Assembly (NCBI RefSeq): GCF_900220965.1
Contig: NZ_OBQC01000011.1
Location: forward strand, 62,001-126,000
Direction: 5' to 3'
Length of the DNA stretch: 64,000 nt
Source: Ureibacillus acetophenoni
GTDB lineage: Bacteria > Bacillota > Bacilli > Bacillales_A > Planococcaceae
The notes under the pieces were generated by a model. It did no database searches and had not been told where the DNA came from. It saw only the letters and a list, made by a program, of their open reading frames with translations. Of this stretch, positions 1 to 64,000 are shown piece by piece (within the stretch, counting starts at the first letter, position 1; every line of letters starts with the position of its first letter). The position numbers and the translations under genes were made by a program.

Positions 1-801
1 GCACTAGATGCAATTGACCGTTACAAAGGTGAAGGAATTCTAAATATTGAAGATTACGCAGCAATTTACTGGTACAAATTCAACACAACAGGTGAATTTA
101 CTAAAAACGCTAATATCCGTAAAGCATTAACACTTGCTATTAACCGTCAAGAGTTAATCGACAATATCTTAAAAGGTGAACAATCACCTGCTTTAGGTAT
201 GGTTCCAGGAGCTATTAAAGGATTTGAAGAAGACCGTGGATACTTCAAAGATAACGATATCGAAGAAGCAAAAGCGGCTTTAGAATTAGGTATGCAAGAA
301 CTTGGAATTACTGATCCAAGCGAAATTAAAATTGGATTATCAATGAACACAAGTGAAGCACACGCAGTTATTGCACAATTTGTTCAAGAAGGTTGGACTA
401 AAAACTTAGGTATCGAAGTAACACTTGATAACTCTGAGTGGCAAGTTTACTTAGATAAATTAAACATGTTAGACTTTGATGTTGCACGTATGGGTTGGAT
501 TGCTGACTACAACGATGCATATTCATTCCTAGAGCAATATGACTCTGCAGAAAATGGTAATAACGATACTGGTTGGGAAAATGCTCAATATGCTGACCTA
601 TTAAGTCAATCAATTGTTGAGACAGATCCAGAAGCACGTATTGCATTACTTAAACAAGCAGAAGCAGTTGCAATGAGTGAGTTCCCAGTTGCACCAGTTT
701 ACAACTACTCAAATCTTCATGTTAAAAAAGATTATGTAAAAAATATGGCACCTGATGGACTAGGTAACGTCTATTTAAAATATGTAGATATTAACAAATA
801 A
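1..801 (+). CDS. oppA: Oligopeptide ABC transporter substrate-binding protein, C-terminal part (5' end outside window)
   Basis: The open frame runs in from the left edge and ends with TAA at 799-801, giving 266 residues of a family 5 extracellular solute-binding protein. The visible part has the typical SBP_bac_5 C-terminal features: a segment on refolding of the starting residues of helices (IRKALTLAINR near residue 40), a DVARMGWIADYND segment near residue 160 and a conserved EAVAMSEFPVAPVYNY stretch near the end. The protein should capture oligopeptides outside the membrane as a lipoprotein, but the signal peptide is not in view. It is followed on the same strand by oppBCDF, which supports an Opp assignment. 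Assignment to Opp rather than App or Dpp rests on this gene order and on lengths. Confidence 0.88.
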   Translation, partial: ALDAIDRYKGEGILNIEDYAAIYWYKFNTTGEFTKNANIRKALTLAINRQELIDNILKGEQSPALGMVPGAIKGFEEDRGYFKDNDIEEAKAALELGMQELGITDPSEIKIGLSMNTSEAHAVIAQFVQEGWTKNLGIEVTLDNSEWQVYLDKLNMLDFDVARMGWIADYNDAYSFLEQYDSAENGNNDTGWENAQYADLLSQSIVETDPEARIALLKQAEAVAMSEFPVAPVYNYSNLHVKKDYVKNMAPDGLGNVYLKYVDINK

Positions 802-845
802 TAATTTAATTATTTAAAGTTACTATTTACATTGATGGTAATAGT

Positions 846-896
846 ACAAGGGCTGTTTTAATCGACTTTCGATGACAAGCAGCCTTTGTTTTATTT
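846..896 (+). terminator. Hairpin after oppA
   Basis: A 10-bp stem (ACAAGGGCTG at 846-855 against CAGCCTTTGT at 880-889, one G-U pair) encloses a second small hairpin (ATCGA/TCGAT) and is followed by TTTTATTT. It probably ends or attenuates most oppA transcripts, as is common where the binding protein is needed in excess over the permease. Confidence 0.55.
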
Positions 897-933
897 AACG
901 GGAAAATAGCATATGTTTTACATATTTTCTAAA

Positions 934-977
934 AAAAGACAACGGTTTACCGCTGATTAAACTGTGTCTTTTAATTT
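934..977 (+). terminator. Second hairpin between oppA and oppB
   Basis: AAAAGAC plus ACGGTTTA (934-949) pairs with TAAACTGT plus GTCTTTT (958-972) with a small bulge and is followed by a T-rich stretch, just before the oppB ribosome binding site at 992-997. It may be a second attenuator or an mRNA-protecting structure for oppBCDF. Confidence 0.4.
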
Positions 978-1005
978 TCTATTAAAGAAAAAGGAGGGAC
1001 AAGGT

Positions 1006-1935
1006 ATGGTAAAGTACATTTTAAATAGATTAATCTATATTCTGATTGCGTTATTTATTATAGTTAGTGCGACATTTTTCTTAATGAGACTTGCGCCAGG
1101 GAGCCCATTTGCAAGTGAACGTGAACTCCCACCGAAGATTGAAGAGCAATTGAATGCTAAATATGGATTAGATAATCCTTGGTACATTCAATATAAGGAT
1201 TATTTAATCGATACTGTTACGTTTGATTTTGGTGAATCAATGAAGTATAAGGGGCGCTCTACTAATGATATCATTGCAGAAAGTTTCCCGGTTTCATTAA
1301 CTTTAGGGTTACAGGCGATGTTTTTAGCAGTAGGGTTGGGAATATTATTTGGTGTAATTGCTGCTCTTTATCATAATCGTTTCCCTGATTATGTAGCATC
1401 AACAATTGCAGTTTTAGGTATTTCTGTACCTTCATTTATTTTAGCGGGATTAATGCAGTACTTTTTATCTTACAAATTAGGTCTTTTCCCTGTAAGTGGG
1501 TGGAAAGGATTTGCTTATAGTATTTTACCGGCGTTTGCGATAGCGATTACACATATGGGATTCATAGCGAAATTAACTCGTTCTAGTATGTTAGAACAAA
1601 ATAATAGTGATTATGTGAAAATGGCTCGTGCAAAAGGGCTTGGTAAGTGGACTACTGTGTTTAAACATTCACTAAGAAATGCTCTACTACCAGTTCTTAC
1701 TTACTTAGGGCCACTAACAGCAGGGGTAGTTACAGGTAGTTTCATTATTGAACAAATTTTTGCTATCCCGGGATTAGGGAAACACTTTGTAACAAGTATA
1801 ACTAACCGTGATTACACAGTTATTATGGGTACTACTGTTTTCTATGCAATCATTCTGTTGTTTGCGGTATTAATAGTAGATATTCTGTACAGTATTGTTG
1901 ATCCACGAATTAAATTGAAAGGAGCGAAAAAATAA
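1006..1935 (+). CDS. oppB: Oligopeptide ABC transporter permease OppB
   Basis: This 309-residue integral membrane protein forms half of the peptide translocation channel with OppC. It has an N-terminal membrane helix, a long extracytoplasmic loop with the conserved LAPGSPF motif near residue 30, five further membrane helices, and the cytoplasmic EAA loop ([27 protein letters not shown], given here in part as ARAKGLGKW) that contacts the ATPases. ATG 1006 is chosen because an AGGAGG at 992-997 lies 8 nt upstream; a longer GTG-initiated frame from 964 lacks a site. The stop overlaps the oppC start by one base (TAATG), so translation is coupled. Length matches B. subtilis OppB. Confidence 0.9.
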
Positions 1936-2870
1936 TGACAAAACAGAACGAACATATTGAAAATCTGTCACCCGAGATGTTTAAAGTTGTCGGTGGACGT
2001 AATGCAGATACAGACAAGTTAGCAAAGAAATCCGTGTCGTTTTGGAAAGAAGTTATGATTCGCTTCTCTCAAAATAAATTATCTATTTTCGGAATTTTTA
2101 TATTAGCAATTATTACTTTAATGGCCATTTTTGTTCCTATTTTCTCTCCTTACTCTTTTAGTGATCAATTAGGAAATTACAATGCGCCACCATCGGCTGC
2201 ACACTGGTTTGGAACTGATGATCTTGGTCGTGATGTCTTTGTACGTGCTTGGTACGGTGCTCGTATTTCACTATTCATCGGTATTGCTGCTGCTTTAATC
2301 GATTTAGTTATAGGTGTTTTATGGGGTAGTATTTCAGGACTAGCAGGTGGACGTGTAGACAACATTATGATGCGTATTGCTGATATTTTATCTGCTGTAC
2401 CTTATTTACTTGTTGTTATTATTTTACTTGTAGTTTTAGAGCCTGGTATTACAACTATGATTATCGCTCTTTCTTTAACAGGATGGGTAAACATGGCACG
2501 TATTGTACGTGGTCAAGTATTATCTATTAAAAGTCAAGAGTATGTACTTGCTGCGAGAACTTTAGGTGCAAACACATGGCATTTAATTAGAAAACATTTA
2601 GTACCAAATGCAATGGGAGCGATTTTAGTAACAATGACATTGACAATCCCATCTGCTATTTTCACTGAATCATTCTTAAGCTACTTAGGGCTAGGTGTTC
2701 CACAACCAGAAGCAAGTTGGGGTACGATGGCGTCAGATGGTAACAAAGCAATTATTACTGCACCATGGCGTTTATTCTTCCCTGCATTTTTAATCTCAAT
2801 AACAATTTTTGCATTTAACGCCGTTGGTGATGGCTTACGAGATGCACTAGATCCAAAACTACGTAAATAG
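1935..2870 (+). CDS. oppC: Oligopeptide ABC transporter permease OppC
   Basis: The 311-residue second permease of the Opp importer. The N-terminus has the OppC-type cytoplasmic leader (LSPEMFKVVGG, then KKSVSFWKEVMIRF) before the first membrane helix near residues 50-75. The HWFGTDDLGRDVFVR motif that marks OppC/DppC permeases is present near residues 90-105, and the EAA loop (ARTLGANTWHLIRKHLVPN) is near residue 210. An AAAGGAGCG ribosome site sits inside the 3' end of oppB. The gene is followed after 14 nt by oppD, consistent with one oppBCDF transcript. Opp is favoured over Dpp by the leader sequence and context. Confidence 0.9.
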   Translation: MTKQNEHIENLSPEMFKVVGGRNADTDKLAKKSVSFWKEVMIRFSQNKLSIFGIFILAIITLMAIFVPIFSPYSFSDQLGNYNAPPSAAHWFGTDDLGRDVFVRAWYGARISLFIGIAAALIDLVIGVLWGSISGLAGGRVDNIMMRIADILSAVPYLLVVIILLVVLEPGITTMIIALSLTGWVNMARIVRGQVLSIKSQEYVLAARTLGANTWHLIRKHLVPNAMGAILVTMTLTIPSAIFTESFLSYLGLGVPQPEASWGTMASDGNKAIITAPWRLFFPAFLISITIFAFNAVGDGLRDALDPKLRK

Positions 2871-2884
2871 AGGAAGGTGAGAAA

Positions 2885-3940
2885 ATGAGTAAAAAATTGT
2901 TAGAAGTAAACGATTTAAAGGTAAACTTCAAAACATATGCGGGTATCGTCCAAGCAGTTCGCGGTGTTAGTTTTGACCTACACGAAGGTGAGACACTAGC
3001 GATTGTTGGTGAATCGGGATCAGGTAAAAGTGTAACGAGTAACGCACTCATGAAGTTAATTCCTCAACCACCTGGTATTTACGCAGGAGGAGAAATATTA
3101 TTTGACGGAAAAGACCTTCTTCCGCTTACTGAGAAGGAAATGTCAAAAGTTCGAGGAAATGACATTGCGATGATTTTCCAAGATCCAATGACTGCTTTGA
3201 ACCCAACAATGCGTGTTGGCTATCAAATTACTGAAGTAATTTTAAAACATAAAAAAGTTTCCAAGCAGGAAGCAAAAGAGCGTGCTATCGAACTTCTACG
3301 TCAAGTAGGTATACCAATGCCTGAAAGACGTTTCAGACAATATCCACATGAATTTAGTGGTGGTATGCGTCAACGTGTTGTTATTGCAATTGCTTTAGCG
3401 GCAGATCCAAAGTTATTAATTGCGGACGAGCCTACAACAGCGCTTGATGTAACGATCCAAGCGCAAATACTAGAGTTAATGAAAGAAATTCAAAAAGAAC
3501 GTAATACAGCTATTATTTTCATTACTCACGATTTAGGTGTAGTTGCTAACATTGCAGACCGTGTTGCTGTTATGTATGCTGGGCAAATCGTTGAATATGG
3601 AACTGTAAATGAAATTTTCTATAACCCAAGACATCCATATACTTGGGGGTTATTAGGTTCTATGCCGGACCTTAAAAATGATTCACAAGAAGAGTTACGT
3701 ACAATACCAGGTTCGCCACCAAACTTATTAGATCCACCTGTTGGAGATGCATTTGCACCGCGTAATGAATATGCATTAGCGATTGACTACGAAAAAGAAC
3801 CACCAATGTTTAAAGTTTCTGATACGCATTATGCAAAAACATGGTTACTGCACCCGAGTGCACCAAAAATTGAAATTCCTGATGCAATTCAGAAAAGAAT
3901 CGAAGGCTATTTGAAGGAGGCTGAAACTCGTGGCAAATAA
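2885..3940 (+). CDS. oppD: Oligopeptide ABC transporter ATPase OppD
   Basis: A 351-residue cytoplasmic ATPase that powers peptide import with OppF. Walker A is GESGSGKS at residues 42-49, the Q-loop follows in [12 protein letters not shown], the ABC signature is [11 protein letters not shown], and Walker B is [12 protein letters not shown]. The C-terminal oligo_HPY extension ([15 protein letters not shown] near residue 245) is typical of peptide and nickel transporter ATPases, and in some relatives holds an iron-sulfur cluster; here the extension shows no cysteines, so a cluster is unlikely. The AGGAAGGTGAG site lies just before ATG 2885. Its 3' end overlaps oppF by 11 nt. Confidence 0.92.
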
Positions 3941-4835
3941 ATTACTAGAAGTAAAAAATTTAAAGCAGTATTTCGGCTCTCCTTCTAATCCCATCAAAGC
4001 TGTTGATGGTATAAGTTTTGATGTATATGAAGGTGAAACGTTAGGACTAGTTGGGGAATCAGGTAGTGGTAAATCTACAACAGGACGCTCAATTATTCGA
4101 CTATATGATATTACAGATGGAGAAATTATTTTTAAAGGGAAAAATATTAACGCTGTAAAATCACGTAAAGAGTTAAAAGAGTTTAACCGTGAAATGCAAA
4201 TGATTTTCCAAGATCCGTATGCATCCTTAAATCCTCGTATGACAGCAGGGGAAATTATTAGTGAAGGCTTCGAAATACATGGTCTTTACAAAAACAAGAA
4301 GGAACGTCAAGAAAGAATAGGTACATTACTTGAAGCTGTTGGATTAAACAAAGAACATGCAAATCGTTACGCACATGAGTTCTCTGGAGGTCAGCGTCAA
4401 CGTATTGGTATTGCTCGTGCATTAAGCTTAAATCCAAGCTTTATTATCGCGGATGAGCCAATCTCTGCCCTCGATGTATCTATTCAAGCACAAGTAGTAA
4501 ACTTACTTAAAAAATTACAAAGAGAACGTAACTTAACGTATTTATTCATAGCCCACGATTTATCGATGGTTAAATATATAAGTGATCGTATTGCAGTTAT
4601 GTATCATGGGAAAATTGTTGAACTGGGAGATGCGGATGAGATCTATAATAATCCAATCCATCCATATACTAAATCTTTATTATCAGCAGTTCCACATCCA
4701 GATCCACTTTCTGAAAGACAGAGAGTTAGAATTCCTTATGAACATGAGGTAGTAGATGGTACGGCAAGTGTACATGAAGTAGCACCTAAACATTATGTTT
4801 ATGGTACGGATGCTCAAATTGCAAAATGGAAATGA
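3930..4835 (+). CDS. oppF: Oligopeptide ABC transporter ATPase OppF
   Basis: The second, 301-residue ATPase of the Opp importer. Walker A is GESGSGKST near residue 42, the signature is FSGGQRQRIGIARAL, and Walker B is FIIADEPISALD. The HPYTKSLLSAVPHPDP stretch near residue 245 is the oligo_HPY domain. The start is GTG at 3930, read from an AAGGAGG at 3914-3920 that lies within oppD, so the two genes overlap by 11 nt and are translationally coupled. The gene is closed by a terminator at 4856-4893, which marks the end of the opp operon. Confidence 0.92.
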   Translation: MANKLLEVKNLKQYFGSPSNPIKAVDGISFDVYEGETLGLVGESGSGKSTTGRSIIRLYDITDGEIIFKGKNINAVKSRKELKEFNREMQMIFQDPYASLNPRMTAGEIISEGFEIHGLYKNKKERQERIGTLLEAVGLNKEHANRYAHEFSGGQRQRIGIARALSLNPSFIIADEPISALDVSIQAQVVNLLKKLQRERNLTYLFIAHDLSMVKYISDRIAVMYHGKIVELGDADEIYNNPIHPYTKSLLSAVPHPDPLSERQRVRIPYEHEVVDGTASVHEVAPKHYVYGTDAQIAKWK

Positions 4836-4855
4836 ATAATTTAATGAGTTAATAT

Positions 4856-4893
4856 AGTCAACAGGATAATTCTTGTTGACTCTTTTTAATTTT
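4856..4893 (+). terminator. Terminator of the opp operon
   Basis: An 8-bp perfect stem AGTCAACA (4856-4863) and TGTTGACT (4874-4881) is followed by CTTTTTAATTTTT. Confidence 0.85.
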
Positions 4894-5045
4894 TACATTC
4901 TCATAGCATATAAAGGAATAGACTTTAGCTTGTTCACATAATTTAAAAAATAAAATGTAGAATTAGTTGATTTTTAATGATGTTTTATGGCAAAGTCTAT
5001 TGGACACAATTTATTTAGAAGTCATGTTTTTAAGGAGTATGATCG

Positions 5046-5657
5046 ATGGAAAGTTGGATTACAAATATAATGGAGGATTTCGGTTATATTGGAGTCTTTC
5101 TATTAATTATGTTAGAAAATATATTCCCACCAATTCCATCGGAGGTTATTTTAACTTTTGGCGGATATATGACTACTCAATCGGACCTAACAATTGTTGG
5201 GGTAGTGATAGCCTCTACTTTAGGATCTGTTGCTGGGGCAATTGCATTATATGATATAGGTAGGATTGTAGGGATTAAGCGAATCGGTAGATTTGTAGAT
5301 AAGTGGGGACGCTTTTTAAGGCTTACAAACGAAGATATTTACAAAGCAAATGATTGGTTCAAAAAATATGGTGTTTGGACCGTTTTCTTTTGTCGATTCG
5401 TTCCGTTAATAAGAAGTTTAATATCGTTACCTGCTGGGATGTCTAAAATGAATTTTTGGTTGTTTTTAGTACTAACAACTGTAGGTACTTTCATTTGGAA
5501 CATTGTCTTAATAACATTAGGATCTAAAGTGGGAGAAAACTGGGATGCGATTGTAGCGTATATGGATACGTATTCTAACATCGCTTACGCATTAATTGCA
5601 TTAATCGGTATCGTATTTTTCATTTGGTTATTTAGAAGAAAGGCGAATAGAAAGTAA
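5046..5657 (+). CDS. DedA family membrane protein
   Basis: A 203-residue integral membrane protein of the DedA/SNARE-associated superfamily; members flip or carry polyprenyl phosphate or phospholipids across the membrane. Seen here: the N-terminal re-entrant helix with the family motif ENIFPPIPSEVILTFGGY (residues about 24-41), the GSVAGAIALYDIGRIVG stretch, the FCRFVPLIRSLISLPAGMSKM motif near residues 115-135 with its conserved arginine and proline, and two C-terminal helices. It is closest in design to B. subtilis YngC/YkoX-type proteins, but I cannot assign which. ATG 5046 follows AAGGAG at 5032-5037. It is monocistronic and ends at a shared terminator. Confidence 0.85.
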   Translation: MESWITNIMEDFGYIGVFLLIMLENIFPPIPSEVILTFGGYMTTQSDLTIVGVVIASTLGSVAGAIALYDIGRIVGIKRIGRFVDKWGRFLRLTNEDIYKANDWFKKYGVWTVFFCRFVPLIRSLISLPAGMSKMNFWLFLVLTTVGTFIWNIVLITLGSKVGENWDAIVAYMDTYSNIAYALIALIGIVFFIWLFRRKANRK

Positions 5658-5661
5658 TTTT

Positions 5662-5691
5662 AAGGAGCTGAAATTTCAGCTCCTTATTTTT
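5662..5691. terminator. Bidirectional terminator between the DedA gene and the convergent MFS gene
   Basis: A perfect 12-bp stem (AAGGAGCTGAAA at 5662-5673 with TTTCAGCTCCTT at 5674-5685) is followed by a run of T on the plus strand; the convergent MFS gene ends at 5692. Confidence 0.85.
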
Positions 5692-6900
5692 TTATGCGAC
5701 TTTTTCTACCTTATCTCTTGGTAAAAAGAACGAAACGATAAGAAGTAATGGAAGAATTGAAACGATTTGCATTGTCATTGCAATCCCTATGATATCTAGT
5801 AACATACCGATGACCACTCCACCAACAGCACCCATACCAAAGGCAAAGCCTGTTGTTAAACCGGCCATGGTACCGATTTTTGTTGGAACTAGCTCTTGAG
5901 CATAGATAACAGTTACTGAAAAACTAATCATAATTAATGTTCCAATAATAACTAAAAATACTGGAACGAGCCATATAGGAACATATGGTAATAGTAAACA
6001 AAATGGCATCGGACCAACTACGGAAAGTAAAATAACATTTTTACGTCCAATTCGATCAGAAAGTGATCCACCAAAAAAAGTACCAATCACACCTACAGCC
6101 ATAAATATAAAGATAAACACTTGTCCGAGTTGTAGCGTTAATCCATAATGATCCATCAAGTAAAATACGTAGAAGTTAGAAATATTTGTTGTGTAAAAGG
6201 AACGAGCGAAAATGACTATAAACAATAATGTAATCGCAATTTGAATTTGTTTTTTAGTCAAAGGTGGTAATGAAGAAACGAGCAATTTTTTCTTTTTCTT
6301 AGAGTTTTTTTCCGCCTCTAATTGACGTACATACCATTTTGAAATTTTAAATAGTAATACAATACCTATAGCAGTTAATAATAAAACAATTGCTGCTCCA
6401 CGTTGTCCTAATGCATCTAAAACAAATGCACTTATTAATGGGGCGAGTGCTTGTCCAGAGTTCCCACCGACTTGATAGATTGATTGAGAGAGTCCTCTTT
6501 TATTTCCAGCGGCCATAAAGGAAACTTTTGAACCTTCGGGATGGAAAATAGCCGATCCAAAGCCTAAAAAGATTACAGCAATAATAATTACCCAATATTG
6601 TTTTACAAATACTAGCATAAGTAAGCCTATAAAAGCACTAATCATCCCGATTGGTAATGCGTAAGGCATAGGTTTTTTATCACTCACGAACCCAACAACT
6701 GGCTGTAATGAGGAAGACACCATGTTTAAGACAAATGTGATTATTCCTAGTTGTGTAAAAGTTAAGCCTAAGTCTCTTGAAAATATAGGGAACATAGCTG
6801 GGACGACAGATTGCATAGTATCGTTAATGAGATGTGCGATTCCAATAGCAATCATAATAGGGTAAATTGGGTTATTTGTAGTAGATTTATTTTCGCTCAT
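5692..6900 (-). CDS. MFS transporter, fosmidomycin resistance (Fsr) type
   Basis: A 402-residue, 12-helix major facilitator. The N-terminal sequence (HLINDTMQSVVPAMFPIF) and the ALIFHPEG-like segment (FGSAIFHPEGSKVSF near residues 115-128) are characteristic of the fosmidomycin resistance/YfnC group of drug exporters. The SGQALAPL motif in helix 5 is also present. It probably exports small toxic compounds by proton antiport; the true substrate cannot be read from sequence. A GGTGGG site precedes the ATG on the minus strand. The gene stands alone, with terminators on both sides. Confidence 0.82.
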   Translation of the reverse strand: MSENKSTTNNPIYPIMIAIGIAHLINDTMQSVVPAMFPIFSRDLGLTFTQLGIITFVLNMVSSSLQPVVGFVSDKKPMPYALPIGMISAFIGLLMLVFVKQYWVIIIAVIFLGFGSAIFHPEGSKVSFMAAGNKRGLSQSIYQVGGNSGQALAPLISAFVLDALGQRGAAIVLLLTAIGIVLLFKISKWYVRQLEAEKNSKKKKKLLVSSLPPLTKKQIQIAITLLFIVIFARSFYTTNISNFYVFYLMDHYGLTLQLGQVFIFIFMAVGVIGTFFGGSLSDRIGRKNVILLSVVGPMPFCLLLPYVPIWLVPVFLVIIGTLIMISFSVTVIYAQELVPTKIGTMAGLTTGFAFGMGAVGGVVIGMLLDIIGIAMTMQIVSILPLLLIVSFFLPRDKVEKVA

Positions 6901-6939
6901 AGATGTCCCACCTTTAGACTCGTTGGTTAAAAAAGCGCA

Positions 6940-6979
6940 TTTTAAAAATAAAGTGCTGATTCCATAGAATCAGCACTTT
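6940..6979 (-). terminator. Terminator of yjlC-ndh
   Basis: A perfect 13-bp stem (6950-6962 with 6967-6979, loop CATA) is followed on the minus strand by TATTTTT. Confidence 0.85.
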
Positions 6980-6996
6980 CATTGTAAATTTTAGTA

Positions 6997-8181
6997 TTAA
7001 TAAGCTAAGCCATATAAAGCTTTAATGTGTGATAAATAACGAACATGACTTGCTTCTTTCATTAATGAAGCTGGTAGACCTTTAAGTGGAATTTTGTTTC
7101 CACCAACTGTAGCAACTCCATCTTTACGTCCAAGACTTGCAAGAGTACCAGAATCAATTGGTGAGAATTCTTTTAATTTTTGACCTCTGATAGAAGCAAA
7201 AATGTTATATCCAGCGAATTCACCCATTTGCCAAGCGTTTTGAGCAGTTGGCGCATATAATGGACGACCGCCGTCTGCTGGAAGTGCAACAGAAGCATCA
7301 CCCACAACAAATACATCTTGATGAGATTTTGAACGTAAGTACTCATCGATAATTGCTTTACCACGATCACACTCAAGACCAGATTCTTGAACTACAGGAA
7401 GTGCAGCTACTCCACCTGTCCAAACAAATGTATTTGCAGTAATTGTAGATCCATCTTTTAATGAGATAACATTACCTTCAACTGATGTAACAGGAAGACC
7501 AGTTAAGAACTCAACCCCACGCTTAGCTAGAGATTCAGTAGCGCGTTGGATTAAATCGTCTGGTAATACCGGAAGGATTTTAGGACCAGCTTCTACTAGT
7601 TTAATTTGAATATCTTTTGGATCTACGCCATATTTAACAGTAATGTTTGGTAGGTTATCAACGATTTCCCCAACTAGTTCAACACCAGTTAAACCGCCTC
7701 CACCAATTACGATTGTGCCATCAGCAGCATCATTTGATTTTGCAAATGCAGCAATCTTGCTTTCGATATGATTACTAATTTTGTTTGCATCTTCAACAGA
7801 TTTTAATACCATACTATTTTCTTCTAATCCAGGGATACCGAAGTATCCAGTTTGGCTTCCTAAAGCAACAACTAAAATATCGTAAGGAATTACAGTTCCA
7901 TTTGCTAAAAATACTTCCTTGTTTTCAACTGAGAAAGATTTTACTTCTTGAACAACCACTTTTACATCTTTTCCTTTGAATAACTTTTCAAGAGGGAAAG
8001 AGATTGCTTTTTCCGCAATTGTGCCACCAGCTAAACGATGTAATTCAGTAATTAGTTGGTGTGTTGGGTATTTATTCACCACAGTTATTTTTGCTTCTTC
8101 TTTACCTAAGTAATTACGTAATGTTTGAGCAGTAAGTAAACCGCCGTAACCCGCACCTAAGATGACGATTTCTTTTGACAT
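6997..8181 (-). CDS. ndh: Type II NADH dehydrogenase
   Basis: A 394-residue FAD flavoprotein that passes electrons from NADH to menaquinone at the inner face of the membrane without pumping protons. The N-terminal FAD fold carries ILGAGYGGL (residues 6-14); the NADH fold has IGGGGLTGVELVGE near residue 160; NTFVWTGG and VFVVGDAS near residues 250-295 complete the FAD site. The C-terminal GLPASLMKEASHVRYLSHIKALYGLAY stretch, quoted in part as MKEASHVRYL, is the membrane-binding end of the YjlD/Ndh group. It is the second gene of a yjlC-ndh pair as in B. subtilis. In B. subtilis this operon is repressed by Rex; I did not see a convincing Rex palindrome here. Confidence 0.93.
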   Translation of the reverse strand: MSKEIVILGAGYGGLLTAQTLRNYLGKEEAKITVVNKYPTHQLITELHRLAGGTIAEKAISFPLEKLFKGKDVKVVVQEVKSFSVENKEVFLANGTVIPYDILVVALGSQTGYFGIPGLEENSMVLKSVEDANKISNHIESKIAAFAKSNDAADGTIVIGGGGLTGVELVGEIVDNLPNITVKYGVDPKDIQIKLVEAGPKILPVLPDDLIQRATESLAKRGVEFLTGLPVTSVEGNVISLKDGSTITANTFVWTGGVAALPVVQESGLECDRGKAIIDEYLRSKSHQDVFVVGDASVALPADGGRPLYAPTAQNAWQMGEFAGYNIFASIRGQKLKEFSPIDSGTLASLGRKDGVATVGGNKIPLKGLPASLMKEASHVRYLSHIKALYGLAY

Positions 8182-8222
8182 ATATATCCTCCGTCCTTAA
8201 CTTTAATTATCTAAACGATCTG

Positions 8223-8642
8223 TTATTGGTTTTTACGTTCTGCTGTTACTTGAAGAAATGCATTTACAAAACGTAATACGTTTTGAACTTCTGGATCTTT
8301 TAGTAATCTTAATACGCCGAATAAACCAACTGCTTCGTTAGTAGATTCTGCACGTTCTTTTGCTTCAATCGCGTTTTGAGCAACTGTTTTAACAGTTCCA
8401 ATAACAGGTTCTGCAACTTCTTTTACAGCACTTACTGTATCATTTTTAAGTACATCATCTGTCGAAACCAATTTTGCGAAGTCATATGCTTGTGTTAATA
8501 ACGTTACAACCTCAGCTAATTTTGGTAATTGTTCAACTAATGTAGTTAAAGATTGCTGAACTTCTGGTTTTAATAATTGGTCAAGTAGGTCTTGTGTACT
8601 CGATACTGTTGATTGAGCTTGGTTAATCAATTCTTCTGACAT
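8223..8642 (-). CDS. yjlC: DUF1641 protein, YjlC family
   Basis: A 139-residue, mostly helical cytoplasmic protein with the DUF1641 C-terminal motif (LFGVLRLLKDPEVQNVLRF near residue 110). DUF1641 proteins occur beside NADH dehydrogenases and formate dehydrogenases; their biochemical role is not established. The gene lies 41 nt upstream of ndh and is the same pair as yjlC-ndh in B. subtilis. Two in-frame ATG codons exist; the second, at 8642, is chosen because the AAAAGGAG site ends 7 nt before it, whereas the first ATG (8648) is only one base from the site. Confidence 0.85.
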   Translation of the reverse strand: MSEELINQAQSTVSSTQDLLDQLLKPEVQQSLTTLVEQLPKLAEVVTLLTQAYDFAKLVSTDDVLKNDTVSAVKEVAEPVIGTVKTVAQNAIEAKERAESTNEAVGLFGVLRLLKDPEVQNVLRFVNAFLQVTAERKNQ

Positions 8643-8789
8643 TTCCATTCTCCTTTTCTTAACATTCTGTCGCCAATTTAAAGACAGAAATTTGGAAGTT
8701 TGTAAATCATTTCACATAAAGTTGTGCTTTATGATCGAAATTACATACATAATGTAAATTTTTTAAATTAAAATAGGTTTACCAACTTT

Positions 8790-8817
8790 ATCATAATATA
8801 AATAATATAATTATCAA
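8790..8817 (-). promoter_or_regulatory. Candidate sigma-A promoter of yjlC-ndh; only signal in the 8643-8993 gap
   Basis: On the minus strand TTGATA (8812-8817) and TATGAT (8790-8795) are separated by 16 bp, about 140 nt before the yjlC start. The rest of this 350-bp gap is very AT-rich and shows no gene or strong hairpin. Nearby, CACA and TGTG half sites around 8712-8726 are in the reverse orientation to a Rex site. Confidence 0.4.
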
Positions 8818-8993
8818 CCGCTCATTTTAAAGAATTGAAAAATTAATAACAACATGTATGTAAAACCAATTTTTATGAAATGTTTAACAATACAAAAAAT
8901 AATGAATATTATTTGAACATACAATGAAAATTATACGCTTTTCTTCGTTAAATTTCTAACATTTTTCTATTATTTATATATTTTTATGTGTGT

Positions 8994-9536
8994 TTAAGAG
9001 ATTGAGGCATTTCTCTTAAATTGTTGAGTATAATTTGTTTTTTCCATTAAAGCTTTTTCTTCAATAGGAATTCTTACGGATAACATTGCGAAGTTTAATA
9101 TAGTAAATACTATTGCCGTGAAATATGCTTCAAACATTAATGGTAAAAGAACTATTTCAGTACATACAACAACATAGTTGGGATGTCGGAAAAATTTATA
9201 TGGACCTTTCTTAACTACATTCGTGCCGGGTAATATAATGATCTTTGTATTCCAAAACTGTCCTAAAGAAGTTAAACACCAAATTCGAATACACTGGACA
9301 ATTATAAAGAAGGAGAAAAGAATTGGAAAAAGGACAGAGGTAGTAAGCTGGAAATACATAACTTCAAACATTAAACTTAAAAAGAAAAAGGTATGAAATG
9401 CAATCATATAAGGATAATGTTCTTTACCAACTTCATATGCACCTTTTGATAGCATGAGTGCTTCATTTCGTTTCGCAATAATTAATTCAATAATTCTTTG
9501 CACGATAACAAGAGTAATAATAATTAAAAAAATCAT
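8994..9536 (-). CDS. bpsB: Isoprenylcysteine carboxyl methyltransferase family protein, BpsB/YpbQ-like
   Basis: A 180-residue membrane protein with about four membrane helices. The conserved ICMT motif is seen as NTKIIILPGTNVVKKGPYKFFRHPNYVVV, quoted here as GPYKFFRHPNYVV, followed by an E of the second metal- or cofactor-side region. In B. subtilis the neighbour pair BpsA-BpsB makes alkylpyrones and methylates them, BpsB being the methyltransferase; the same gene order here implies the same reaction. ATG 9536 is chosen over 9551: a GGAGGG lies 7 nt upstream and the start overlaps the bpsA stop as ATGA. Confidence 0.82.
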   Translation of the reverse strand: MIFLIIITLVIVQRIIELIIAKRNEALMLSKGAYEVGKEHYPYMIAFHTFFFLSLMFEVMYFQLTTSVLFPILFSFFIIVQCIRIWCLTSLGQFWNTKIIILPGTNVVKKGPYKFFRHPNYVVVCTEIVLLPLMFEAYFTAIVFTILNFAMLSVRIPIEEKALMEKTNYTQQFKRNASIS

Positions 9537-10621
9537 CCCAAATCCCTCCATTGAAGTAAAACTGTTTCGCCACTAAATCCAGGCCCAAGTGCAACCATTA
9601 AGCCGTAATCATCTACACTACAATCATTTAACATATATTGTTCAAGTACATAAAGTACAGTTGGAGAAGACATATTACCGTGTAATCTTAAAACCTCTCT
9701 TGAAATTAAAGTGTCATCAGTAGTTAGATTTAAAGCGTCTTCATATGCTTTTAATACTTTTTTACCTCCAGGATGTGCAATAAAGTGGTTAATATCTTTT
9801 TGTGAAACTCCATTTTCTAGTAAAAAATCATGAATAAAGGGACCGAGCCACTTAGTTATTATAGAAGGGATATCTTTTGAGAATATAACGTGAAAACCAT
9901 CATTTTTAATATCCCAGCCCATTACGTCTAGAGAATCAGGCATCCAGTTAGATGCAGTATTTAATATAGAAGGAATCGGTTTTTTCGTTTGAATATTCAC
10001 TTCGTCTCCACATACTAAGGCGCAAGCAACTCCATCTGCAAATAATGAAGCTCCGACTAGGTTACTTTTGGAGTAATCATTTTTTTGGAATGTTAAACTA
10101 CATAATTCTACACATACGACGAGGACCTTCTCCTTTGGGTGTGCACGACAGTAGTCAAAGGCTCTACTAATACCTGAAGCCCCTCCTGCACAGCCAAGCC
10201 CCCAAATGGGGATCCTTTTAACTCGATTAGAAAAGTTCATTAAATTTAATACATGTGCATCAATACTAGGTGTAGAAATTCCTGAACTACTTACAAAAAA
10301 TATTGCGTTCACATCTTCAGGCGAAATGGGTTTTTTAAGAAAGTTAAGGTTTCCAAGACACTTTTTTATCACCTCGACGCTATATTTAGTAGCAAGTTCA
10401 ATATACAAATCGTTGCGTTCTTCAAATGTATGCTCTTGTTTATACCATTCTACAGGTACACAAAATTGTCGTGATTGAATCTCACCATTTTCAAATACTT
10501 TAAGTAATCTGTCGAGCTGTTGAAATTTATCTTGAAAGAGCTCTCTAGTTAATAGTTCTAAGTTGGATTGTTCCATAGAATATGGTGGCTGGTATGTACT
10601 CACTGATACGATTTTAGGCAC
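9533..10621 (-). CDS. bpsA: Type III polyketide synthase (alkylpyrone synthase)
   Basis: A 362-residue chalcone/stilbene synthase-like enzyme that condenses a fatty acyl-CoA with malonyl-CoA to give alkylpyrones or alkylresorcinols. The catalytic triad is visible: Cys in WGLGCAGG (residue 144), His in FIAHPGGKK (283) and Asn in LHGNMSSPT (316). The GPGFSGE motif near the C-terminus completes the active site. Length equals that of B. subtilis BpsA (BcsA). GTG 10621 is the likely start, 9 nt after AAAGGGG; a TTG at 10630 directly abuts that site. It is translationally coupled to the downstream methyltransferase. Confidence 0.9.
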   Translation of the reverse strand: MPKIVSVSTYQPPYSMEQSNLELLTRELFQDKFQQLDRLLKVFENGEIQSRQFCVPVEWYKQEHTFEERNDLYIELATKYSVEVIKKCLGNLNFLKKPISPEDVNAIFFVSSSGISTPSIDAHVLNLMNFSNRVKRIPIWGLGCAGGASGISRAFDYCRAHPKEKVLVVCVELCSLTFQKNDYSKSNLVGASLFADGVACALVCGDEVNIQTKKPIPSILNTASNWMPDSLDVMGWDIKNDGFHVIFSKDIPSIITKWLGPFIHDFLLENGVSQKDINHFIAHPGGKKVLKAYEDALNLTTDDTLISREVLRLHGNMSSPTVLYVLEQYMLNDCSVDDYGLMVALGPGFSGETVLLQWRDLG

Positions 10622-10641
10622 AATAAACAACCCCTTTCTTC

Positions 10642-11325
10642 TTATTTAGATGGTTTTTCCGATTTCGTTTGATTATTTAATGAGAATGTTTTTAATAATA
10701 GTTCTAAATATAGTAAAAAGTAATTGATGCAATCTTTAACAAGTTCCGAAGAGGCTTCGTAATCTTCCGTTTTGTAGTAGAATAGATAATCATTTTTCAA
10801 GATTTCAAGTAGCTTTTTTGAAAACAGATGCATATTAGTAGCATGAAATTGTTCAAGACAGGAGATTAAATTGGAAAAAAGAATAACATCTTCTGATTCG
10901 GGATGTTGGACAGTAGCAATTTCCTTAATTAAAATTTCAAGGGACTTAACGTATCCGAAAAAGGCAATATCTAAATGTCCTAACAGTTCGGAATTAATAG
11001 ATTGCATATATAAACTTTGGAATTTTTTTGATGTGTTTTTCACAAGTGCATTTTCACTAAAACCGTATTTAGGATTAGAAATGATAAACCTTTCTAAGCC
11101 AATTGTATCCTCACGAAAATCATTAAAAATAAAATAATCTCGTTTACACGATGGGCATGTTAAAGATAATGCTGAAACTTTATAATTGTTATTTTCAAAA
11201 GAGTATTGACTCTGAACGGTAGGATGAATATCTAAGTTACAATGAGGACATCTATTGATAATTATGTATTCCTGATTGTCATATTCGTATTGAATTTTCA
11301 TCAATTTGTTTTCATTGTTTTGCAT
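10642..11325 (-). CDS. Zinc-ribbon protein with DUF4145/HEPN-like helical domain
   Basis: About 227 residues. The N-terminal third has two CPxC knuckles (RCPHCNLD and TCPSCKRD) about 30 residues apart, a typical structural zinc ribbon. The rest is helical, with GHLDIAFFGYVKSLEILIKEI near residue 125 resembling the central helix of DUF4145 proteins of the HEPN group. The catalytic RxxxH of RNase HEPN proteins is not seen. It ends 20 nt before the type III polyketide synthase start, so the three genes are probably one transcript. The start is uncertain: ATG 11325 is 10 nt and TTG 11331 is 4 nt from AGGAG. I do not know its function. Confidence 0.68.
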   Translation of the reverse strand: MQNNENKLMKIQYEYDNQEYIIINRCPHCNLDIHPTVQSQYSFENNNYKVSALSLTCPSCKRDYFIFNDFREDTIGLERFIISNPKYGFSENALVKNTSKKFQSLYMQSINSELLGHLDIAFFGYVKSLEILIKEIATVQHPESEDVILFSNLISCLEQFHATNMHLFSKKLLEILKNDYLFYYKTEDYEASSELVKDCINYFLLYLELLLKTFSLNNQTKSEKPSK

Positions 11326-11442
11326 TGACAAAGAGCTCCTTTATACAGAATTGATGGTACTTATAAACATTCAGGTAAGTTCTCTTTTATAGTTTCCAAT
11401 ATGTAAAAAATCATTCGAACAGTTAACATTTATATAAGAGAT

Positions 11443-11478
11443 AAAAAAACTGGTGGGATATTCATTAACCCACCAGTT
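11443..11478 (-). terminator. Terminator of the MerR/TipA-type gene
   Basis: A 10-bp stem (11448-11457 with 11469-11478) is followed on the minus strand by a run of T (from the A run at 11443-11449). Confidence 0.8.
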
Positions 11479-11498
11479 AAAAATATAATTATCTAGTT

Positions 11499-12254
11499 TT
11501 ACTCAGTAAAAGTGTAAATTGCTTCTTTTAAGAACTCAGTAGCGCCGTCTCCACATTTTTCGTAGTAAGCTTTAAAGCGTTCATCGGCTACATACATATC
11601 TGCAAGGCCTCTATGCGCTTCCTTTGAATAAGAAGGCCAAGTAAACGTTAGCCACTGTTTATGTTTTAAAGCTACTTCTTGTGCAATTGTAGATGTGGGA
11701 TCGCCAGTTTCTAGAGCCTTTGTTAGAAGTTCTAAAACTTCTTCTCCTAACTTTACCATTACATCATATTTTTCTTGGGACATATTTTTGAATATTTTGT
11801 TCGACTCTTCAACTGTTTTCTCACCGTATTTTTCTCGAATTTCCTCACCATATTTTTCTTCATTCTCAGAAATTAACTTATCTTTAAATGCCTCGAATTT
11901 TTGCTCATTTGACATAAGAATTTCTCCTTTCTCGTGGGCGATGGTATTCTCCACCGTACTAATTAATTTTTCCAGTCGGGATTTTTTTTCTTCAAGTTTA
12001 CTTAAATGTGTTTGTAATGCTTTTGTTTTATCGAATTCAGGATTGTTCATAATAGAAATAATAGTGTCTAATTCAACATCAAGCTCTCTAAAAAACAATA
12101 TTTGTTGAAGTCGATCAACTTCTATTTGTCCATAGATTCTGTATCCTGAACTATTAATTCTTGCTGGTTTGAGTAGGTTGATTTCATCATAATAGCGTAA
12201 TGTTCGCGCGCTAACATTTGCTAATTTGGCAAGCTTGCTAATTGTATATTCCAT
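11499..12254 (-). CDS. MerR family regulator with TipAS drug-binding domain (Mta-like)
   Basis: A 251-residue transcription activator. Residues 1-70 are a MerR winged helix (YTISKLAKLANVSARTLRYYDE, quoted in part), residues about 75-120 a coiled-coil dimerisation helix, and residues about 125-250 a TipAS domain (KYGEKTVEES, then HRGLADMYVADERFKAYYEK), which in TipA and Mta binds hydrophobic antibiotics. ATG 12254 is chosen because an AGGAGGGA site precedes it; nine extra codons upstream have none. A TTGACC-19 bp-TATGAT promoter just upstream has the long spacer that MerR proteins act on, so autoactivation is likely. No drug exporter is adjacent, so the target beyond itself is unknown. Confidence 0.87.
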   Translation of the reverse strand: MEYTISKLAKLANVSARTLRYYDEINLLKPARINSSGYRIYGQIEVDRLQQILFFRELDVELDTIISIMNNPEFDKTKALQTHLSKLEEKKSRLEKLISTVENTIAHEKGEILMSNEQKFEAFKDKLISENEEKYGEEIREKYGEKTVEESNKIFKNMSQEKYDVMVKLGEEVLELLTKALETGDPTSTIAQEVALKHKQWLTFTWPSYSKEAHRGLADMYVADERFKAYYEKCGDGATEFLKEAIYTFTE

Positions 12255-12276
12255 GTTTAATCCCTCCTGTATTTCA

Positions 12277-12307
12277 ATCATATAGGTTAACGTAACGTGA
12301 AGGTCAA
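12277..12307 (-). promoter_or_regulatory. MerR-type promoter with 19-bp spacer
   Basis: On the minus strand TTGACC (12302-12307) and TATGAT (12277-12282) are separated by exactly 19 bp. The spacer holds an imperfect inverted repeat centred on ACGT..ACGT. Such over-long spacers are the hallmark of promoters twisted into activity by MerR family proteins. The start point would fall just before the ribosome binding site at 12261-12268. Confidence 0.7.
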
Positions 12308-12443
12308 TAACTTATAACTGAAAAAATTATTTGAGTTTGGATTACGATGTGTTGGAATTATTTCACTAGTAACTTAAATGAAATTATCTTAAGATGGAGA
12401 ATGTATGAAAATATGCGGGGTTTCCCGTGCGAGGTTATGAAAA

Positions 12444-13076
12444 ATGGAGCAAAAAAAGGTACAAGTTAGACAGCCGAAATATGCAAAGATTGCAGCTGAT
12501 ATTGCATCAAAGATTGTAGAAAAAAAATATGTTGTTGGTGAAAAAATTTATGCTAGATCTTCTCTAGCAAGCCAATATGGTGTTTCATCCGAAACAGCTA
12601 GAAGGGCAATTGCGGTCTTACAAGACTTGGAAATTGTAGAGGCAACAAAAGGTAGTGGGGTTATGATAAAATCCTACGAAAAGGCAGCTCAATTTGTTCA
12701 ACAATTTCTAGATGTACAATCAGTCCATCAAATTCAGTTAGAAGTGTTAGAAAGTTTGAAACGCCAAAGAGAGGAACTAAACTATTTACAGGAGATTACT
12801 GACCGATTAGTTAATCGAACTGAAAGATTTAGGTCCGTAAATCCCTTTGTCCCTTTTCAAATCGAAGTTTTAGAACAATCACCATATATTTTTCGTTCAA
12901 TTGGAGAAATCAACTTTTGGCAAAATACATCAGCTACAATCGTGGGTATAAAAAGAGGGCAAGACTTATTTGTATCACCTGGACCGTATATTACAATTGA
13001 ACCAAATGACATTATTTATTTCATAGGAAATGACGAAAGTTTAGAACGTGTTGAGAAATTTTTATATTCATATTAG
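12444..13076 (+). CDS. GntR family regulator with C-terminal RCK_C (TrkA_C) domain, BusR-like
   Basis: A 210-residue DNA-binding protein. Residues about 12-76 form a GntR winged helix (LASQYGVSSETARRAIAVLQ), residues about 88-125 a coiled coil, and residues about 136-210 an RCK_C domain (FVSPGPYITIEPNDIIYFIG). This architecture is that of BusR, which in streptococci and lactococci binds c-di-AMP through RCK_C and represses the glycine betaine transporter BusA/OpuA. The gene sits directly upstream of opuAA-opuAB-opuAC, separated by its own terminator and the opuA promoter, which strongly suggests it controls that operon. Start ATG 12444 follows GAGG by 9 nt. Confidence 0.85.
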   Translation: MEQKKVQVRQPKYAKIAADIASKIVEKKYVVGEKIYARSSLASQYGVSSETARRAIAVLQDLEIVEATKGSGVMIKSYEKAAQFVQQFLDVQSVHQIQLEVLESLKRQREELNYLQEITDRLVNRTERFRSVNPFVPFQIEVLEQSPYIFRSIGEINFWQNTSATIVGIKRGQDLFVSPGPYITIEPNDIIYFIGNDESLERVEKFLYSY

Positions 13077-13078
13077 TG

Positions 13079-13120
13079 GGTCTGCGGATACTTTATATAA
13101 AGGTATTCGTAGACCTTTTT
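13079..13120 (+). terminator. Terminator of the BusR-like gene
   Basis: A 13-bp stem with G-U pairs (13079-13091 with 13103-13115) is followed by TTTTT. Confidence 0.75.
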
Positions 13121-13156
13121 CTATTGTTTTGTAAGGTAGTTTACAAGATTGGAAGA

Positions 13157-13196
13157 TTGACACAAGTAACAACTCTTTGTTAACATTAGGTTGTCA
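13157..13196 (+). promoter_or_regulatory. opuA promoter with overlapping inverted repeats (candidate BusR operator)
   Basis: TTGACA (13157-13162) and TAACAT (13181-13186, with TG at 13178-13179) are separated by 18 bp. A perfect inverted repeat TAACAA-CTCT-TTGTTA (13167-13182) fills the spacer, and TGACA (13158-13162) faces TGTCA (13192-13196). Such placement suits a repressor. The link to the BusR-like protein is inference from position. Confidence 0.5.
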
Positions 13197-13244
13197 CTTA
13201 GATAATTGGGAAATACTTACTAATTGGATGGAGAGGAGAATGAT

Positions 13245-14459
13245 ATGGATAAGATAAAGATTGAAAATGTGTCTAAAATATTTGGTAGCGGTAGGCATAT
13301 TAATCAAGCATTAAAGCTAGTCGAGCAGAATAAAAGCAAGACTGAAATATTGAAACAAACGGGTGCAACAATTGGTGTATACAATGCCAATTTTACCGTT
13401 AAAGAAGGCGAAGTCTTTGTTATTATGGGACTTTCAGGTAGTGGTAAATCTACATTAGTTCGTTTATTAAACCGCCTCATTGAACCCACGAGTGGAAACA
13501 TCTATATAGATGGCGAAAATATCTCCAAAATGAACAAACAACAGCTCATTAAAGTCCGTAGGGAGAAAATGAGTATGGTGTTTCAAAACTTCGGCTTATT
13601 CCCACAAAGAACTGTACTAGCAAATACAGAATATGGTTTAGAAATTCGCGGAATTTCAAAAGAAGAAAGACGATTGAAAGCAGAAAAGGCTTTAGATAAT
13701 GCGGGGTTATTACCATATAAAGACCAATATCCAAGCCAATTATCAGGTGGTATGCAACAACGTGTTGGCTTAGCAAGAGCATTAGCAAATGACCCTGACA
13801 TCCTGCTAATGGATGAAGCTTTTTCTGCGCTCGATCCTTTAATCCGTAAAGATATGCAAGACGAGTTACTCGATTTGCAACAAAAAATGAAAAAGACAAT
13901 TATCTTTATTACACATGACTTAAATGAGGCGTTACGTATTGGTGACCGGATTGCGTTAATGAAAGATGGCGAAATTATTCAAATTGGTACAGGGGAAGAA
14001 ATATTAACGAACCCTGCTAACGATTATGTTAGATCATTCTTGGAAGATGTTGACCGTTCGAAAGTTCTAACAGTTGAAAATGCAATGATTCGTCCGATTT
14101 CAATAAATATTGATATTGATGGCCCTAAAGTGGCTCTACAAACAATGCGAGAAGAGGAAGTAAGTGTAGTTCTTGCTGTCAATAAAATGAGAGAGTTTAA
14201 AGGTTATATAACTGCAGATGATGCATTAGAAGCTTCAAAACGTGGTGAAAGTAATCTATCAAACTATTTAAGAACAGATATGCCAACTGTTCAGCCAGAT
14301 ACGTTCATTCAAGATGTGCTAAGTGTAATTTCTGATTCGAAAACACCACTAGCAGTCGTACGTGAACAAAAATTAGTTGGCGTTTTAATTAGAGGCGTTG
14401 TTATTGAAACCCTCTCTACAAGTAATGAGGGGGTGACAGAACATGAGTCAGTTTCTTGA
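13245..14459 (+). CDS. opuAA: Glycine betaine ABC transporter ATPase OpuAA
   Basis: A 404-residue ATPase of the osmoprotectant importer OpuA. Walker A is GLSGSGKST, the signature [15 protein letters not shown], Walker [14 protein letters not shown]. The N-terminal extension before the ABC domain ([24 protein letters not shown], quoted in part as [13 protein letters not shown]) is specific to the OpuA/ProV group. Residues about 280-400 form two CBS motifs, used in relatives to sense ionic strength or c-di-AMP. ATG 13245 is chosen for its AGGAG 6 nt upstream. The 3' end overlaps opuAB by 17 nt. Confidence 0.94.
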
Positions 14460-15294
14460 TTTTGTACCGACTATTCCTATAGCTAAATCTGTCGAATGGT
14501 TCATGGATCTGTTAACAAGTAACCTTGCACCTCTTTTTGATTCGATTCAAAAAGGCGGAAAATATGCAATGGAATCTGTTACAGATTTACTAATTTTAAT
14601 ACCCCCAATTCTTTTTATATTAATAATAGGGGTAATCGCATTTTTCGCTACAAAAAGGAAGTTTGGTTTAGCAGTATTTTCAATCGTTGGTCTATTTTTA
14701 ATTTATAACCAAGGACTTTGGGAAGAACTAATGAACACAATCACTCTTGTTATATTTGCGAGTTTGATTGCAATTATTATTGGTGTTCCTTTAGGAATAT
14801 TAATGTCAAAAAACTCAGTTGCAGAAGCAATTATTAAGCCAGTATTAGACTTTATGCAAACAATGCCTGGTTTTGTTTACTTAATACCAGCAGTTGCATT
14901 CTTCGGAATAGGTGTAGTTCCAGGTGTATTTGCCTCAGTTATTTTCGCTCTTCCACCAACAGTTCGCTTTACAAATTTAGGTATTAGACAAGTGCCGAAA
15001 GAATTAGTAGAAGCATCTGAATCATATGGAAGTACGGGTTGGCAAAAGCTCACTAAGGTTGAATTGCCTCTAGCAAAATCTACAATAATGGCGGGTATTA
15101 ACCAAACTGTATTACTATCATTATCAATGGTTGTAATAGCATCTATGATTGGTGCGCCAGGATTAGGAAGAGATGTATTATCTGCATTACAAAGAGCTCA
15201 AGTTGGTAATGGCTTTGTAGCCGGTATCAGTTTAGTAATATTGGCTATTATATTTGACCGTTTAACTCAAAGTTTCAATAAAAAGAAACAATAG
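14443..15294 (+). CDS. opuAB: Glycine betaine ABC transporter permease OpuAB
   Basis: A 283-residue membrane protein, the same length as B. subtilis OpuAB. It has an N-terminal amphipathic region ([18 protein letters not shown]), then about seven membrane helices with the BPD_transp_1 core. The EAA loop ([23 protein letters not shown], quoted as [15 protein letters not shown]) lies near residue 195. It forms the translocation pore as a homodimer with OpuAA. Translation is coupled to opuAA by the overlap. It ends 82 nt before the first opuAC; no terminator is seen between them. Confidence 0.94.
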
Positions 15295-15376
15295 AATGTG
15301 AAATTTTAATGTAATTAAAAATTCAAATGAGTAGTCTTTACCGAGGCTGTTTGTTTAGACAAAGGGAGACGAAAAA

Positions 15377-16294
15377 ATGAAGAGTTTAAAGAAGAAGTTA
15401 GGAATAACTGCAATATTATCCTTTACTCTACTATTAGCCGCGTGTGGCAGTAGTGAAGAAGGTTCAAATGGAAGTGGGCAAGAAACAGCATCAGATAGTT
15501 TAGGTGAAGCATTAGATTATACAATTACTGGTATTGAACCGGGAGCAGGTATAACTCAACTAACACTAAATACTTTAGAAGAATATGAAAACTTAGAAGG
15601 TTGGACACTTCTAGAAAGTTCAACTGCAGGGATGATTGGTGCTTTAGATCAAGCTATTAAAAATGAGGAGCCGATTATCGTAACAGGTTGGAATCCACAC
15701 TGGAAGTTCTCTGCATACGATTTGAAATACTTGGAAGACCCTAAAGGAACATTAGGTGGGGCTGAAGATATTAATACAATTACAAGAAAAGGTTTGGAAG
15801 AAGACATGCCTGAAGCTTATACAATTCTCGATCGTTTCTACTGGGAACCAGAAGATATGGAGGCTGTAATGTATGCTGCTCAAGAAATACCTTTTGAAGA
15901 GGCTGCCCAAAATTGGATTGACGAAAATGCTGATAAAGTAAGCGAATGGACAGAAGGTGTAGAGAAGGTAGATGGAGTAGATATTGAACTAGTTATCACA
16001 CCTTGGGATACAGAACGTGCTTCTGGCCAAGTGATGAAAATTGTATTAGAACAACAAGGTTACAATGTAACTCTAACTCCAGTTGACCCAGCAATTATGT
16101 TCCAAGCAATCGCCACAGCTGAAGGCGATGCAAGTGTTGCACCGTGGTTGCCAAATACACATGGTTCTTTCTATGAAAAATATAAAGAAGATATTGTCGA
16201 TTTAGGTCCAAACTTAACAGGTACAAAAACAGGATTAGTTGTTCCTGCATACATGGACATTGATTCCATTGAGGACTTAATGCCGAAAAAATAA
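15377..16294 (+). CDS. opuAC: Glycine betaine-binding lipoprotein OpuAC, lobe order as in B. subtilis
   Basis: A 305-residue lipoprotein; the lipobox LAAC places the acylated cysteine at residue 23. The first half (residues about 46-195) starts YTITGIEPGAG and carries GWNPHW with W105; the second half (about 202-300) carries ITPWDTE with W210 and APWLPNTH with W257 and H262. These correspond to the aromatic cage and the histidine that hold the trimethylammonium and carboxylate of glycine betaine in OpuAC. The lobe order is that of B. subtilis OpuAC. A second binding protein with the reverse order follows. Start ATG 15377 after AAAGGGAG. Confidence 0.93.
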   Translation: MKSLKKKLGITAILSFTLLLAACGSSEEGSNGSGQETASDSLGEALDYTITGIEPGAGITQLTLNTLEEYENLEGWTLLESSTAGMIGALDQAIKNEEPIIVTGWNPHWKFSAYDLKYLEDPKGTLGGAEDINTITRKGLEEDMPEAYTILDRFYWEPEDMEAVMYAAQEIPFEEAAQNWIDENADKVSEWTEGVEKVDGVDIELVITPWDTERASGQVMKIVLEQQGYNVTLTPVDPAIMFQAIATAEGDASVAPWLPNTHGSFYEKYKEDIVDLGPNLTGTKTGLVVPAYMDIDSIEDLMPKK

Positions 16295-16372
16295 TTATTA
16301 TACTTTTGGTTTATACAAAATTAATACTTTTGTTTAAATATTAAAAGTTTGGGTGAAAGGGAGATAAATAGC

Positions 16373-17266
16373 ATGAAATTCAAAAAACTAAAGATGCTAG
16401 GTTTAACGCTTGGTTTAGGAGCGATGTTAGCTGCATGTGGATCAGATGATAGTACAACAACCAATAATGAAGAATCAAAAGCTGATACTGGATCAAAAGC
16501 GGTTAATTTAGCGTATGTAGAATGGGATAGTGAAATTGCATCAACACATGTTGTAGGAAAAGTTTTAGAAGACTTAGGTTATGATGTTACACTAACTCCT
16601 TTAGATAATGCAATTATGTGGGAAGCAGTATCAACTGGAGAAGCAGATGCAATGGTAGCTGGATGGTTACCAGGAACTCATGCCGCACAATATGAAAGAT
16701 ATAAAGATGGTTTAGTAGAATTAGGAGAAAACCTATCAGGTGCTAAAATTGGATTAGTTGTTCCAACTTATATGGAAGCTAATTCTATCGCTGACTTATC
16801 AGGAGAAGCAGACATGAAAATTACAGGTATCGAAGCAGGTGCGGGAGTAATGGCTGCTACTGAAAATGCAATTGCGGAATATGCAAATTTAAATGGCTGG
16901 GAACTTGTACCTTCATCTTCTGGAGCAATGACAGTAGCTTTAGATCAGGCGATTAAAAGTGAAGAAGAAATTATTGTTACAGGCTGGTCACCACACTGGA
17001 AGTTTGCTGCATATGACTTGAAATATTTAGAGGATCCTCAAGGTGTTTATGGTGGGGAAGAAACTATTAACACATTTGCTCGTCAAGGCTTAGAAGAAGA
17101 TTTACCGGAAGCATTTAAAGTGATTGACGCCTTCCACTGGACGAGTGCAGATATGGAAGAGGTAATGCTTGATATTAATTCGGGAACGTCACCTGAAGAT
17201 GCTGCTGCTAAATGGGTTGAAGCTCACCCAGACAAAGTTGCTGAATGGACGAAAGATGTAGAGTAA
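16373..17266 (+). CDS. opuAC: Second glycine betaine-binding lipoprotein, lobe-swapped (circularly permuted) relative of OpuAC
   Basis: A 297-residue lipoprotein with lipobox LAAC, cysteine at residue 22. The lobes are in reverse order compared with the gene before it: residues about 43-140 (NLAYVEWDSEIAS, W51; AGWLPGTH, W98 and H103) equal the second half of the upstream protein, and residues about 148-297 (MKITGIEAGAG, then GWSPHW with W205) equal its first half. All cage residues are kept, so it should bind betaine or a related compound. ATG 16373 follows AAGGGAG by 9 nt. The gene closes the opuA operon before a strong terminator. Confidence 0.9.
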   Translation: MKFKKLKMLGLTLGLGAMLAACGSDDSTTTNNEESKADTGSKAVNLAYVEWDSEIASTHVVGKVLEDLGYDVTLTPLDNAIMWEAVSTGEADAMVAGWLPGTHAAQYERYKDGLVELGENLSGAKIGLVVPTYMEANSIADLSGEADMKITGIEAGAGVMAATENAIAEYANLNGWELVPSSSGAMTVALDQAIKSEEEIIVTGWSPHWKFAAYDLKYLEDPQGVYGGEETINTFARQGLEEDLPEAFKVIDAFHWTSADMEEVMLDINSGTSPEDAAAKWVEAHPDKVAEWTKDVE

Positions 17267-17285
17267 TAAAATAAGCTCCTTAATG

Positions 17286-17325
17286 AAAAACCGATTTGTC
17301 ACTTAATTGTGACAAATCGGTTTTT
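17286..17325. terminator. Bidirectional terminator of the opuA operon
   Basis: A perfect 17-bp stem (17286-17302 with 17309-17325, loop TTAATT) carries A and T runs at both ends, serving opuA and the convergent gene at 17326. Confidence 0.9.
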
Positions 17326-17772
17326 TTATTTAGAAATATCATATCCAACAACTGACCATATTCCGGTTTCATCTTGTCGAATAAGTCTTTTTAAATAGAC
17401 CATATTAATATTCGTATCTGAATCGTCAACTTGAACAATTGCTGATTCGTTGTTGCTAGAGATTAGCTTTAAATTTTCATACTCAATAGGAAAATCTCCA
17501 ACTATACCTTCAGGAAATAAATGCAAACTGGTAAAAACTTGAGCTGTAAATAGTGGATCAAGTCTCCATGGGGAATGACCTTCATCCACACTTTTTTGAG
17601 TTTGTTTATCTAGTTCTAGGTCAACATTTACCTCAACTTGCGGTTTCAATTCATATTCACTAGCTTGAACTGGGAAAATAATATGTTCAAAACCTACAAC
17701 GGTCTCTAGTTCGAAAGTTAGCTCATTCGATTCAAGGTAAGCAGGGATAGAATATTCATTGATAATGTCCAT
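17326..17772 (-). CDS. Conserved hypothetical protein
   Basis: A 148-residue acidic protein without signal peptide or membrane helix. I do not recognise the family. It seems to be built mainly of beta strands, and its C-terminal MVYLKRLIRQDETGIWSVVGYDISK region (quoted in part) looks like the end of a compact alpha/beta fold. A GGAGG lies 7 nt before the ATG on the minus strand, which together with codon use supports a real gene. It is monocistronic and convergent with opuA. No function is proposed. Confidence 0.7.
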   Translation of the reverse strand: MDIINEYSIPAYLESNELTFELETVVGFEHIIFPVQASEYELKPQVEVNVDLELDKQTQKSVDEGHSPWRLDPLFTAQVFTSLHLFPEGIVGDFPIEYENLKLISSNNESAIVQVDDSDTNINMVYLKRLIRQDETGIWSVVGYDISK

Positions 17773-17951
17773 AGTGAGACCTCCAAAATTTCAGATGTAT
17801 TAGGACCTCAATATTATTATTTACAAAAATTTATAAATTATTAACTTTTTTAAATTAAACTTCTATTTAATGTTTACTTAGTAGTACCAAATAAGTTCAC
17901 TCTTGCATAAGTTACAGTTAGTTATAATTTGAGGAGAGTGAGCATAGACTT

Positions 17952-18776
17952 ATGTTTTATCATGTGAAAGAATTGCAGTATCATGCTAAACCGGAAAGAC
18001 CAGATCCGGTTTTTGCAAGGATGCTTCAAGAAGTTATAGGTGGACAATGGGGTGAAATATCTGTTGCTATGCAGTATTTATTCCAAGGGTGGAATGTGCG
18101 CGGTAACGAGAAATATAGGGATTTACTTTTAGATACTGGTACAGAAGAGCTAGGACATATTGAAATGCTTGCAACAATGGTTGCAAGACTGCTTGAAGGT
18201 GCACCGGTACCAACGCTAGAAGAAGCAGCAAAAGACCCTGTCATAAACGCAATTCTTGGTGGTATGAACCCACAACACATTATTGTTTCAGGTTTAGGTG
18301 CAATGCCATCTGATAGTAACGGTAGAAGATGGACAGCCGATTATATTATTGCTAGTGGAAACTTACTAGCTGATTTCCGCATGAACTTAACAGCAGAATC
18401 TCAAGGTCGATTACAAGTAGCTAGATTATATGAAATGACAGACGACCGTGGTGTTAAGGATATGCTTGCTTGGTTATTAGCTCGTGATACAATGCACCAA
18501 AATCAATGGTATGCAGCAATTAAAGAATTAGAAGAAAAAGAAAATATTGTTGTACCAAGCACTTTCCCTCGTCAACTTGAGCATCGTGAAGTATCGCATG
18601 TATTATTTAATAATTCTGCAGGTAATCAAAGTGCACATGGTAGATGGGCACATGGGCCAAGTATGGATGGTGAAGGAGTATTTAAATATGTAGAAAAACC
18701 AGTTCCATTTGCTCCAAAACCAAAATTAAATCCTGCTCCACCAAATATTCATAATACTCCACCTGAGGATTGTTAA
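17952..18776 (+). CDS. Manganese catalase (YdbD-like)
   Basis: A 274-residue di-manganese catalase that removes hydrogen peroxide in the cytoplasm. The ferritin-like four-helix core carries the metal ligands: E in GEISVAMQYLFQ, E and H in TEELGHIEML (residues about 65-72), E in NLTAESQGRLQVARLYE and H in ARDTMHQNQW. The proline-rich tail after residue 240 is usual for the non-haem catalase family. Its length agrees with B. subtilis YdbD and is longer than the spore-coat form CotJC. The GAGGAG is 15 nt from ATG, longer than usual, and no better start codon is available. Confidence 0.92.
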   Translation: MFYHVKELQYHAKPERPDPVFARMLQEVIGGQWGEISVAMQYLFQGWNVRGNEKYRDLLLDTGTEELGHIEMLATMVARLLEGAPVPTLEEAAKDPVINAILGGMNPQHIIVSGLGAMPSDSNGRRWTADYIIASGNLLADFRMNLTAESQGRLQVARLYEMTDDRGVKDMLAWLLARDTMHQNQWYAAIKELEEKENIVVPSTFPRQLEHREVSHVLFNNSAGNQSAHGRWAHGPSMDGEGVFKYVEKPVPFAPKPKLNPAPPNIHNTPPEDC

Positions 18777-18780
18777 AATA

Positions 18781-18826
18781 AAGACTAATTCGAAAAGCTT
18801 GGAAGTGTGCTTATCGAATTAGTCTT
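18781..18826. terminator. Bidirectional terminator between catalase and ABC exporter genes
   Basis: A 13-bp perfect outer stem (18781-18793 with 18814-18826), an inner AAGC/GCTT pair and a T run on the plus strand; A-rich sequence on the other side serves the minus strand. Confidence 0.85.
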
Positions 18827-18888
18827 TTTCAATTTTCTATTAAAGAAATATTTGCTAATAATAACTTGCAATATGTTGGTAACTTTTA

Positions 18889-19590
18889 TTAATCAACCAT
18901 TCTCTTTTTATAAATCATTGCTGTTAATATCCATGCTGCGATACTCCAAGCAATAATGACAAGAATCGGAACTGTAACATCCATTAAGGTGTATAGACCT
19001 TCTAATTTATAAGCTAATTCAACAATTTGCGCACTAGGTAACCATTCTGCAATTTTTAAAATAGGGTATTGTTCAGCGATTGTTAATGCTAATGGCCCGA
19101 ATGAAAATACTACCATAACAGGTAATATGAATACTGAGGCTTCAACAATGGATTTTGTGAATAATCCGCATAATGTACCTAACCCTAAATAGAAGATGAT
19201 AGACACGATTAGTCCGATGCTTAATAACAATAGATTGGCAGGTTCATAACCGGAAAGGAATATTGTAAGTGCAATCGTCACAGCAGAAACAATAAAGACA
19301 AGTAACCCTTTACCAATTAAAATGTCACCTAATGTTGCTGGTGATAACATTAAACCTCTTAAAGTATTCTTTTCTTTTTCCTCAGCAATTAAACAGCATT
19401 GAACGAAAGTCGTTACAGCTGTGAATCCTAAATTAATAGGAAGAAAATAAGTTTCAACCCCAGTAATACCCATTTTGTTATAAAGGAAAGCTAAAACTAA
19501 TGGTAGTAGTACCATAGTAGAAACTGCATAATTTCGAGTAAATTCCTTATAGTCTTTAACGAATATCGCTTGGATACGTCCTATATTCAT
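18889..19590 (-). CDS. ABC-2 type exporter permease
   Basis: A 233-residue membrane protein with about six helices in the ABC-2 (CcmB/DrrB-like) arrangement. The cytoplasmic IAEEKEKNTLRGLMLSPATLGDILIGK stretch (quoted as EEKEKNTLRGLMLSP) near residues 68-82 is the family's coupling motif. It partners with the ATPase encoded just upstream, whose stop overlaps this start by 4 nt (ATGA). It should export a drug, peptide or lipid; the substrate is not evident. The next gene upstream is a LytTR regulator, which suggests a stress- or antibiotic-induced exporter. Confidence 0.85.
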   Translation of the reverse strand: MNIGRIQAIFVKDYKEFTRNYAVSTMVLLPLVLAFLYNKMGITGVETYFLPINLGFTAVTTFVQCCLIAEEKEKNTLRGLMLSPATLGDILIGKGLLVFIVSAVTIALTIFLSGYEPANLLLLSIGLIVSIIFYLGLGTLCGLFTKSIVEASVFILPVMVVFSFGPLALTIAEQYPILKIAEWLPSAQIVELAYKLEGLYTLMDVTVPILVIIAWSIAAWILTAMIYKKRMVD

Positions 19591-20435
19591 ATTAAATCAC
19601 TCCCTGTCAATTGCATAAAAATATCACCTAAAGTTGGCTCGTTTGTATAGATTTTTTCGATTTGTTCATTTTTCATCCATTCATACAGCTTGTTTGCCTC
19701 ATGCGTACGGTTTTCAATATAATGGCTAGAACCATCTTTTAACTCAACTGTGATAGTGTCATTACTAAAACGTTTCTTTAGTTCTTGTGGAGTTCCGATA
19801 GCTTTAATACGACCATTGTGAAGAAAGGCAATGCGATCACAAAGAGATTCCGCTTCGCTCATATCATGGGTTGTTAAGAAAATCGTTGTACCAGCTTCAT
19901 TCAGCTTTCTAAGACCGTTGTAAATATGTGTTGTATTGACAGGATCTAAAGCAGAAGTTGGTTCATCTAAAAAGAGTAATTCTGGTTTATGCATGATTGA
20001 ACGTGCCAATGTGACTCGTTGAATCATCCCTTTGGATAATTGACTAACTTTCTTTTTACGTTCGGAGTATAGGTTAACAAAATCTAATGCCTCTTTAACT
20101 GCAGAGGTAGGTAAACTATATAATTTACTATATAATAATAAATTCTCTTCTATAGATAGTCGTGTATATAAGCCGCTATTATCAGTAAGTATCCCAAAAC
20201 GATTTCGATTTGAGCTTTTCTTCATTTCCTTGGCAGGCTTACCTAATACATATGCAGATCCACCCGTTTCCTCTAATTGTGCTGTAAGTATTTTTATTGT
20301 TGTTGTTTTACCAGAACCACTTGGTCCAAGGAATCCAAAAATTTCACCTTTTTCAATCGTAAACGAAACATCCTCTAGTGCATTTTCAGATTGAAATGAT
20401 TTCTTTAAATGTTGCACTTCAATTACGCTAGTCAT
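19587..20435 (-). CDS. ABC exporter ATPase
   Basis: A 282-residue ATPase of the drug/lantibiotic exporter class (CcmA group). Walker A is GPSGSGKTT near residue 38, the signature is LSKGMIQRVTLARSI and Walker B LLFLDEPTSALDP. A C-terminal region after residue 215 (TVELKDGSSHYIEN) is the DUF4162-type tail common in these exporters. It is translated from GGAGG 6 nt before ATG 20435 and is coupled to the permease gene. Promoter elements and LytTR-like direct repeats lie upstream (20460-20546). Confidence 0.9.
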   Translation of the reverse strand: MTSVIEVQHLKKSFQSENALEDVSFTIEKGEIFGFLGPSGSGKTTTIKILTAQLEETGGSAYVLGKPAKEMKKSSNRNRFGILTDNSGLYTRLSIEENLLLYSKLYSLPTSAVKEALDFVNLYSERKKKVSQLSKGMIQRVTLARSIMHKPELLFLDEPTSALDPVNTTHIYNGLRKLNEAGTTIFLTTHDMSEAESLCDRIAFLHNGRIKAIGTPQELKKRFSNDTITVELKDGSSHYIENRTHEANKLYEWMKNEQIEKIYTNEPTLGDIFMQLTGSDLI

Positions 20436-20459
20436 ATGAATCCTCCAATATTTTCGTCG

Positions 20460-20488
20460 TTATCACTAGATTAATAGAAGACGTCCAA
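20460..20488 (-). promoter_or_regulatory. Promoter of the ABC exporter operon
   Basis: On the minus strand TTGGAC (20483-20488) and TGATAA (20460-20465) are separated by 17 bp, about 25 nt upstream of the ATPase start. Confidence 0.45.
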
Positions 20489-20546
20489 AGGTGCATTAAA
20501 ACAACCGTCAATGGAGTTATTCTACGATAAAAGGTGTCAAAAGGTG
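20487..20546. repeat. Direct repeats AAAGGTG, candidate LytTR binding sites
   Basis: AAAGGTG occurs at 20487-20493, 20530-20536 and 20540-20546. The last two are exactly 10 bp apart, one helical turn, as expected for the paired direct repeats bound by LytTR domains. They lie upstream of the exporter promoter on the minus strand, downstream of the LytTR gene. Confidence 0.45.
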
Positions 20547-20582
20547 GGTGGATGGAACAGCTTTTATTTCCTAGGAAATGAC

Positions 20583-21533
20583 TTAAATGCCGATAATTCG
20601 TTTTAATTCGACCAAATTCTTCTTTGATAATGGCACTATTTGTTCTTCCTTCGTGTGAAGGGAGAGGCTGTAGCTATTACGAGTCCAAGTAATAATTTCC
20701 CGCACCTTTTGTAAATTTACAATGTATGAACGGTGACATCTAAAGAAGCCAAATGGTGCCAATTTTGATTCTAATTCGTTTAGCGTAAGAGAACATGGAT
20801 AGGACTCTCCTCCAACATAGACAGAAACTTCTCCTTCAACGCTCTCGATATAATCAATTTCAGGCGGGTTAAATAAGATAATTTTGTCATTTCGTTTTGT
20901 TGGTATTTTTTCAAAACGTATATGATGTGATGTATTAATAGCTGATTGATTGTCCTTGTTGTCATCTTCTTGTAAATCCACTAGATGCAAACCATCAGTG
21001 TTTAATCGAAAAATGGTATCACATGAAATTAATAAATCTTCCATATTACTACTAAGTATGATTGGCTGTTTGCCTGCTTCCTTTAGCTGATGAACTCCAT
21101 TAACAATTATTTTTTTAGTGTGTTCATCGATATTTTGAAAAGGCTCCTCAATAACAATGATCGTTTTAGAATTTACAATGCAATTTAAGAATCTTAAGCG
21201 TTGCTTTTCACTTCTCGAAAGTTTTCCTATTTTTGTTTTAAGATGGCTTTCAAGGTTGAGAAGTGTTATGAACGAATCAATCGAATCAGAAAGATTATGT
21301 ATGCGCTTTAAAAAGAGAAGATATTCTTTTAACTTTAGCTTTTCGTAAAGACCCTCTTCTCGGTAGTGGATGTATGTAAATTGTTGTAATTGAAACTGTG
21401 CTAATAGGTGGTTAATTTTCGCATAATCTGTATGAATACCTATAATAGTATCCTTTTGTATTGTTAGTTCTACAGATGGAAAAATAATATTACCGGCTGC
21501 TGAATAAGATTCGATACGTAAAACATCATGCAT
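20583..21533 (-). CDS. LytTR regulator fused to a degenerate ABC ATPase domain
   Basis: A 316-residue fusion. Residues about 1-180 follow the ABC ATPase plan, but the Walker A site reads GIHTDYAKIN instead of GxxGxGKST, so it should not hydrolyse ATP normally; signature-like LSRSEKQRLRFL and Walker B-like IIVIEEPF are kept. Residues about 215-316 form a LytTR DNA-binding domain (DYIESVEGEVSVYVGG, FFRCHRSYIVN). Such proteins occur next to ABC-2 exporters in Bacillales and are thought to be their regulators. ATG 21533 has AGAGGT about 9 nt upstream; an in-frame ATG eight codons earlier has no site. It lies directly upstream of the exporter operon. Confidence 0.83.
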   Translation of the reverse strand: MHDVLRIESYSAAGNIIFPSVELTIQKDTIIGIHTDYAKINHLLAQFQLQQFTYIHYREEGLYEKLKLKEYLLFLKRIHNLSDSIDSFITLLNLESHLKTKIGKLSRSEKQRLRFLNCIVNSKTIIVIEEPFQNIDEHTKKIIVNGVHQLKEAGKQPIILSSNMEDLLISCDTIFRLNTDGLHLVDLQEDDNKDNQSAINTSHHIRFEKIPTKRNDKIILFNPPEIDYIESVEGEVSVYVGGESYPCSLTLNELESKLAPFGFFRCHRSYIVNLQKVREIITWTRNSYSLSLHTKEEQIVPLSKKNLVELKRIIGI

Positions 21534-21619
21534 AACAGAATTACCTCTCTTAATCATTCGAATTGAAGTATTTTAATAATTATACACGAACAACGTAATA
21601 GATTTGTAAAGTTTATACA

Positions 21620-21642
21620 TTTTTAGTTATAGTAACTAAAAA
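21620..21642. repeat. 10-3-10 inverted repeat in the divergent promoter region
   Basis: TTTTTAGTTA-TAG-TAACTAAAAA is a perfect inverted repeat between the divergent LytTR (start 21533) and RlmA-like (start 21816) genes. The three-base loop and position make an operator more likely than a terminator. Confidence 0.4.
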
Positions 21643-21815
21643 TAAAAAAGTGTTTTGTTAAAAGGAATACCGGCTTAAAAATGCTCACCTTGGACAGTAT
21701 GAAATTTCCTATGTATTTCCATGTCCAAACAAAACATACATGAAACAATACGTATATTATTAAAATAAAGTATAGTAGTAATAAGATACTATTAACAATA
21801 ATGAAGGAGTAAAGA

Positions 21816-22655
21816 ATGGGTAAACTTTCAAAAAAAGAAGCTAGTATTGCGTCCATGAAAAAACAGGAAAAATACTTTCAATGTCCAATTTGTAAAAGTG
21901 GAATGATGATTATGGATAATGGTAGAATTCACTGCTCACAAAACCATTCCTTTGATATTGCAAAACAAGGGTATGTTAACTTTTTGACTAAACATGTTCA
22001 GTCCATGTATAGCAAAGAATTGTTTGAATCGAGAAGAGAGATAATTCAAAGTGGATTATATAACCGAGTACATGAAATGATAGCAGAGCGACTATCTTCA
22101 AATATAAACAATATTTTAGATGCAGGTTGTGGCGAAGGATCACATTTAGTTAAAATTTGTGAAAAGATAGAGCATGATATTGTATCAGTTGGGATTGATA
22201 TTTCAAAAGAAGGAATAATTACTGCTGCAAAATATTATGATCAAAACATATGGTGTGTTGGAGATTTGGCTAATAGTCCATTCCAGGAACAAACTTTTGA
22301 CTGTATATTAAATTTCCTTTCACCAGCTAATTACGAAGAATTTAAACGGTTGTTGACACCAAGAGGGAAAGTAATAAAATTGGTACCTCAAGCAGGGTAC
22401 TTACAACAATTGAGAAAACAAGCATACGCAAGTACCGAAAAAGAACAATATTCAAATGAGAAAACTGTAAAACTATTTAATGAGCAATTTTCAAAAGTAG
22501 ATATTAGCCGTATAACCTATACACAACCATTAGAAGAAACACTTGTACCAAAACTTCTTGAAATGACACCATTGGGTTGGCATGTTGAAAATTTGGATAT
22601 GACGAAGGTTCAAGAAATAACTATAGATTTAGATGTGTTGATTGGAGAAATATAA
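21816..22655 (+). CDS. 23S rRNA guanine-N1 methyltransferase, RlmA family (YxjB-like)
   Basis: A 279-residue SAM-dependent methyltransferase. The N-terminal zinc finger (CPICKSGM near residue 23, then C and H in HCSQNHSFDIAKQGYVNFL) and the SAM-binding DAGCGEGSH (near residue 105) are diagnostic of the RlmA group that methylates G745 or G748 of 23S rRNA. The VGDLANSPF and LNFLSPANYEEFKRLLTPRGK segments follow. It acts in the cytoplasm on 23S rRNA; modification at G748 can affect macrolide or tylosin susceptibility. Which guanine is used is not decided by sequence. GAAGGAG precedes the ATG. Confidence 0.85.
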   Translation: MGKLSKKEASIASMKKQEKYFQCPICKSGMMIMDNGRIHCSQNHSFDIAKQGYVNFLTKHVQSMYSKELFESRREIIQSGLYNRVHEMIAERLSSNINNILDAGCGEGSHLVKICEKIEHDIVSVGIDISKEGIITAAKYYDQNIWCVGDLANSPFQEQTFDCILNFLSPANYEEFKRLLTPRGKVIKLVPQAGYLQQLRKQAYASTEKEQYSNEKTVKLFNEQFSKVDISRITYTQPLEETLVPKLLEMTPLGWHVENLDMTKVQEITIDLDVLIGEI

Positions 22656-22730
22656 TAAACACCCATTGAATCGACTATAGTTAATAGATTACAATAACTA
22701 TAAGACAAAAGTATAAGGTAGGAGACATTC

Positions 22731-23333
22731 GTGTTATATGATTTCGGAGCAAGATTAGTTAATGCTTTTTTAACTGTTAATGGTTCAAAAGCAAAAGTAT
22801 ATGGGAAAGAAAATTTACCAAATGAAGAAGAAGGCTATATTGTAGCATGTACTCATAATGGGTATGTAGATATCTTAAATCTAGGTGTTTCTATTTTTCC
22901 TCGTCACATTCATTTCATGGCTAAAAAACAGCTATTTGATGTAAAAGTATTAGGACCATTAATTGCAAATTTAAATGCGTTTCCTGTAGATCGTGATAAC
23001 CCTGGTCCAAGCGTTATTAAAATACCAAGACAATTAATAAAAGAAGGAAAAATCGTCGGCATTTTTCCGAGTGGTACAAGATCCTCTGAAAATTCAGATC
23101 TTAAACAAGGTGCAATTACAATAGCGCAGCTTTCTAAAGCTAAAATCGTTCCAGCAGCATATATTGGTCCACGTAATTTAAAAGAAGTGTTACAACGTAA
23201 AAAAGGATACCTTATTTATGGAAAACCATTTACTGTAGATAGTGGAAAAGAAGCACGAGAAACTTCGATGGAGTTTTTAGAAGCTGAATTAAATCGACTC
23301 ACGCAAGTGTTAAAAGATATGGAAATGAAGTAA
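22731..23333 (+). CDS. plsC: 1-acyl-sn-glycerol-3-phosphate acyltransferase
   Basis: A 200-residue peripheral membrane enzyme that adds the second acyl chain in phosphatidic acid synthesis. Motif I, the catalytic Hx4D, is THNGYVDIL; motif II is NAFPVDRDNPG; motif III is FPSGTRSS; motif IV is IVPAAYIGP. The serine in FPSGTR instead of glutamate is normal for the Bacillus PlsC (YhdO) group. The start is GTG at 22731, 6 nt after GTAGGAG. The gene is followed by a terminator. Confidence 0.92.
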   Translation: MLYDFGARLVNAFLTVNGSKAKVYGKENLPNEEEGYIVACTHNGYVDILNLGVSIFPRHIHFMAKKQLFDVKVLGPLIANLNAFPVDRDNPGPSVIKIPRQLIKEGKIVGIFPSGTRSSENSDLKQGAITIAQLSKAKIVPAAYIGPRNLKEVLQRKKGYLIYGKPFTVDSGKEARETSMEFLEAELNRLTQVLKDMEMK

Positions 23334-23340
23334 GTGATTT

Positions 23341-23372
23341 AACACTCTCCCGCAAGTGGAGAGTGTTTTCTT
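23341..23372 (+). terminator. Terminator of plsC
   Basis: A perfect 10-bp stem AACACTCTCC/GGAGAGTGTT (23341-23350, 23358-23367) is followed by TTCTTT. Confidence 0.75.
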
Positions 23373-23388
23373 TAAGGGAGGTAATTAA

Positions 23389-23853
23389 ATGATTCATATA
23401 TTATTCGTTTGCCTTGGTAATATATGCCGCTCTCCTATGGCAGAGGCAGTAATGAGAGATCTGATTGAAAAGAAAGGACTAAGCGATAAAATTAAAGTAG
23501 ATTCTGCAGCGACTAGTTCTTGGCATATTGGTAAAAGTCCTCATAAAGGAACATTATCAAAGCTACGAGAGTTTAATATTTCTACAACAGGTATAAAAGC
23601 AAGGCAACTACACAAAGATGACTTTGAGAAGTTTGATTATATTATCGGAATGGACTCAAGCAATGTCCGTAATATCCGCGAAATTCTTGGTCAATCGGAT
23701 CACCCGAAAATTTTTCGGTTCTTAGATTTAACTGAACATAAAAAGGATGTACCAGATCCTTACTATACAGGTGATTTTCAAGAAACTTATGAGTTAGTGT
23801 CGGATGGTTGCCAGGCACTATTAGAAATAATTTTACAAGATCAAGCAACTTAA
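23389..23853 (+). CDS. Low-molecular-weight protein tyrosine phosphatase (YfkJ-like)
   Basis: A 154-residue cytoplasmic phosphatase. The P-loop CLGNICRS (Cys8 nucleophile to Arg14) is at the N-terminus and the general-acid loop VPDPYYTGDF is near residue 120; both are needed for catalysis and are intact. Length matches B. subtilis YfkJ, which has been tied to stress resistance. AGGGAGG precedes the ATG. It follows the plsC terminator closely; its own promoter was not pinned down. Confidence 0.9.
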   Translation: MIHILFVCLGNICRSPMAEAVMRDLIEKKGLSDKIKVDSAATSSWHIGKSPHKGTLSKLREFNISTTGIKARQLHKDDFEKFDYIIGMDSSNVRNIREILGQSDHPKIFRFLDLTEHKKDVPDPYYTGDFQETYELVSDGCQALLEIILQDQAT

Positions 23854-23866
23854 TAAATTATCATCT

Positions 23867-23895
23867 TTTAACATTTAAGAGTATTGGTGTATAAT
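23867..23895 (+). promoter_or_regulatory. Promoter of the YebC-type gene
   Basis: TTTAAC (23867-23872) and TATAAT (23890-23895) are separated by 17 bp. Confidence 0.6.
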
Positions 23896-23971
23896 ATTAC
23901 AGTCTCATTTACTTAATTTAGGCGAACTTGCCTTTTTGTATATTCATAATCAATGAAAGAGAGTGATCCCA

Positions 23972-24691
23972 ATGGGTCGTAAATGGAATAATATTAAAGA
24001 TAAAAAAGCAGAAAAAGATAAAAATACCAGTCGTATCTATGCCAAGTTTGGTGTTGAAATTTACGTAGCTGCTAAAAAAGGTGAACCAGATCCAGAGTCA
24101 AACGCAGCACTAAAATTTGTTTTAGAACGTGCAAAAACATACAACGTACCAAAGCACATTATCGATAAAGCAATCGATAAAGCGAAAGGTGCAGGCGGCG
24201 AAGATTATGATGAGTTACGATATGAAGGCTTCGGTGTCGGTGGAACAATGGTAATTGTTGATGCGTTAACAAATAATGTAAATAGAACAGCTTCAGATGT
24301 TCGTGCAGCTTTCGGTAAAAACGGCGGAAACATGGGAGTAAGTGGTTCTGTTACTTATATGTTTGATTCAACAGCTGTATTTGGAGTGGAAGGCAAATCA
24401 GCAGATGAAGTATTAGAAATACTTTTAGAAGCAGATGTTGATGCTCGCGACGTGTTTGAAGAAGAAGAGGTTACAATTGTTTATGCAGAGCCAGATCAAT
24501 TCCACGCTGCCCAAGAAGCGTTTAAAACTGCAGGTATTACTGAATTTACAGTTGCAGAATTAACAATGCTTCCTCAAACAGAAGTGAAGTTAACAGGGGA
24601 AGATAAAGTAAAGTTTGAAAAAATGATTGATGCACTTGAAGATTTAGATGATGTTCAACGTGTATATCATAATGCAGATTTAGAAGACTAA
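23972..24691 (+). CDS. YebC/PmpR family protein (YeeI-like)
   Basis: A 239-residue cytoplasmic protein of the YebC/TACO1 family, the same length as B. subtilis YeeI. Typical features are [20 protein letters not shown] (start), the [18 protein letters not shown] helix and the [19 protein letters not shown] stretch. YebC proteins bind DNA as regulators in some species, and a YebC paralogue has been shown to help ribosomes on difficult sequences; which role YeeI-type members have is less clear. ATG 23972 matches the family start; a GTG three codons upstream is less likely. Confidence 0.9.
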
Positions 24692-24700
24692 ACGAAAAGC

Positions 24701-24729
24701 AAACCAGTAGTTTAATGCTACTGGTTTTA
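24701..24729 (+). terminator. Terminator of the YebC-type gene
   Basis: A perfect 10-bp stem AAACCAGTAG/CTACTGGTTT (24701-24710, 24718-24727) is followed by TTAT. Confidence 0.7.
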
Positions 24730-24766
24730 TTATGTAGAAAATTAGAATCAATATAGGTTTACTAGA

Positions 24767-24795
24767 TTGCTAGATGAATTAATAAAGTATATAAT
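24767..24795 (+). promoter_or_regulatory. Promoter of the M3 peptidase gene
   Basis: TTGCTA (24767-24772) and TATAAT (24790-24795) are separated by 17 bp, about 40 nt before the start codon. Confidence 0.65.
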
Positions 24796-24837
24796 TAAAA
24801 TTCAAACTATTCCAAAAATATGAAATGGGGCAAAATT

Positions 24838-26535
24838 ATGGTTACTTTTAAGGAATATCAATATACTAGACCGGAATTGGAAGCTCTAACTAAAGAATTT
24901 CGTTTATTAATCGAACAATTTAAAAATGCAGATTCAGTAGAAGCGCAAATAAAAGCTATTGAAGAGATTAATAAAGTTCGTAACGACTATGGCACACAAG
25001 CAACTTTAGTTTATGTCCGTGCATCAATTGACACAAATGATGAATTTTATCAAAAAGAGAGAGATTATTTTGATGAAATTTCACCACAATTTGAAGAAGT
25101 AATTTTCGAGTATTATCAAGAGTTGGTTAAGTCTCCATTCCGTAAACAACTAGAAGAAAAATGGGGTACGCAACTGTTTGCACTAGCAGAAAATCAAATT
25201 AAATCCTTCTCACCAGAAATTATCGAATTGTTACAAAAGGAAAATAAACTTGTATCAGAGTATAACAAGTTAGTAGCATCTGCACAGATTGAATTTGATG
25301 GAAAGACTTTAACGTTAGCGCAGTTAGCACCATATGGAGAGTCAACTGATCGTGAAGTACGTAAAAAAGCATTATTTGCTAGATTTGATTTCTTTAAAGA
25401 GAACGGTGAAAAATTTGATGAAATTTATGATTCCCTTGTTAAACTACGTCATCAAATTGCAACGACGTTAGGATACAAAAACTATGTTGAACTAGGTTAT
25501 ATTAATATGAACCGAGTGGACTATAATGCTGAAATGGTGAAAAATTTCCGTGACCAAGTAAAAGAGTTCATTGTTCCTGTTGCAACAAAACTTTACGAAA
25601 GACAAGCAAAAAGAATTGGTGTCGAAGACTTTAAATATTACGATGAAGGGTTAAATTTCCTTACTGGAAATGCTAATCCAAAAGGTGACGCTGCCTGGAT
25701 CATTGAAAACGGCAAGAAAATGTATGAAGAACTTTCACCTGAAACAGGTGAGTTCATTAACTATATGGTTGAGCATGACTTAATGGATTTAGAAGCGAAA
25801 AAAGGAAAAGAAAGTGGAGGCTATTGTACATTTATTGAAAATTACAACTCACCTTTCATCTTCTCAAATTTCAACGGTACTTCAGGTGATATAGACGTTC
25901 TTACACATGAAGCAGGACATGCTTTCCAAGTATATTCAAGCCGTAACATCGGTGTTCCGGAATATTTATGGCCAACTTATGAATCGTGTGAAATACACTC
26001 AATGAGTATGGAATTCTTTACTTGGCCATGGATGGATCTGTTCTTTAAAGAAGAAACAGAGAAATATAAATTTACACACTTAACAAGTGGTTTATTATTC
26101 TTACCTTATGGTGTGGCAGTTGATGAATTCCAGCACGTTGTTTATGAAAATCCAAACATGACACCGGCGGAACGTAAACAAGCGTGGAAAGAAATTGAGG
26201 AAAAATATTTACCACATCGTGATTATGATGGATACGATTATTTAGAACAGGGTGGATTCTGGCAACGTCAAGGCCATATTTATAGTAGTCCATTCTATTA
26301 TATTGATTATACACTTGCGCAAGTTTGTGCATTCCAGTTCTGGAAACGTTCAAGAGAAAACTTTGCAGATGCTTGGAAAGATTACCTTCATCTTTGCGGT
26401 TTAGGTGGGTCAATGTCATTTACAAATCTTGTTAAAGAAGCTGGCTTAATATCGCCGTTTGAAGATGGTAGTGTTGAGTCAATTATTCAATCAATTGAAG
26501 AGTATATTAATTCAGTTGATGATAATAAGTTATAA
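24838..26535 (+). CDS. M3 family oligoendopeptidase
   Basis: A 565-residue zinc metallopeptidase of the PepF/M3 family that cleaves short peptides in the cytoplasm. The zinc site HEAGH is at residues 357-361 (LTHEAGHAFQ), with the third ligand E in YESCEIHSMSMEFF about 25 residues later. The HIYSSPFYYIDY motif near residue 480 is the conserved substrate-binding tyrosine/histidine region. The length fits the shorter M3B group and not the longer PepF. ATG 24838 follows a GGGG site; six extra codons upstream lack one. It ends at a strong terminator and seems monocistronic. Confidence 0.9.
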   Translation: MVTFKEYQYTRPELEALTKEFRLLIEQFKNADSVEAQIKAIEEINKVRNDYGTQATLVYVRASIDTNDEFYQKERDYFDEISPQFEEVIFEYYQELVKSPFRKQLEEKWGTQLFALAENQIKSFSPEIIELLQKENKLVSEYNKLVASAQIEFDGKTLTLAQLAPYGESTDREVRKKALFARFDFFKENGEKFDEIYDSLVKLRHQIATTLGYKNYVELGYINMNRVDYNAEMVKNFRDQVKEFIVPVATKLYERQAKRIGVEDFKYYDEGLNFLTGNANPKGDAAWIIENGKKMYEELSPETGEFINYMVEHDLMDLEAKKGKESGGYCTFIENYNSPFIFSNFNGTSGDIDVLTHEAGHAFQVYSSRNIGVPEYLWPTYESCEIHSMSMEFFTWPWMDLFFKEETEKYKFTHLTSGLLFLPYGVAVDEFQHVVYENPNMTPAERKQAWKEIEEKYLPHRDYDGYDYLEQGGFWQRQGHIYSSPFYYIDYTLAQVCAFQFWKRSRENFADAWKDYLHLCGLGGSMSFTNLVKEAGLISPFEDGSVESIIQSIEEYINSVDDNKL

Positions 26536-26540
26536 GAAGA

Positions 26541-26569
26541 AAACCTCTCGATAATTCGAGAGGTTTTTG
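26541..26569 (+). terminator. Terminator of the M3 peptidase gene
   Basis: A perfect 11-bp stem (26541-26551 with 26556-26566, loop TAAT) is followed by TTG. Confidence 0.8.
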
Positions 26570-26674
26570 TTAAGTATATATGAATTTTTTGGTAATATAT
26601 TAACGTACATAGTTTGAATCTACTATTTTTGGTAAAGAATACTATTAAGGTGATTGAAGGGAGTGAAAGTTTTA

Positions 26675-27754
26675 ATGACAAAAAAAGTATGGTTTCAAGT
26701 AGGAATCGGAATTTTAATTTTATTATTAATTATTAAATATACCGTAGAAATTCATTGGATATTTAATCCATTATTCATTATATTACAAACAATTTTTGTA
26801 CCGTTATTAATTGGTGGAGTATTATACTATGTTACGGAACCACTACAAAGATTGTTAGAAAAGCATGGAATGCCAAGATGGGGTAGTATAATTACAATTG
26901 TATTATTATTAGCTGGAATTTTCACTGGGTTGGCTCTATTGATAGCAAATCCAATATCGAACCAAATTAATAATTTAGTAAAAAATGCTCCTTATATAGG
27001 GGATAAAATAATGGAAGCAACAGATATTGTGATGGCAAATAAGGATAGTTTACCACCACAAGCTCAAGATATGATTAACTCTGTTGTCGATTCAATTCAG
27101 GGGATTGCAGTTGCAGGTAGTCAGATGATTGTTTCTATTATTAGTGGTGCTGTATCGGTTGTATTTACTTTAATTCTTATCCCCTTCTTCTTCATTTTTA
27201 TGTTAAAAGATCATGAGAAGTTTGCTCCGCAAATATATAATATATTTACAGGGGATAGACGTAGATGGGTTAAAGAAACACTTTCAGATATCGATAATGT
27301 TTTGCGCAATTACGTTCAAGGGCAAGTGATGATCAGTGCCATTCTGGCTGCTTCGATTTATGTAGGTTACCTTCTAATTAAACTTGACTATTCATTATTA
27401 TTGGCAATATTTGCATTCTTTATGAATATGATTCCTTTTATAGGACCGTGGATCTCTTTAGCCCCAGCTGTAGTTGTTGCTTTAGTTCAAGATCCAATAT
27501 TGGTTATTTGGGTTTGTGTTATCACACTTGTAGCACAACAAGTAGAGAGTAACTTAATTACTCCAAATATTATGGGAGAGAAATTAAACGTTCACCCACT
27601 AACTGTTATCTCAATTGTTCTTGCAGCGGGGAACATTGCAGGGTTTATTGCTATCATTATTGCTATTCCAACATATGCAGTAATCAAAGCTATCGTTATT
27701 AACATTTATGAAGAACGGAAAAAAATAAAAGAAGCTGCTACAAAATCGGTTTAG
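26675..27754 (+). CDS. AI-2E family transporter
   Basis: A 359-residue membrane protein of the AI-2E (PerM/UPF0118) family with about seven helices. Two N-terminal helices are followed by a long soluble segment (ISNQINNLVKNAPYIGDKIMEA), and the family signature GPWISLAPAVVVAL and ESNLITPNIMGEKLNVHPLTV are near residues 260-310. Members have been linked to AI-2 export or Na+/Li+-H+ antiport; B. subtilis has several paralogues (YueF, YubA, YdbI) and the role of this one is open. ATG 26675 is 11 nt from AAGGGAG; a TTG start seven codons upstream is less likely. Confidence 0.85.
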   Translation: MTKKVWFQVGIGILILLLIIKYTVEIHWIFNPLFIILQTIFVPLLIGGVLYYVTEPLQRLLEKHGMPRWGSIITIVLLLAGIFTGLALLIANPISNQINNLVKNAPYIGDKIMEATDIVMANKDSLPPQAQDMINSVVDSIQGIAVAGSQMIVSIISGAVSVVFTLILIPFFFIFMLKDHEKFAPQIYNIFTGDRRRWVKETLSDIDNVLRNYVQGQVMISAILAASIYVGYLLIKLDYSLLLAIFAFFMNMIPFIGPWISLAPAVVVALVQDPILVIWVCVITLVAQQVESNLITPNIMGEKLNVHPLTVISIVLAAGNIAGFIAIIIAIPTYAVIKAIVINIYEERKKIKEAATKSV

Positions 27755-27817
27755 CAGTTCATTTAGTAATGTTTTGTGTGACGAAAGTCTTCTACAGAAC
27801 AATACACTAAGATGACC

Positions 27818-27846
27818 AACAGTATGCCAGTTTGGTATGCTGTTTT
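27818..27846 (+). terminator. Terminator of the AI-2E gene
   Basis: A 12-bp stem with two G-U pairs (27818-27829 with 27833-27844) is followed by TTTTT. Confidence 0.7.
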
Positions 27847-27891
27847 TCTCTTAAGATCTAATAATTAATTTATATTAAAAGGAGTTCAACC

Positions 27892-28347
27892 ATGCTATCA
27901 TTTGAACAGAAACAGAAAGTAATTGAGACGTTCCCTGAGCTAACAAAGAAGGAAATTTCTTTAAATCGATTAAATTATCATTTTGAGGAAAGTTTACATG
28001 AAAAAACAATTGTTGTAGAAAAGTTACATCCTAACGGAAATGGCTTTGTCTATATCGGAGACTTATTGAAATATGAAAATGAGTCTAATGATAAGGGTCT
28101 TGTGAATATACGAGATTATGATGAAGAAAAATTACGTGAAATTCTGAGTGACGCAATTGAATATTTGTCTGAGGACCCAGAACAGCCAATTATAGAACAA
28201 TGGGCTTCCCGTGATGGATCTGAAATAGAACTTGTTTATGAAAAACGTAGTTGGAATGTATATTACCAACAAAACCTAGAAGAAAGTTTTGGTACTAGAG
28301 AATCTGCAGTTTCATATTTAAAAGAAGAAGGATTCAGAAAGAAATAG
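27892..28347 (+). CDS. Conserved hypothetical protein
   Basis: A 151-residue soluble protein rich in charged residues, with no signal peptide. It appears to be an alpha/beta protein: a helical N-terminus (SFEQKQKVIETFPELTKKE), a strand pair (EKTIVVEKLHPNGNGFVYIG) and a C-terminal half ending in SWNVYYQQNLEESFGTRESA. I do not recognise the family. AAAAGGAG precedes the ATG by about 7 nt. The next gene, a 56-codon membrane peptide, starts 22 nt later, so the two are probably cotranscribed. Confidence 0.75.
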   Translation: MLSFEQKQKVIETFPELTKKEISLNRLNYHFEESLHEKTIVVEKLHPNGNGFVYIGDLLKYENESNDKGLVNIRDYDEEKLREILSDAIEYLSEDPEQPIIEQWASRDGSEIELVYEKRSWNVYYQQNLEESFGTRESAVSYLKEEGFRKK

Positions 28348-28368
28348 TAAATAAATGGGGAGAAAAAG

Positions 28369-28539
28369 ATGAATGGAAAAAAGGCTGCAATAACTGTAGT
28401 AAGTATTTTGGTTATAGCGATTATTTTAATTTTAATTGCTTTTCAAGTATTTTTTGCAACATACGAGCCGAAAAAAACAATGAATGAACAGTCCTTTGAG
28501 CATGTAGACGAAATCATGACGACCGACCTAAAAATATAG
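28369..28539 (+). CDS. Small single-pass membrane protein (56 aa)
   Basis: A short gene not longer than 56 codons. Residues about 5-30 form one hydrophobic helix (AITVVSILVIAIILILIAFQ), followed by a short outer tail (YEPKKTMNEQSFEHVDEIM). A GGGGAG at 28356-28361 gives a suitable ribosome site, and the gene follows the previous one by 22 nt. Its last eight codons and stop lie inside the terminator stem at 28518-28549, so the hairpin also encodes protein. No function is known to me. Confidence 0.65.
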   Translation: MNGKKAAITVVSILVIAIILILIAFQVFFATYEPKKTMNEQSFEHVDEIMTTDLKI

Positions 28540-28557
28540 GTTGGTCGTCTATTTTTA
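28518..28557 (+). terminator. Terminator overlapping the end of the small membrane protein gene
   Basis: A 13-bp stem with one G-U pair (28518-28530 with 28537-28549, loop AAAATA) is followed by TATTTTTAT. Confidence 0.8.
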
Positions 28558-28570
28558 TACACTTATAAAT

Positions 28571-29587
28571 TTAGAAGAATATGTTTAAGATGAAAAAGAT
28601 AATTGCTGCCATAACTGCAGAAATAGGCATCGTAATGAGCCATGTTAATACGATTTTACGGGCAACTCCCCATTTTACACCTTTTACACGTTGTGCAGTA
28701 CCTACACCCATGATCGCTGAAGAAATAACGTGTGTTGTTGAAACTGGTAAATGTATCAAAGTTGCACCAAAGATAATGGATGCAGAAGATAAGTCAGCTG
28801 CAGCGCCATTTACTGGACGGATTTTCATAATTTTACCGCCGACAGTTTTAATAATTTTATATCCACCAATTGAAGTCCCTAGCCCCATTGCAATAGCACA
28901 GGAAATACGTACCCAATCTTGAACAGAATCGTCAGTTTGTAAGCCAGCAGCAATTAATGCCATTGTAATAATCCCCATTGCCTTTTGAGCATCGTTTGTT
29001 CCGTGTGTAAAGGCTTGTAATGCAGCTGTGAAAATTTGAAATGTGCGAAAACCTCTATTTGTACGATATAAATTTAGATTTTTAAAGACCACTTTAAAAA
29101 TAGACATTATGATAAACCCGACTGCTAGTGCAAGGAATGGAGAGAGTATTAACCCGATAAGGATGCTTGAAAATCCACCATAGTTTAATATTCCAAATCC
29201 AGCAGCAGCAATAGCCGCACCGGCAATAGATCCGATTAATGTGTGTGAAGAACTTGATGGAATACCGAAATACCAAGTTAATAAATTCCAAGTAATTGCT
29301 GATAATAATGCTGCTAATATAACAATTGTTCCAGTAGTATCGTCAGCGCTAGTATTTAATGAAAAAGGATCAACGATATCTTTTGCAATTGCTTTTGCAA
29401 CTCCTACAAACGTAATTGCACCTAAAAAGTTCATGACTGCCGCTAACAAAACAGCTACACGTGGAGGTAGTGCACGTGTTGATACAGAAGTAGCGATTGC
29501 GTTTGCTGTATCATGAAATCCATTAATAAAGTCGAATGCAAGTGCAAATATAACAACCAATATAGTAATAATTAATATAGTATCCAT
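28571..29587 (-). CDS. pit: Inorganic phosphate transporter, PiT family
   Basis: A 338-residue membrane protein with about ten helices that imports phosphate coupled to protons or sodium. Both PiT signature repeats are present: FDFINGFHDTANAIATSVSTR near residue 18 (quoted FINGFHDTANAIATS) and FTHGTNDAQKAMGI near residue 195. The SSSHTLIGS and PVSTTHVISSAIMG serine-rich repeats also match. It is encoded 11 nt downstream of the DUF47 gene, the same arrangement as ykaA-pit in B. subtilis, where the DUF47 protein is thought to control the transporter. Confidence 0.93.
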   Translation of the reverse strand: MDTILIITILVVIFALAFDFINGFHDTANAIATSVSTRALPPRVAVLLAAVMNFLGAITFVGVAKAIAKDIVDPFSLNTSADDTTGTIVILAALLSAITWNLLTWYFGIPSSSSHTLIGSIAGAAIAAAGFGILNYGGFSSILIGLILSPFLALAVGFIIMSIFKVVFKNLNLYRTNRGFRTFQIFTAALQAFTHGTNDAQKAMGIITMALIAAGLQTDDSVQDWVRISCAIAMGLGTSIGGYKIIKTVGGKIMKIRPVNGAAADLSSASIIFGATLIHLPVSTTHVISSAIMGVGTAQRVKGVKWGVARKIVLTWLITMPISAVMAAIIFFILNIFF

Positions 29588-29598
29588 AAAATATCACC

Positions 29599-30219
29599 CT
29601 ACGCGTTACGCATGATTATTGTTTCAAGAGTATTTGCAACATCTTGGCAGTAATCTGCAACATCTTCTAATTGGTTATAAATATCTCTGAACTTAATAAG
29701 GCGTATAGGGTCTTTTTCTTTTAAGAATAACTGTTTTACTGAACTTCTAGAAACTTCGTCGCATTCTCTTTCATAATCCTTAATAAGAATAATGTGCTTA
29801 CGCATTTCTAATAAGTTTTTTCTATTTAATAACTCAATCGCAGATACGATTTCATCTGCACTTTTTGAAATGAATTTTAAAAATGTTCGCATAGATTCAT
29901 CGATTTCAGTAAATGAAAACATTTCAAAATGAGCGATACAATGTTCCATTCCGTCTAATACGTCATCTAAGCGATTCGCTAAGGCTAAAATATCTTCCCT
30001 TTCAATAGGTGTCATAAAAGACTTATTTAACATCACAATCAACTCATGAATTAAATTATCCCCATAAGTTTCATATTGTTTTAATTTAATAGATAAATCT
30101 TTTATATCTGCGCTTGTTCCATACTTTGCATTATTTGCATAATGAACAGCTTCCCTCATATTTTCCGCAATTTTATGTAATGAAATAAAAAAGGGATCCG
30201 GTTTTCTAGAGCTAAACAT
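29599..30219 (-). CDS. ykaA: DUF47/PhoU-like protein, regulator of the PiT transporter
   Basis: A 206-residue helical protein of the PhoU-like DUF47 family. The two PhoU-type helical repeats are seen (HKIAENMREAVHYA and YERECDEVSRSSVKQLFLKEKDPIRLIKFRDIYNQLEDVADYCQ, quoted in part as RDIYNQLEDVADYCQ). ATG 30219 is chosen because AGGAGGC lies 5-6 nt upstream and the resulting length equals B. subtilis YkaA; the longer frame to 30321 would add an unrelated N-terminus. It is cotranscribed with pit. Confidence 0.9.
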   Translation of the reverse strand: MFSSRKPDPFFISLHKIAENMREAVHYANNAKYGTSADIKDLSIKLKQYETYGDNLIHELIVMLNKSFMTPIEREDILALANRLDDVLDGMEHCIAHFEMFSFTEIDESMRTFLKFISKSADEIVSAIELLNRKNLLEMRKHIILIKDYERECDEVSRSSVKQLFLKEKDPIRLIKFRDIYNQLEDVADYCQDVANTLETIIMRNA

Positions 30220-30366
30220 TTTTTGCCTCCTAGTAATATACGTGAGATTTTTTTGAAAAACCTTAAATATAATAACAAAAAATTTATAAAATCTATACAA
30301 AAATATTGTTGATTTATACAAAATTTATATTACGTAACATTAACATACAGTAAATTTCCATAATTA

Positions 30367-30409
30367 AAGGCAAGTAAGTAATTGGAATTCTCCAATTGAT
30401 ACTTGCCTT
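30367..30409 (-). terminator. Hairpin after the Methyltransf_32 gene
   Basis: An outer stem AAGGCAAGTA/TACTTGCCTT (30367-30376, 30400-30409) encloses an inner AATTGGA/TCCAATT stem. The T run on the minus strand is weak (TTTAATTA). Confidence 0.55.
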
Positions 30410-30430
30410 AATAGTATATGTTTATTTACT

Positions 30431-31597
30431 TTAACTATTTAAATAATCTTTTAACTCATTTTGTAAAAATGGTTTTGCAGATAAGAAATGAACGAATTCA
30501 TTGTAACGCTCACGCTGTTCAACAGTCGGCTTTTTTCCAGTATAATAAGCACGCAATAAAATATTCTTCGGTGTATGTTCAATATCGATAAACTCTAAAA
30601 CTTGCGTCTCGTAACCAACTAAAGTAAGTATTTCTGCTCTAATGGAGTCTGTTGCAAGTGCAGCGAAACGTTCTCGTATTAAACCATGTTGTGTCATGAT
30701 ATTTAATGCAGGAGAATCTAACTGTCTGTTTAATTCATGTTGACAACATGGAACGCTAAGGATTACTTTTGACCCCCATTTGACTGCTCGAGCCAATGCC
30801 ATATCAGTAGCCACATCACATGCGTGTAATGTAACAACCATATCTACCGAAGATTCTTCATTATAATCATTGATGTCTCCAACTAAAAACTCAAGATCAG
30901 TATATTCTAGGTCAGAAGCAATTTTACGACATTCTTCAATTACTTCCTTTTTTAAATCTAGTCCAGTGACTTTTATATTTAATCCCTTTTCAACCTTTAA
31001 ATAATGGTAAAGTGCGAAAGTTAAATAAGATTTACCTGAACCGAAATCTAATATACGAATTTGCTTATCTTTTGGTAGATAATCCAATGAGTCATCTATA
31101 AATTCTACGAAACGATTGATTTGTTTGAATTTATCGTACTTTTGTTTTTTAACTTTACCTTCTTCCGTTTGAACACCTAAACGAATTAGGAAAGGATATG
31201 GTGTGGAATCATCAAGTAAGTATTGCTTTTTTCGGTTGTGCGATAAATTCACTTCTTTTTTTTCTACTGTTTTATCACTTTTCCACAATACTTTATTTTT
31301 CTTTGATAATTGTATTTGAATTGTTTCTTTTGTAAATTGCATATGAGCCTGACGGAACTGATCAAATATATCATCTATAAATTTGCCTATATTATCTAAT
31401 TGAACATTTTCGTGCTTTAAAATTCTTTCGTATTGGTACTCAAATTGAATATGATATATCCCTTTAAGCTCAATGGGTTTTAGTTTAACTCTCTTAATTT
31501 CGCTTGATTTTTGGCGAGGTTGACTTATTGTAGCGTTTACAAGGTGCTTATCTGTAATACGTTTCATAAGTTCTACTTTCATTTCGTCAAAGTTCAT
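30431..31597 (-). CDS. SAM-dependent methyltransferase, Methyltransf_32 family
   Basis: A 388-residue protein. The first 165 residues are an N-terminal domain ending in a motif with QKYDKFKQINRFVEFIDD, the second part a class I methyltransferase: SAM motif I ILDFGSGKSYLTFAL near residue 184, VTGLDLKKEVI, then VVTLHACDVATD and SVPCCQHEL, which are characteristic of the Methyltransf_32 family shared with eukaryotic METTL25/RRNAD1-type proteins. The substrate is not known; RNA is a reasonable guess. GGAGG lies 9 nt before the ATG. It is monocistronic. Confidence 0.8.
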   Translation of the reverse strand: MNFDEMKVELMKRITDKHLVNATISQPRQKSSEIKRVKLKPIELKGIYHIQFEYQYERILKHENVQLDNIGKFIDDIFDQFRQAHMQFTKETIQIQLSKKNKVLWKSDKTVEKKEVNLSHNRKKQYLLDDSTPYPFLIRLGVQTEEGKVKKQKYDKFKQINRFVEFIDDSLDYLPKDKQIRILDFGSGKSYLTFALYHYLKVEKGLNIKVTGLDLKKEVIEECRKIASDLEYTDLEFLVGDINDYNEESSVDMVVTLHACDVATDMALARAVKWGSKVILSVPCCQHELNRQLDSPALNIMTQHGLIRERFAALATDSIRAEILTLVGYETQVLEFIDIEHTPKNILLRAYYTGKKPTVEQRERYNEFVHFLSAKPFLQNELKDYLNS

Positions 31598-31880
31598 ATA
31601 AAATAACCTCCGTATTCAATCTTGAAAATAGTGTAGCATAAAGATTTGTATTTGAGGTTTTATGTGTTTGTCGTCTTGATGAAAGGTATATAAATACTCT
31701 AAATAATGTATTGCAATAATCCTTTTATTATATCAGAATACTGACTTTTCAGTCTCTTCAAAAAACGGGGTTCTAAATACAATAAATTATGATAAATTGT
31801 TAGTATTAAAAGTTTTCTAGAAAGAGAGAAAATATTCTTTTTAAGATTACTTTTTAAAAATGATACAAGGGGGTTGCAAT

Positions 31881-33383
31881 ATGAATGAGTTAACATGGCA
31901 GGCAATAGCTATTGTTATATATATGTTAGCAATGGTTTTAATCGGATGGTATGCCTATAAAAGAACATCTAACTTAAATGATTACATGTTAGGTGGTCGT
32001 GGGCTTGGCCCTGCTGTTACTGCTTTAAGTGCTGGAGCTGCTGATATGTCAGGCTGGTTGTTAATGGGGTTACCTGGGGCGATCTACTTATCCGGTTTGG
32101 TTGAAGCGTGGATTGCAATTGGTTTAACGATAGGGGCATGGTTAAACTATATATTAGTAGCGCCACGTTTACGTGTGTATACACAAGTTTCAAAGGATTC
32201 AATTACAATTCCAAGTTTTTTGGACAATCGATTACGCGATAAAACAAAACTAATCCGTATCGTATCAGGCATTATCATTTTAGTATTCTTTACATTCTAT
32301 GTATCATCAGGAATGGTTTCTGGTGGTAAGTTCTTTGTAAGTGCATTTGGCCTTGATTATTTAACTGGAATGTTACTTGTAGCTGTGGTAACTGTTGGTT
32401 ATACATTATTTGGTGGATTCCTAGCCGTTAGTTATACAGACTTTTTACAAGGGTTAATCATGTTCTTAGCATTAATATTAGTTCCGATTGTTGGTATTTT
32501 TATAACAGGTGGTTTTGGAGAAACAATTGCTTCTATTCAAGCAGTTAATCCAGAACATTTAAATTTATTTGCGTCGACAACTACAGTTGCTGGTATTGTT
32601 TCATCTTTGGCATGGGGTCTAGGTTATTTTGGACAACCACATATTATCGTACGCTTTATGGCGATTAAATCAGTAAGAGAAACAAAGCAAGCTCGTCGTA
32701 TTGGTATAGGTTGGATGATTTTAAGTTTAGTCGGGGCGATGGGTACTGCTCTTGTAGGTTTAGCATATTTCCAACAAAATAATATGATAGATGAAAACTT
32801 TGATCATGAAACAATTTTCATAGCAATGGGTCAGATTTTATTCCACCCATTCATCGCTGGAATAATGCTAGCAGCGATATTAGCTGCAGTAATGAGTACT
32901 ATTGCTTCACAGTTGATTGTTACATCTTCGGCTTTAGTAGAAGATATTTATAAAGCTTTATTTAATAAATCTGCTTCAGATAAGCATTATGTAAGGGCTG
33001 GCCGTATAGCTGTATTAGTTGTATCGGTTGTTGCTGCACTTTTAGCTTTAGATCCAGAAAACTCAATCTTAGAGTTAGTTTCATTTGCTTGGGCAGGATT
33101 CGGTGCGGCTTTTGGTCCGGTTATTCTTTTAGCACTTTACTGGAAGCGATTAACAAATATCGGTGCATTAGCAGGTATGATTGTTGGTGCTGTGGTAGCA
33201 TTTGTTTGGGGTAGTGTACCTGCTATCAAAAATGCAGTCTTTGGTTTATATGAAATTGTCCCAGGATTCATTCTAGGCCTAATTGCTGCTATTGTTGTAA
33301 GTTTAATAACTTACAAACCAAATTCAGAAATTGAAAACGAATTTGACGAAACACTAGCAATCATAAAATCAGAAAAGGAATAA
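31881..33383 (+). CDS. putP: Sodium/proline symporter
   Basis: A 500-residue sodium-solute symporter with 13 membrane helices. The N-terminal YMLGGRGLGPAVTALSAGAADMSGWLLMGLPGA region (quoted AADMSGWLLMGLPGA) and GLGYFGQPHIIVRFMA are PutP/OpuE hallmarks, including the residues that bind sodium and proline. It takes up proline for nutrition or as an osmoprotectant; the sequence does not separate PutP from OpuE. ATG 31881 follows AAGGGGGT by about 7 nt. No put catabolic genes are adjacent, which leans slightly toward an osmotic role. The 280 bp upstream hold only a short ACTGA/TCAGT hairpin and AT-rich sequence. Confidence 0.9.
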   Translation: MNELTWQAIAIVIYMLAMVLIGWYAYKRTSNLNDYMLGGRGLGPAVTALSAGAADMSGWLLMGLPGAIYLSGLVEAWIAIGLTIGAWLNYILVAPRLRVYTQVSKDSITIPSFLDNRLRDKTKLIRIVSGIIILVFFTFYVSSGMVSGGKFFVSAFGLDYLTGMLLVAVVTVGYTLFGGFLAVSYTDFLQGLIMFLALILVPIVGIFITGGFGETIASIQAVNPEHLNLFASTTTVAGIVSSLAWGLGYFGQPHIIVRFMAIKSVRETKQARRIGIGWMILSLVGAMGTALVGLAYFQQNNMIDENFDHETIFIAMGQILFHPFIAGIMLAAILAAVMSTIASQLIVTSSALVEDIYKALFNKSASDKHYVRAGRIAVLVVSVVAALLALDPENSILELVSFAWAGFGAAFGPVILLALYWKRLTNIGALAGMIVGAVVAFVWGSVPAIKNAVFGLYEIVPGFILGLIAAIVVSLITYKPNSEIENEFDETLAIIKSEKE

Positions 33384-33395
33384 CTTATTATAAAT

Positions 33396-33435
33396 AGACC
33401 TGTGACATCCTCATTGTTGCGGGTCTTTATTTTTA
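33396..33435 (+). terminator. Terminator of putP
   Basis: A 12-bp stem with several G-U pairs (33396-33407 with 33415-33426) is followed by TTATTTTTAT. Confidence 0.7.
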
Positions 33436-33495
33436 TCGTAAAGGATATAATATAATGAGAATAGAAATTACCTTTTTGTAGATGGAGGAAAGTCT

Positions 33496-34785
33496 GTGAG
33501 CGATATGAAAGAGATAGAAGTTTTAGTAGAGCGCGGTATTCTCGTTGGTGTAAATATTCAAAACGATTCAAATTTTGACTATTCAATGATAGAACTAGGT
33601 GAATTAGCTAAAGCACTTGAAGTTGAAATTGTTGGGACAATTACACAAAATTTAGAACGTGTAACACCTTCTCATTATGTAGGAACAGGGAAAATTGAAG
33701 AAATTAAACGTTTTTATGATGAATCTGGTGCTAACCTTGTAATTTTTAATGATGAACTGTCACCATCACAAATCCGTAACTTAGAAAGAGAATTAGATTG
33801 TAAAGTGATTGACCGTACAATGTTGATTTTAGATATATTTGAACGACGCGCAAAAACTCGTGAAGCAAAGATGCAAGTTGAATTAGCGCAACTTCAATAT
33901 ATGTTACCGAGATTAGTTGGTCTGCATGCCTCTTTATCAAGACAAGGTGGAGGTACTGGTGGTGGCTTTAGAAACCGTGGTGCCGGGGAAACGAAATTAG
34001 AACTAGACCGTCGAAAAATTGAAGATCAAATTGCGAAACTAAGAAAAGACTTAGAAGTGGTGAAAGATCAACGGGAAACACAAAGAAAACAACGAAGAAA
34101 AAATGAAGTTCCGGTTGTTTCTCTAGTTGGATACACGAACGCAGGAAAATCCACAATTATGAACCAGATATTAAGAAAGCTTGGTCATTTAGAAAATAAA
34201 CAAGTATTTGAAAAAGACATGCTCTTTGCAACGTTAGAAACATCAGTTAGAAGTATCGAATTAGAAGATAAGAAATCGTTTCTACTAACAGATACAGTAG
34301 GATTTGTTAGTAAATTACCACATCACTTAGTAAAAGCTTTCCGATCTACATTAGAAGAAGCGAAGAATTCAGATTTGCTCCTTCATGTTGTGGATGTATC
34401 AAATGAGGAATATAAATTTATGATGGAAGTAACAAATAATACTTTAAAAGATATTGATGTTGTAGATGTTCCGACAGTCTATGTTTATAACAAAGCAGAT
34501 TTAGCAAATCTAACATACCCACTCGTAAGTGGTGAGAATATTTGGATATCAGCAAAAGAGGATAAGGGATTAGACGAGCTTATAGAAATAATTAAACAAA
34601 GAATATTTGCTGATTATGTAAAATGTTCTATGTTAATTCCGTTTGATAGGGGCGAAATTGTGTCTTATCTAAATTCAAATGCAACCGTTCTTTCTACGGA
34701 ATACGAGGAAAATGGAACGCTTTTATCGTTAGAATTAAAAGAATCAGATTATAAGAAATATGAAGAATTTGTAGTAGCAAAGTAG
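33496..34785 (+). CDS. hflX: Ribosome-associated GTPase HflX
   Basis: A 429-residue GTPase that binds the 50S subunit and splits stalled ribosomes. The N-terminal HflX domain includes YVGTGKIEEIK and LSPSQIRNLER; the linker has the glycine-rich SRQGGGTGGGFRNRGAGETKLELDRR (quoted RGAGETKLELDRR); the G domain has GYTNAGKST (G1), DTVGFVSKLP (G3) and NKAD (G4). Start GTG 33496 has GGAGGA 6 nt upstream; the ATG three codons later would be 15 nt away. It lies alone between putP and a lipoprotein gene, and no terminator follows it. Confidence 0.93.
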   Translation: MSDMKEIEVLVERGILVGVNIQNDSNFDYSMIELGELAKALEVEIVGTITQNLERVTPSHYVGTGKIEEIKRFYDESGANLVIFNDELSPSQIRNLERELDCKVIDRTMLILDIFERRAKTREAKMQVELAQLQYMLPRLVGLHASLSRQGGGTGGGFRNRGAGETKLELDRRKIEDQIAKLRKDLEVVKDQRETQRKQRRKNEVPVVSLVGYTNAGKSTIMNQILRKLGHLENKQVFEKDMLFATLETSVRSIELEDKKSFLLTDTVGFVSKLPHHLVKAFRSTLEEAKNSDLLLHVVDVSNEEYKFMMEVTNNTLKDIDVVDVPTVYVYNKADLANLTYPLVSGENIWISAKEDKGLDELIEIIKQRIFADYVKCSMLIPFDRGEIVSYLNSNATVLSTEYEENGTLLSLELKESDYKKYEEFVVAK

Positions 34786-34792
34786 AAAACTA

Positions 34793-34837
34793 TATACTAA
34801 TGACCTATGTAAAAAATTGTATACTATTGACCTATGT
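34793..34837 (+). repeat. Two 18-bp direct repeats upstream of the lipoprotein gene
   Basis: TATACTAATGACCTATGT (34793-34810) and TATACTATTGACCTATGT (34820-34837) differ at one base and are 27 bp apart. A TATAAT (34859-34864) lies 21 bp after the second copy, so the repeats sit at and upstream of the -35 region, fitting a dimeric activator or repressor. Confidence 0.6.
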
Positions 34838-34937
34838 CATAAACCTCATCTTTTACAATATAATGGGCGTGTAGGAAATCTAGTTTCCTAACTTATTACT
34901 TAATCTATAAACGGTTAGCCCTGAAAGGATTGAAAAG

Positions 34938-35840
34938 ATGAGAAAATTAGCATCGCTAATGTTGGTGTGCTTATTTGCTTTGATTTTAACAGCATGTAAC
35001 AGTACAGCTACGCCGGTTGAAAAAGAAGAGGACACATCTAAAGAAACTACAGGCGAGACGAACGATAATACAACTGAAGAAAAAGAAGATGAGGAACAAA
35101 AAGTTTCTGAGTTAACATTAGAAGAAGTTTATCAAAAAGCAATGGATAGACAAAATGAAATTAAAAGCCTTACATCTGAAGTGGCAATGGAACAAGTAAT
35201 GACTATCGAAGGCGAAGAGTTGACTGTAAATAGCGATATGACAATGGATATGACTATGGATCCAATTGCAATGTATGCTAAAGGTAGTTCGACAATGGTA
35301 GACCCTGCTACAGGTCAAGAAATGCCTATGGGATATGAAATGTACATGGTGAAAGATGGATTCTTTATGTATGATGAAATGTCAGCAGCTTGGATGAAAC
35401 TTCCTGCTGATAACTATGAAGAATTAATGGGACAAAGTGCAACTCAAGCAGATGCTTCAGAACAATTGGCAATGCTTCAATCATTCATTAAAGATTTTAA
35501 ATTTGAGCAAAACGATAATCAGTACATCTTAACATTAGATGCTTCTGGCGATAAATTTAATGACTTTGTTTTAGAACAGGCTTTAGGTACTGGAGCAATT
35601 TCTTCAGAAGATCAAGCAGTTCTTGAAAGTATTAAGTTCAATGATATGAATTATGTAATTGTAATTAATAAAGAAACTTTTGATACTGAAGAAATCCAAA
35701 TGGTGATGGAAATGGTTGAAACAACATCAGGTGAATCAGTGCTTATGAATACTTCAATGACATTCTCTAATTTCAATGAAATCGGAGCGATTGAAGTACC
35801 ACAAGAAATTATTGATACAGCAACTGAAATTTCATTTTAA
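34938..35840 (+). CDS. DUF6612 family lipoprotein
   Basis: A 300-residue secreted lipoprotein with lipobox LTAC (Cys20), a low-complexity acidic linker to residue about 55, and a folded domain resembling LolA/LppX-like DUF6612 proteins (LEEVYQKAMDRQNEIKSL, VNSDMTMDMTMDPIAMY, VIVINKETFDTEEIQMVM). Such proteins are held on the outer face of the membrane and may bind lipids or sense the cell wall; none of this is proven. AAAGGATT precedes the ATG. Regulation is probably through the direct repeats at 34793-34837. It is monocistronic. Confidence 0.82.
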   Translation: MRKLASLMLVCLFALILTACNSTATPVEKEEDTSKETTGETNDNTTEEKEDEEQKVSELTLEEVYQKAMDRQNEIKSLTSEVAMEQVMTIEGEELTVNSDMTMDMTMDPIAMYAKGSSTMVDPATGQEMPMGYEMYMVKDGFFMYDEMSAAWMKLPADNYEELMGQSATQADASEQLAMLQSFIKDFKFEQNDNQYILTLDASGDKFNDFVLEQALGTGAISSEDQAVLESIKFNDMNYVIVINKETFDTEEIQMVMEMVETTSGESVLMNTSMTFSNFNEIGAIEVPQEIIDTATEISF

Positions 35841-35859
35841 TAAAACATTAAACAAACAT

Positions 35860-35896
35860 AAAACGACTCCTTTAATTATAAAGGGGTCGTTTTTTA
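35860..35896 (+). terminator. Terminator of the lipoprotein gene
   Basis: A 15-bp stem (35860-35874 with 35879-35893, with G-U) is followed by a T run. Confidence 0.85.
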
Positions 35897-36017
35897 TGAT
35901 GGTAAATAACAAACGAGAATAGATTATTCTTTAATATCCAATCATAATTGTGAAAAGATGCTTCTTTTTTCGCAAAATCAGACGAATGTTATTTTTGTCA
36001 TATATTAATATCAGATT

Positions 36018-36032
36018 TGATTATCATTCTCA
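36018..36032 (+). promoter_or_regulatory. Fur box 1 upstream of yclN
   Basis: TGATTATCATTCTCA is a 7-1-7 Fur box, with 13 of 15 positions as in TGATAATNATTATCA. It lies 8 bp upstream of the -35 element. Confidence 0.75.
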
Positions 36033-36040
36033 TGTACATA

Positions 36041-36069
36041 TTGATTTTTAAATTTTTAGTGCTTATAAT
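36041..36069 (+). promoter_or_regulatory. yclNOP promoter
   Basis: TTGATT (36041-36046) and TATAAT (36064-36069) are separated by 17 bp, between two Fur boxes. Confidence 0.75.
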
Positions 36070-36085
36070 AAGTATAGACTCGAGT

Positions 36086-36100
36086 TGAGAATCATTTTCA
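36086..36100 (+). promoter_or_regulatory. Fur box 2 upstream of yclN
   Basis: TGAGAATCATTTTCA, a 7-1-7 Fur box, lies just downstream of the expected transcription start and would block transcription when iron is plentiful. Confidence 0.75.
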
Positions 36101-36137
36101 ATGAATGCTCGAAAAATAAAGAATTATGGGGATAAAA

Positions 36138-37091
36138 ATGAGACTGTGGATGTTAATTATAGTAGCAATCATCCTTTCAATTGTTTCCCTGTTTATTGGA
36201 GCAATTGATATTAAACCAAGCGACTTGCTTGATTGGGAATCGCAAGAAATGCAGATTTTCCTAATCAGTCGACTACCAAGGCTATTAGCAATTATTCTAG
36301 CCGGTGCAGGGATGAGTATTGCCGGTTTAATCATGCAAAGCTTAAGTCGAAACAAGTTTGTTTCTCCAACAACAGCAGGAACATTGGACGCTGCAAAGTT
36401 AGGGATTCTCATTTCGATGTTATTCTTTACTAATGTTACATACACTCAACAAGTAATTTTTAGCTTTGTATTTGCATTAGTCGGAACTTTGCTGTTTATG
36501 CAGATTTTAGATCGAATTAAATTTAAAGATGTTATTTTTGTTCCATTAATCGGAATTATGTATGGAAATATATTGTCTTCAATAACAACGTTTTTTGCTT
36601 ATGAAGGCGATTTAATCCAAAATATTAACTCATGGTTAATGGGAAGTTTTACATTAATTATTGCAGGACGTTACGAACTGTTGTACATAAGTATTCCTGC
36701 TATTATACTAGCGTACATTTATGCAAATAAATTTACTGTTGCAGGTATGGGTGAGGATTTTGCGAAAAATCTAGGTTTAAGCTATAAATTAGTTTTAAAT
36801 ACCGGACTTATACTTGTCGCGATCATAGCGACGACTGTTGTTTTAACAGTGGGAGTCATTCCATTTTTAGGACTAATTGTACCGAATATTGTTTCTTTAT
36901 ATTTAGGAGATAACTTACGTAAAACAATTCCACACACTGCGGTATTGGGTGTTGTTTTCCTATTAGTCTGTGACATTCTAGGACGTATAGTTGTGTATCC
37001 ATATGAAATTCCAGTGAATGTAACAGTTGCGGTGATTGGCAGTGCAATCTTCTTAATCTTGTTGTTTAGGGGGAGAGCATATGCGAAATAA
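36138..37091 (+). CDS. yclN: Catecholate siderophore ABC importer permease YclN
   Basis: A 317-residue FecCD-type permease with about nine helices. SRLPRLLAIILAGAGMSIAGLIMQ (quoted RLLAIILAGAGMSIAG) near residue 50 is the family motif, and GVIPFLGLIVPNIVSLYLG near residue 245 is the coupling region. In B. subtilis YclNOPQ imports petrobactin and its precursors; order and sequence agree here. ATG 36138 is chosen because GGGGA lies 5 nt upstream; an ATG four codons before overlaps that site. It overlaps yclO by 11 nt. Confidence 0.9.
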   Translation: MRLWMLIIVAIILSIVSLFIGAIDIKPSDLLDWESQEMQIFLISRLPRLLAIILAGAGMSIAGLIMQSLSRNKFVSPTTAGTLDAAKLGILISMLFFTNVTYTQQVIFSFVFALVGTLLFMQILDRIKFKDVIFVPLIGIMYGNILSSITTFFAYEGDLIQNINSWLMGSFTLIIAGRYELLYISIPAIILAYIYANKFTVAGMGEDFAKNLGLSYKLVLNTGLILVAIIATTVVLTVGVIPFLGLIVPNIVSLYLGDNLRKTIPHTAVLGVVFLLVCDILGRIVVYPYEIPVNVTVAVIGSAIFLILLFRGRAYAK

Positions 37092-38037
37092 TACGAAAAA
37101 ATTAATTATTTTAGCAATAATTGCAGTAATTTGTATCCTTTTATACGCATTTTATGATATTAAAGGTGGATTTGATTACGCTTTTCCTAGACGTATGATG
37201 CGAGTAGGAGCCATGGTTGTAACAGGCTTTGCTATTGCTTATTCAACTGTTGTGTTCCAAACAATTACACGTAATCGAATTTTAACTCCGTCTATCATGG
37301 GTATTGATTCGATGTATGAAGTAGTGCAAACTCTAATATTCTTTTTTGCAGGGTCACTTTCGGTCTGGGTAGTAAACCAGTATCTGAACTTTACAGCCTC
37401 AATTATTGCAATGGTAGTATTTGCTCTATTATTGTATCGAATATTGTTTAGAGCTGATAAGTATCCAATCTATCTAATGCTATTAATAGGGATGGTGTTA
37501 GGTACTTTACTTGGAAGTTTAGTTACATTCTTACAAGTTTTAATCGATCCAATTGAATTTTTGAGCCTACAAAATAGATTGTTTGCAAGCTTTACAAACA
37601 TTAAAGTAGAACTATTGTATATTTCTTTTGGTATTTTATTAATTGCATTCATATATGGTTACCGTATTATGAGTCAATTAGATGTAATGTCACTAGGTCG
37701 TGAGAATGCCATTAATTTAGGTATTAATTATGATCGAGTAGTTATGAATATATTAGTTTTATCGTCGGTGCTTATAGCAACGTCGACAGCATTAGTTGGA
37801 CCGATTACATTCTTTGGATTAATCGTAGCCAATCTTTCATATCAGTTTTTAGTTACTTATAAGCACTCCATTCACATATTGGGAGCTGGCTTAATTAGTG
37901 TTATTGCATTAGTTGGTGGACAGTTTGTTGTTGAACATATTTTTGAAATGAAAACAACGTTGAGTGTTATTATTAACTTTATCGGTGGTATTTACTTTAT
38001 TTATTTACTATTGAAGGAAAGTAGGGCAGCAGGATGA
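37081..38037 (+). CDS. yclO: Catecholate siderophore ABC importer permease YclO
   Basis: A 318-residue second FecCD permease that pairs with YclN. It shows FDYAFPRRMMRVGAMVVTGFAIAY near residue 32 (quoted FPRRMMRVGAMVVTG) and LVGPITFFGLIVANLSYQ near residue 240. Start ATG 37081 has AGGGGGA upstream inside yclN. Its stop overlaps the ATPase start as ATGA. Length equals that of B. subtilis YclO. Confidence 0.9.
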   Translation: MRNNTKKLIILAIIAVICILLYAFYDIKGGFDYAFPRRMMRVGAMVVTGFAIAYSTVVFQTITRNRILTPSIMGIDSMYEVVQTLIFFFAGSLSVWVVNQYLNFTASIIAMVVFALLLYRILFRADKYPIYLMLLIGMVLGTLLGSLVTFLQVLIDPIEFLSLQNRLFASFTNIKVELLYISFGILLIAFIYGYRIMSQLDVMSLGRENAINLGINYDRVVMNILVLSSVLIATSTALVGPITFFGLIVANLSYQFLVTYKHSIHILGAGLISVIALVGGQFVVEHIFEMKTTLSVIINFIGGIYFIYLLLKESRAAG

Positions 38038-38798
38038 TTGAAATCAAAGAACTAACAAAACGTTTTGGTAACAAGCCTGTTGTAAATAATGTTTCTGTAA
38101 ATATACAACCAAGAGCCATTACATCCTTTATTGGACCAAATGGTGCTGGTAAATCAACACTATTATCGATGGTGAGTCGTTTATTAGATGCAGATACAGG
38201 TGAAGTATTGCTTGATGAGAGTAACGTGAAAAAGTGGAAGTCAGATCAGTTTGCAAAACGAGTTTCTATATTAAAACAGTCAAACTACTTAAACGTACGT
38301 TTAACTGTGCGTGAACTTATTTCCTTTGGCCGTTACCCTTATTCTAAAGGTAGATTGACAGACGAAGACGAGCAATTTGTTGATCAAGCGATTGATTATA
38401 TGAACTTAGGCGATATGCAAGATAAGTTTTTAGATGAGTTATCTGGTGGGCAAAAACAACGTGCATTTATTGCAATGGTTATTGCTCAAGATACAGACTA
38501 CATACTTCTTGATGAACCGTTAAATAACTTAGATATGAAGCATTCTGTTCAAATTATGAAAATCCTTCGCAAACTTGTGGATGAACTAGGAAAAACGGTT
38601 GTAATCGTCCTACATGATATTAACTTTGCATCGGTTTATTCAGATTACATTGTCGCTCTTAAGAACGGTAGCGTCGTGAAAAGTGGGCCTACAAATGACA
38701 TTATCAATCCAGAAGCGCTAAGAGAAATCTACGATATGAATATACCGGTACAGGAACAAAACGGTTGTCGTATCTGTGTTTATTTTAATTCTCATTAA
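38034..38798 (+). CDS. yclP: Catecholate siderophore ABC importer ATPase YclP
   Basis: A 254-residue FepC-type ATPase. Walker A is GPNGAGKST near residue 37, the signature LSGGQKQRAFIAMVIAQ and Walker B YILLDEPLNNLD. It energises import through YclN/YclO. The start overlaps yclO by 4 nt. A weak hairpin with TTTTTTT around 38813-38867 follows, so yclQ is probably transcribed mostly from its own promoter. Confidence 0.92.
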   Translation: MIEIKELTKRFGNKPVVNNVSVNIQPRAITSFIGPNGAGKSTLLSMVSRLLDADTGEVLLDESNVKKWKSDQFAKRVSILKQSNYLNVRLTVRELISFGRYPYSKGRLTDEDEQFVDQAIDYMNLGDMQDKFLDELSGGQKQRAFIAMVIAQDTDYILLDEPLNNLDMKHSVQIMKILRKLVDELGKTVVIVLHDINFASVYSDYIVALKNGSVVKSGPTNDIINPEALREIYDMNIPVQEQNGCRICVYFNSH

Positions 38799-38812
38799 CT
38801 TTATTATTTAAA

Positions 38813-38867
38813 CTAAATGGTTTAGAGAAGTTTTGTATATTTTGCAATCTTTTCTAAATCGTTTTTT
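38813..38867 (+). terminator. Probable terminator after yclP
   Basis: GGTTTAGAGAAG pairs with CTTTTCTAAATC through G-U pairs across a long loop and is followed by a T7 run. Confidence 0.5.
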
Positions 38868-38971
38868 TATGGAAACAGGTTGTGAAATTACTATCATTTA
38901 GTTCAATAAAAGCTAAAGTTTAATACGAATGTATTTATTTAATTTGGTCAAAATAAAATTGAAAAAAAGTA

Positions 38972-38999
38972 TTGACGTTTTATCTGTAACTGATATAAT
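38972..38999 (+). promoter_or_regulatory. yclQ promoter
   Basis: TTGACG (38972-38977) and an extended -10 TGATATAAT (TATAAT 38994-38999) are separated by 16 bp. Confidence 0.8.
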
Positions 39000-39009
39000 T
39001 TCAATTAGT

Positions 39010-39030
39010 TGATAATGATTCTCATTATCA
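39010..39030 (+). promoter_or_regulatory. Fur box of yclQ
   Basis: GATAATGATTCTCATTATC (39011-39029) matches the 19-bp classical Fur consensus at all but one position. It is flanked by one further T/A pair and covers the expected transcription start. Confidence 0.88.
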
Positions 39031-39075
39031 TGAATTGATTTTCACTTCATTAGGAAGAATAGGAGAGATTTAAAA

Positions 39076-40098
39076 ATGAAAAATTGGAAATTACTTACGC
39101 TAGTTCTAGCTATGATGGTTTTCGTTCTAGCTGCTTGTAATTCTGGAAATGAATCAACTGAAGATTCAAATACAAACTCAAATAATGATCAAGCATCTTC
39201 TGAAACAACTGAAGGATATCCTTTAACTGTTTCCCCAACAATCGCTTCAACTGAAAGTGAAGAAGCTGGTACTGTAGCTTTTGATGATGTAACACTTGAA
39301 AAAATGCCTGAAAAAATTGTTGTGTTTGATTACGGTTTCTTAGACACACTTGATGCTATTGGAGTTGAAGGAATCGTTGGGATTCCAAAAGATTCTGCAT
39401 TGCCAGAGCATCTTTCAAAATATGCTTCAGATGAGTATGCAAACATCGGTACTTTAAAAGCACCATTATTAGAAGATATTGCAGCACTTGAACCAGATGT
39501 AATCTTCATCTCTGGTCGTCAAGCAACATTCTATGATCAATTAAAAGAAATAACTCCAAACGTAATTTTTGTAGGAACAAACCAAGATGACTACTGGGGT
39601 ACATTCTTAGCTTCAACTGAAATTGCTGGAAAAATCTTTGGTAAAGAAGATGAAGTAAAAGAACATGTTGCTAAAATTGATGCAGCTATTGAAGAAGTAA
39701 AAGTATTAGCAGGTGAATTTGATAATACGTTAGTAACAATGTATAACGAAGGAAAGTTATCAGGATTTGCGACAAACTCACGTTTTGGCTATATCTATGA
39801 TATTTATGGATTTGTACCTGTAACAGAAGATATTGAGGCTTCATCACACGGTTCGAACTTTGGATTTGAAGCAATTCTTGAATTTAATCCAGAAGTATTA
39901 TTCGTAATCGACCGTACTGCAGCAACAGGTGGTCAATCTAACATCGCGTCAGATATGGAAAATGATATTATTAAACAAACAACTGCGTATAAAAACAACC
40001 GTATCGTTTACTTAGATGGTCCACTATGGTACTTAAGTGGTGGCGGAGTACAATCTGAACTAGCAAAAGTTCAAGAAATTCTAGATGAATTAAAATAA
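39076..40098 (+). CDS. yclQ: Catecholate siderophore-binding lipoprotein YclQ
   Basis: A 340-residue lipoprotein with lipobox LAAC (Cys21), an acidic low-complexity linker and a class III periplasmic-binding fold (PEKIVVFDYGFLDTLDAIGVEG, PDVIFISGRQATFYDQL, LWYLSGGGVQSE). It would deliver petrobactin or 3,4-dihydroxybenzoate-type ferric catecholates to YclNO. It has its own Fur-controlled promoter, which would allow more binding protein than permease. GGAGA precedes the ATG. It ends in a terminator. Confidence 0.93.
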   Translation: MKNWKLLTLVLAMMVFVLAACNSGNESTEDSNTNSNNDQASSETTEGYPLTVSPTIASTESEEAGTVAFDDVTLEKMPEKIVVFDYGFLDTLDAIGVEGIVGIPKDSALPEHLSKYASDEYANIGTLKAPLLEDIAALEPDVIFISGRQATFYDQLKEITPNVIFVGTNQDDYWGTFLASTEIAGKIFGKEDEVKEHVAKIDAAIEEVKVLAGEFDNTLVTMYNEGKLSGFATNSRFGYIYDIYGFVPVTEDIEASSHGSNFGFEAILEFNPEVLFVIDRTAATGGQSNIASDMENDIIKQTTAYKNNRIVYLDGPLWYLSGGGVQSELAKVQEILDELK

Positions 40099-40112
40099 CG
40101 AAAAACTATTAT

Positions 40113-40145
40113 TAGCTGTCCTAATTATTTAGGGCGGCTATTTTT
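40113..40145 (+). terminator. Terminator of yclQ
   Basis: A 12-bp stem with G-U pairs (40113-40124 with 40129-40140) is followed by TTTTT. Confidence 0.8.
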
Positions 40146-40286
40146 CATTAGATAGGAAGTACTTCTTGAATAGTCTATAAAAGAATGAAAAAACATACTA
40201 TAAATTGACTATTATTTTTCATATTCTAGCAAAAGCATCTTATGATAGTATGGAATAGAATGTAAAATAATGAGGTGGTGTTTTTA

Positions 40287-40904
40287 TTGAAAAGGTGGGC
40301 ATACATATTATCTATTTTTACTTTAATTCTTTTCTTTGTGCTAACTTTTACTTATGAACATCCTACAGTTGTAGGATTTGATGAATCAATAAACGAATTA
40401 ATATATGGAAACAAATTCATTTCCTTTTTCCATCTATTTGGTGAAACGAAGTTTATTGTCACAATTTCAATTGTTTTAATATTATCACTATGGTTTAGAC
40501 AACGAAATTATCGCGGAATGCTTTTAGTGGTTCTTGTCGTTGGAGCAGGTAATGGAATAAATAAACTGCTAAAAAGTATTTTCGAAAGACCAAGACCAGA
40601 ATTGGTAGATCAACTTACATCCTTTAGTTTTCCATCTGGTCATGCAATGATTGGATTGCTCTACATATTTTTAATTGCATACATACTAACCGATCTTTTT
40701 GCAAGTAAAAGAGCGACAATTACTTTATGGAGTATTGCTACTATATTAGCTGTATTAGTAGGGTTATCACGCGTTACAGATAACCATCATTATTTTTCTG
40801 ATGTGGTTGCCGGTTGGAGTATAGGATTCACTTGGTTTATGATTTGCATTTATTGGTACGAAACTAGGAAAAGAAAAATAAATACGTTAAAGAAAAGCGC
40901 CTAA
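40287..40904 (+). CDS. PAP2 family membrane phosphatase
   Basis: A 205-residue, six-helix phosphatase. All three phosphatase motifs are intact: KSIFERPRP (Kx6RP), FPSGHAM (PSGH) and SRVTDNHHYFSD (SRx5H), which face the outside of the membrane. Members remove phosphate from undecaprenyl pyrophosphate or phosphatidylglycerol phosphate; the exact substrate is open. TTG 40287 is the likely start, 8 nt after GAGGTGG; GTG codons at 40275 and 40278 overlap that site. The stop codon lies inside the terminator. Confidence 0.87.
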   Translation: MKRWAYILSIFTLILFFVLTFTYEHPTVVGFDESINELIYGNKFISFFHLFGETKFIVTISIVLILSLWFRQRNYRGMLLVVLVVGAGNGINKLLKSIFERPRPELVDQLTSFSFPSGHAMIGLLYIFLIAYILTDLFASKRATITLWSIATILAVLVGLSRVTDNHHYFSDVVAGWSIGFTWFMICIYWYETRKRKINTLKKSA

Positions 40905-40920
40905 TTAAAAGGTGCTTTTT
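40893..40920 (+). terminator. Terminator of the PAP2 gene
   Basis: AAAAGCGCCT (40893-40902) pairs with AGGTGCTTTT (40910-40919) with one G-U, followed by T. It overlaps the stop codon. Confidence 0.7.
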
Positions 40921-41077
40921 CTTTATGAGTCCAATCATATATGGATTAGTCATTGTTAAACTATAACGTGTATCCGTTTTCACCTTGGGAATAAGAGATA
41001 GCCTAAGCGAAAAATGTTGCACAAAGGAAACAAAAATGTATATAATACATTTATAAATTAAATTGAGGAGAATTAGT

Positions 41078-41896
41078 ATGGATGGAAATGTAATCTTAGC
41101 TTTAGGTTTGACGTTATTTGCTGGATTGGCAACTGGAGTTGGAGCTTTAATAGCATTTTTCACGTCTAGAACAAATAAGAAATTTCTTTCAGTTGCACTA
41201 GGTTTTTCAGCAGGTGTTATGATTTATGTATCTTTAGTCGAGATTTTTGTTAAAGCAAAAGATTCATTAACAATCGCATTAGGAGACTCACTAGGCTATT
41301 GGATGACTATCGTTGGATTTTTTGGTGGGATGTTATTCATAGCATTGATTGACAAATTTATTCCTAAAAGTAAAAATCCTCATGAAGTTAAAACCGTAGA
41401 AGACCTTCACGCAGCAGAAAAAAGTGCTACAACTATAGACCATGACAAACTAATGAAAATGGGTGTTTTTACTGCATTAGCTATAGGGATACACAATTTT
41501 CCAGAGGGTATTGCAACATTTATGGCTACTATTCAAGACCCGAATGTTGGTATTGCTATTGCTATTGCTGTAGCAATTCATAACATTCCTGAAGGGATAG
41601 CAGTAGCCATACCAATCTATTTTGCAACAGGAATACGAAAAAAGGCGTTTAAACTTTCATTTTTATCAGGCTTAGCTGAACCAGTTGGTGCTTTAATAGC
41701 CTATTTAATATTAATGCCGTTTTTAAATGATGTAATGTTTGGTGTTATATTTGCAGCTGTAGCAGGAATTATGGTGTTTATATCATTAGATGAACTATTA
41801 CCAGCAGCAAAAAAATATGACGAGACACATTTATCAATTTATGGTGTAGTAGCAGGTATGGCTGTCATGGCTATTAGTTTAGTTTTGTTAACATAA
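41078..41896 (+). CDS. zupT: ZIP family metal transporter, ZupT type
   Basis: A 272-residue membrane protein with eight helices that imports zinc and other divalent metals. Both metal-site motifs are present: HNFPEGIATF in helix 4 and HNIPEGIAVA in helix 5. The variable loop near residues 105-130 contains histidines (HEVKTVEDLHAAE). ATG 41078 follows GAGGAG by 7 nt. I did not find a clear Zur or MntR box upstream. The gene is closed by a very long hairpin. Confidence 0.9.
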   Translation: MDGNVILALGLTLFAGLATGVGALIAFFTSRTNKKFLSVALGFSAGVMIYVSLVEIFVKAKDSLTIALGDSLGYWMTIVGFFGGMLFIALIDKFIPKSKNPHEVKTVEDLHAAEKSATTIDHDKLMKMGVFTALAIGIHNFPEGIATFMATIQDPNVGIAIAIAVAIHNIPEGIAVAIPIYFATGIRKKAFKLSFLSGLAEPVGALIAYLILMPFLNDVMFGVIFAAVAGIMVFISLDELLPAAKKYDETHLSIYGVVAGMAVMAISLVLLT

Positions 41897-41901
41897 AGCG
41901 A

Positions 41902-41945
41902 AAAGGGTACCTCGTAAGGATTGCAATCCTTACGAGGTACCCTTT
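41902..41945. terminator. Bidirectional terminator: perfect 44-bp palindrome
   Basis: Positions 41902-41945 form a perfect inverted repeat (22 bp per arm, centre TGCA) with AAA and TTT ends, between convergent zupT and thrB. It can fold into a stem of about 20 bp. Confidence 0.85.
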
Positions 41946-41950
41946 AATAA

Positions 41951-42865
41951 TTATTTTGAAGTTACAGGAATCTCAGTAACATGAACACCTGTATGGTCTG
42001 CTTTAGTTAGAATAATTTTATGAGTTGGATATAACTCTTCCATTTTACGAACGAACTGAACTCCAATATTATTAGGAATCATTGAGATCATTGTCGGGCC
42101 AGCCCCACTTAATGCTGTTCCATAAGCACCATTTTCTTTTGCTGCTTTTACTATCTCAAAATATTGAGGAATTAGCTGAGCCCGAAACGGTTCATGAAAT
42201 AAATCCTTTTCCATGTAACGTCCAATTCGAACATAATCCTTGGCGACAAGAGATGCTGCTAGCATATTGGCATTACTGCTTGCTAGTACCGAATAAGGTC
42301 GCTCAAAAACTTCAGGTAAAACTCCTCTAGCCTCAGAAGTCTTTAACTCAACTTCTGGGATAAATACAACAAAGGATGCGTCTAAGTCAGTAATATGAAT
42401 TGTATCGACAATTCCAGCCTTGTCCATTGCAGAAATTGTTAGTCCCCCCAAAACGGATGCAGTGGCATTATCAGGATGCCCTTCAAATTGGGAGGAAATA
42501 TTACATTTATCTTGAACGCTTAAGTTTAAATTACATGCTAAATTAGCTACTTCAATACCAGCAACGATAGCAGCTGCGCTACTACCCAAACCTCGTGCAA
42601 AAGGTAGCTCACTTTCCATTTCAATACGGCATGGAGGCATTTGCTTATTAAAACGAGCTGCGGTTTCATTAGCAATTTTAAAAATTAAGTGATCCTCTAT
42701 TTTAAATGTTTTTGGAAGGTCAGAAGAAAGGTGGATTATTTCCCACTTATCCTGTAAAGTCACTGTTAAATTCAAATATAAAGATAAACTAAGTCCGATG
42801 GAGTCAAATCCAGGACCTAAGTTAGCAGTACTACCAGGAACAGTTATTTGCCAACTTTTACTCAT
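41951..42865 (-). CDS. thrB: Homoserine kinase
   Basis: A 304-residue GHMP kinase that phosphorylates homoserine in threonine synthesis. The ATP-binding loop is [16 protein letters not shown] near residue 88, the N-terminal [16 protein letters not shown] motif is intact, and the C-terminal [14 protein letters not shown] loop closes the site. It overlaps thrC by 4 nt (ATGA), with GAGGG as ribosome site inside thrC. It forms a thrC-thrB operon. Confidence 0.95.
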
Positions 42866-43920
42866 AGAATTCCCTCAATATATTTACGAATTTCTTCTTC
42901 ATCATTTTTTAAAGAGATTAAGTCAACAGTTGAAACTTTCATAGCTGTATCTGGATCTTTTAATCCGTTTCCAGTAAATACAGTTACAACACGGCTACCT
43001 TTCTCAATTTGGCCATTTTCAACAGATTTAATAACACCAGCTAATGATGCAGCAGAACCTGGCTCTACGAAAATTCCCTCTGTACTTGCTATTAACTTGT
43101 AAGCAGCTAAAATTTCATCATCAGTTACAGAATCAATAATTCCCCCTGATTCATCGCGTGCAGCTTCTGCAAATTTCCAACTTGCAGGGTTACCGATACG
43201 AATTGCAGTAGCTACAGTTTCTGGTTCTGCTATAGGTTCACCTTTTACGATAGCAGCAGCACCTTCTGCTTCAAAACCATACATTTTCGGAAGACCAGTA
43301 TTTTTCGCTTCATTATATTCTTTAAAGCCCTTCCAGTAAGCTGTTATATTACCTGCGTTACCAACAGGAATACATAGATAATCTGGAGCCGAACCTAAAC
43401 TATCGACGATTTCAAAAGCAGCTGTCTTTTGTCCTTCAATTCGATATGGGTTAACAGAGTTTACAAGCTTTACAGGAGTTGTTTCACTTACCTCTCGAAC
43501 AATTCTTAACGCATCATCAAAGTTTCCGTCAATCTCAATGATTTTTGCACCATACATACATGCCTGTGCTAATTTACCTAACGCAACTTTTCCTTTTGGG
43601 ATTACGACAATTGATCCAATACCAGCACGTGCGGCATAAGCACTTGCTGCAGCGGAAGTATTACCAGTAGATGCACAAATGACATATTTAGCACCTTCTT
43701 CAATTGCTTTTGCAACGGCAAAAACCATACCGCGATCTTTAAATGAGCCAGTTGGGTTTAACCCTTCATATTTACCATATAATTCGATACCTAATTTTTT
43801 TGAAAGATTCACAAGATGAATTAATGGAGTATTTCCTTCGTTTAAAGTTAAAGCTGGTGTTTGCTCAGTAACTGGTAAAAATTCTTTATATTCTTCAATT
43901 AGACCTTTCCACATATACAA
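42862..43920 (-). CDS. thrC: Threonine synthase
   Basis: A 352-residue PLP enzyme that converts O-phosphohomoserine into threonine. The PLP lysine is K61 in [10 protein letters not shown], the phosphate loop [13 protein letters not shown] is near residue 190, and the [18 protein letters not shown] motif (residues about 83-100) is typical. Length agrees with B. subtilis ThrC. ATG 43920 is 8 nt from AAGGAG; the family usually begins two codons later (MWKG), but that ATG is 14 nt away. A good promoter lies just upstream. The hom gene, usual in front of thrC, is absent and replaced by divergent niaP. Confidence 0.95.
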
Positions 43921-43970
43921 GTATCTCCTTTTGTTCTCACATGATGAACATCTGTTTCTATATAAAAGAC

Positions 43971-43999
43971 ATTTTACGCAAATATTCTGTACATTTCAA
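43971..43999 (-). promoter_or_regulatory. thrC-thrB promoter
   Basis: On the minus strand TTGAAA (43994-43999) and TAAAAT (43971-43976) are separated by 17 bp. Confidence 0.7.
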
Positions 44000-44046
44000 T
44001 AGAATTTGATAAATTGAACAATCTAATAATAATAATGAAATTTTTA

Positions 44047-44107
44047 TTGAAACATTATAGGAAAAGAGTTATTCTAATTTTGGTAAATACATGTGTAAAG
44101 ACAGGTG
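44047..44107 (+). promoter_or_regulatory. niaP promoter and candidate NiaR operator
   Basis: TTGAAA (44047-44052) and TATTCT (44070-44075) are separated by 17 bp. CATGTGT-AAAG-ACAGGTG (44090-44107), an imperfect inverted repeat downstream of the expected start point, overlaps the ribosome site. NiaP is under the niacin-responsive repressor NiaR in Bacilli; that this is its site is inference. Confidence 0.4.
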
Positions 44108-44116
44108 GAAAAACGT

Positions 44117-45364
44117 ATGAGTAACATATTGACAAGTTCTTCTTCTTCAAATACAAAGCCCATTTCAAGAAACAAATTATTAGGTGTTGCTGGAGTTGGG
44201 TGGATGTTCGATGCAATGGACGTTGCATTATTATCTTTCGTCATTGCTGCATTAGCTGCTGATTGGGGGTTAAGTTCTAGCCAAATGGGCTGGATTGGAA
44301 GTATCAACTCCATAGGTATGATGGTAGGTGCAATTATATTTGGCGTATTTGCCGATAAAGTAGGGCGTAAAACAATATTTATATGGACTCTTGTACTTTT
44401 TTCTGTAGCAAGTGGATTGTCCGCACTAACGACTACCTTTGTTATGTTTTTAGTATTACGATTCTTTGTAGGTATGGGATTAGGTGGAGAACTCCCTGTC
44501 GCATCTACTTTAGTTTCTGAAAGTGTACCAGCAAAAGAGCGAGGTCGTGTAGTTGTCTTATTAGAGAGTTTCTGGGCTGGGGGATGGTTAATAGGAGCGA
44601 TCATTTCTTATTTTGTTATCCCAGCTGAATTTTGGCCGATTGAAGGTTGGCGTGTTGCGTTAATATTAACAGCGCTTCCAGCATTCTATGCAATTTTTAT
44701 TCGACTACATCTACCAGATTCTCCCCAATTTACTGCAAGACCGGAGGCAAAAAAACGTAGTGTATTAAAAAATATTGCAGGAATATGGGAGAAGAAATAT
44801 GCAAGGGCTACATTAACACTTTGGATTGTTTGGTTTGTTGTCGTATTTTCTTATTATGGAATGTTTTTATGGCTTCCAAGTGTAATGGTTGGAAAAGGGT
44901 TCAGCTTAATTTCTAGTTTCGGTTATGTTGTAATCATGACATTAGCACAGCTCCCTGGTTATTTTACCGCAGCTTGGCTAATTGAAAGAGCTGGGAGAAA
45001 GTTTGTTATAGCTACGTATTTACTAGGTACAGCAGGTAGTGCATTCGTATTTGGAAATGCGGAATCAATAGAAGTATTATTAATTTCGGGTATTTTGTTA
45101 TCATTCTTTAACTTAGGTGCTTGGGGTGCATTATATGCTTATACACCAGAACAGTATCCTTTAGTCATCCGTGGTACTGGAGCTGGAATGGCTGCAGCAG
45201 TTGGTCGAGTTGGTGGTATTTTCGGACCACTATTAGTTGGTAATTTACTGGCTACGGGAGTAGATATAGGATTTATATTTGGTATATTCTGTGTATCGAT
45301 CGTCATTGGAGTGGTGGCAGTTATATTTTTAGGTAAGGAAACAAAGCAAGTTGAATTAGAGTAA
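44117..45364 (+). CDS. niaP: Niacin transporter NiaP, MFS family
   Basis: A 415-residue, 12-helix major facilitator very similar along its length to B. subtilis NiaP (YceI). Diagnostic segments are LLGVAGVGWMFDAMDVALLSF, GMGLGGELPVASTLVSE, FSYYGMFLWLPSVM and AYTPEQYPLVIRGTG. It imports nicotinate and nicotinamide, the vitamin precursors of NAD. ATG 44117 is 8 nt after AGGTGG; a GTG four codons upstream overlaps that site. It is monocistronic and closed by a terminator. Confidence 0.93.
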   Translation: MSNILTSSSSSNTKPISRNKLLGVAGVGWMFDAMDVALLSFVIAALAADWGLSSSQMGWIGSINSIGMMVGAIIFGVFADKVGRKTIFIWTLVLFSVASGLSALTTTFVMFLVLRFFVGMGLGGELPVASTLVSESVPAKERGRVVVLLESFWAGGWLIGAIISYFVIPAEFWPIEGWRVALILTALPAFYAIFIRLHLPDSPQFTARPEAKKRSVLKNIAGIWEKKYARATLTLWIVWFVVVFSYYGMFLWLPSVMVGKGFSLISSFGYVVIMTLAQLPGYFTAAWLIERAGRKFVIATYLLGTAGSAFVFGNAESIEVLLISGILLSFFNLGAWGALYAYTPEQYPLVIRGTGAGMAAAVGRVGGIFGPLLVGNLLATGVDIGFIFGIFCVSIVIGVVAVIFLGKETKQVELE

Positions 45365-45373
45365 TGGAATTTG

Positions 45374-45414
45374 GGTGCAGAATGGTTATATGGATAACCT
45401 GATGCACCTTTTTT
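45374..45414 (+). terminator. Terminator of niaP
   Basis: GGTGCA (45374-45379) with TGCACC (45403-45408) and an inner GGTTAT/ATAACC stem are followed by T6. Confidence 0.8.
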
Positions 45415-45604
45415 GAACCTAAAAATACCAACTTATCTAATTATTAGATAATATTCATCTAATTTTGACAAAAATATGACTTATGCCACATTTAAATATG
45501 AGATTTTTCAGAAAACTTGTTGTTTTTCAATTTTATTAATGTTAATCTTTCAATGAATATATTTTGTATACAATTAATTGCCTTGAAGGAGGTTGGAAGC
45601 TAAT

Positions 45605-46459
45605 ATGAATATACTTGAAAGAATACAAAAACGCTTTATTCGATTATCGAGAAGTCAACGTAAAGTTGCTCAATTTGTTATTGATAATCCTAATTTAGTT
45701 GCAACTCATATAGCTTCCGAAGTTGGAAAGCTAATTGGTGTTAGTGAGTCAACTGTTATTCGTTTCTGCTATGCAATGGATTTAAGTGGCTTTAATGAAT
45801 TACAGGAAGAAATAAAGAATGCACTAACGCAAGATGAGGATTCTGAAAATATCACCGAAGTATTCCCGAAAAAGATAGATAACACGATTAACGAAATGAT
45901 GAATCGAGATGTTACATCTATTTTAAATACTTTAGAAATGGTTGATCCTATTGCATTTAACAAAACAATTAAATGTCTACACGAATCAGAGTTCATATAT
46001 ATACTTGGTTTTAGACAATCAACACCCACAGCTACTTATATGACGAGCATTTTAAAGAACTATCGGAAACATGTGAAGCAAATTCAACACGATATGGAAG
46101 ATATCGTTCAACAACTAAGCAACATTGATAGTAAATCATTATTAATTATTATTGGTGTAGATCACTTGTTTGAAGATGTTTTAACTGTTGCGAAGTTGGC
46201 AAGAAACAAAAATGCAAAAGTAGTTTCTATCACAAATTCATCACTTTCATCACTTGGTGATTACTCCAATGCAATGTTCGCTATATACCAACATAAACAA
46301 AACTCTTTGGAGACAAACACTTCACTTTGTTCGCTTATTCATGCCATGATTGAAGGTATGATTGCACAAAATAAAAGACAATATAATGATTTCCAAAAAA
46401 CAAGCGAACTAATTGAGAGTAACTTTACCTTTTCAGATTCAAGTTTAAAAACTAGTTAA
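45605..46459 (+). CDS. RpiR/MurR family transcriptional regulator
   Basis: A 284-residue regulator. Residues about 1-77 form the RpiR HTH_6 domain (LSRSQRKVAQFVIDNP, IGVSESTVIRFCYAMDLSGFNELQEE); residues about 120-255 form a SIS sugar-phosphate-binding domain (YILGFRQSTPTATYMTSIL, LLIIIGVDHLFEDVL), somewhat diverged because the usual glycine-serine loop reads GFRQST. No sugar gene lies adjacent, so its target and effector are unknown. ATG 45605 has AAGGAGG 12 nt upstream, longer than usual, with no better start. Confidence 0.85.
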   Translation: MNILERIQKRFIRLSRSQRKVAQFVIDNPNLVATHIASEVGKLIGVSESTVIRFCYAMDLSGFNELQEEIKNALTQDEDSENITEVFPKKIDNTINEMMNRDVTSILNTLEMVDPIAFNKTIKCLHESEFIYILGFRQSTPTATYMTSILKNYRKHVKQIQHDMEDIVQQLSNIDSKSLLIIIGVDHLFEDVLTVAKLARNKNAKVVSITNSSLSSLGDYSNAMFAIYQHKQNSLETNTSLCSLIHAMIEGMIAQNKRQYNDFQKTSELIESNFTFSDSSLKTS

Positions 46460-46467
46460 GTAAGTAT

Positions 46468-46507
46468 AAAAAGCGAATTCGTTTCTATTAAACGAATTTG
46501 CTTTTTT
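46468..46507 (+). terminator. Terminator of the RpiR-type gene
   Basis: A 17-bp near-perfect stem (46468-46484 with 46490-46506, one G-U pair) is followed by T. Confidence 0.88.
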
Positions 46508-46630
46508 ATGTACCGTACCGTAAATTTACACATTGAGAGATGCATACATAGGTTCTGTTTTTCAAATCTATAAACAGTATGATAAAATTATTTCGAATAA
46601 GAAACATCTATTTAGGAGGCACTATATCTA

Positions 46631-47557
46631 ATGAGCAAAGTATTAGTTTTCGGACATAAAAATCCTGATACAGATACAATTACATCAGCAATTACTTATG
46701 CGTATTTAAAACAACAGCTAGGTGCTGATGTTGAAGCTGTACGATTAGGAGAAATCAATAACGAAACAAAGTATGCTTTAGAAAAATTCGGTTTTGAAAC
46801 ACCACGATCAATTGATAATGTTGCAACTGAAACGGATCAGGTTATTTTAGTTGACCACAACGAACGTCAGCAATCTGCTAATGGAATTGAAGATGTGAAA
46901 GTTATTGAAGTTATCGATCACCACCGCATTGCTAACTTTGAAACTTCTGATCCATTATATTTCCGTGCTGAACCTGTTGGTTGTACGGCAACTATTTTAA
47001 ATAAAATTTTCAAAGAAAATAATGTTGAGATTCCTGCAAACATTGCAGGGTTAATGTTGTCTGCAATTGTATCTGATACATTATTATTTAAATCTCCAAC
47101 TTGCACAGAACAAGACGTTCAAGCGGGTAAACAGTTAGCAGAGATAGCTGGTGTGAATTTAGAAGAATATGGACTTGCTATGTTAAAAGCTGGTGCCGAC
47201 CTATCTGATAAATCATTAGAAGATTTACTATCTTTAGACGCTAAAGAATTTACATTTGGTAATGTGAAATCAATTGTTGCACAAGTAAATGCAGTTGACG
47301 TAAACGATGTATTAAGTCGCAAAGATGAATTAGTTAATTTGTTAAATAAGTATAATGAAGAAAACGGATTAGATTTATATTTCTTCATTGTTACTGATAT
47401 TTTAAATAACGATTCAGTGGCTGTAGTAGTTGGAAGCGCTGCTGAAGGAGCTGCAAAAGCATTTGACAAAGTATTAAATGAAAACGAGATAGACCTACCA
47501 GGCGTAGTGTCTCGTAAAAAACAAGTCGTTCCAGTACTAACAGATGGCTTAAGCTAA
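46631..47557 (+). CDS. ppaC: Manganese-dependent inorganic pyrophosphatase
   Basis: A 308-residue family II pyrophosphatase that removes pyrophosphate made in biosynthesis. The DHH-domain metal motifs are present: GHKNPDTDT (H9, D13, D15), VDHNE near residue 77 and DHHR near residue 99. The C-terminal DHHA2 domain ends [10 protein letters not shown], with the substrate-binding SRK. No CBS insert is present. AGGAGG lies 11 nt before the ATG. Confidence 0.95.
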
Positions 47558-47563
47558 GAGAAA

Positions 47564-47594
47564 AACGCAGACCCCGAGTTTTCGAGTCTGCGTT
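47564..47594. terminator. Terminator between ppaC and the convergent Rieske oxidoreductase gene
   Basis: A perfect 9-bp stem AACGCAGAC/GTCTGCGTT (47564-47572, 47586-47594) with A and T-rich flanks. Confidence 0.7.
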
Positions 47595-47599
47595 ATATT

Positions 47600-48979
47600 T
47601 TATAATGTTAGATCTAATGGATAGACAGCAGGTCCTTCTATAACATTTCCAAACTTGTCAAATCGAGATCCGTGACATGGACAGTCCCAAGTTTCGTCAC
47701 CATCATTCCAACGTGTTTTACATCCTAAATGAGTACATTTCGGAGCATCCATACGTGTCATATAGCCATCAGCTAAATTTGCAACTGTAAAACCAATCAT
47801 ATTTAGCATTCTTAACATCGTTTTACCGAATTGATTTCGTGATGGATGATAAATATCTGCTGCAGGATGTTTTTCCTTTAAGATTGTACTTGAAATAATT
47901 TCACCTGCAACTAAAGAATTTGACAGACCCCATTTTCGATATCCAGTTGCAATATAGACATTTGATTCATTATCTGTAATAGGACCAACATATGGAAGTG
48001 AATCTGCAGTATCCGGATCTTGGGCACTCCAAAGGTATTCGGGTTTTGATAAGTCGAATTTTGACATTACTTCATTTTGTAATACCTCATAATAGGAATG
48101 TGTACCCTCAATAGTACCTGCTTTATGGGAACTACCACCATAAACAAAGTAAGGTTGATTATTAATTAGTGCGGTACGTATTGTTCTAGAAGGTGTGTCA
48201 ACCGATAAATATTGACCTTTAAGCAATTCTGATGTTTTTGTTGCTGTTAAATAGGACCTTTCTACAGATAGTTTGGCTACTTGAAGTCCTTTAATTGCTT
48301 CTATTGGATAATGGGTAGCTAATACAAGATGGTTGAATGATACATGTAGTTCATCGTCTATATAAACCTTCTTCTCATCTATTACAACTTTAGTTACACG
48401 AGAATCTACATAAAGATTCGCTCCCTCCTTCATGGCCAACTTAGCATAATGGAGTGCAAAGTTAGTTGGATGAATTTGTGCAGTATTTGGGAGTTTAAGG
48501 CTAGAAAGTACTTCAAATGGTAATTCTGTTTCTAATGTTTCATAGCCTGGGATTTGAAGTTTTTTGTATGCTTCAATCTCATCATCTAATGATTTTTTCC
48601 CTTGCTCAGTTGTTGCGAACAAATATGAGGCAGCTTTTTGATAGACATCAATAGATAAATTTTGAAGCGCAGATTCAATAGCATTTACATTAGCTTCATA
48701 GTAAGTACGAACTTCATCTTCTGAAAATGACTTTAATAGTTTTGCATAAATTGCATCATGCTGAGGTGTTAGCTTTCCTGTAGAATGACCAGTAGTTGCA
48801 ATACCTATAGATGAATTACCTTCAAGTAATACAACATTGACTCCTTTTTTGGCTAAAAGGTACGCAGTGTAAATACCTGTTAAACCTCCACCAACTATAC
48901 AAACATCGCAATTTAATGAATTGGATAATTTATTTACGGATAATTTTTCAATTCCTGCTAACCATAGTGAATTTTGCAT
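47600..48979 (-). CDS. FAD-dependent oxidoreductase with C-terminal Rieske domain (YhfW-like)
   Basis: A 459-residue fusion. Residues about 23-370 are a DAO-type FAD fold (CDVCIVGGGLTGIYTAYLLAK at the N-terminus). Residues about 395-459 are a Rieske [2Fe-2S] domain with CTHLGC and CPCHGSRF, supplying the two Cys and two His ligands. Such fusions are common in Bacillales (B. subtilis YhfW); the substrate is not known. ATG 48979 is chosen because GGAGG lies about 5 nt upstream; the frame continues 41 codons further without a ribosome site. Confidence 0.88.
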   Translation of the reverse strand: MQNSLWLAGIEKLSVNKLSNSLNCDVCIVGGGLTGIYTAYLLAKKGVNVVLLEGNSSIGIATTGHSTGKLTPQHDAIYAKLLKSFSEDEVRTYYEANVNAIESALQNLSIDVYQKAASYLFATTEQGKKSLDDEIEAYKKLQIPGYETLETELPFEVLSSLKLPNTAQIHPTNFALHYAKLAMKEGANLYVDSRVTKVVIDEKKVYIDDELHVSFNHLVLATHYPIEAIKGLQVAKLSVERSYLTATKTSELLKGQYLSVDTPSRTIRTALINNQPYFVYGGSSHKAGTIEGTHSYYEVLQNEVMSKFDLSKPEYLWSAQDPDTADSLPYVGPITDNESNVYIATGYRKWGLSNSLVAGEIISSTILKEKHPAADIYHPSRNQFGKTMLRMLNMIGFTVANLADGYMTRMDAPKCTHLGCKTRWNDGDETWDCPCHGSRFDKFGNVIEGPAVYPLDLTL

Positions 48980-49175
48980 AAAAACCTCCAAGGTTGTAGT
49001 TTTATACAAGTATCGGTAAAAGTTGTAGACATTATTCAACTTTATACAGCATTGTTTTTGTACTGAAAAAATTAATATATCTATAAAATTACATAGGCGC
49101 ATATGAAATAATGAGCAGTTTGATTGAACAATAGAATTTTGATTCGTACAATGAGGAAAAAAGGGGGAAGAAACA

Positions 49176-49838
49176 ATGACAATTAAAGTTGAAGTATGGT
49201 CAGATTACGTATGTCCATTTTGTTATATTGGTAAAAGACAGCTTGAAAAGGCGATAAAAGATACAGGATATGAAGGTCAAATAGAAGTAGAATATAAAAG
49301 TTTTCTATTAGATCCTACAACACCTATAGATGCTGAGGAACCGGTTATTTCTTCCCTAGCGAAAAAGTATCGGGTGTCAGAAGAAGAAGCGAAAAATATG
49401 ACTAACAACGTAGCACTACGAGCAAAAGAGGTTGGACTAAACTACGACTTTGACAAAATGAAAACAGCTAACACAGTTGCTGCTCATCGTTTAGCGAAGT
49501 GGGCAGAAACTAAAGGAAAAGGTCACGAAATGAGTGAGCGATTATTACAAGCGTATTTCCTTGAAGGCGAAGCAATTGGAAAAGGCGAAGTGTTATTAAA
49601 GCTGGTTGATGAGATTGGCCTTGACACGGAAGAAGCAAAACTTATTGTGAATGGCAATGAATATAATGAAGATGTCGAAAAGGATATTTATGCTGCACAG
49701 CAATTAGGCGTGCGCGGAGTACCTTTCTTCGTATTTGATAATAAATACGGAATTTCAGGTGCACAACCTCAAGGGTTATTTGAACAAACAATTGAGAAAG
49801 TTGCAAATGAAGCTGGTTTAAAACCAACCGATAAATAG
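49176..49838 (+). CDS. DsbA family oxidoreductase, FrnE-like
   Basis: A 220-residue cytoplasmic thioredoxin-fold protein. The CPFC active site is at residues 14-17 (SDYVCPFCYIGKR), the helical insertion contains NTVAAHRLAKWAE, and the cis-Pro loop is GVRGVPFFVFDNKYGISGAQP (quoted GVRGVPFFVF). FrnE-type proteins act as cytosolic disulfide isomerases or polyketide-associated oxidoreductases; B. subtilis YwbO is similar. It lies close to a redox-type HxlR regulator. GGGGGAAG precedes the ATG. Confidence 0.88.
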   Translation: MTIKVEVWSDYVCPFCYIGKRQLEKAIKDTGYEGQIEVEYKSFLLDPTTPIDAEEPVISSLAKKYRVSEEEAKNMTNNVALRAKEVGLNYDFDKMKTANTVAAHRLAKWAETKGKGHEMSERLLQAYFLEGEAIGKGEVLLKLVDEIGLDTEEAKLIVNGNEYNEDVEKDIYAAQQLGVRGVPFFVFDNKYGISGAQPQGLFEQTIEKVANEAGLKPTDK

Positions 49839-49907
49839 TTGTTTATTCCTATAAATTTGTGCGAATGACCAATGCCTTAATAATTGCATATAATAATTTA
49901 TCTTTAG

Positions 49908-49938
49908 AATCCCCCATGAGTAAAATCAAGGGGGATTT
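49908..49938 (+). terminator. Terminator-like hairpin after the FrnE-like gene
   Basis: AATCCCCC (49908-49915) pairs with GGGGGATT (49930-49937); the following T run is short. Confidence 0.45.
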
Positions 49939-50037
49939 ACATTTACGTAAAACTTGGTGAAAACAATTAGCTATTTTAGGTTATAATAATTAAAATAATT
50001 AAATAGTTACTTTTCGTAAGTAGATAATAAATGATAC

Positions 50038-50052
50038 ACTAATAATATTAGT
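50038..50052 (+). promoter_or_regulatory. Palindrome upstream of the HxlR gene, candidate operator
   Basis: ACTAATA-A-TATTAGT is a perfect 7-1-7 palindrome 48 bp before the start codon. A second inverted repeat TACTT-N5-AAGTA lies at 50008-50022. Both fit an autoregulatory site for the HxlR dimer. Confidence 0.5.
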
Positions 50053-50099
50053 TAAGTAAAAGGGCATTAAGATACAACATTGGAACAGAGGTGTTTCTT

Positions 50100-50408
50100 T
50101 TGAAGGAAATTTGCATATGTCCCCGTCTATCCAAGGCAATGGACCTATTAGGGAAACGGTGGACAACATTAATTTTATATCAGCTACTGGAGGGCCCGCA
50201 GAGATTTAATGAAATTGAGTCTGCATTACCAATTAGTGGTCGGTTATTGTCTGAACGTTTGAAAGAATTGGAAAAGGAAGGGATTGTCGAGAGGGCAGTG
50301 TATTCAGAAGTGCCTGTTCGAGTCGAATACTCATTGACTGAAAAGGGTCTTGCACTTGAAGGAGCAATTCGAGAAGTCGAAAAATGGTCAAAAATATGGA
50401 TAAATTAG
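50100..50408 (+). CDS. HxlR (DUF24) family transcriptional regulator with N-terminal cysteines
   Basis: A 102-residue winged-helix protein. It begins MKEICICPRLSKAMDLLGKRW, with C5 and C7; the cysteine near this position is the redox switch in YodB, CatR, QsrR and HypR, so this is probably a thiol or quinone sensor. RFNEIESALPISGRLLSERLKELEKEG is the recognition helix region (quoted SGRLLSERLKELE). TTG 50100 is the likely start, 6 nt after GAGGTG; GTG 50091 overlaps that site. The FrnE-like gene upstream and a palindrome at 50038 suggest local redox control. Confidence 0.82.
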   Translation: MKEICICPRLSKAMDLLGKRWTTLILYQLLEGPQRFNEIESALPISGRLLSERLKELEKEGIVERAVYSEVPVRVEYSLTEKGLALEGAIREVEKWSKIWIN

Positions 50409-50483
50409 TGAGTATAGCCACTTGCCAAAAAGCTTTCAATTTCCCATACTAAGTATGATGTTGATTTAGAAAGGGTTTAATTT

Positions 50484-51398
50484 ATGATGACTATACAAAA
50501 GTGGGCTAATGATCTAGCTCTTTTAATGAATCCAAAAAACATAAAGACAAATGAATTGTTAAAAGAATACACGATGACAAAGTTAGGTGGAGCTGCAGAC
50601 GTTTTTGTTTTGCCTGAAACGGAAGAAGAAGCCCAAGCAGTGATAAAATACGCCTATGATCACCATATACCACTTTTAATGCTTGGAAACGGTTCAAACA
50701 TGGTGGTGCGTGATGGTGGTTTTAGAGGGATTGTTATTACATTTTCGTTATTAGAAGAAATACGTGTTGAAGGAACACGTATATATGCACAAAGCGGTGC
50801 ACTTATAAAAGACGTTTCTAAAGTTGCAGCTAAAGAAAGTTTAACAGGTTTTGAATTTGCTTGTGGTATTCCAGGATCTGTAGGTGGAGCAATGGCAATG
50901 AACGCAGGGGCATATGGTGGAGAGATTAAAGATATTATTGTATCTTCGACTGTTTTAACGAAAGAGGGAAAAAAGCTAGTCTTAACTAAAGATGAATTAG
51001 ACTTAAGGTATAGACATAGCATTATTACTCAAGAAGGCTATTATGTACTTTCCTCTCTATTCGAACTACAAAAAGGTGATCCAAAGGTAATTGAGGAAAC
51101 AATTGCAGATTTAACTTTTAAAAGGGAATCTAAACAACCATTAGAATACCCATCGGCTGGTAGCGTATTTAAACGTCCACCAGGCTACTTTGCTGGGAAA
51201 TTAATTCAAGATAGTGGTTTGCAAGGTAAAGGTGTTGGAGGGGCAGAAGTCTCTACAAAACATGCAGGATTTATTATAAATAAAGGTAATGCAACAGCTA
51301 CCGACTATATTCAAACAATTGAGATGGTAAAAAGTGTTGTGAAGGACAAATTTGGTGTTGACTTAGAACTAGAAGTGAAAATCGTAGGAGAAGATTAG
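50484..51398 (+). CDS. murB: UDP-N-acetylenolpyruvoylglucosamine reductase
   Basis: A 304-residue FAD enzyme that makes UDP-N-acetylmuramate in peptidoglycan synthesis. The FAD domain has YTMTKLGGAADVFVLPET and LGNGSNMVVRDGGF; GIPGSVGGAMAMNAGAYGGE follows; the substrate domain has RYRHS and SAGSVFKRPPG with the catalytic serine, and the C-terminal LELEVKIVG supplies the glutamate. The lack of the long Tyr loop makes it a type II MurB, usual in Firmicutes. ATG 50484 or 50487 could be used; AAAGGG lies upstream. Confidence 0.95.
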   Translation: MMTIQKWANDLALLMNPKNIKTNELLKEYTMTKLGGAADVFVLPETEEEAQAVIKYAYDHHIPLLMLGNGSNMVVRDGGFRGIVITFSLLEEIRVEGTRIYAQSGALIKDVSKVAAKESLTGFEFACGIPGSVGGAMAMNAGAYGGEIKDIIVSSTVLTKEGKKLVLTKDELDLRYRHSIITQEGYYVLSSLFELQKGDPKVIEETIADLTFKRESKQPLEYPSAGSVFKRPPGYFAGKLIQDSGLQGKGVGGAEVSTKHAGFIINKGNATATDYIQTIEMVKSVVKDKFGVDLELEVKIVGED

Positions 51399-51412
51399 TA
51401 CTATAAAAATTT

Positions 51413-51449
51413 AAGCGCCGAACGTGTAAATAAAACGTGGCGCTTTTTC
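51413..51449 (+). terminator. Terminator of murB
   Basis: AAGCGCC (51413-51419) with GGCGCTT (51439-51445), an inner ACGT/ACGT pair and a T run. Confidence 0.75.
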
Positions 51450-51471
51450 ATTTGTACATAAGGAGAAAAAG

Positions 51472-52233
51472 ATGAAGTTTATATCTTGGAATGTAAATGG
51501 TATTCGCGCGTGCTTAACAAAAGGCTTTTTAAACTATTTTGAAAATGTAGATGCAGATTTTTTCTGTATCCAAGAAACGAAATGTCAAGATGGACAAGTT
51601 CACTTAGATCTAGAAGGGTACTATCAGTATTGGAACTATGCTCAGAAAAAAGGATATTCAGGCACTGCAATATTTACGAAACACAAACCAATGAGTGTAC
51701 GTTATGGTGTAGGTGAAGAAGTGGATGAAGTTGAAGGGCGAATTATAACATTAGAATACGATCAGTTTTACCTGGTAAATGTCTACACACCTAACTCTCA
51801 AAGAGACTTAGCAAGACTACCTTATAGACTAGAATGGGAAGAAAAAATCTTTGATTATCTAAACGAATTAGATAAAGATAAACCGGTAATTTACTGTGGG
51901 GATTTAAATGTGGCCCATACCGAAATTGATCTAAAGAATGCAAAATCAAACGTAGGTAATTCAGGGTTTACTTTCGAAGAGCGAGGGAAAATGTCAGAAC
52001 TATTGTCCTCAGGCTTTACGGATACATTTCGCTACAAATACCCGGATAAAACAGATTCTTATACATGGTGGTCTTATATGAATAAAGTTAGGGAAAGAAA
52101 TATAGGATGGAGAATTGACTATTTCATCGTTTCTGACCGTTTAAGAAATTCGATTAACAAGGTGGACATTCATTCAGACGTTTTAGGAAGTGATCATTGT
52201 CCAATACTTTTGGAAATTGAATTGAATAGCTAA
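51472..52233 (+). CDS. exoA: Exodeoxyribonuclease III (AP endonuclease)
   Basis: A 253-residue DNA repair nuclease of the EEP fold. Catalytic motifs are WNVNGIRA near residue 6, QETK (metal-binding E), YTPNSQRD, CGDLNVAHTEIDL near residue 142 and the terminal GSDHCPI with the catalytic Asp-His pair. It cuts at abasic sites and removes 3' blocks. AAGGAG precedes the ATG. The length equals that of B. subtilis ExoA. Confidence 0.95.
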   Translation: MKFISWNVNGIRACLTKGFLNYFENVDADFFCIQETKCQDGQVHLDLEGYYQYWNYAQKKGYSGTAIFTKHKPMSVRYGVGEEVDEVEGRIITLEYDQFYLVNVYTPNSQRDLARLPYRLEWEEKIFDYLNELDKDKPVIYCGDLNVAHTEIDLKNAKSNVGNSGFTFEERGKMSELLSSGFTDTFRYKYPDKTDSYTWWSYMNKVRERNIGWRIDYFIVSDRLRNSINKVDIHSDVLGSDHCPILLEIELNS

Positions 52234-52305
52234 ATGGAAAAGATAAATACTAATAGTATTCAAACTATTTGATACACAAATTCACTATGGAGTACAAAAA
52301 CCTAA

Positions 52306-52587
52306 ATGGCAAAACCTATATTAGTTAATGTTACAGAAGAAATTGTTCGCGGACTTGTGAGATTTTTGTTATTTGGACCAGAATATCAAACATTTTGTCA
52401 TTGTGAGAATTGTGAGATGAATATTGTTGCAAATGCATTAAATAAGCTTCCATCAAACTATGTTTCATCTGTTTCGAAAAGAGAAGAAGCATTCAATAAA
52501 TTAAATAATTCCATTTACATTAGCATAGTAAATAAAGAAATCATTCGTTCAATCCATTTAGTTGGTAAAAAACCAGGGCATGACTAA
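52306..52587 (+). CDS. ComFB family protein
   Basis: A 93-residue protein whose N-terminal VNVTEEIVRGLVRFLL helix and CHCENCEMNIVANALNKLPSNYV motif match late competence protein ComFB; three cysteines (CxCxxC) are likely structural zinc ligands. In B. subtilis comFB sits inside the comF operon; here it stands alone, without comFA or comFC. ComFB-domain proteins have been reported to bind cyclic dinucleotides (c-di-AMP or c-di-GMP) in other bacteria, so a sensing role is possible. GGAG is 13 nt from the ATG, longer than usual. Confidence 0.78.
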   Translation: MAKPILVNVTEEIVRGLVRFLLFGPEYQTFCHCENCEMNIVANALNKLPSNYVSSVSKREEAFNKLNNSIYISIVNKEIIRSIHLVGKKPGHD

Positions 52588-52612
52588 TTGAAAAATTTGT
52601 ATTTAAAACTAG

Positions 52613-52647
52613 AAAAGCTGGCTCGAAAAAAATGGGTCGGCTTTTTT
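52613..52647 (+). terminator. Terminator of the ComFB gene
   Basis: AAAAGCTGGCTC (52613-52624) pairs with GGGTCGGCTTTT (52634-52645) with G-U pairs, then T. Confidence 0.75.
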
Positions 52648-52771
52648 AAATGTTAAAGTTATTACTTAATACCAATTCAAATGAACGAGTTGGAAGCTAT
52701 GGATAATTATTACCTTTTCAGAGGAGCTTGTAGTAAACTTAATGTATGATGTTGAAAGTGAGGGGTTGCTA

Positions 52772-53188
52772 ATGCCTACACCTAGTATGGAAGACCATAT
52801 TGAACAAATTTATTTACTAATTGAAACAAAAGGATATGCTAGAGTGTCTGACATAGCAGAAGCATTATCTGTTTTGCCTTCCTCAGTAACGAAGATGGTC
52901 CAAAAATTAGACAAAGATGGTTATTTAATATACGAAAAATATAGAGGATTAACTCTAACGTCAAAGGGTGAAAGGCTAGGCAAACGACTCGTAAAAAGAC
53001 ACGACCTGTTAGAACAATTTTTGCGATTAATTGGTGTTGATGAAGAACGGATTTATGATGATGTAGAAGGTATTGAACACCACCTAAGTTGGAATTCTAT
53101 AGATAGAATCGCTGACTTAGTCCAGCTTTTAGAAGAAAATCCATCCATCATAACAAAATTAGAAGAAATTAAAGAAAGTAATACTTAA
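52772..53188 (+). CDS. mntR: Manganese-responsive transcriptional regulator MntR
   Basis: A 138-residue DtxR-family repressor that shuts off manganese uptake when Mn2+ is sufficient. All metal ligands of B. subtilis MntR are present: D8 and E11 in MEDHIEQ, H77 in KRHDLLEQ, and E99, E102 and H103 in DVEGIEHH. The recognition helix is [19 protein letters not shown] 52772 gives the family N-terminus MPTPSMED, with GAGGGG upstream; the longer frame from 52742 is unlikely. No mnt transporter is in the window. The next gene, cvfB, is 23 nt downstream and probably cotranscribed. Confidence 0.95.
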
Positions 53189-53211
53189 AAAGAGATTTGA
53201 AAGGAATAATT

Positions 53212-54066
53212 ATGGAAGAACTTAAATCAGGCCAAGTTGTTGAATTAACTGTATTAGAAGAACAAGGCTCACGAATAGTATTAACAAATGGTGACTTAGA
53301 GATCCCATTAAACAGTTCAGAATTAAGTGAAACACCTTCAAGAGGAGACCGTTTAAAAGTATTTCTATATGCAGATCGACGTGGCAACATACAAGCTACA
53401 ACGGCTATTCCGAATATTAATCAAGGGGAATATGATTGGGCGCGGGTAATAAAAGTTTCCAATGAAGGTGCCTATGTAGATATTGGAACAACTAGAGAAG
53501 TGTTAGTAAAAGCAGAAGATCTACCACCTATTAGAAACTTATGGCCAGAAGTAGGAGATCATTTATATTTAACACTTCGTACAGATCGAAATGGAGACTT
53601 ATTCGGCCGTTTAATAACTGAAGAAAAAGTAAATGATCTTTATGAAGGGGCATTAGATGATTTACACAACAAAAATATTGTAGCTCGACCTTACCGATTG
53701 TTACCGGTTGGCTCATTCTTATTAGGAGTAGATCTACCATATCGCATTTTTGTGCATAATACAGAAATGGAAAGAGAACCTAGATTAGGTCAAGACGTTA
53801 CAATACGTGTCATAGACGTTAAGGATGATGGTTCTTTAAATGGATCAATGCTACCTAGGAAACACGAAAGACTAAGTGCAGATGCGGAACAAATTCTAAA
53901 CTACCTAAATAGCGTAGGTGGCAAAATGCCATTTGGTGATAAGTCGACACCTGAAGAAATCACAGAAATGTTCAATATGAGTAAGGGTGCTTTTAAACGT
54001 GCATTAGGAACTTTAATGAAATCCGGAAGAGTAAAACAACAAGATGGATGGACTGAATTACAATAA
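53212..54066 (+). CDS. cvfB: S1 RNA-binding domain protein CvfB (YitL)
   Basis: A 284-residue RNA-binding protein with three S1-like domains and a C-terminal winged helix. Visible are GQVVELTVLEEQGSRIVL (first S1), WARVIKVSNEGAYVDIGTTREVLVKAEDLP (second S1, quoted ARVIKVSNEGAYVDIG), VTIRVIDVKDDGSLNGSMLPRKH (third) and a C-terminal MPFGDKSTPEEITEMFNMSKGAFKRALGTL helix-turn-helix (quoted in part as MSKGAFKRALGTL). In Staphylococcus CvfB affects virulence gene expression. ATG 53212 follows AAAGGA by 6 nt; a TTG five codons upstream is less likely. Confidence 0.9.
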   Translation: MEELKSGQVVELTVLEEQGSRIVLTNGDLEIPLNSSELSETPSRGDRLKVFLYADRRGNIQATTAIPNINQGEYDWARVIKVSNEGAYVDIGTTREVLVKAEDLPPIRNLWPEVGDHLYLTLRTDRNGDLFGRLITEEKVNDLYEGALDDLHNKNIVARPYRLLPVGSFLLGVDLPYRIFVHNTEMEREPRLGQDVTIRVIDVKDDGSLNGSMLPRKHERLSADAEQILNYLNSVGGKMPFGDKSTPEEITEMFNMSKGAFKRALGTLMKSGRVKQQDGWTELQ

Positions 54067-54175
54067 ATTGATCTTTCTAGATGAACTTCCTGAAGGATTT
54101 GAACACTAATTACAATGCAAAATGATTTATTCTTAAAAAATGATTGTGTAAAATTAGTGGAAAGGGAGGAATGGA

Positions 54176-54460
54176 ATGATGGAATTCACGTTAAATGAAC
54201 TAAGTTCACAAAATTTCGCTTTTGAGTATAAAAAAGATGGGGAAAAATTAGCTGAAATTGAGTGGATACAAAAAGGGGACGTTATGGTCATGAACCATAC
54301 GTATGTATCTGATGTTTTAAGGGGTCAAGGAATTGCTAAAAAGCTTTTAGATAGAGCTGCTGAGTATGCCAGAGAAAAAAACTACAAGATGGAAGCGGTT
54401 TGCTCCTATGTAGTAGCGGTTTTCGAAAGAAGTAATGATTATAATGATGTAAAGGCATAA
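54176..54460 (+). CDS. Small GNAT N-acetyltransferase-like protein (GNAT_2)
   Basis: A 94-residue protein of the YjdJ/NATD1-like GNAT_2 family: HTYVSDVLRGQGIAKKLLDRAAEYAREKNYK (quoted VSDVLRGQGIAKKLLDRA) contains the acetyl-CoA pyrophosphate-binding RGQGIA loop, and VCSYVVAVFERSNDY the terminal strand. It probably acetylates a small molecule or is a minimal CoA-binding domain. ATG 54176 or 54179 could start; GGGAGGA lies 5 or 8 nt upstream. Confidence 0.82.
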   Translation: MMEFTLNELSSQNFAFEYKKDGEKLAEIEWIQKGDVMVMNHTYVSDVLRGQGIAKKLLDRAAEYAREKNYKMEAVCSYVVAVFERSNDYNDVKA

Positions 54461-54463
54461 TAA

Positions 54464-54511
54464 TAAGTGTGTAGTTGTGAAAATATATCACATCTACACA
54501 CTTTTTTCGTC
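54464..54511 (+). terminator. Terminator of the GNAT gene
   Basis: A 17-18 bp stem with one mismatch (54464-54480 with 54488-54505) is followed by TTTTTT. Confidence 0.85.
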
Positions 54512-54563
54512 ATTTGTATTTTGCGATGTATAAGGGTATTTGTAGTAGTAGGATTTGTAATTA

Positions 54564-54665
54564 TTACAGTTGTAAAAAGAGATAGACAAACACTGTTAAA
54601 ACAATTGCTCCGACAAAAAAGGAAGTTACTTCTATCCAATCATAATAAATATCCTGGTCCTTCAT
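54564..54665 (-). CDS. Candidate 33-residue single-pass membrane peptide
   Basis: A short frame starting MKDQDIYYDWIEVTSFFVG and ending in one hydrophobic helix (IVLTVFVYLFLQL). AGGAGG lies 9 nt before ATG 54665 on the minus strand, an excellent ribosome site; a second ATG three codons upstream directly abuts it. No database family is recognised. The alternative is chance, but the site and the clear helix argue for a real gene. Confidence 0.5.
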   Translation of the reverse strand: MKDQDIYYDWIEVTSFFVGAIVLTVFVYLFLQL

Positions 54666-54872
54666 GTAGTCCATCCTCCTAGTTCCTAAAAAAGTGAATA
54701 CTAATATTTTATTAATCCGTTGGCTGAAATATAACAAAATAGCAGTAAAGTACAAAAAAAGACATTATTAGTAAGAAATATCAATAATCGATATTTGAAT
54801 AGACAAGTTAAAGAGTATAAAGATATTTAAAAGGGAGAAATTATATGATATAGACCTATGGAGGGATGTAAA

Positions 54873-55163
54873 ATGGCGAAACTAAAAGGAAAAGGTGTAG
54901 TTTTAGCTGCTTTTGTAGCAGGCGTTGCGACATTTTTAAGTAAAAAAGAAAACCGTGATAAGACAATGAGTATGCTTGGCTCACTTAAGGCAAAGGGCAC
55001 AAATAATAAGAACTTTACAAACTTCGCAAATGATTCATTAAAGGAATTGGCTGAAACTGCTGCAAGCGTCAATGATACAAGTATAAGAGGGAATAACTTC
55101 ATTGGAGAAGGTGGAGGTCAAACTGCACTTTCCTATTACAACCATAAACAAGAACGATTATAA
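54873..55163 (+). CDS. Conserved hypothetical protein with N-terminal membrane helix
   Basis: A 96-residue basic protein. Residues about 7-25 (GKGVVLAAFVAGVATFLSK) form one hydrophobic segment, followed by a charged region (KKENRDKTMSML) and a low-complexity, Asn-rich tail. It resembles YtxH-type small stress proteins in plan only; I do not assign it. GGAGGG lies 7 nt before ATG 54873. It is monocistronic with a shared terminator. Confidence 0.68.
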   Translation: MAKLKGKGVVLAAFVAGVATFLSKKENRDKTMSMLGSLKAKGTNNKNFTNFANDSLKELAETAASVNDTSIRGNNFIGEGGGQTALSYYNHKQERL

Positions 55164-55166
55164 AAA

Positions 55167-55200
55167 AAAGTCGACAACTAAATTTGTAGTTGTCGACTTT
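55167..55200. terminator. Bidirectional terminator
   Basis: A perfect 14-bp stem (55167-55180 with 55187-55200) with flanking A and T runs lies between the 96-residue gene and the convergent MFS gene, overlapping the latter's last codons. Confidence 0.88.
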
Positions 55201-56362
55201 TAATTTTGCTACGATTCCCAATGAGTGTTATTAGTGAGAATACAAGTAAAATAACACCAGTCAATACAAACCCTTCTTGAATACTTAACGGAAGCCCACC
55301 TAGTAACGAGGATCCTACAACAACACCAAATGAGAAGAAAGCATAGAAATAACCATAGGCTTTTCCTCTATTTTCTTTGGAAGTTGAATCTATTAACAGT
55401 GAATTTATTGAAGGGAATAAAAATCCGAATCCAATCCCATAACATGCTAAAGCTACATACAGATAAACAATTTCTACCGATATACTCAATAGAATTTGAC
55501 TTAACCCCATTAACGAAATACCGAAAGCTAGTGTATAGACTGGGGCAATTTTATCGAATAATCGGTTTGTTGGTAATAAGAAAACAAGAACTGCAACAAT
55601 TCCAAAAGTACTTAACAATGTTCCAGTAACTTTTGAATCAAATCCTAATTCTTGTACTCTTAATGGTAACAAATACGCAATTACACCTTGAGAAAACATA
55701 AGGAAGAAAGCACCTGTAAATGCTTTAATAATACCTATATTTTTAAAGAAGGCTAATACCGTTCCAGTAGAAGAATTTTCACTTTCATTTACATTATCTT
55801 GCTTGTCGGTATTTTTCTTTGATATAGTAATTCGTCTTAAAGTAAATAATGCAATTACTCCTAGTAATAACATAAATACCGATGTGATGGTAAATACATA
55901 AGGTACACTTATACGACTTGCAAGTATTCCACTGAAGGCAGGGCCTGCAATGGCTGCGATACCAACAAATGCGCCGGAAACAGCACTTCCCTTACCTCTA
56001 TTATCTTTAGCTGTAATGTTAGCTAAATAAGTAAACGCCGCAGGGACAATTAAACCAGCGACAAGTCCATGTACAAATCGAATGATTATTAATAATATTG
56101 GTTCGCTAATGAGTTGGTAGAGTAATAGTGATATAAAGGTTGAGAATAACCCAGTTATTAAGACAAAGAAGGGGCCACTCCGATCTGTCCAAAACCCGGA
56201 GATAATATTGCCAAATGTATTAGAAAACGAATACATACCAACGGCTAACCCTATAACAAATGTTGAAGCCCCTAAGGATTCAGCAAATGTACTCATTATC
56301 GGCAATTGAGTAAATAGGTCAAAGAACGAGAAAAATATAATTGCATATATTAAATACCGCAT
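55178..56362 (-). CDS. MFS transporter, drug-exporter type
   Basis: A 394-residue, 12-helix major facilitator of the MFS_1 group. Motif A is GFWTDRSGPFFVL after helix 2, and motif C-like LIVPAAFTYLANITAKDNRGKGSAVSG (quoted FTYLANITAKDNRGKGS) marks helices 4-5, as in multidrug or sugar-efflux exporters. The substrate is unknown. ATG 56362 is chosen because GGAGG precedes it; ten further codons upstream have no site. The stop overlaps a bidirectional terminator. Confidence 0.85.
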   Translation of the reverse strand: MRYLIYAIIFFSFFDLFTQLPIMSTFAESLGASTFVIGLAVGMYSFSNTFGNIISGFWTDRSGPFFVLITGLFSTFISLLLYQLISEPILLIIIRFVHGLVAGLIVPAAFTYLANITAKDNRGKGSAVSGAFVGIAAIAGPAFSGILASRISVPYVFTITSVFMLLLGVIALFTLRRITISKKNTDKQDNVNESENSSTGTVLAFFKNIGIIKAFTGAFFLMFSQGVIAYLLPLRVQELGFDSKVTGTLLSTFGIVAVLVFLLPTNRLFDKIAPVYTLAFGISLMGLSQILLSISVEIVYLYVALACYGIGFGFLFPSINSLLIDSTSKENRGKAYGYFYAFFSFGVVVGSSLLGGLPLSIQEGFVLTGVILLVFSLITLIGNRSKIKSRQLQI

Positions 56363-56474
56363 GGAACAACCTCCAATTTGATAATAATGCATAATAATAT
56401 ATTAACATATTTAAAGTTGTATTTAAAATATATCTTTTGTTAAACATTAATGGCATTTAACATTATTTCCAAAT

Positions 56475-56513
56475 AAAAAAACGGTAAAATCAAATGAATG
56501 ATTTTACCGTTTT
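56475..56513 (-). terminator. Terminator of the CoA-transferase gene
   Basis: A perfect 15-bp stem (56478-56492 with 56499-56513) and a T run on the minus strand. Confidence 0.88.
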
Positions 56514-56525
56514 CACTAATTTATA

Positions 56526-58046
56526 TTATGCTTTTACAGTTTCTAATTTCATAGTTTTGTTTTTCGCAAGGTTCACATGCCAAGATAATGCTTCCTCTAA
56601 AATATGAGGAGTTTGAGAATTTCCTGTAGCTTCAACTGCGCGGTTGTAGTAATCGCGTAATTGTTCTTTGAAATCAGGGTGAGCACAGTTTTCAATAATT
56701 AATTCTGCACGCTCTTTTGGAGCTAGACCACGTAAGTCAGCAATACCTTGTTCAGTTACAATAACGTCAACATCATGTTCTGTATGGTCTACGTGTGAAA
56801 CCATAGGAACGATAGATGAAATTGCGCCGCCTTTTGCATATGATTTCGTTACGAAAATACCAAGACGAGCATTACGTGCGAAGTCTCCAGATCCACCGAT
56901 ACCGTTCATCATTTTTGTACCACTTACGTGAGTAGAGTTTACGTTTCCGTAGATATCTAATTCAAGTGCAGTGTTGATAGAAATTAATCCGAGACGGCGA
57001 ATTAATTCTGGATGGTTCGAGATTTCTTGTGGACGTAATACTAATTTGTCAGCATATTTTTCAAGATTGCCATATACTTTTTTCTGTAATTCTTCTGAAA
57101 TTGTAATAGACGTAGCTGATGCATAGCTTACTTTACCTGCATCAATTAAGTTAAATACAGCATCTTGAAGAACTTCAGAAGCTACAACTAAATCTTCGAA
57201 TTCAGAATCAGCAAAACCATCAAGTACAGCATTTGCAACAGAACCAACACCTGATTGTAGAGGCATTAATTTGTTTGTTAAGCGACCGGCTTTAATTTCT
57301 GAACGGAAGAAATCTAGTAAAATATTTGCCATTGTTTGAGTTTCCTCATCTGGAGGAACGATTAATGAAGGAGCATCTGGCTCTTCAGAAACAACGATAG
57401 CTTTAATTTTAGCTGGATCAACTTTAATGCCGATTTCTCCAATGCGTTGTGTAGCATTAGTTAATGGAATTGGTTCACGTTCTCCTTGAGCTTTTGGAAC
57501 GTAAATATCATGAATACCAATTAGACTTTCTGGATGAGCAATGTTTAATTCAACGATAATGTTTTCTGCATACTCAGCGAAGATAGGTGAGTTACCAACA
57601 GATGTTGTTGGGATAATTAGACCATCTTCTGTAATTGCTGCAGCTTCAATAATTAAGTATTGAATTGGCCCAATAATTCCTTGGCGCACTAATTCAGCAT
57701 TGTGTGAAAGGTGAGCATCTACATATAAAACATCACCAGCGTTAATTTGGCCACGGATCATTGGATCAGCAATGAAAGGTCCACGTTTACGAATAGCACC
57801 AGCTTCAGCTAAGTACTTGTCCACTTCTGGACCAAGTGAAGCTCCTGTATAAACATCAATTTTAAATTGTTCATTTTTAGCACGTTCTACTAATGCCATT
57901 GGAACTACTTTAGCATCCCCAGCACGAGTGAAACCACTCATACCAACAACAGCACCGTTTGGAATTAAAGCAGCTGCTTCTTCAGCAGAAACGACTCTAT
58001 CCGACAAGATTTTTAGTCCTAAGCGTTTTTCAACTCTTTGATCCAT
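56526..58046 (-). CDS. Acetyl-CoA hydrolase/succinate:acetate CoA-transferase family
   Basis: A 506-residue cytoplasmic class I CoA-transferase of the AarC/Cat1 type. The catalytic glutamate is E291 in VASEVLQDAV, the position of E294 in AarC; the N-terminal GMSGFTRAGDAK and the GIGGSGDFARNA oxyanion glycines are also present. It probably exchanges CoA between succinate and acetate, helping cells use or secrete acetate. It has its own promoter, and a LytTR regulator lies upstream on the same strand behind a terminator, suggesting local control. Confidence 0.92.
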   Translation of the reverse strand: MDQRVEKRLGLKILSDRVVSAEEAAALIPNGAVVGMSGFTRAGDAKVVPMALVERAKNEQFKIDVYTGASLGPEVDKYLAEAGAIRKRGPFIADPMIRGQINAGDVLYVDAHLSHNAELVRQGIIGPIQYLIIEAAAITEDGLIIPTTSVGNSPIFAEYAENIIVELNIAHPESLIGIHDIYVPKAQGEREPIPLTNATQRIGEIGIKVDPAKIKAIVVSEEPDAPSLIVPPDEETQTMANILLDFFRSEIKAGRLTNKLMPLQSGVGSVANAVLDGFADSEFEDLVVASEVLQDAVFNLIDAGKVSYASATSITISEELQKKVYGNLEKYADKLVLRPQEISNHPELIRRLGLISINTALELDIYGNVNSTHVSGTKMMNGIGGSGDFARNARLGIFVTKSYAKGGAISSIVPMVSHVDHTEHDVDVIVTEQGIADLRGLAPKERAELIIENCAHPDFKEQLRDYYNRAVEATGNSQTPHILEEALSWHVNLAKNKTMKLETVKA

Positions 58047-58076
58047 TTGAAAATCCCCCTTTTGCTATATAAAAAA

Positions 58077-58105
58077 AGCATAACTTTACACTTTATTTAG
58101 TGCAA
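58077..58105 (-). promoter_or_regulatory. Promoter of the CoA-transferase gene
   Basis: On the minus strand TTGCAC (58100-58105) and TATGCT (58077-58082) are separated by 17 bp, about 30 nt from the start codon. Confidence 0.65.
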
Positions 58106-58271
58106 CACATTGTAAATCTTATATTCCTATATTAACACTAAAATGTCACAAAATCTTCAATAATTTTATGTAAGTGCTTAATTACCGCTTTAGAAAGAAA
58201 ATACCAGTAAAAATGACGAAATTCAATGAAAAGGGGAGAAGTGTGTCGAATGATAGAGGACAAAAATATAC

Positions 58272-58307
58272 AAAGCGACTTTAAGGTTGTAGCCCTAAAG
58301 TCGCTTT
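58272..58307 (-). terminator. Terminator of the LytTR gene
   Basis: A perfect 12-bp stem AAAGCGACTTTA/TAAAGTCGCTTT (58272-58283, 58296-58307); the T run on the minus strand is weak. Confidence 0.65.
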
Positions 58308-58331
58308 TTGCATATAGTATTAAACTAATTT

Positions 58332-58982
58332 TTAGAATCCTAAAGAACGGCGGAAATAGCTTGCATATCTTTGGCTGACAGGAATTCGAGTTCCATCTTT
58401 CATAACTAATAAGAATGTTGAATGAGAATCGGGTTGGATTTCTTCTATAAAATCTATGTTTACTATATAAGAACGATGACAACGAATAAAAGAGTCAGGA
58501 GCTAAGAAAAGCTCTAAGTCACTAAGATTTAGTCGGTGATAACCTTCACGATGCATCGTTTTAACAAATGTCTTACGAAGCTGAGTTTCAAGATAGATTA
58601 CTTCGTTATGTCGAATAGGATACCAACAATCATCGATTTTTATAGTTAAATAATTTGTTAAAAATGGTGATGGTTTTTGTGGGAAAATAGCGGTAATAGC
58701 ACCTTTTGTCTCACCTTCATCTATAAGAGGAATACTCATACCGAAATATGGGACACCAAATACATCAGGTTCAATGTAAGTATTTATTTTTTGGCCATAT
58801 GTAAGTGCTTTGTGTGCTGCAGAGCCTTCTTTAACAGGGTCTCCAGGCTTAATTTTTAAATCAACTTTTTTACTTGGTTGATAGTACAAGTACTCATTTG
58901 TATCTGAGATTGCGATTGATGTGTTTTCTGGAAAGAAATCTTTTATGACATCCATGATCTCTTCAATTTGTTTTGGATCCAC
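58332..58982 (-). CDS. LytTR family regulator with N-terminal sensor domain
   Basis: A 216-residue one-component regulator. Residues 1-110 form a PAS/GAF-like sensor (NTSIAISDTNEYLYYQPSKKVDL, EGSAAHKALTYGQKINTYIEPDVFGVPYFGMSIPLIDE, quoted in part as FGVPYFGMSIPLID); residues about 118-216 a LytTR DNA-binding domain (EVIYLETQLRKTFVKT, FIRCHRSYIVNIDFIEEI). GTG 58982 is chosen because AGAGGTG lies 6 nt upstream; an ATG six codons before overlaps that site. It precedes the CoA-transferase gene on the same strand, a pairing that suggests it activates acetate or overflow metabolism. Confidence 0.82.
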   Translation of the reverse strand: MDPKQIEEIMDVIKDFFPENTSIAISDTNEYLYYQPSKKVDLKIKPGDPVKEGSAAHKALTYGQKINTYIEPDVFGVPYFGMSIPLIDEGETKGAITAIFPQKPSPFLTNYLTIKIDDCWYPIRHNEVIYLETQLRKTFVKTMHREGYHRLNLSDLELFLAPDSFIRCHRSYIVNIDFIEEIQPDSHSTFLLVMKDGTRIPVSQRYASYFRRSLGF

Positions 58983-59230
58983 TATATTACACCTCTTCAT
59001 AAACTTTTTATATAAGTATAAAATCATTTTACTACATATTTGATTAAATGAAAAAGAGAAGATTGTGGAATAACTAAGAAAAATTTATACACTTATTATC
59101 AGTTTGATTGGTTATAATAGAATAAAGAATAGAATCTTGGCATATTTTTACACGGCATAAAATTATTATTATTCATTATGTAATAAATTTAAGTTGTTTT
59201 TACAATAAATTAACGTAATCTAAAATAGTG

Positions 59231-59260
59231 TTGAAAAAAAAACGCAAAATATGGTAATAT
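59231..59260 (+). promoter_or_regulatory. Candidate promoter in the 58983-59460 gap
   Basis: TTGAAA (59231-59236) and an extended -10 TGGTAATAT (TAATAT 59255-59260) are separated by 18 bp. If it serves the AraC-type gene, the leader would be about 190 nt. The rest of this 478-bp gap is very AT-rich with no gene or strong hairpin; the divergent LytTR promoter must also lie here but was not pinned down. Confidence 0.45.
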
Positions 59261-59460
59261 TCAGTTTAGATTAGATTATTACTTTATACATAGTTTAATG
59301 GAGAATCTATTAAGTTTTTGCATATCATACTCGTAATATAGTTAAATATTAATAAATAGTTATAAGAAAAGTTTCATATCTTCATATTTTTTGTGAATAA
59401 TATCAGTTTTATCTGTAAAAAATTTATGCTTATGCATTCTGAAGAAAGATGGGGTAATAT

Positions 59461-60255
59461 ATGCAGCATCAACATTCAATTTCAGAAACAATATCTAAGA
59501 GGTACTTCCAAGAAATCGATGGCATAAATCAATATAGCGGATTAGAAGATTTCTTTAATATTGAGTCTAAGTTGTTGTTTGAAATCTTTCACTTAGAATC
59601 TGCAAAGGCTAAACAGTCATTACATGAGTTAATTGACATACTTTCTATTCGTTTCGGTAAACAGGTTATTAAAATTGTACGTGGGTACTTTATAAACCTG
59701 TCTTCAATCGTGGCACGTAAGCTATTGGATAACCAAGTGCCAGCAAAGAAAGCGTTTGCTTTTAATTATGCCTGTGCGGACATGATCGAAAATAAGATGA
59801 AAGATGCAGAGTTTTTACAATTTGCTGATGAGTTAATCGAATTTTACGTTGACTTCATCGCGGATCGTAAACAACCAACATTCAAACATCAAACAGTTAA
59901 TAAGGTAATCATGTACATAAACGACGAACTAGAGAATGACTTAACTGTAGAAAGTATTGCAAGTAAATTCCATATTAGTACAAGTCATCTTTCTCGGATT
60001 TTTAGAGAGCATGTAGGAATTACTTTGGTTGAATACTTAAATGTTCGTAGAGTTGAAGAATCACAATATTATTTAAGACATACAAACAAAAGTATTACAT
60101 CAATATCCGAGCAATTCCATTTTTGCAACCAAAGTTACTTTACTCGCATATTCAAGAAGTATACCGGTGTGACACCGAAACATTTTAGAGACGAGTTGCA
60201 TCATGATTTCTATCGATTTGAAATGAATGACATTGAGTACGAGACAGCTCGTTAA
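59461..60255 (+). CDS. AraC family transcriptional regulator
   Basis: A 264-residue regulator. Residues about 165-255 hold the two AraC helix-turn-helix motifs (LTVESIASKFHISTSHLSRIFREHVG and ITSISEQFHFCNQSYFTRIFKKYTGVTPKHFR, quoted in part as SYFTRIFKKYTGVTPKHFR). The first 150 residues are helical and unlike the usual cupin; they may bind an unknown effector. The gene stands alone with a long AT-rich leader and no obvious target next to it. The ribosome site GGGG before ATG 59461 is weak. Confidence 0.85.
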   Translation: MQHQHSISETISKRYFQEIDGINQYSGLEDFFNIESKLLFEIFHLESAKAKQSLHELIDILSIRFGKQVIKIVRGYFINLSSIVARKLLDNQVPAKKAFAFNYACADMIENKMKDAEFLQFADELIEFYVDFIADRKQPTFKHQTVNKVIMYINDELENDLTVESIASKFHISTSHLSRIFREHVGITLVEYLNVRRVEESQYYLRHTNKSITSISEQFHFCNQSYFTRIFKKYTGVTPKHFRDELHHDFYRFEMNDIEYETAR

Positions 60256-60377
60256 TTTAATGAGTGATTGTATTCGGCATTACGCAAGCGCAAATACGTT
60301 TTAAACCTAAGTTGAAATTTTGCAAATCGTGTGGGAATAGACATATGAAGAATTCTTTTCATACAGACACCTGCTAT

Positions 60378-60407
60378 TTGTGTTTTTTATATAAGGTACT
60401 GTATACT
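60378..60407 (+). promoter_or_regulatory. Promoter of the YidC-type gene
   Basis: TTGTGT (60378-60383) and TATACT (60402-60407) are separated by 18 bp, about 30 nt before the start codon. No MifM-like leader frame with a ribosome site is seen upstream. Confidence 0.5.
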
Positions 60408-60440
60408 TCAACATAGTAAAAATATTTAGTAGGTGGGTCA

Positions 60441-61205
60441 ATGAAAAAACTACTGTTATTCTCAATGCTTGGTACACTTTTACTCGTTTTGACTGGATGT
60501 CAAGCAGTGGAAAATCAAGAAGGAATGTTTTATAACATCTTTGTAAAACCAATGGAATTTTTACTAGTTTACCTAGGTGAGCTATTTGGTGGTAGTTATG
60601 GGTTGGCTATTATTGCCATCACTGTAGCGATACGTTTAATTTTAATGCCGCCGATGCTAAAGAATTACCGTAGACAAGCTTTAATGAAGTCCAAGATGGA
60701 TATCGTTAAGCCTAAAATGGACGAAATACAAACGAGATTGAAAGCGGCGAAAACAAAAGAAGAGCAAATGGCAATTCAACAAGAAATGTTAGCTCTTTAT
60801 CGTGAACATAATATTAATCCATTTAATATGGGATGTTTACCAATCATTATTCAGATGCCGATTATCATGGGATTATATTTTGCAATCCTATATTCATCAG
60901 ATGTAAAATCTCATGAATTTTTATGGTTTAATTTAGGAACTCCAGATATATTAATGACAGCTGTTGCGGGGATTGTATATTTCCTACAAGCTCAAGTTTC
61001 ATTATGGACAGTTCCTGAAGCTCAAAAAGCTCAAATGAAATTAATGATTTATATATCTCCAATTATGATTGTTATCATTTCCATTTCTTCAATGGCAGCT
61101 TTACCACTTTATTGGTCTGTCAGTGGGATATTATTAATCATTCAAACGTACATCGGGAGAAAGTTTTATTCTAATGAACTTCCGGAAAAAGTTGAAGCTA
61201 AATAA
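60441..61205 (+). CDS. YidC/Oxa1 family membrane protein insertase
   Basis: A 254-residue membrane insertase that helps proteins enter the membrane, alone or with SecYEG. It is made as a lipoprotein (LTGC, Cys20), as usual for Gram-positive YidC. Five helices follow; the conserved arginine of the hydrophilic groove is in AITVAIRLILMPP near residue 74, and NPFNMGCLPIIIQMPIIMGLYFA is present. The cytoplasmic loop (KSKMDIVKPKMDEIQTRLKAAKTKEEQMAIQQEM, quoted in part as KPKMDEIQTRLKAAKTKEE) is usual. B. subtilis has SpoIIIJ and YqjG; this copy stands apart from rnpA-rpmH, so it is the YqjG-like paralogue by position. Confidence 0.92.
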   Translation: MKKLLLFSMLGTLLLVLTGCQAVENQEGMFYNIFVKPMEFLLVYLGELFGGSYGLAIIAITVAIRLILMPPMLKNYRRQALMKSKMDIVKPKMDEIQTRLKAAKTKEEQMAIQQEMLALYREHNINPFNMGCLPIIIQMPIIMGLYFAILYSSDVKSHEFLWFNLGTPDILMTAVAGIVYFLQAQVSLWTVPEAQKAQMKLMIYISPIMIVIISISSMAALPLYWSVSGILLIIQTYIGRKFYSNELPEKVEAK

Positions 61206-61209
61206 AATG

Positions 61210-61242
61210 AAAAAGACTCAGAGAAATATACTGAGTCTTTTT
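61210..61242 (+). terminator. Terminator of the YidC-type gene
   Basis: A 12-bp stem AAAAGACTCAG/CTGAGTCTTTT (outer ends 61210 and 61242) with a T run. Confidence 0.88.
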
Positions 61243-61400
61243 TATTTGAATGAAAGGTCAAAAATCCCGAAAAATAGACATTTTCTGCTTAACATAATAG
61301 GGAAAATTATGAATCTAGCACTATTCTAAAAAAACTTAAAGTCAAAATTATAAATCAGTGCTAATATAAAGTTATTGTAATAGAAAGTAGGAAATACATA

Positions 61401-62276
61401 ATGAAAAGATCATCGATATCTAAAAAGACTAATTCTAAATTGTCGATCATTACAATTGTTCTTTTAGTTATTGCTATTATAGCGATATTATTTTTTACTA
61501 GTAACAAAAACGAGAATAGTAAAGAAGAAGAGGGAGATCTGGAACAAAAAGAGATCGTAGCAGAAGATCCTGTGAACGAAGAAAGTCAAAAACCTGAAGA
61601 GGTAAAAGAAGAATCCGATGATATTTCTGGTGATTCTAATGAACAGTCAAAAGAACCAATAAACAAAGAAGAAAATAATGAAGAATCAAAACCAAATCAG
61701 GATGAAAAGCCGAAAGTAGATAATGGTTACATTGTTGATCAAACATTACCAACTACTCCAACTTATATTGATGGAGTATTAATAGCAAATAAGAAATATC
61801 CACTACCAAAGGATTTTAATCCTGGTGAAGATGTTGAAGCGAGAGTTGCCTTTGAAGAAATGGCTTCGGCGGCCCGTAAAGTAGGATATGAGATTACAGC
61901 ATTTAGTACTTTCCGATCTTTTGAATACCAAACAACATTATATAATCGTTACGTAGAGCGTGACGGTAAAGATAATGCTGATCGATACAGTGCTCGTCCT
62001 GGGTATTCCGAACACCAAACAGGTTTAGCCTTCGATATAGGTGAAGTTGGCCGTGAAGATGTATGGTTGACGAGTGAATTCGGTGAAACAGAAGCAGGAA
62101 AATGGCTGCTAGAAAATGCACATAATTATGGATTCATCCTTCGCTATCCAAAAGGGAAAGAGGATATTACTGGGTACATGTATGAATCTTGGCATTTCCG
62201 TTATTTGGGAATCCCGTTAGCAACTGAGGTCAAACAATCGGGGCTTACGTTAGAAGAATATTTAGGCATTGACTAG
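61401..62276 (+). CDS. Membrane-anchored D-Ala-D-Ala/L,D-carboxypeptidase, VanY/LdcB (M15B) family
   Basis: A 291-residue protein. Residues about 13-35 form an N-terminal membrane anchor, residues 36-115 a charged low-complexity linker, and residues about 125-291 the M15B peptidase. Zinc motif SEHQTGLAFDIG gives the His and Asp ligands, TAFSTFRSFEYQ the substrate loop, and ESWHFRYLG the third ligand and catalytic glutamate. It trims peptidoglycan stem peptides at the outer face; LdcB-like L,D-activity on tetrapeptides is possible, as in B. subtilis YodJ-type proteins. TAGGA precedes the ATG. Confidence 0.88.
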   Translation: MKRSSISKKTNSKLSIITIVLLVIAIIAILFFTSNKNENSKEEEGDLEQKEIVAEDPVNEESQKPEEVKEESDDISGDSNEQSKEPINKEENNEESKPNQDEKPKVDNGYIVDQTLPTTPTYIDGVLIANKKYPLPKDFNPGEDVEARVAFEEMASAARKVGYEITAFSTFRSFEYQTTLYNRYVERDGKDNADRYSARPGYSEHQTGLAFDIGEVGREDVWLTSEFGETEAGKWLLENAHNYGFILRYPKGKEDITGYMYESWHFRYLGIPLATEVKQSGLTLEEYLGID

Positions 62277-62298
62277 GGAATAGGAAAGCAATGATTGA

Positions 62299-62343
62299 AA
62301 AAAGGGTTGTCTAGAAAGTTTGTCTTTCTAAACAACCTTTTTT
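62299..62343. terminator. Bidirectional terminator between the carboxypeptidase gene and cls
   Basis: A long imperfect hairpin (AAAAAAGGGTTGT.CTAGAAAG with CTTTCTA.ACAACCTTTTTT) has A and T runs at both ends. Confidence 0.82.
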
Positions 62344-63797
62344 TATAATATTGGTGTTAATAGCCGTGAAACGGATTCTTTAAATTTAATCATATTAGAA
62401 CGGTTGTTATATTTCTCAAGAGTCAACTCTGAACAGTCAAAAATATCTCGTTCAAAAATTTCCGCTAATTCATGCGAAATTGTACGGTTATAAATGAATG
62501 CATTCACTTCGAAATTCAAACTGAAACTTCGAACATCAATATTTGCAGTCCCTACAGTAGAAGCTTCATCGTCAATTACAATCATTTTAGCGTGTATAAA
62601 ACCTTTTTCATAAATATAAACCTTTGCACCAGCTTTTAACAGTTCGCCAACGTAAGAATACGTAGCCCAATAAACAAACATATGGTCAGGTTTATTCGGG
62701 ATCATAATTCTTACATCAATACCTGAAAGTGTTGCAACTTCAACAGCATTTAAAAAGCTGCTGTCTGGGATGAAATATGGTGTTTGAATATAGATATAAC
62801 GCTTTGCACTCATTAATAGTTTTAAATAACCATTTTTAATAGCTGGCCAATCTGCATCAGGCCCGCTTGAAACGATTTGTGCAGCAACATCGCCCTTTTG
62901 TGGAATGGCAGGGAAGTACTTTTCAGAGTAATTAATGTTATTATTACTTGCCTGATTCCAATCTAATAGAAACCTCGTTTGTAATGGGTGAATTGAACTT
63001 CCTTCAATTCTTAAATGCGTATCTCGCCAGTAGCCAAACTTCTTATTTAAACCTAAGTACTCATCACCTACGTTAAATCCACCAATATAACCAATTCTTC
63101 CATCAATAATAACTATTTTCCGGTGGTTTCTAAAATTTAAACGTGGATTAAACAATGGTAAGATTGATGGGAAAAAGACCTCAACTTCCCCACCTAGATC
63201 GATTAATTCTTTAAAACGAACTTTTTTTAAACCTCTTGAGCCCATTTCGTCATAGAGTATTCGAACCTTGACCCCTTGCTTACTCTTCTTAATAAGAGCG
63301 GACAAAATACGTTGTCCCAAATTATCAAGCTTAAAAATGTAATATTGAATATGAATATGGTCTTTTGCTGATAAAATGTCCTCAATTAATGATTCGAATT
63401 TATCAGTTCCGTCTGAAAAAACTTTAACCTGGTTATCTTGAGTTAAAACGGAATTATTTGTTTTTAAATTCATATGAATCAGGTTTTTGTAATTTTCTAC
63501 ATATTGATCTCGAAGTTCTAATGTATCATCTTCTATGGCTTTTATTTGATAGCCAATTAGTCTATCAATCCCAATATCTTTTTGGCCATCCCAACGGAAT
63601 AAATGTTTTTTTCTCAGCTGTCGACCAAGTAATAAATATAAAACGAATCCTAAGAATGGTAAAAAGAATAATACAAGAATCCAAGCCCAAGCTGATGACG
63701 CATCTTTTCTTTCTAAAAAAATGACTGTAATAGCAAATAATAAATTAATAACAAATAAAATTGGGAGAAAAACATATGGATTAAGAAGGATACTCAC
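62343..63797 (-). CDS. cls: Cardiolipin synthase
   Basis: A 484-residue membrane enzyme that joins two phosphatidylglycerol molecules. Two N-terminal helices (residues about 5-60, with the family's FLERKDASSAWAWILVLFFLPFLGFVLYLLLGR, quoted EERKD-free as SSAWAWILVLFFLPFLGF) precede two phospholipase D domains with HKD motifs HRKIVIIDG near residue 225 and HAKMIVIDD near residue 405. The start is GTG 63797, 8 nt after TAGGTG. The length is typical for Bacillus Cls. It ends at a bidirectional terminator. Confidence 0.94.
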   Translation of the reverse strand: MSILLNPYVFLPILFVINLLFAITVIFLERKDASSAWAWILVLFFLPFLGFVLYLLLGRQLRKKHLFRWDGQKDIGIDRLIGYQIKAIEDDTLELRDQYVENYKNLIHMNLKTNNSVLTQDNQVKVFSDGTDKFESLIEDILSAKDHIHIQYYIFKLDNLGQRILSALIKKSKQGVKVRILYDEMGSRGLKKVRFKELIDLGGEVEVFFPSILPLFNPRLNFRNHRKIVIIDGRIGYIGGFNVGDEYLGLNKKFGYWRDTHLRIEGSSIHPLQTRFLLDWNQASNNNINYSEKYFPAIPQKGDVAAQIVSSGPDADWPAIKNGYLKLLMSAKRYIYIQTPYFIPDSSFLNAVEVATLSGIDVRIMIPNKPDHMFVYWATYSYVGELLKAGAKVYIYEKGFIHAKMIVIDDEASTVGTANIDVRSFSLNFEVNAFIYNRTISHELAEIFERDIFDCSELTLEKYNNRSNMIKFKESVSRLLTPIL

Positions 63798-63889
63798 TAT
63801 TATTGCACCTACTTCTCGTATTTAAAAAAATTCCAAACCAATGCCAAGGGGAAATAGAGTTAATTGAACCTAGTTATTTACACTACTAA

Positions 63890-64000
63890 CTAATCATATT
63901 GTTCAGCAATAAAATAAATATCTGAAAAGTCTAGATTCAATAATTTTTGTCGATTGATAAAAAATTTAATTATGCCAGAGTCTCCCCACATGATTTTCTC
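63890..64000 (-). CDS. DUF1963 (YwqG-like) protein, C-terminal fragment cut by the window edge
   Basis: The last 36 codons of a minus-strand gene run in from the right edge and stop with TAG at 63890-63892. The visible sequence MWGDSGIIKFFINRQKLLNL then DFSDIYFIAEQYD matches the C-terminal signature of DUF1963/YwqG proteins, where MWGDxGxxxFFI is the conserved end motif. Function of the family is unknown; in B. subtilis ywqG lies near secreted toxin genes. Most of the gene is outside the window. Confidence 0.68.
   Translation of the reverse strand, partial: EKIMWGDSGIIKFFINRQKLLNLDFSDIYFIAEQYD

Follow-up and report, generated by a model that had tools for sequence, protein, structure and literature searches.

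Why should a single glycine-betaine importer be followed by two receptor genes whose lobes run in opposite order, and how did the two come to stand side by side? The stretch of Ureibacillus acetophenoni DNA analyzed here (the window, 64 kb) contains a complete glycine-betaine importer locus consisting of a regulator, opuAA, opuAB and two receptor genes, and it poses both questions. Our reading, to which we give a probability of about two in three, is that the two betaine receptors would serve one importer, probably repressed by BusR, and that they are ancient sister paralogues, alpha with the lobe order T-W and beta with the order W-T, set apart by circular permutation.

Organization and Predicted Control of the Locus

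All features described below lie on the + strand. The BusR-like regulator combines a GntR-type winged helix with an RCK_C/TrkA_C domain (12444-13076; Pfam PF00392 and PF02080, above cut-off) and its gene is closed by a terminator-like hairpin at 13078-13116 (folding z-score -7.19 over 13072-13125). A sigma-70-type promoter for opuAA, TTGACA - 18 - TAACAT, is predicted at 13157-13186. It is the top-scoring promoter-like site in 12200-18000, an interval in which the number of such sites is not above chance, and it is kept upstream of opuAA in relatives. Overlapping this promoter is a BusR-like operator, AGTAAC - 22 bp - GTCACT (13165-13198), a pattern matched once in the 64 kb against an expectation of 0.01. 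As read by eye from 11 aligned upstream regions, the left half-site GTRAC is present in 10 and the right half-site GTYAC in 7.

BusR is described as recognizing a bipartite GAC motif with 22-bp spacing and as being under c-di-AMP control (PMC8517857, excerpt). The window operon has an adjoining regulator with GntR and RCK_C domains and a 22-bp-spaced bipartite operator at its promoter, and a BusR homologue adjoins opuA in all 24 of the other genomes of the genus. Transcription of the importer is probably repressed by this BusR in a c-di-AMP-responsive manner.

The ATPase gene opuAA (13245-14459; PF00005 and, for its CBS domain, PF00571; NCBIfam proV TIGR01186 above cut-off) and the permease gene opuAB (14443-15294; PF00528) are followed by two lipoprotein genes. 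Sequence and structure matches together with the tree assign gene 1 (15377-16294) to OpuAC paralogue alpha and gene 2 (16373-17266) to paralogue beta. A strong terminator-like hairpin after gene 2 (17286-17325; folding z-score -8.84 over 17275-17335) would mark the end of the unit; it has no entry in the consensus terminator scan. Neither the stretch ahead of gene 1 nor the one separating the two receptor genes folds better than its shuffled counterparts. From the promoter and operator, the strong terminator past gene 2 and the lack of a significant hairpin between the receptors, we infer that opuAA to gene 2 form one transcription unit. The idea, put forward in the preliminary description of this DNA, that one OpuAA-OpuAB pair is offered two receptors is supported, with all these genes in a single predicted unit. 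The stem of the last hairpin (TGTCAC/GTGACA) resembles the operator half-sites, probably by chance.

Lobe Order of the Two Receptors

Sequence comparison delimits the same two lobes in both proteins. Gene 1 (305 aa) has the T lobe first (residues 45-196, TGIEPGAG ... GWNPHW; 15509-15964) and the W lobe second (residues 201-303, TPWDTE ... APWLPNTH; 15977-16285). Gene 2 (297 aa) has the W lobe (VEWDSE ... AGWLPGTH; 16493-16804) before the T lobe (TGIEAGAG ... GWSPHW; 16805-17263). Its residues are numbered from the likely start, ATG 16373; the start given in the list of open reading frames, TTG 16349, is unlikely. Like lobes of the two genes share 57% (T) and 53% (W) identity, against 26% between T and W.

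Gene 1 is collinear with Bacillus subtilis OpuAC (2b4l) over a single stretch (41-301) and matches Lactococcus lactis OpuAC (3l6g) in two crossed stretches. Gene 2 shows the reverse, being collinear with the L. lactis protein (50-302) and crossed against that of B. subtilis. The AlphaFold2 models (mean pLDDT 86.1 for gene 1 and 86.7 for gene 2) behave in the same way in Foldseek: the gene 1 model aligns with B. subtilis OpuAC over 263 columns (TM 0.82) and with L. lactis OpuAC over about 157, and the gene 2 model aligns with L. lactis OpuAC over 251 columns (TM 0.81). The two genes carry the same lobes in opposite order, beyond chance. The reading frames and both lobe orders had been described correctly at the outset, as sequence search and AlphaFold2/Foldseek confirm, and the permutation then proposed between the neighbors is borne out by lobe alignment and structure prediction, two of the checks that had been suggested. 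The gene 2 model can also be aligned end to end with ProX, ChoX and OpuBC, which makes W-T the common arrangement in compatible-solute receptors and T-W the exceptional one.

Cage Residues and Function

The cage residues named earlier hold for both proteins (W105, W210, W257 and H262 in gene 1; W205, W51, W98 and H103 in gene 2). The three tryptophans are conserved in 103/103 receptor rows and the histidine in 90/103. Both genes score far above the curated cut-off of 21.2 bits for the OpuAC family PF04069, gene 1 with 201.9 bits in two stretches and gene 2 with 221.3 bits in one. By order, gene 1 is of the B. subtilis type (T before W) and not of the L. lactis type (W before T), and gene 2 is of the L. 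lactis type and not of the B. subtilis type. Gene 2 is a separate reading frame with its own leader and lipobox, and is not fused to OpuAB.

The presence of two lipoproteins with an intact cage beside a single ATPase-permease pair suggests an importer with two receptors. It is most likely that both betaine receptors serve the same OpuAA-OpuAB importer, and glycine betaine is presumably the unchanged ligand of both. Seven well-conserved positions (at least 85% in each group) distinguish alpha from W-T beta, some of them adjacent in sequence to cage residues (T208-P209 in gene 1 versus V49-E50 in gene 2); F242 versus W83 is a further difference. Given such differences, it is possible that alpha and beta diverge in affinity or ligand range.

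Two Ancient Paralogues

Of 166 receptor rows, 153 remained after identical ones had been removed. In the 147-row tree, for which lobes were set in a common order and six very divergent W-T rows (from loci L072, L086, L089, L090 and L091) were excluded, both genes fall inside one OpuAC subclade of 110 rows (support 97). Alpha, with gene 1, comprises 42 rows that are T-W without exception (42/42; support 99). Beta, with gene 2, comprises 64 rows, 53 of them W-T and 11 T-W (support 97), and the subclade also holds four further T-W rows. When the lobes are treated separately, alpha is a single clade in each tree. W-T beta forms one clade with a single T-W intruder in the T-lobe tree; in the W-lobe tree, which has few columns, alpha sits inside beta and beta is not a clade, so that the W lobe is weak evidence. 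Such per-lobe trees had also been proposed as a check.

Outside the genus, the first gene of two-receptor operons is beta and the second alpha, whatever their lobe order. This holds for seven W-T/T-W loci, for one locus with a fused OpuAB and for three of four T-W/T-W loci, the fourth (Geomicrobium) being a duplication of its own. The alpha/beta split is common to loci of Virgibacillus, Oceanobacillus, Alkalibacillus, Amphibacillus and Enterococcus, which argues that the duplication was not local. We accept genes 1 and 2 as ancient sister paralogues whose duplication predates the genus. The tandem duplication first suggested thus stands insofar as the two are paralogues of one OpuAC subclade, but not as an event local to the operon or the genus.

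The same proposal had the copies exchange lobes afterwards. A recent tandem duplication within the window operon, followed by such an exchange, would fit two paralogues that adjoin each other. We nevertheless consider it very unlikely, because the split is shared by several genera and because, in both lobes, T-W beta genes have their closest matches in beta rather than in alpha. L113_4833, for example, is 75% (T) and 82% (W) identical to W-T beta, and 62% (T) and 67% (W) to alpha. Moreover, tandem partners show identities of just 47-65% (T) and 48-74% (W), Terribacillus being excluded because its two genes belong to two operons. Lobe exchange between tandem partners is rejected on the per-lobe comparison, and an old duplication with a change of order in one lineage is accepted in its place.

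Number and Direction of Order Changes

The careful 101-row receptor tree contains four order changes (5-95% range 4-4 over 200 bootstrap trees), although its bootstrap was unsettled (correlation 0.837) and the values are rough. A single order change in the family is rejected at p-AU 0.00139 (101 rows), and again, at p-AU 0.00207, in a set of 67 rows from which the long-branched W-T rows L081 and L084 had been removed. The groups in the 101-row test and in the AU tests below were picked after the trees had been seen. Behind the 67-row set and the careful-tree and AU analyses are 69 hand-picked representatives, of which the set used 67; L190, a duplicate of L081, was removed. The earliest small lobe trees gave several changes with weak support and the 147-row tree gave five. 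With Paenibacillus-like and other fused receptors added, the number became four, and the root of the subclade moved in quick trees but not in the careful one. The receptor tree demonstrates at least four reconstructed switches of lobe order.

The skeleton of the careful tree shows W-T nested within T-W three times, as a Paenibacillus-like group, as a group consisting largely of OpuAB-fused receptors, and as W-T beta including gene 2. In a quick tree, L. lactis OpuAC lies in the subclade of gene 2, beside a Streptococcus receptor. For the alpha/beta subclade we favor T-W as the first order, though this is not proven. The exception is then not gene 1: the favored rooting would make the lineage of gene 2 the changed one.

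The opposite direction, with W-T ancestral throughout the subclade and the T-W order of alpha a derived, independent permutation, has several observations on its side. An AU test does not reject a single nested clade made up of its T-W members (p-AU 0.119); ProX, ChoX, OpuBC and the outgroup receptors all show the W-T order; W-T comes to lie at the base of the subclade in quick trees with added taxa; and in the main part of the transporter tree both halves have W-T operons at their base. In the careful tree, however, L156, L107, L167, alpha and T-W beta lie outside the W-T clade (whose support is only 78/64), and we consider a W-T ancestor unlikely.

The tree of OpuAA and OpuAB disagrees with the receptor tree. 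It gives six to seven changes of first-slot order, and a single clade of T-W beta operons is rejected on it (p-AU 2.5e-5); for this tree and for the AU tests of receptor nesting, selections of 44 and 39 rows were used. The receptor tree rejects the nesting of T-W first-slot genes with their transporter neighbors in Ornithinibacillus/Paucisalibacillus (p-AU 8.5e-10) and in Pseudogracilibacillus (p-AU 0.0046), whereas for Salibacterium versus Alkalibacillus the same nesting is not rejected (p-AU 0.384). Since groupings of the transporter tree are rejected by the receptor tree, we read first-slot receptors as having been replaced between operons in addition to true permutations. For Ornithinibacillus/Paucisalibacillus and Pseudogracilibacillus, synteny, conserved leaders and the transporter tree had spoken for recent flips in place, but the receptor tree rejects these and favors receptor replacement.

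Distribution of Opposite-Order Pairs

The genus, Ureibacillus/Lysinibacillus according to the named loci, is represented by 25 genomes including that of the window. All 25 carry busR-opuAA-opuAB with a W-T receptor. Among the matches listed, a T-W receptor adjoins the W-T gene in 14 of them, before it in six (L040, L044, L048, L058, L063 and the window) and after it in eight (L042, L043, L045, L050, L052, L054, L057 and L062); it is found elsewhere in three and is not among the listed matches in eight. Outside the genus, opposite-order pairs occur at eight of 80 named loci (the best 80 of at least 586 confirmed stretches, with a few genomes counted twice): three in Virgibacillus and one each in Oceanobacillus, Alkalibacillus, Amphibacillus, a record titled "Roseburia" and Enterococcus, where the W-T receptor is fused to OpuAB. 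The pair is hence not confined to the window genome.

Some individual records deserve comment. The operons of those titled Roseburia (L133) and Pelosinus (L123) group with Bacillaceae and Lysinibacillus, and the contigs are likely mislabelled or contaminated. In L057 (4838-5775, G019) and in L103, alpha is split over two frames near the N-terminus and may be broken. The genome of the window itself has a second tandem pair on contig C35 (L067, 6175-8124), in which both receptors are T-W and no OpuAB was found alongside; its second receptor is divergent, with Y in place of W109 of gene 1. A plasmid search returned only relatives below 60% identity.

One possibility is that a busR-opuA operon with a W-T receptor of its own acquired an unlinked T-W alpha gene by horizontal insertion, so that the tandem would have been assembled and not duplicated in place. 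The varying position of alpha within the genus, among the matches listed, would agree with this, as would the existence of solitary alpha genes and the receptor replacement found in other operons. In addition, identity between the window and its sister genome G010 is 94% for beta, 74% for alpha and 82% for OpuAB. On the other hand, the beta-then-alpha arrangement recurs in several genera, and assembly leaves the permutation itself unexplained. We regard it as a doubtful account, which can nonetheless hold for the genus alongside our main reading for the deeper history, so that the two probabilities overlap. As a separate observation, the comparison of window positions 14443-16294 with L048 5963-8011 (G010) would fit the replacement of an OpuAB-alpha block.

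Fused Arrays and a Possible Route to Permutation

For the older history, we return to ancient duplication followed by permutation in the beta lineage. In family f3, another family of the same class and, judging by one named relative, presumably Paenibacillus-like, OpuAB is fused to T-W-T-W in 11 of 118 genomes and to T-W-T-W-T-W in one. All genomes with fused arrays share one genus code (g43), within which copy number varies. Examples are L181 43-2640 (G066), L182 1168-3759 (G085) and L245/L246 (G199), the G199 array being the T-W-T-W-T-W one, in a frame of 1138 aa. Of the 88 matches listed in the same search, 33, as counted by eye, are separate W-T proteins aligning with the central W-T of the array (query about 200-470).

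Circular permutation by duplication and truncation requires an intermediate of this T-W-T-W kind. In the trees, the fused arrays cluster with further T-W receptors from family f3 and not with W-T ones, and are therefore examples of the route, not ancestors of the W-T receptors; within the alpha/beta subclade no fused intermediate was found. Beta genes have alike leaders in both orders and joints at the hinge between the lobes, which would fit an in-frame duplication behind a kept leader. In the simplest form of this route, the beta ancestor would have undergone an in-frame tandem duplication of both lobes, giving T-W-T-W, which would then have lost its first T and last W to become W-T. The breaks would fall at the inter-lobe hinge; fold and tryptophan cage are unchanged.

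As a rule, natural circular permutations are deduced from a pair of distant structures. In the present case, both orders occur among close relatives with lobes up to 75-82% identical, opposite-order paralogues are adjacent, and a related family contains tandem arrays, so that duplication and truncation as a route, and what it does to folding, docking and affinity, can be tested directly. We see even odds that OpuAC forms a natural hot spot for circular permutation, with a lobe order that would toggle repeatedly and even revert via living (T-W)2 and (T-W)3 arrays and with opposite-order paralogues kept together for one transporter. These findings bear on the opposite lobe order of the two well-known OpuAC structures, from B. 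subtilis and L. lactis, and lead one to ask what an osmotic-stress importer gains from a second receptor.

Comparison with Known Systems

Gene 1 resembles B. subtilis OpuAC (2b4l, 2b4m, 5nxx) in lobe order, in its cage and as a lipoprotein encoded after OpuAA-OpuAB. It differs in belonging to another subclade (alpha), in having a second receptor next to it and in standing behind BusR, and the identity between the two is 45-46%. Gene 2 resembles the receptor domain of L. lactis OpuA/BusAB (3l6g, 3l6h, 7ahd) in lobe order, subclade and BusR-linked operon type. Unlike that domain, with which it shares 54% identity, it is a free lipoprotein and not fused to OpuAB.

Permutation among betaine-binding proteins, 2b4l from B. 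subtilis included, was reported with CPSARST in 2008, and the available part of that report describes no tandem pair, count of repeated changes or fused array (PMC2395249). The words "permut," "swap" and "dislocation" are absent from the available text of the paper on L. lactis OpuAC (PMC2861598). Titles and abstract openings, with subscription journals mostly outside the search, mentioned no opposite-order OpuAC pair, repeated permutation or (T-W)n fusion. The L. lactis OpuA complex has two receptor domains (PMC11065425, excerpt). The window operon is similar in providing more than one receptor per transporter, but its two receptors are different and free. The (T-W)n fusions, compared with L. 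lactis OpuA, line up two or three receptor units one after another on each OpuAB. By family, we class the two genes of the window with the ordinary OpuAC receptors; their arrangement and history we regard as new.
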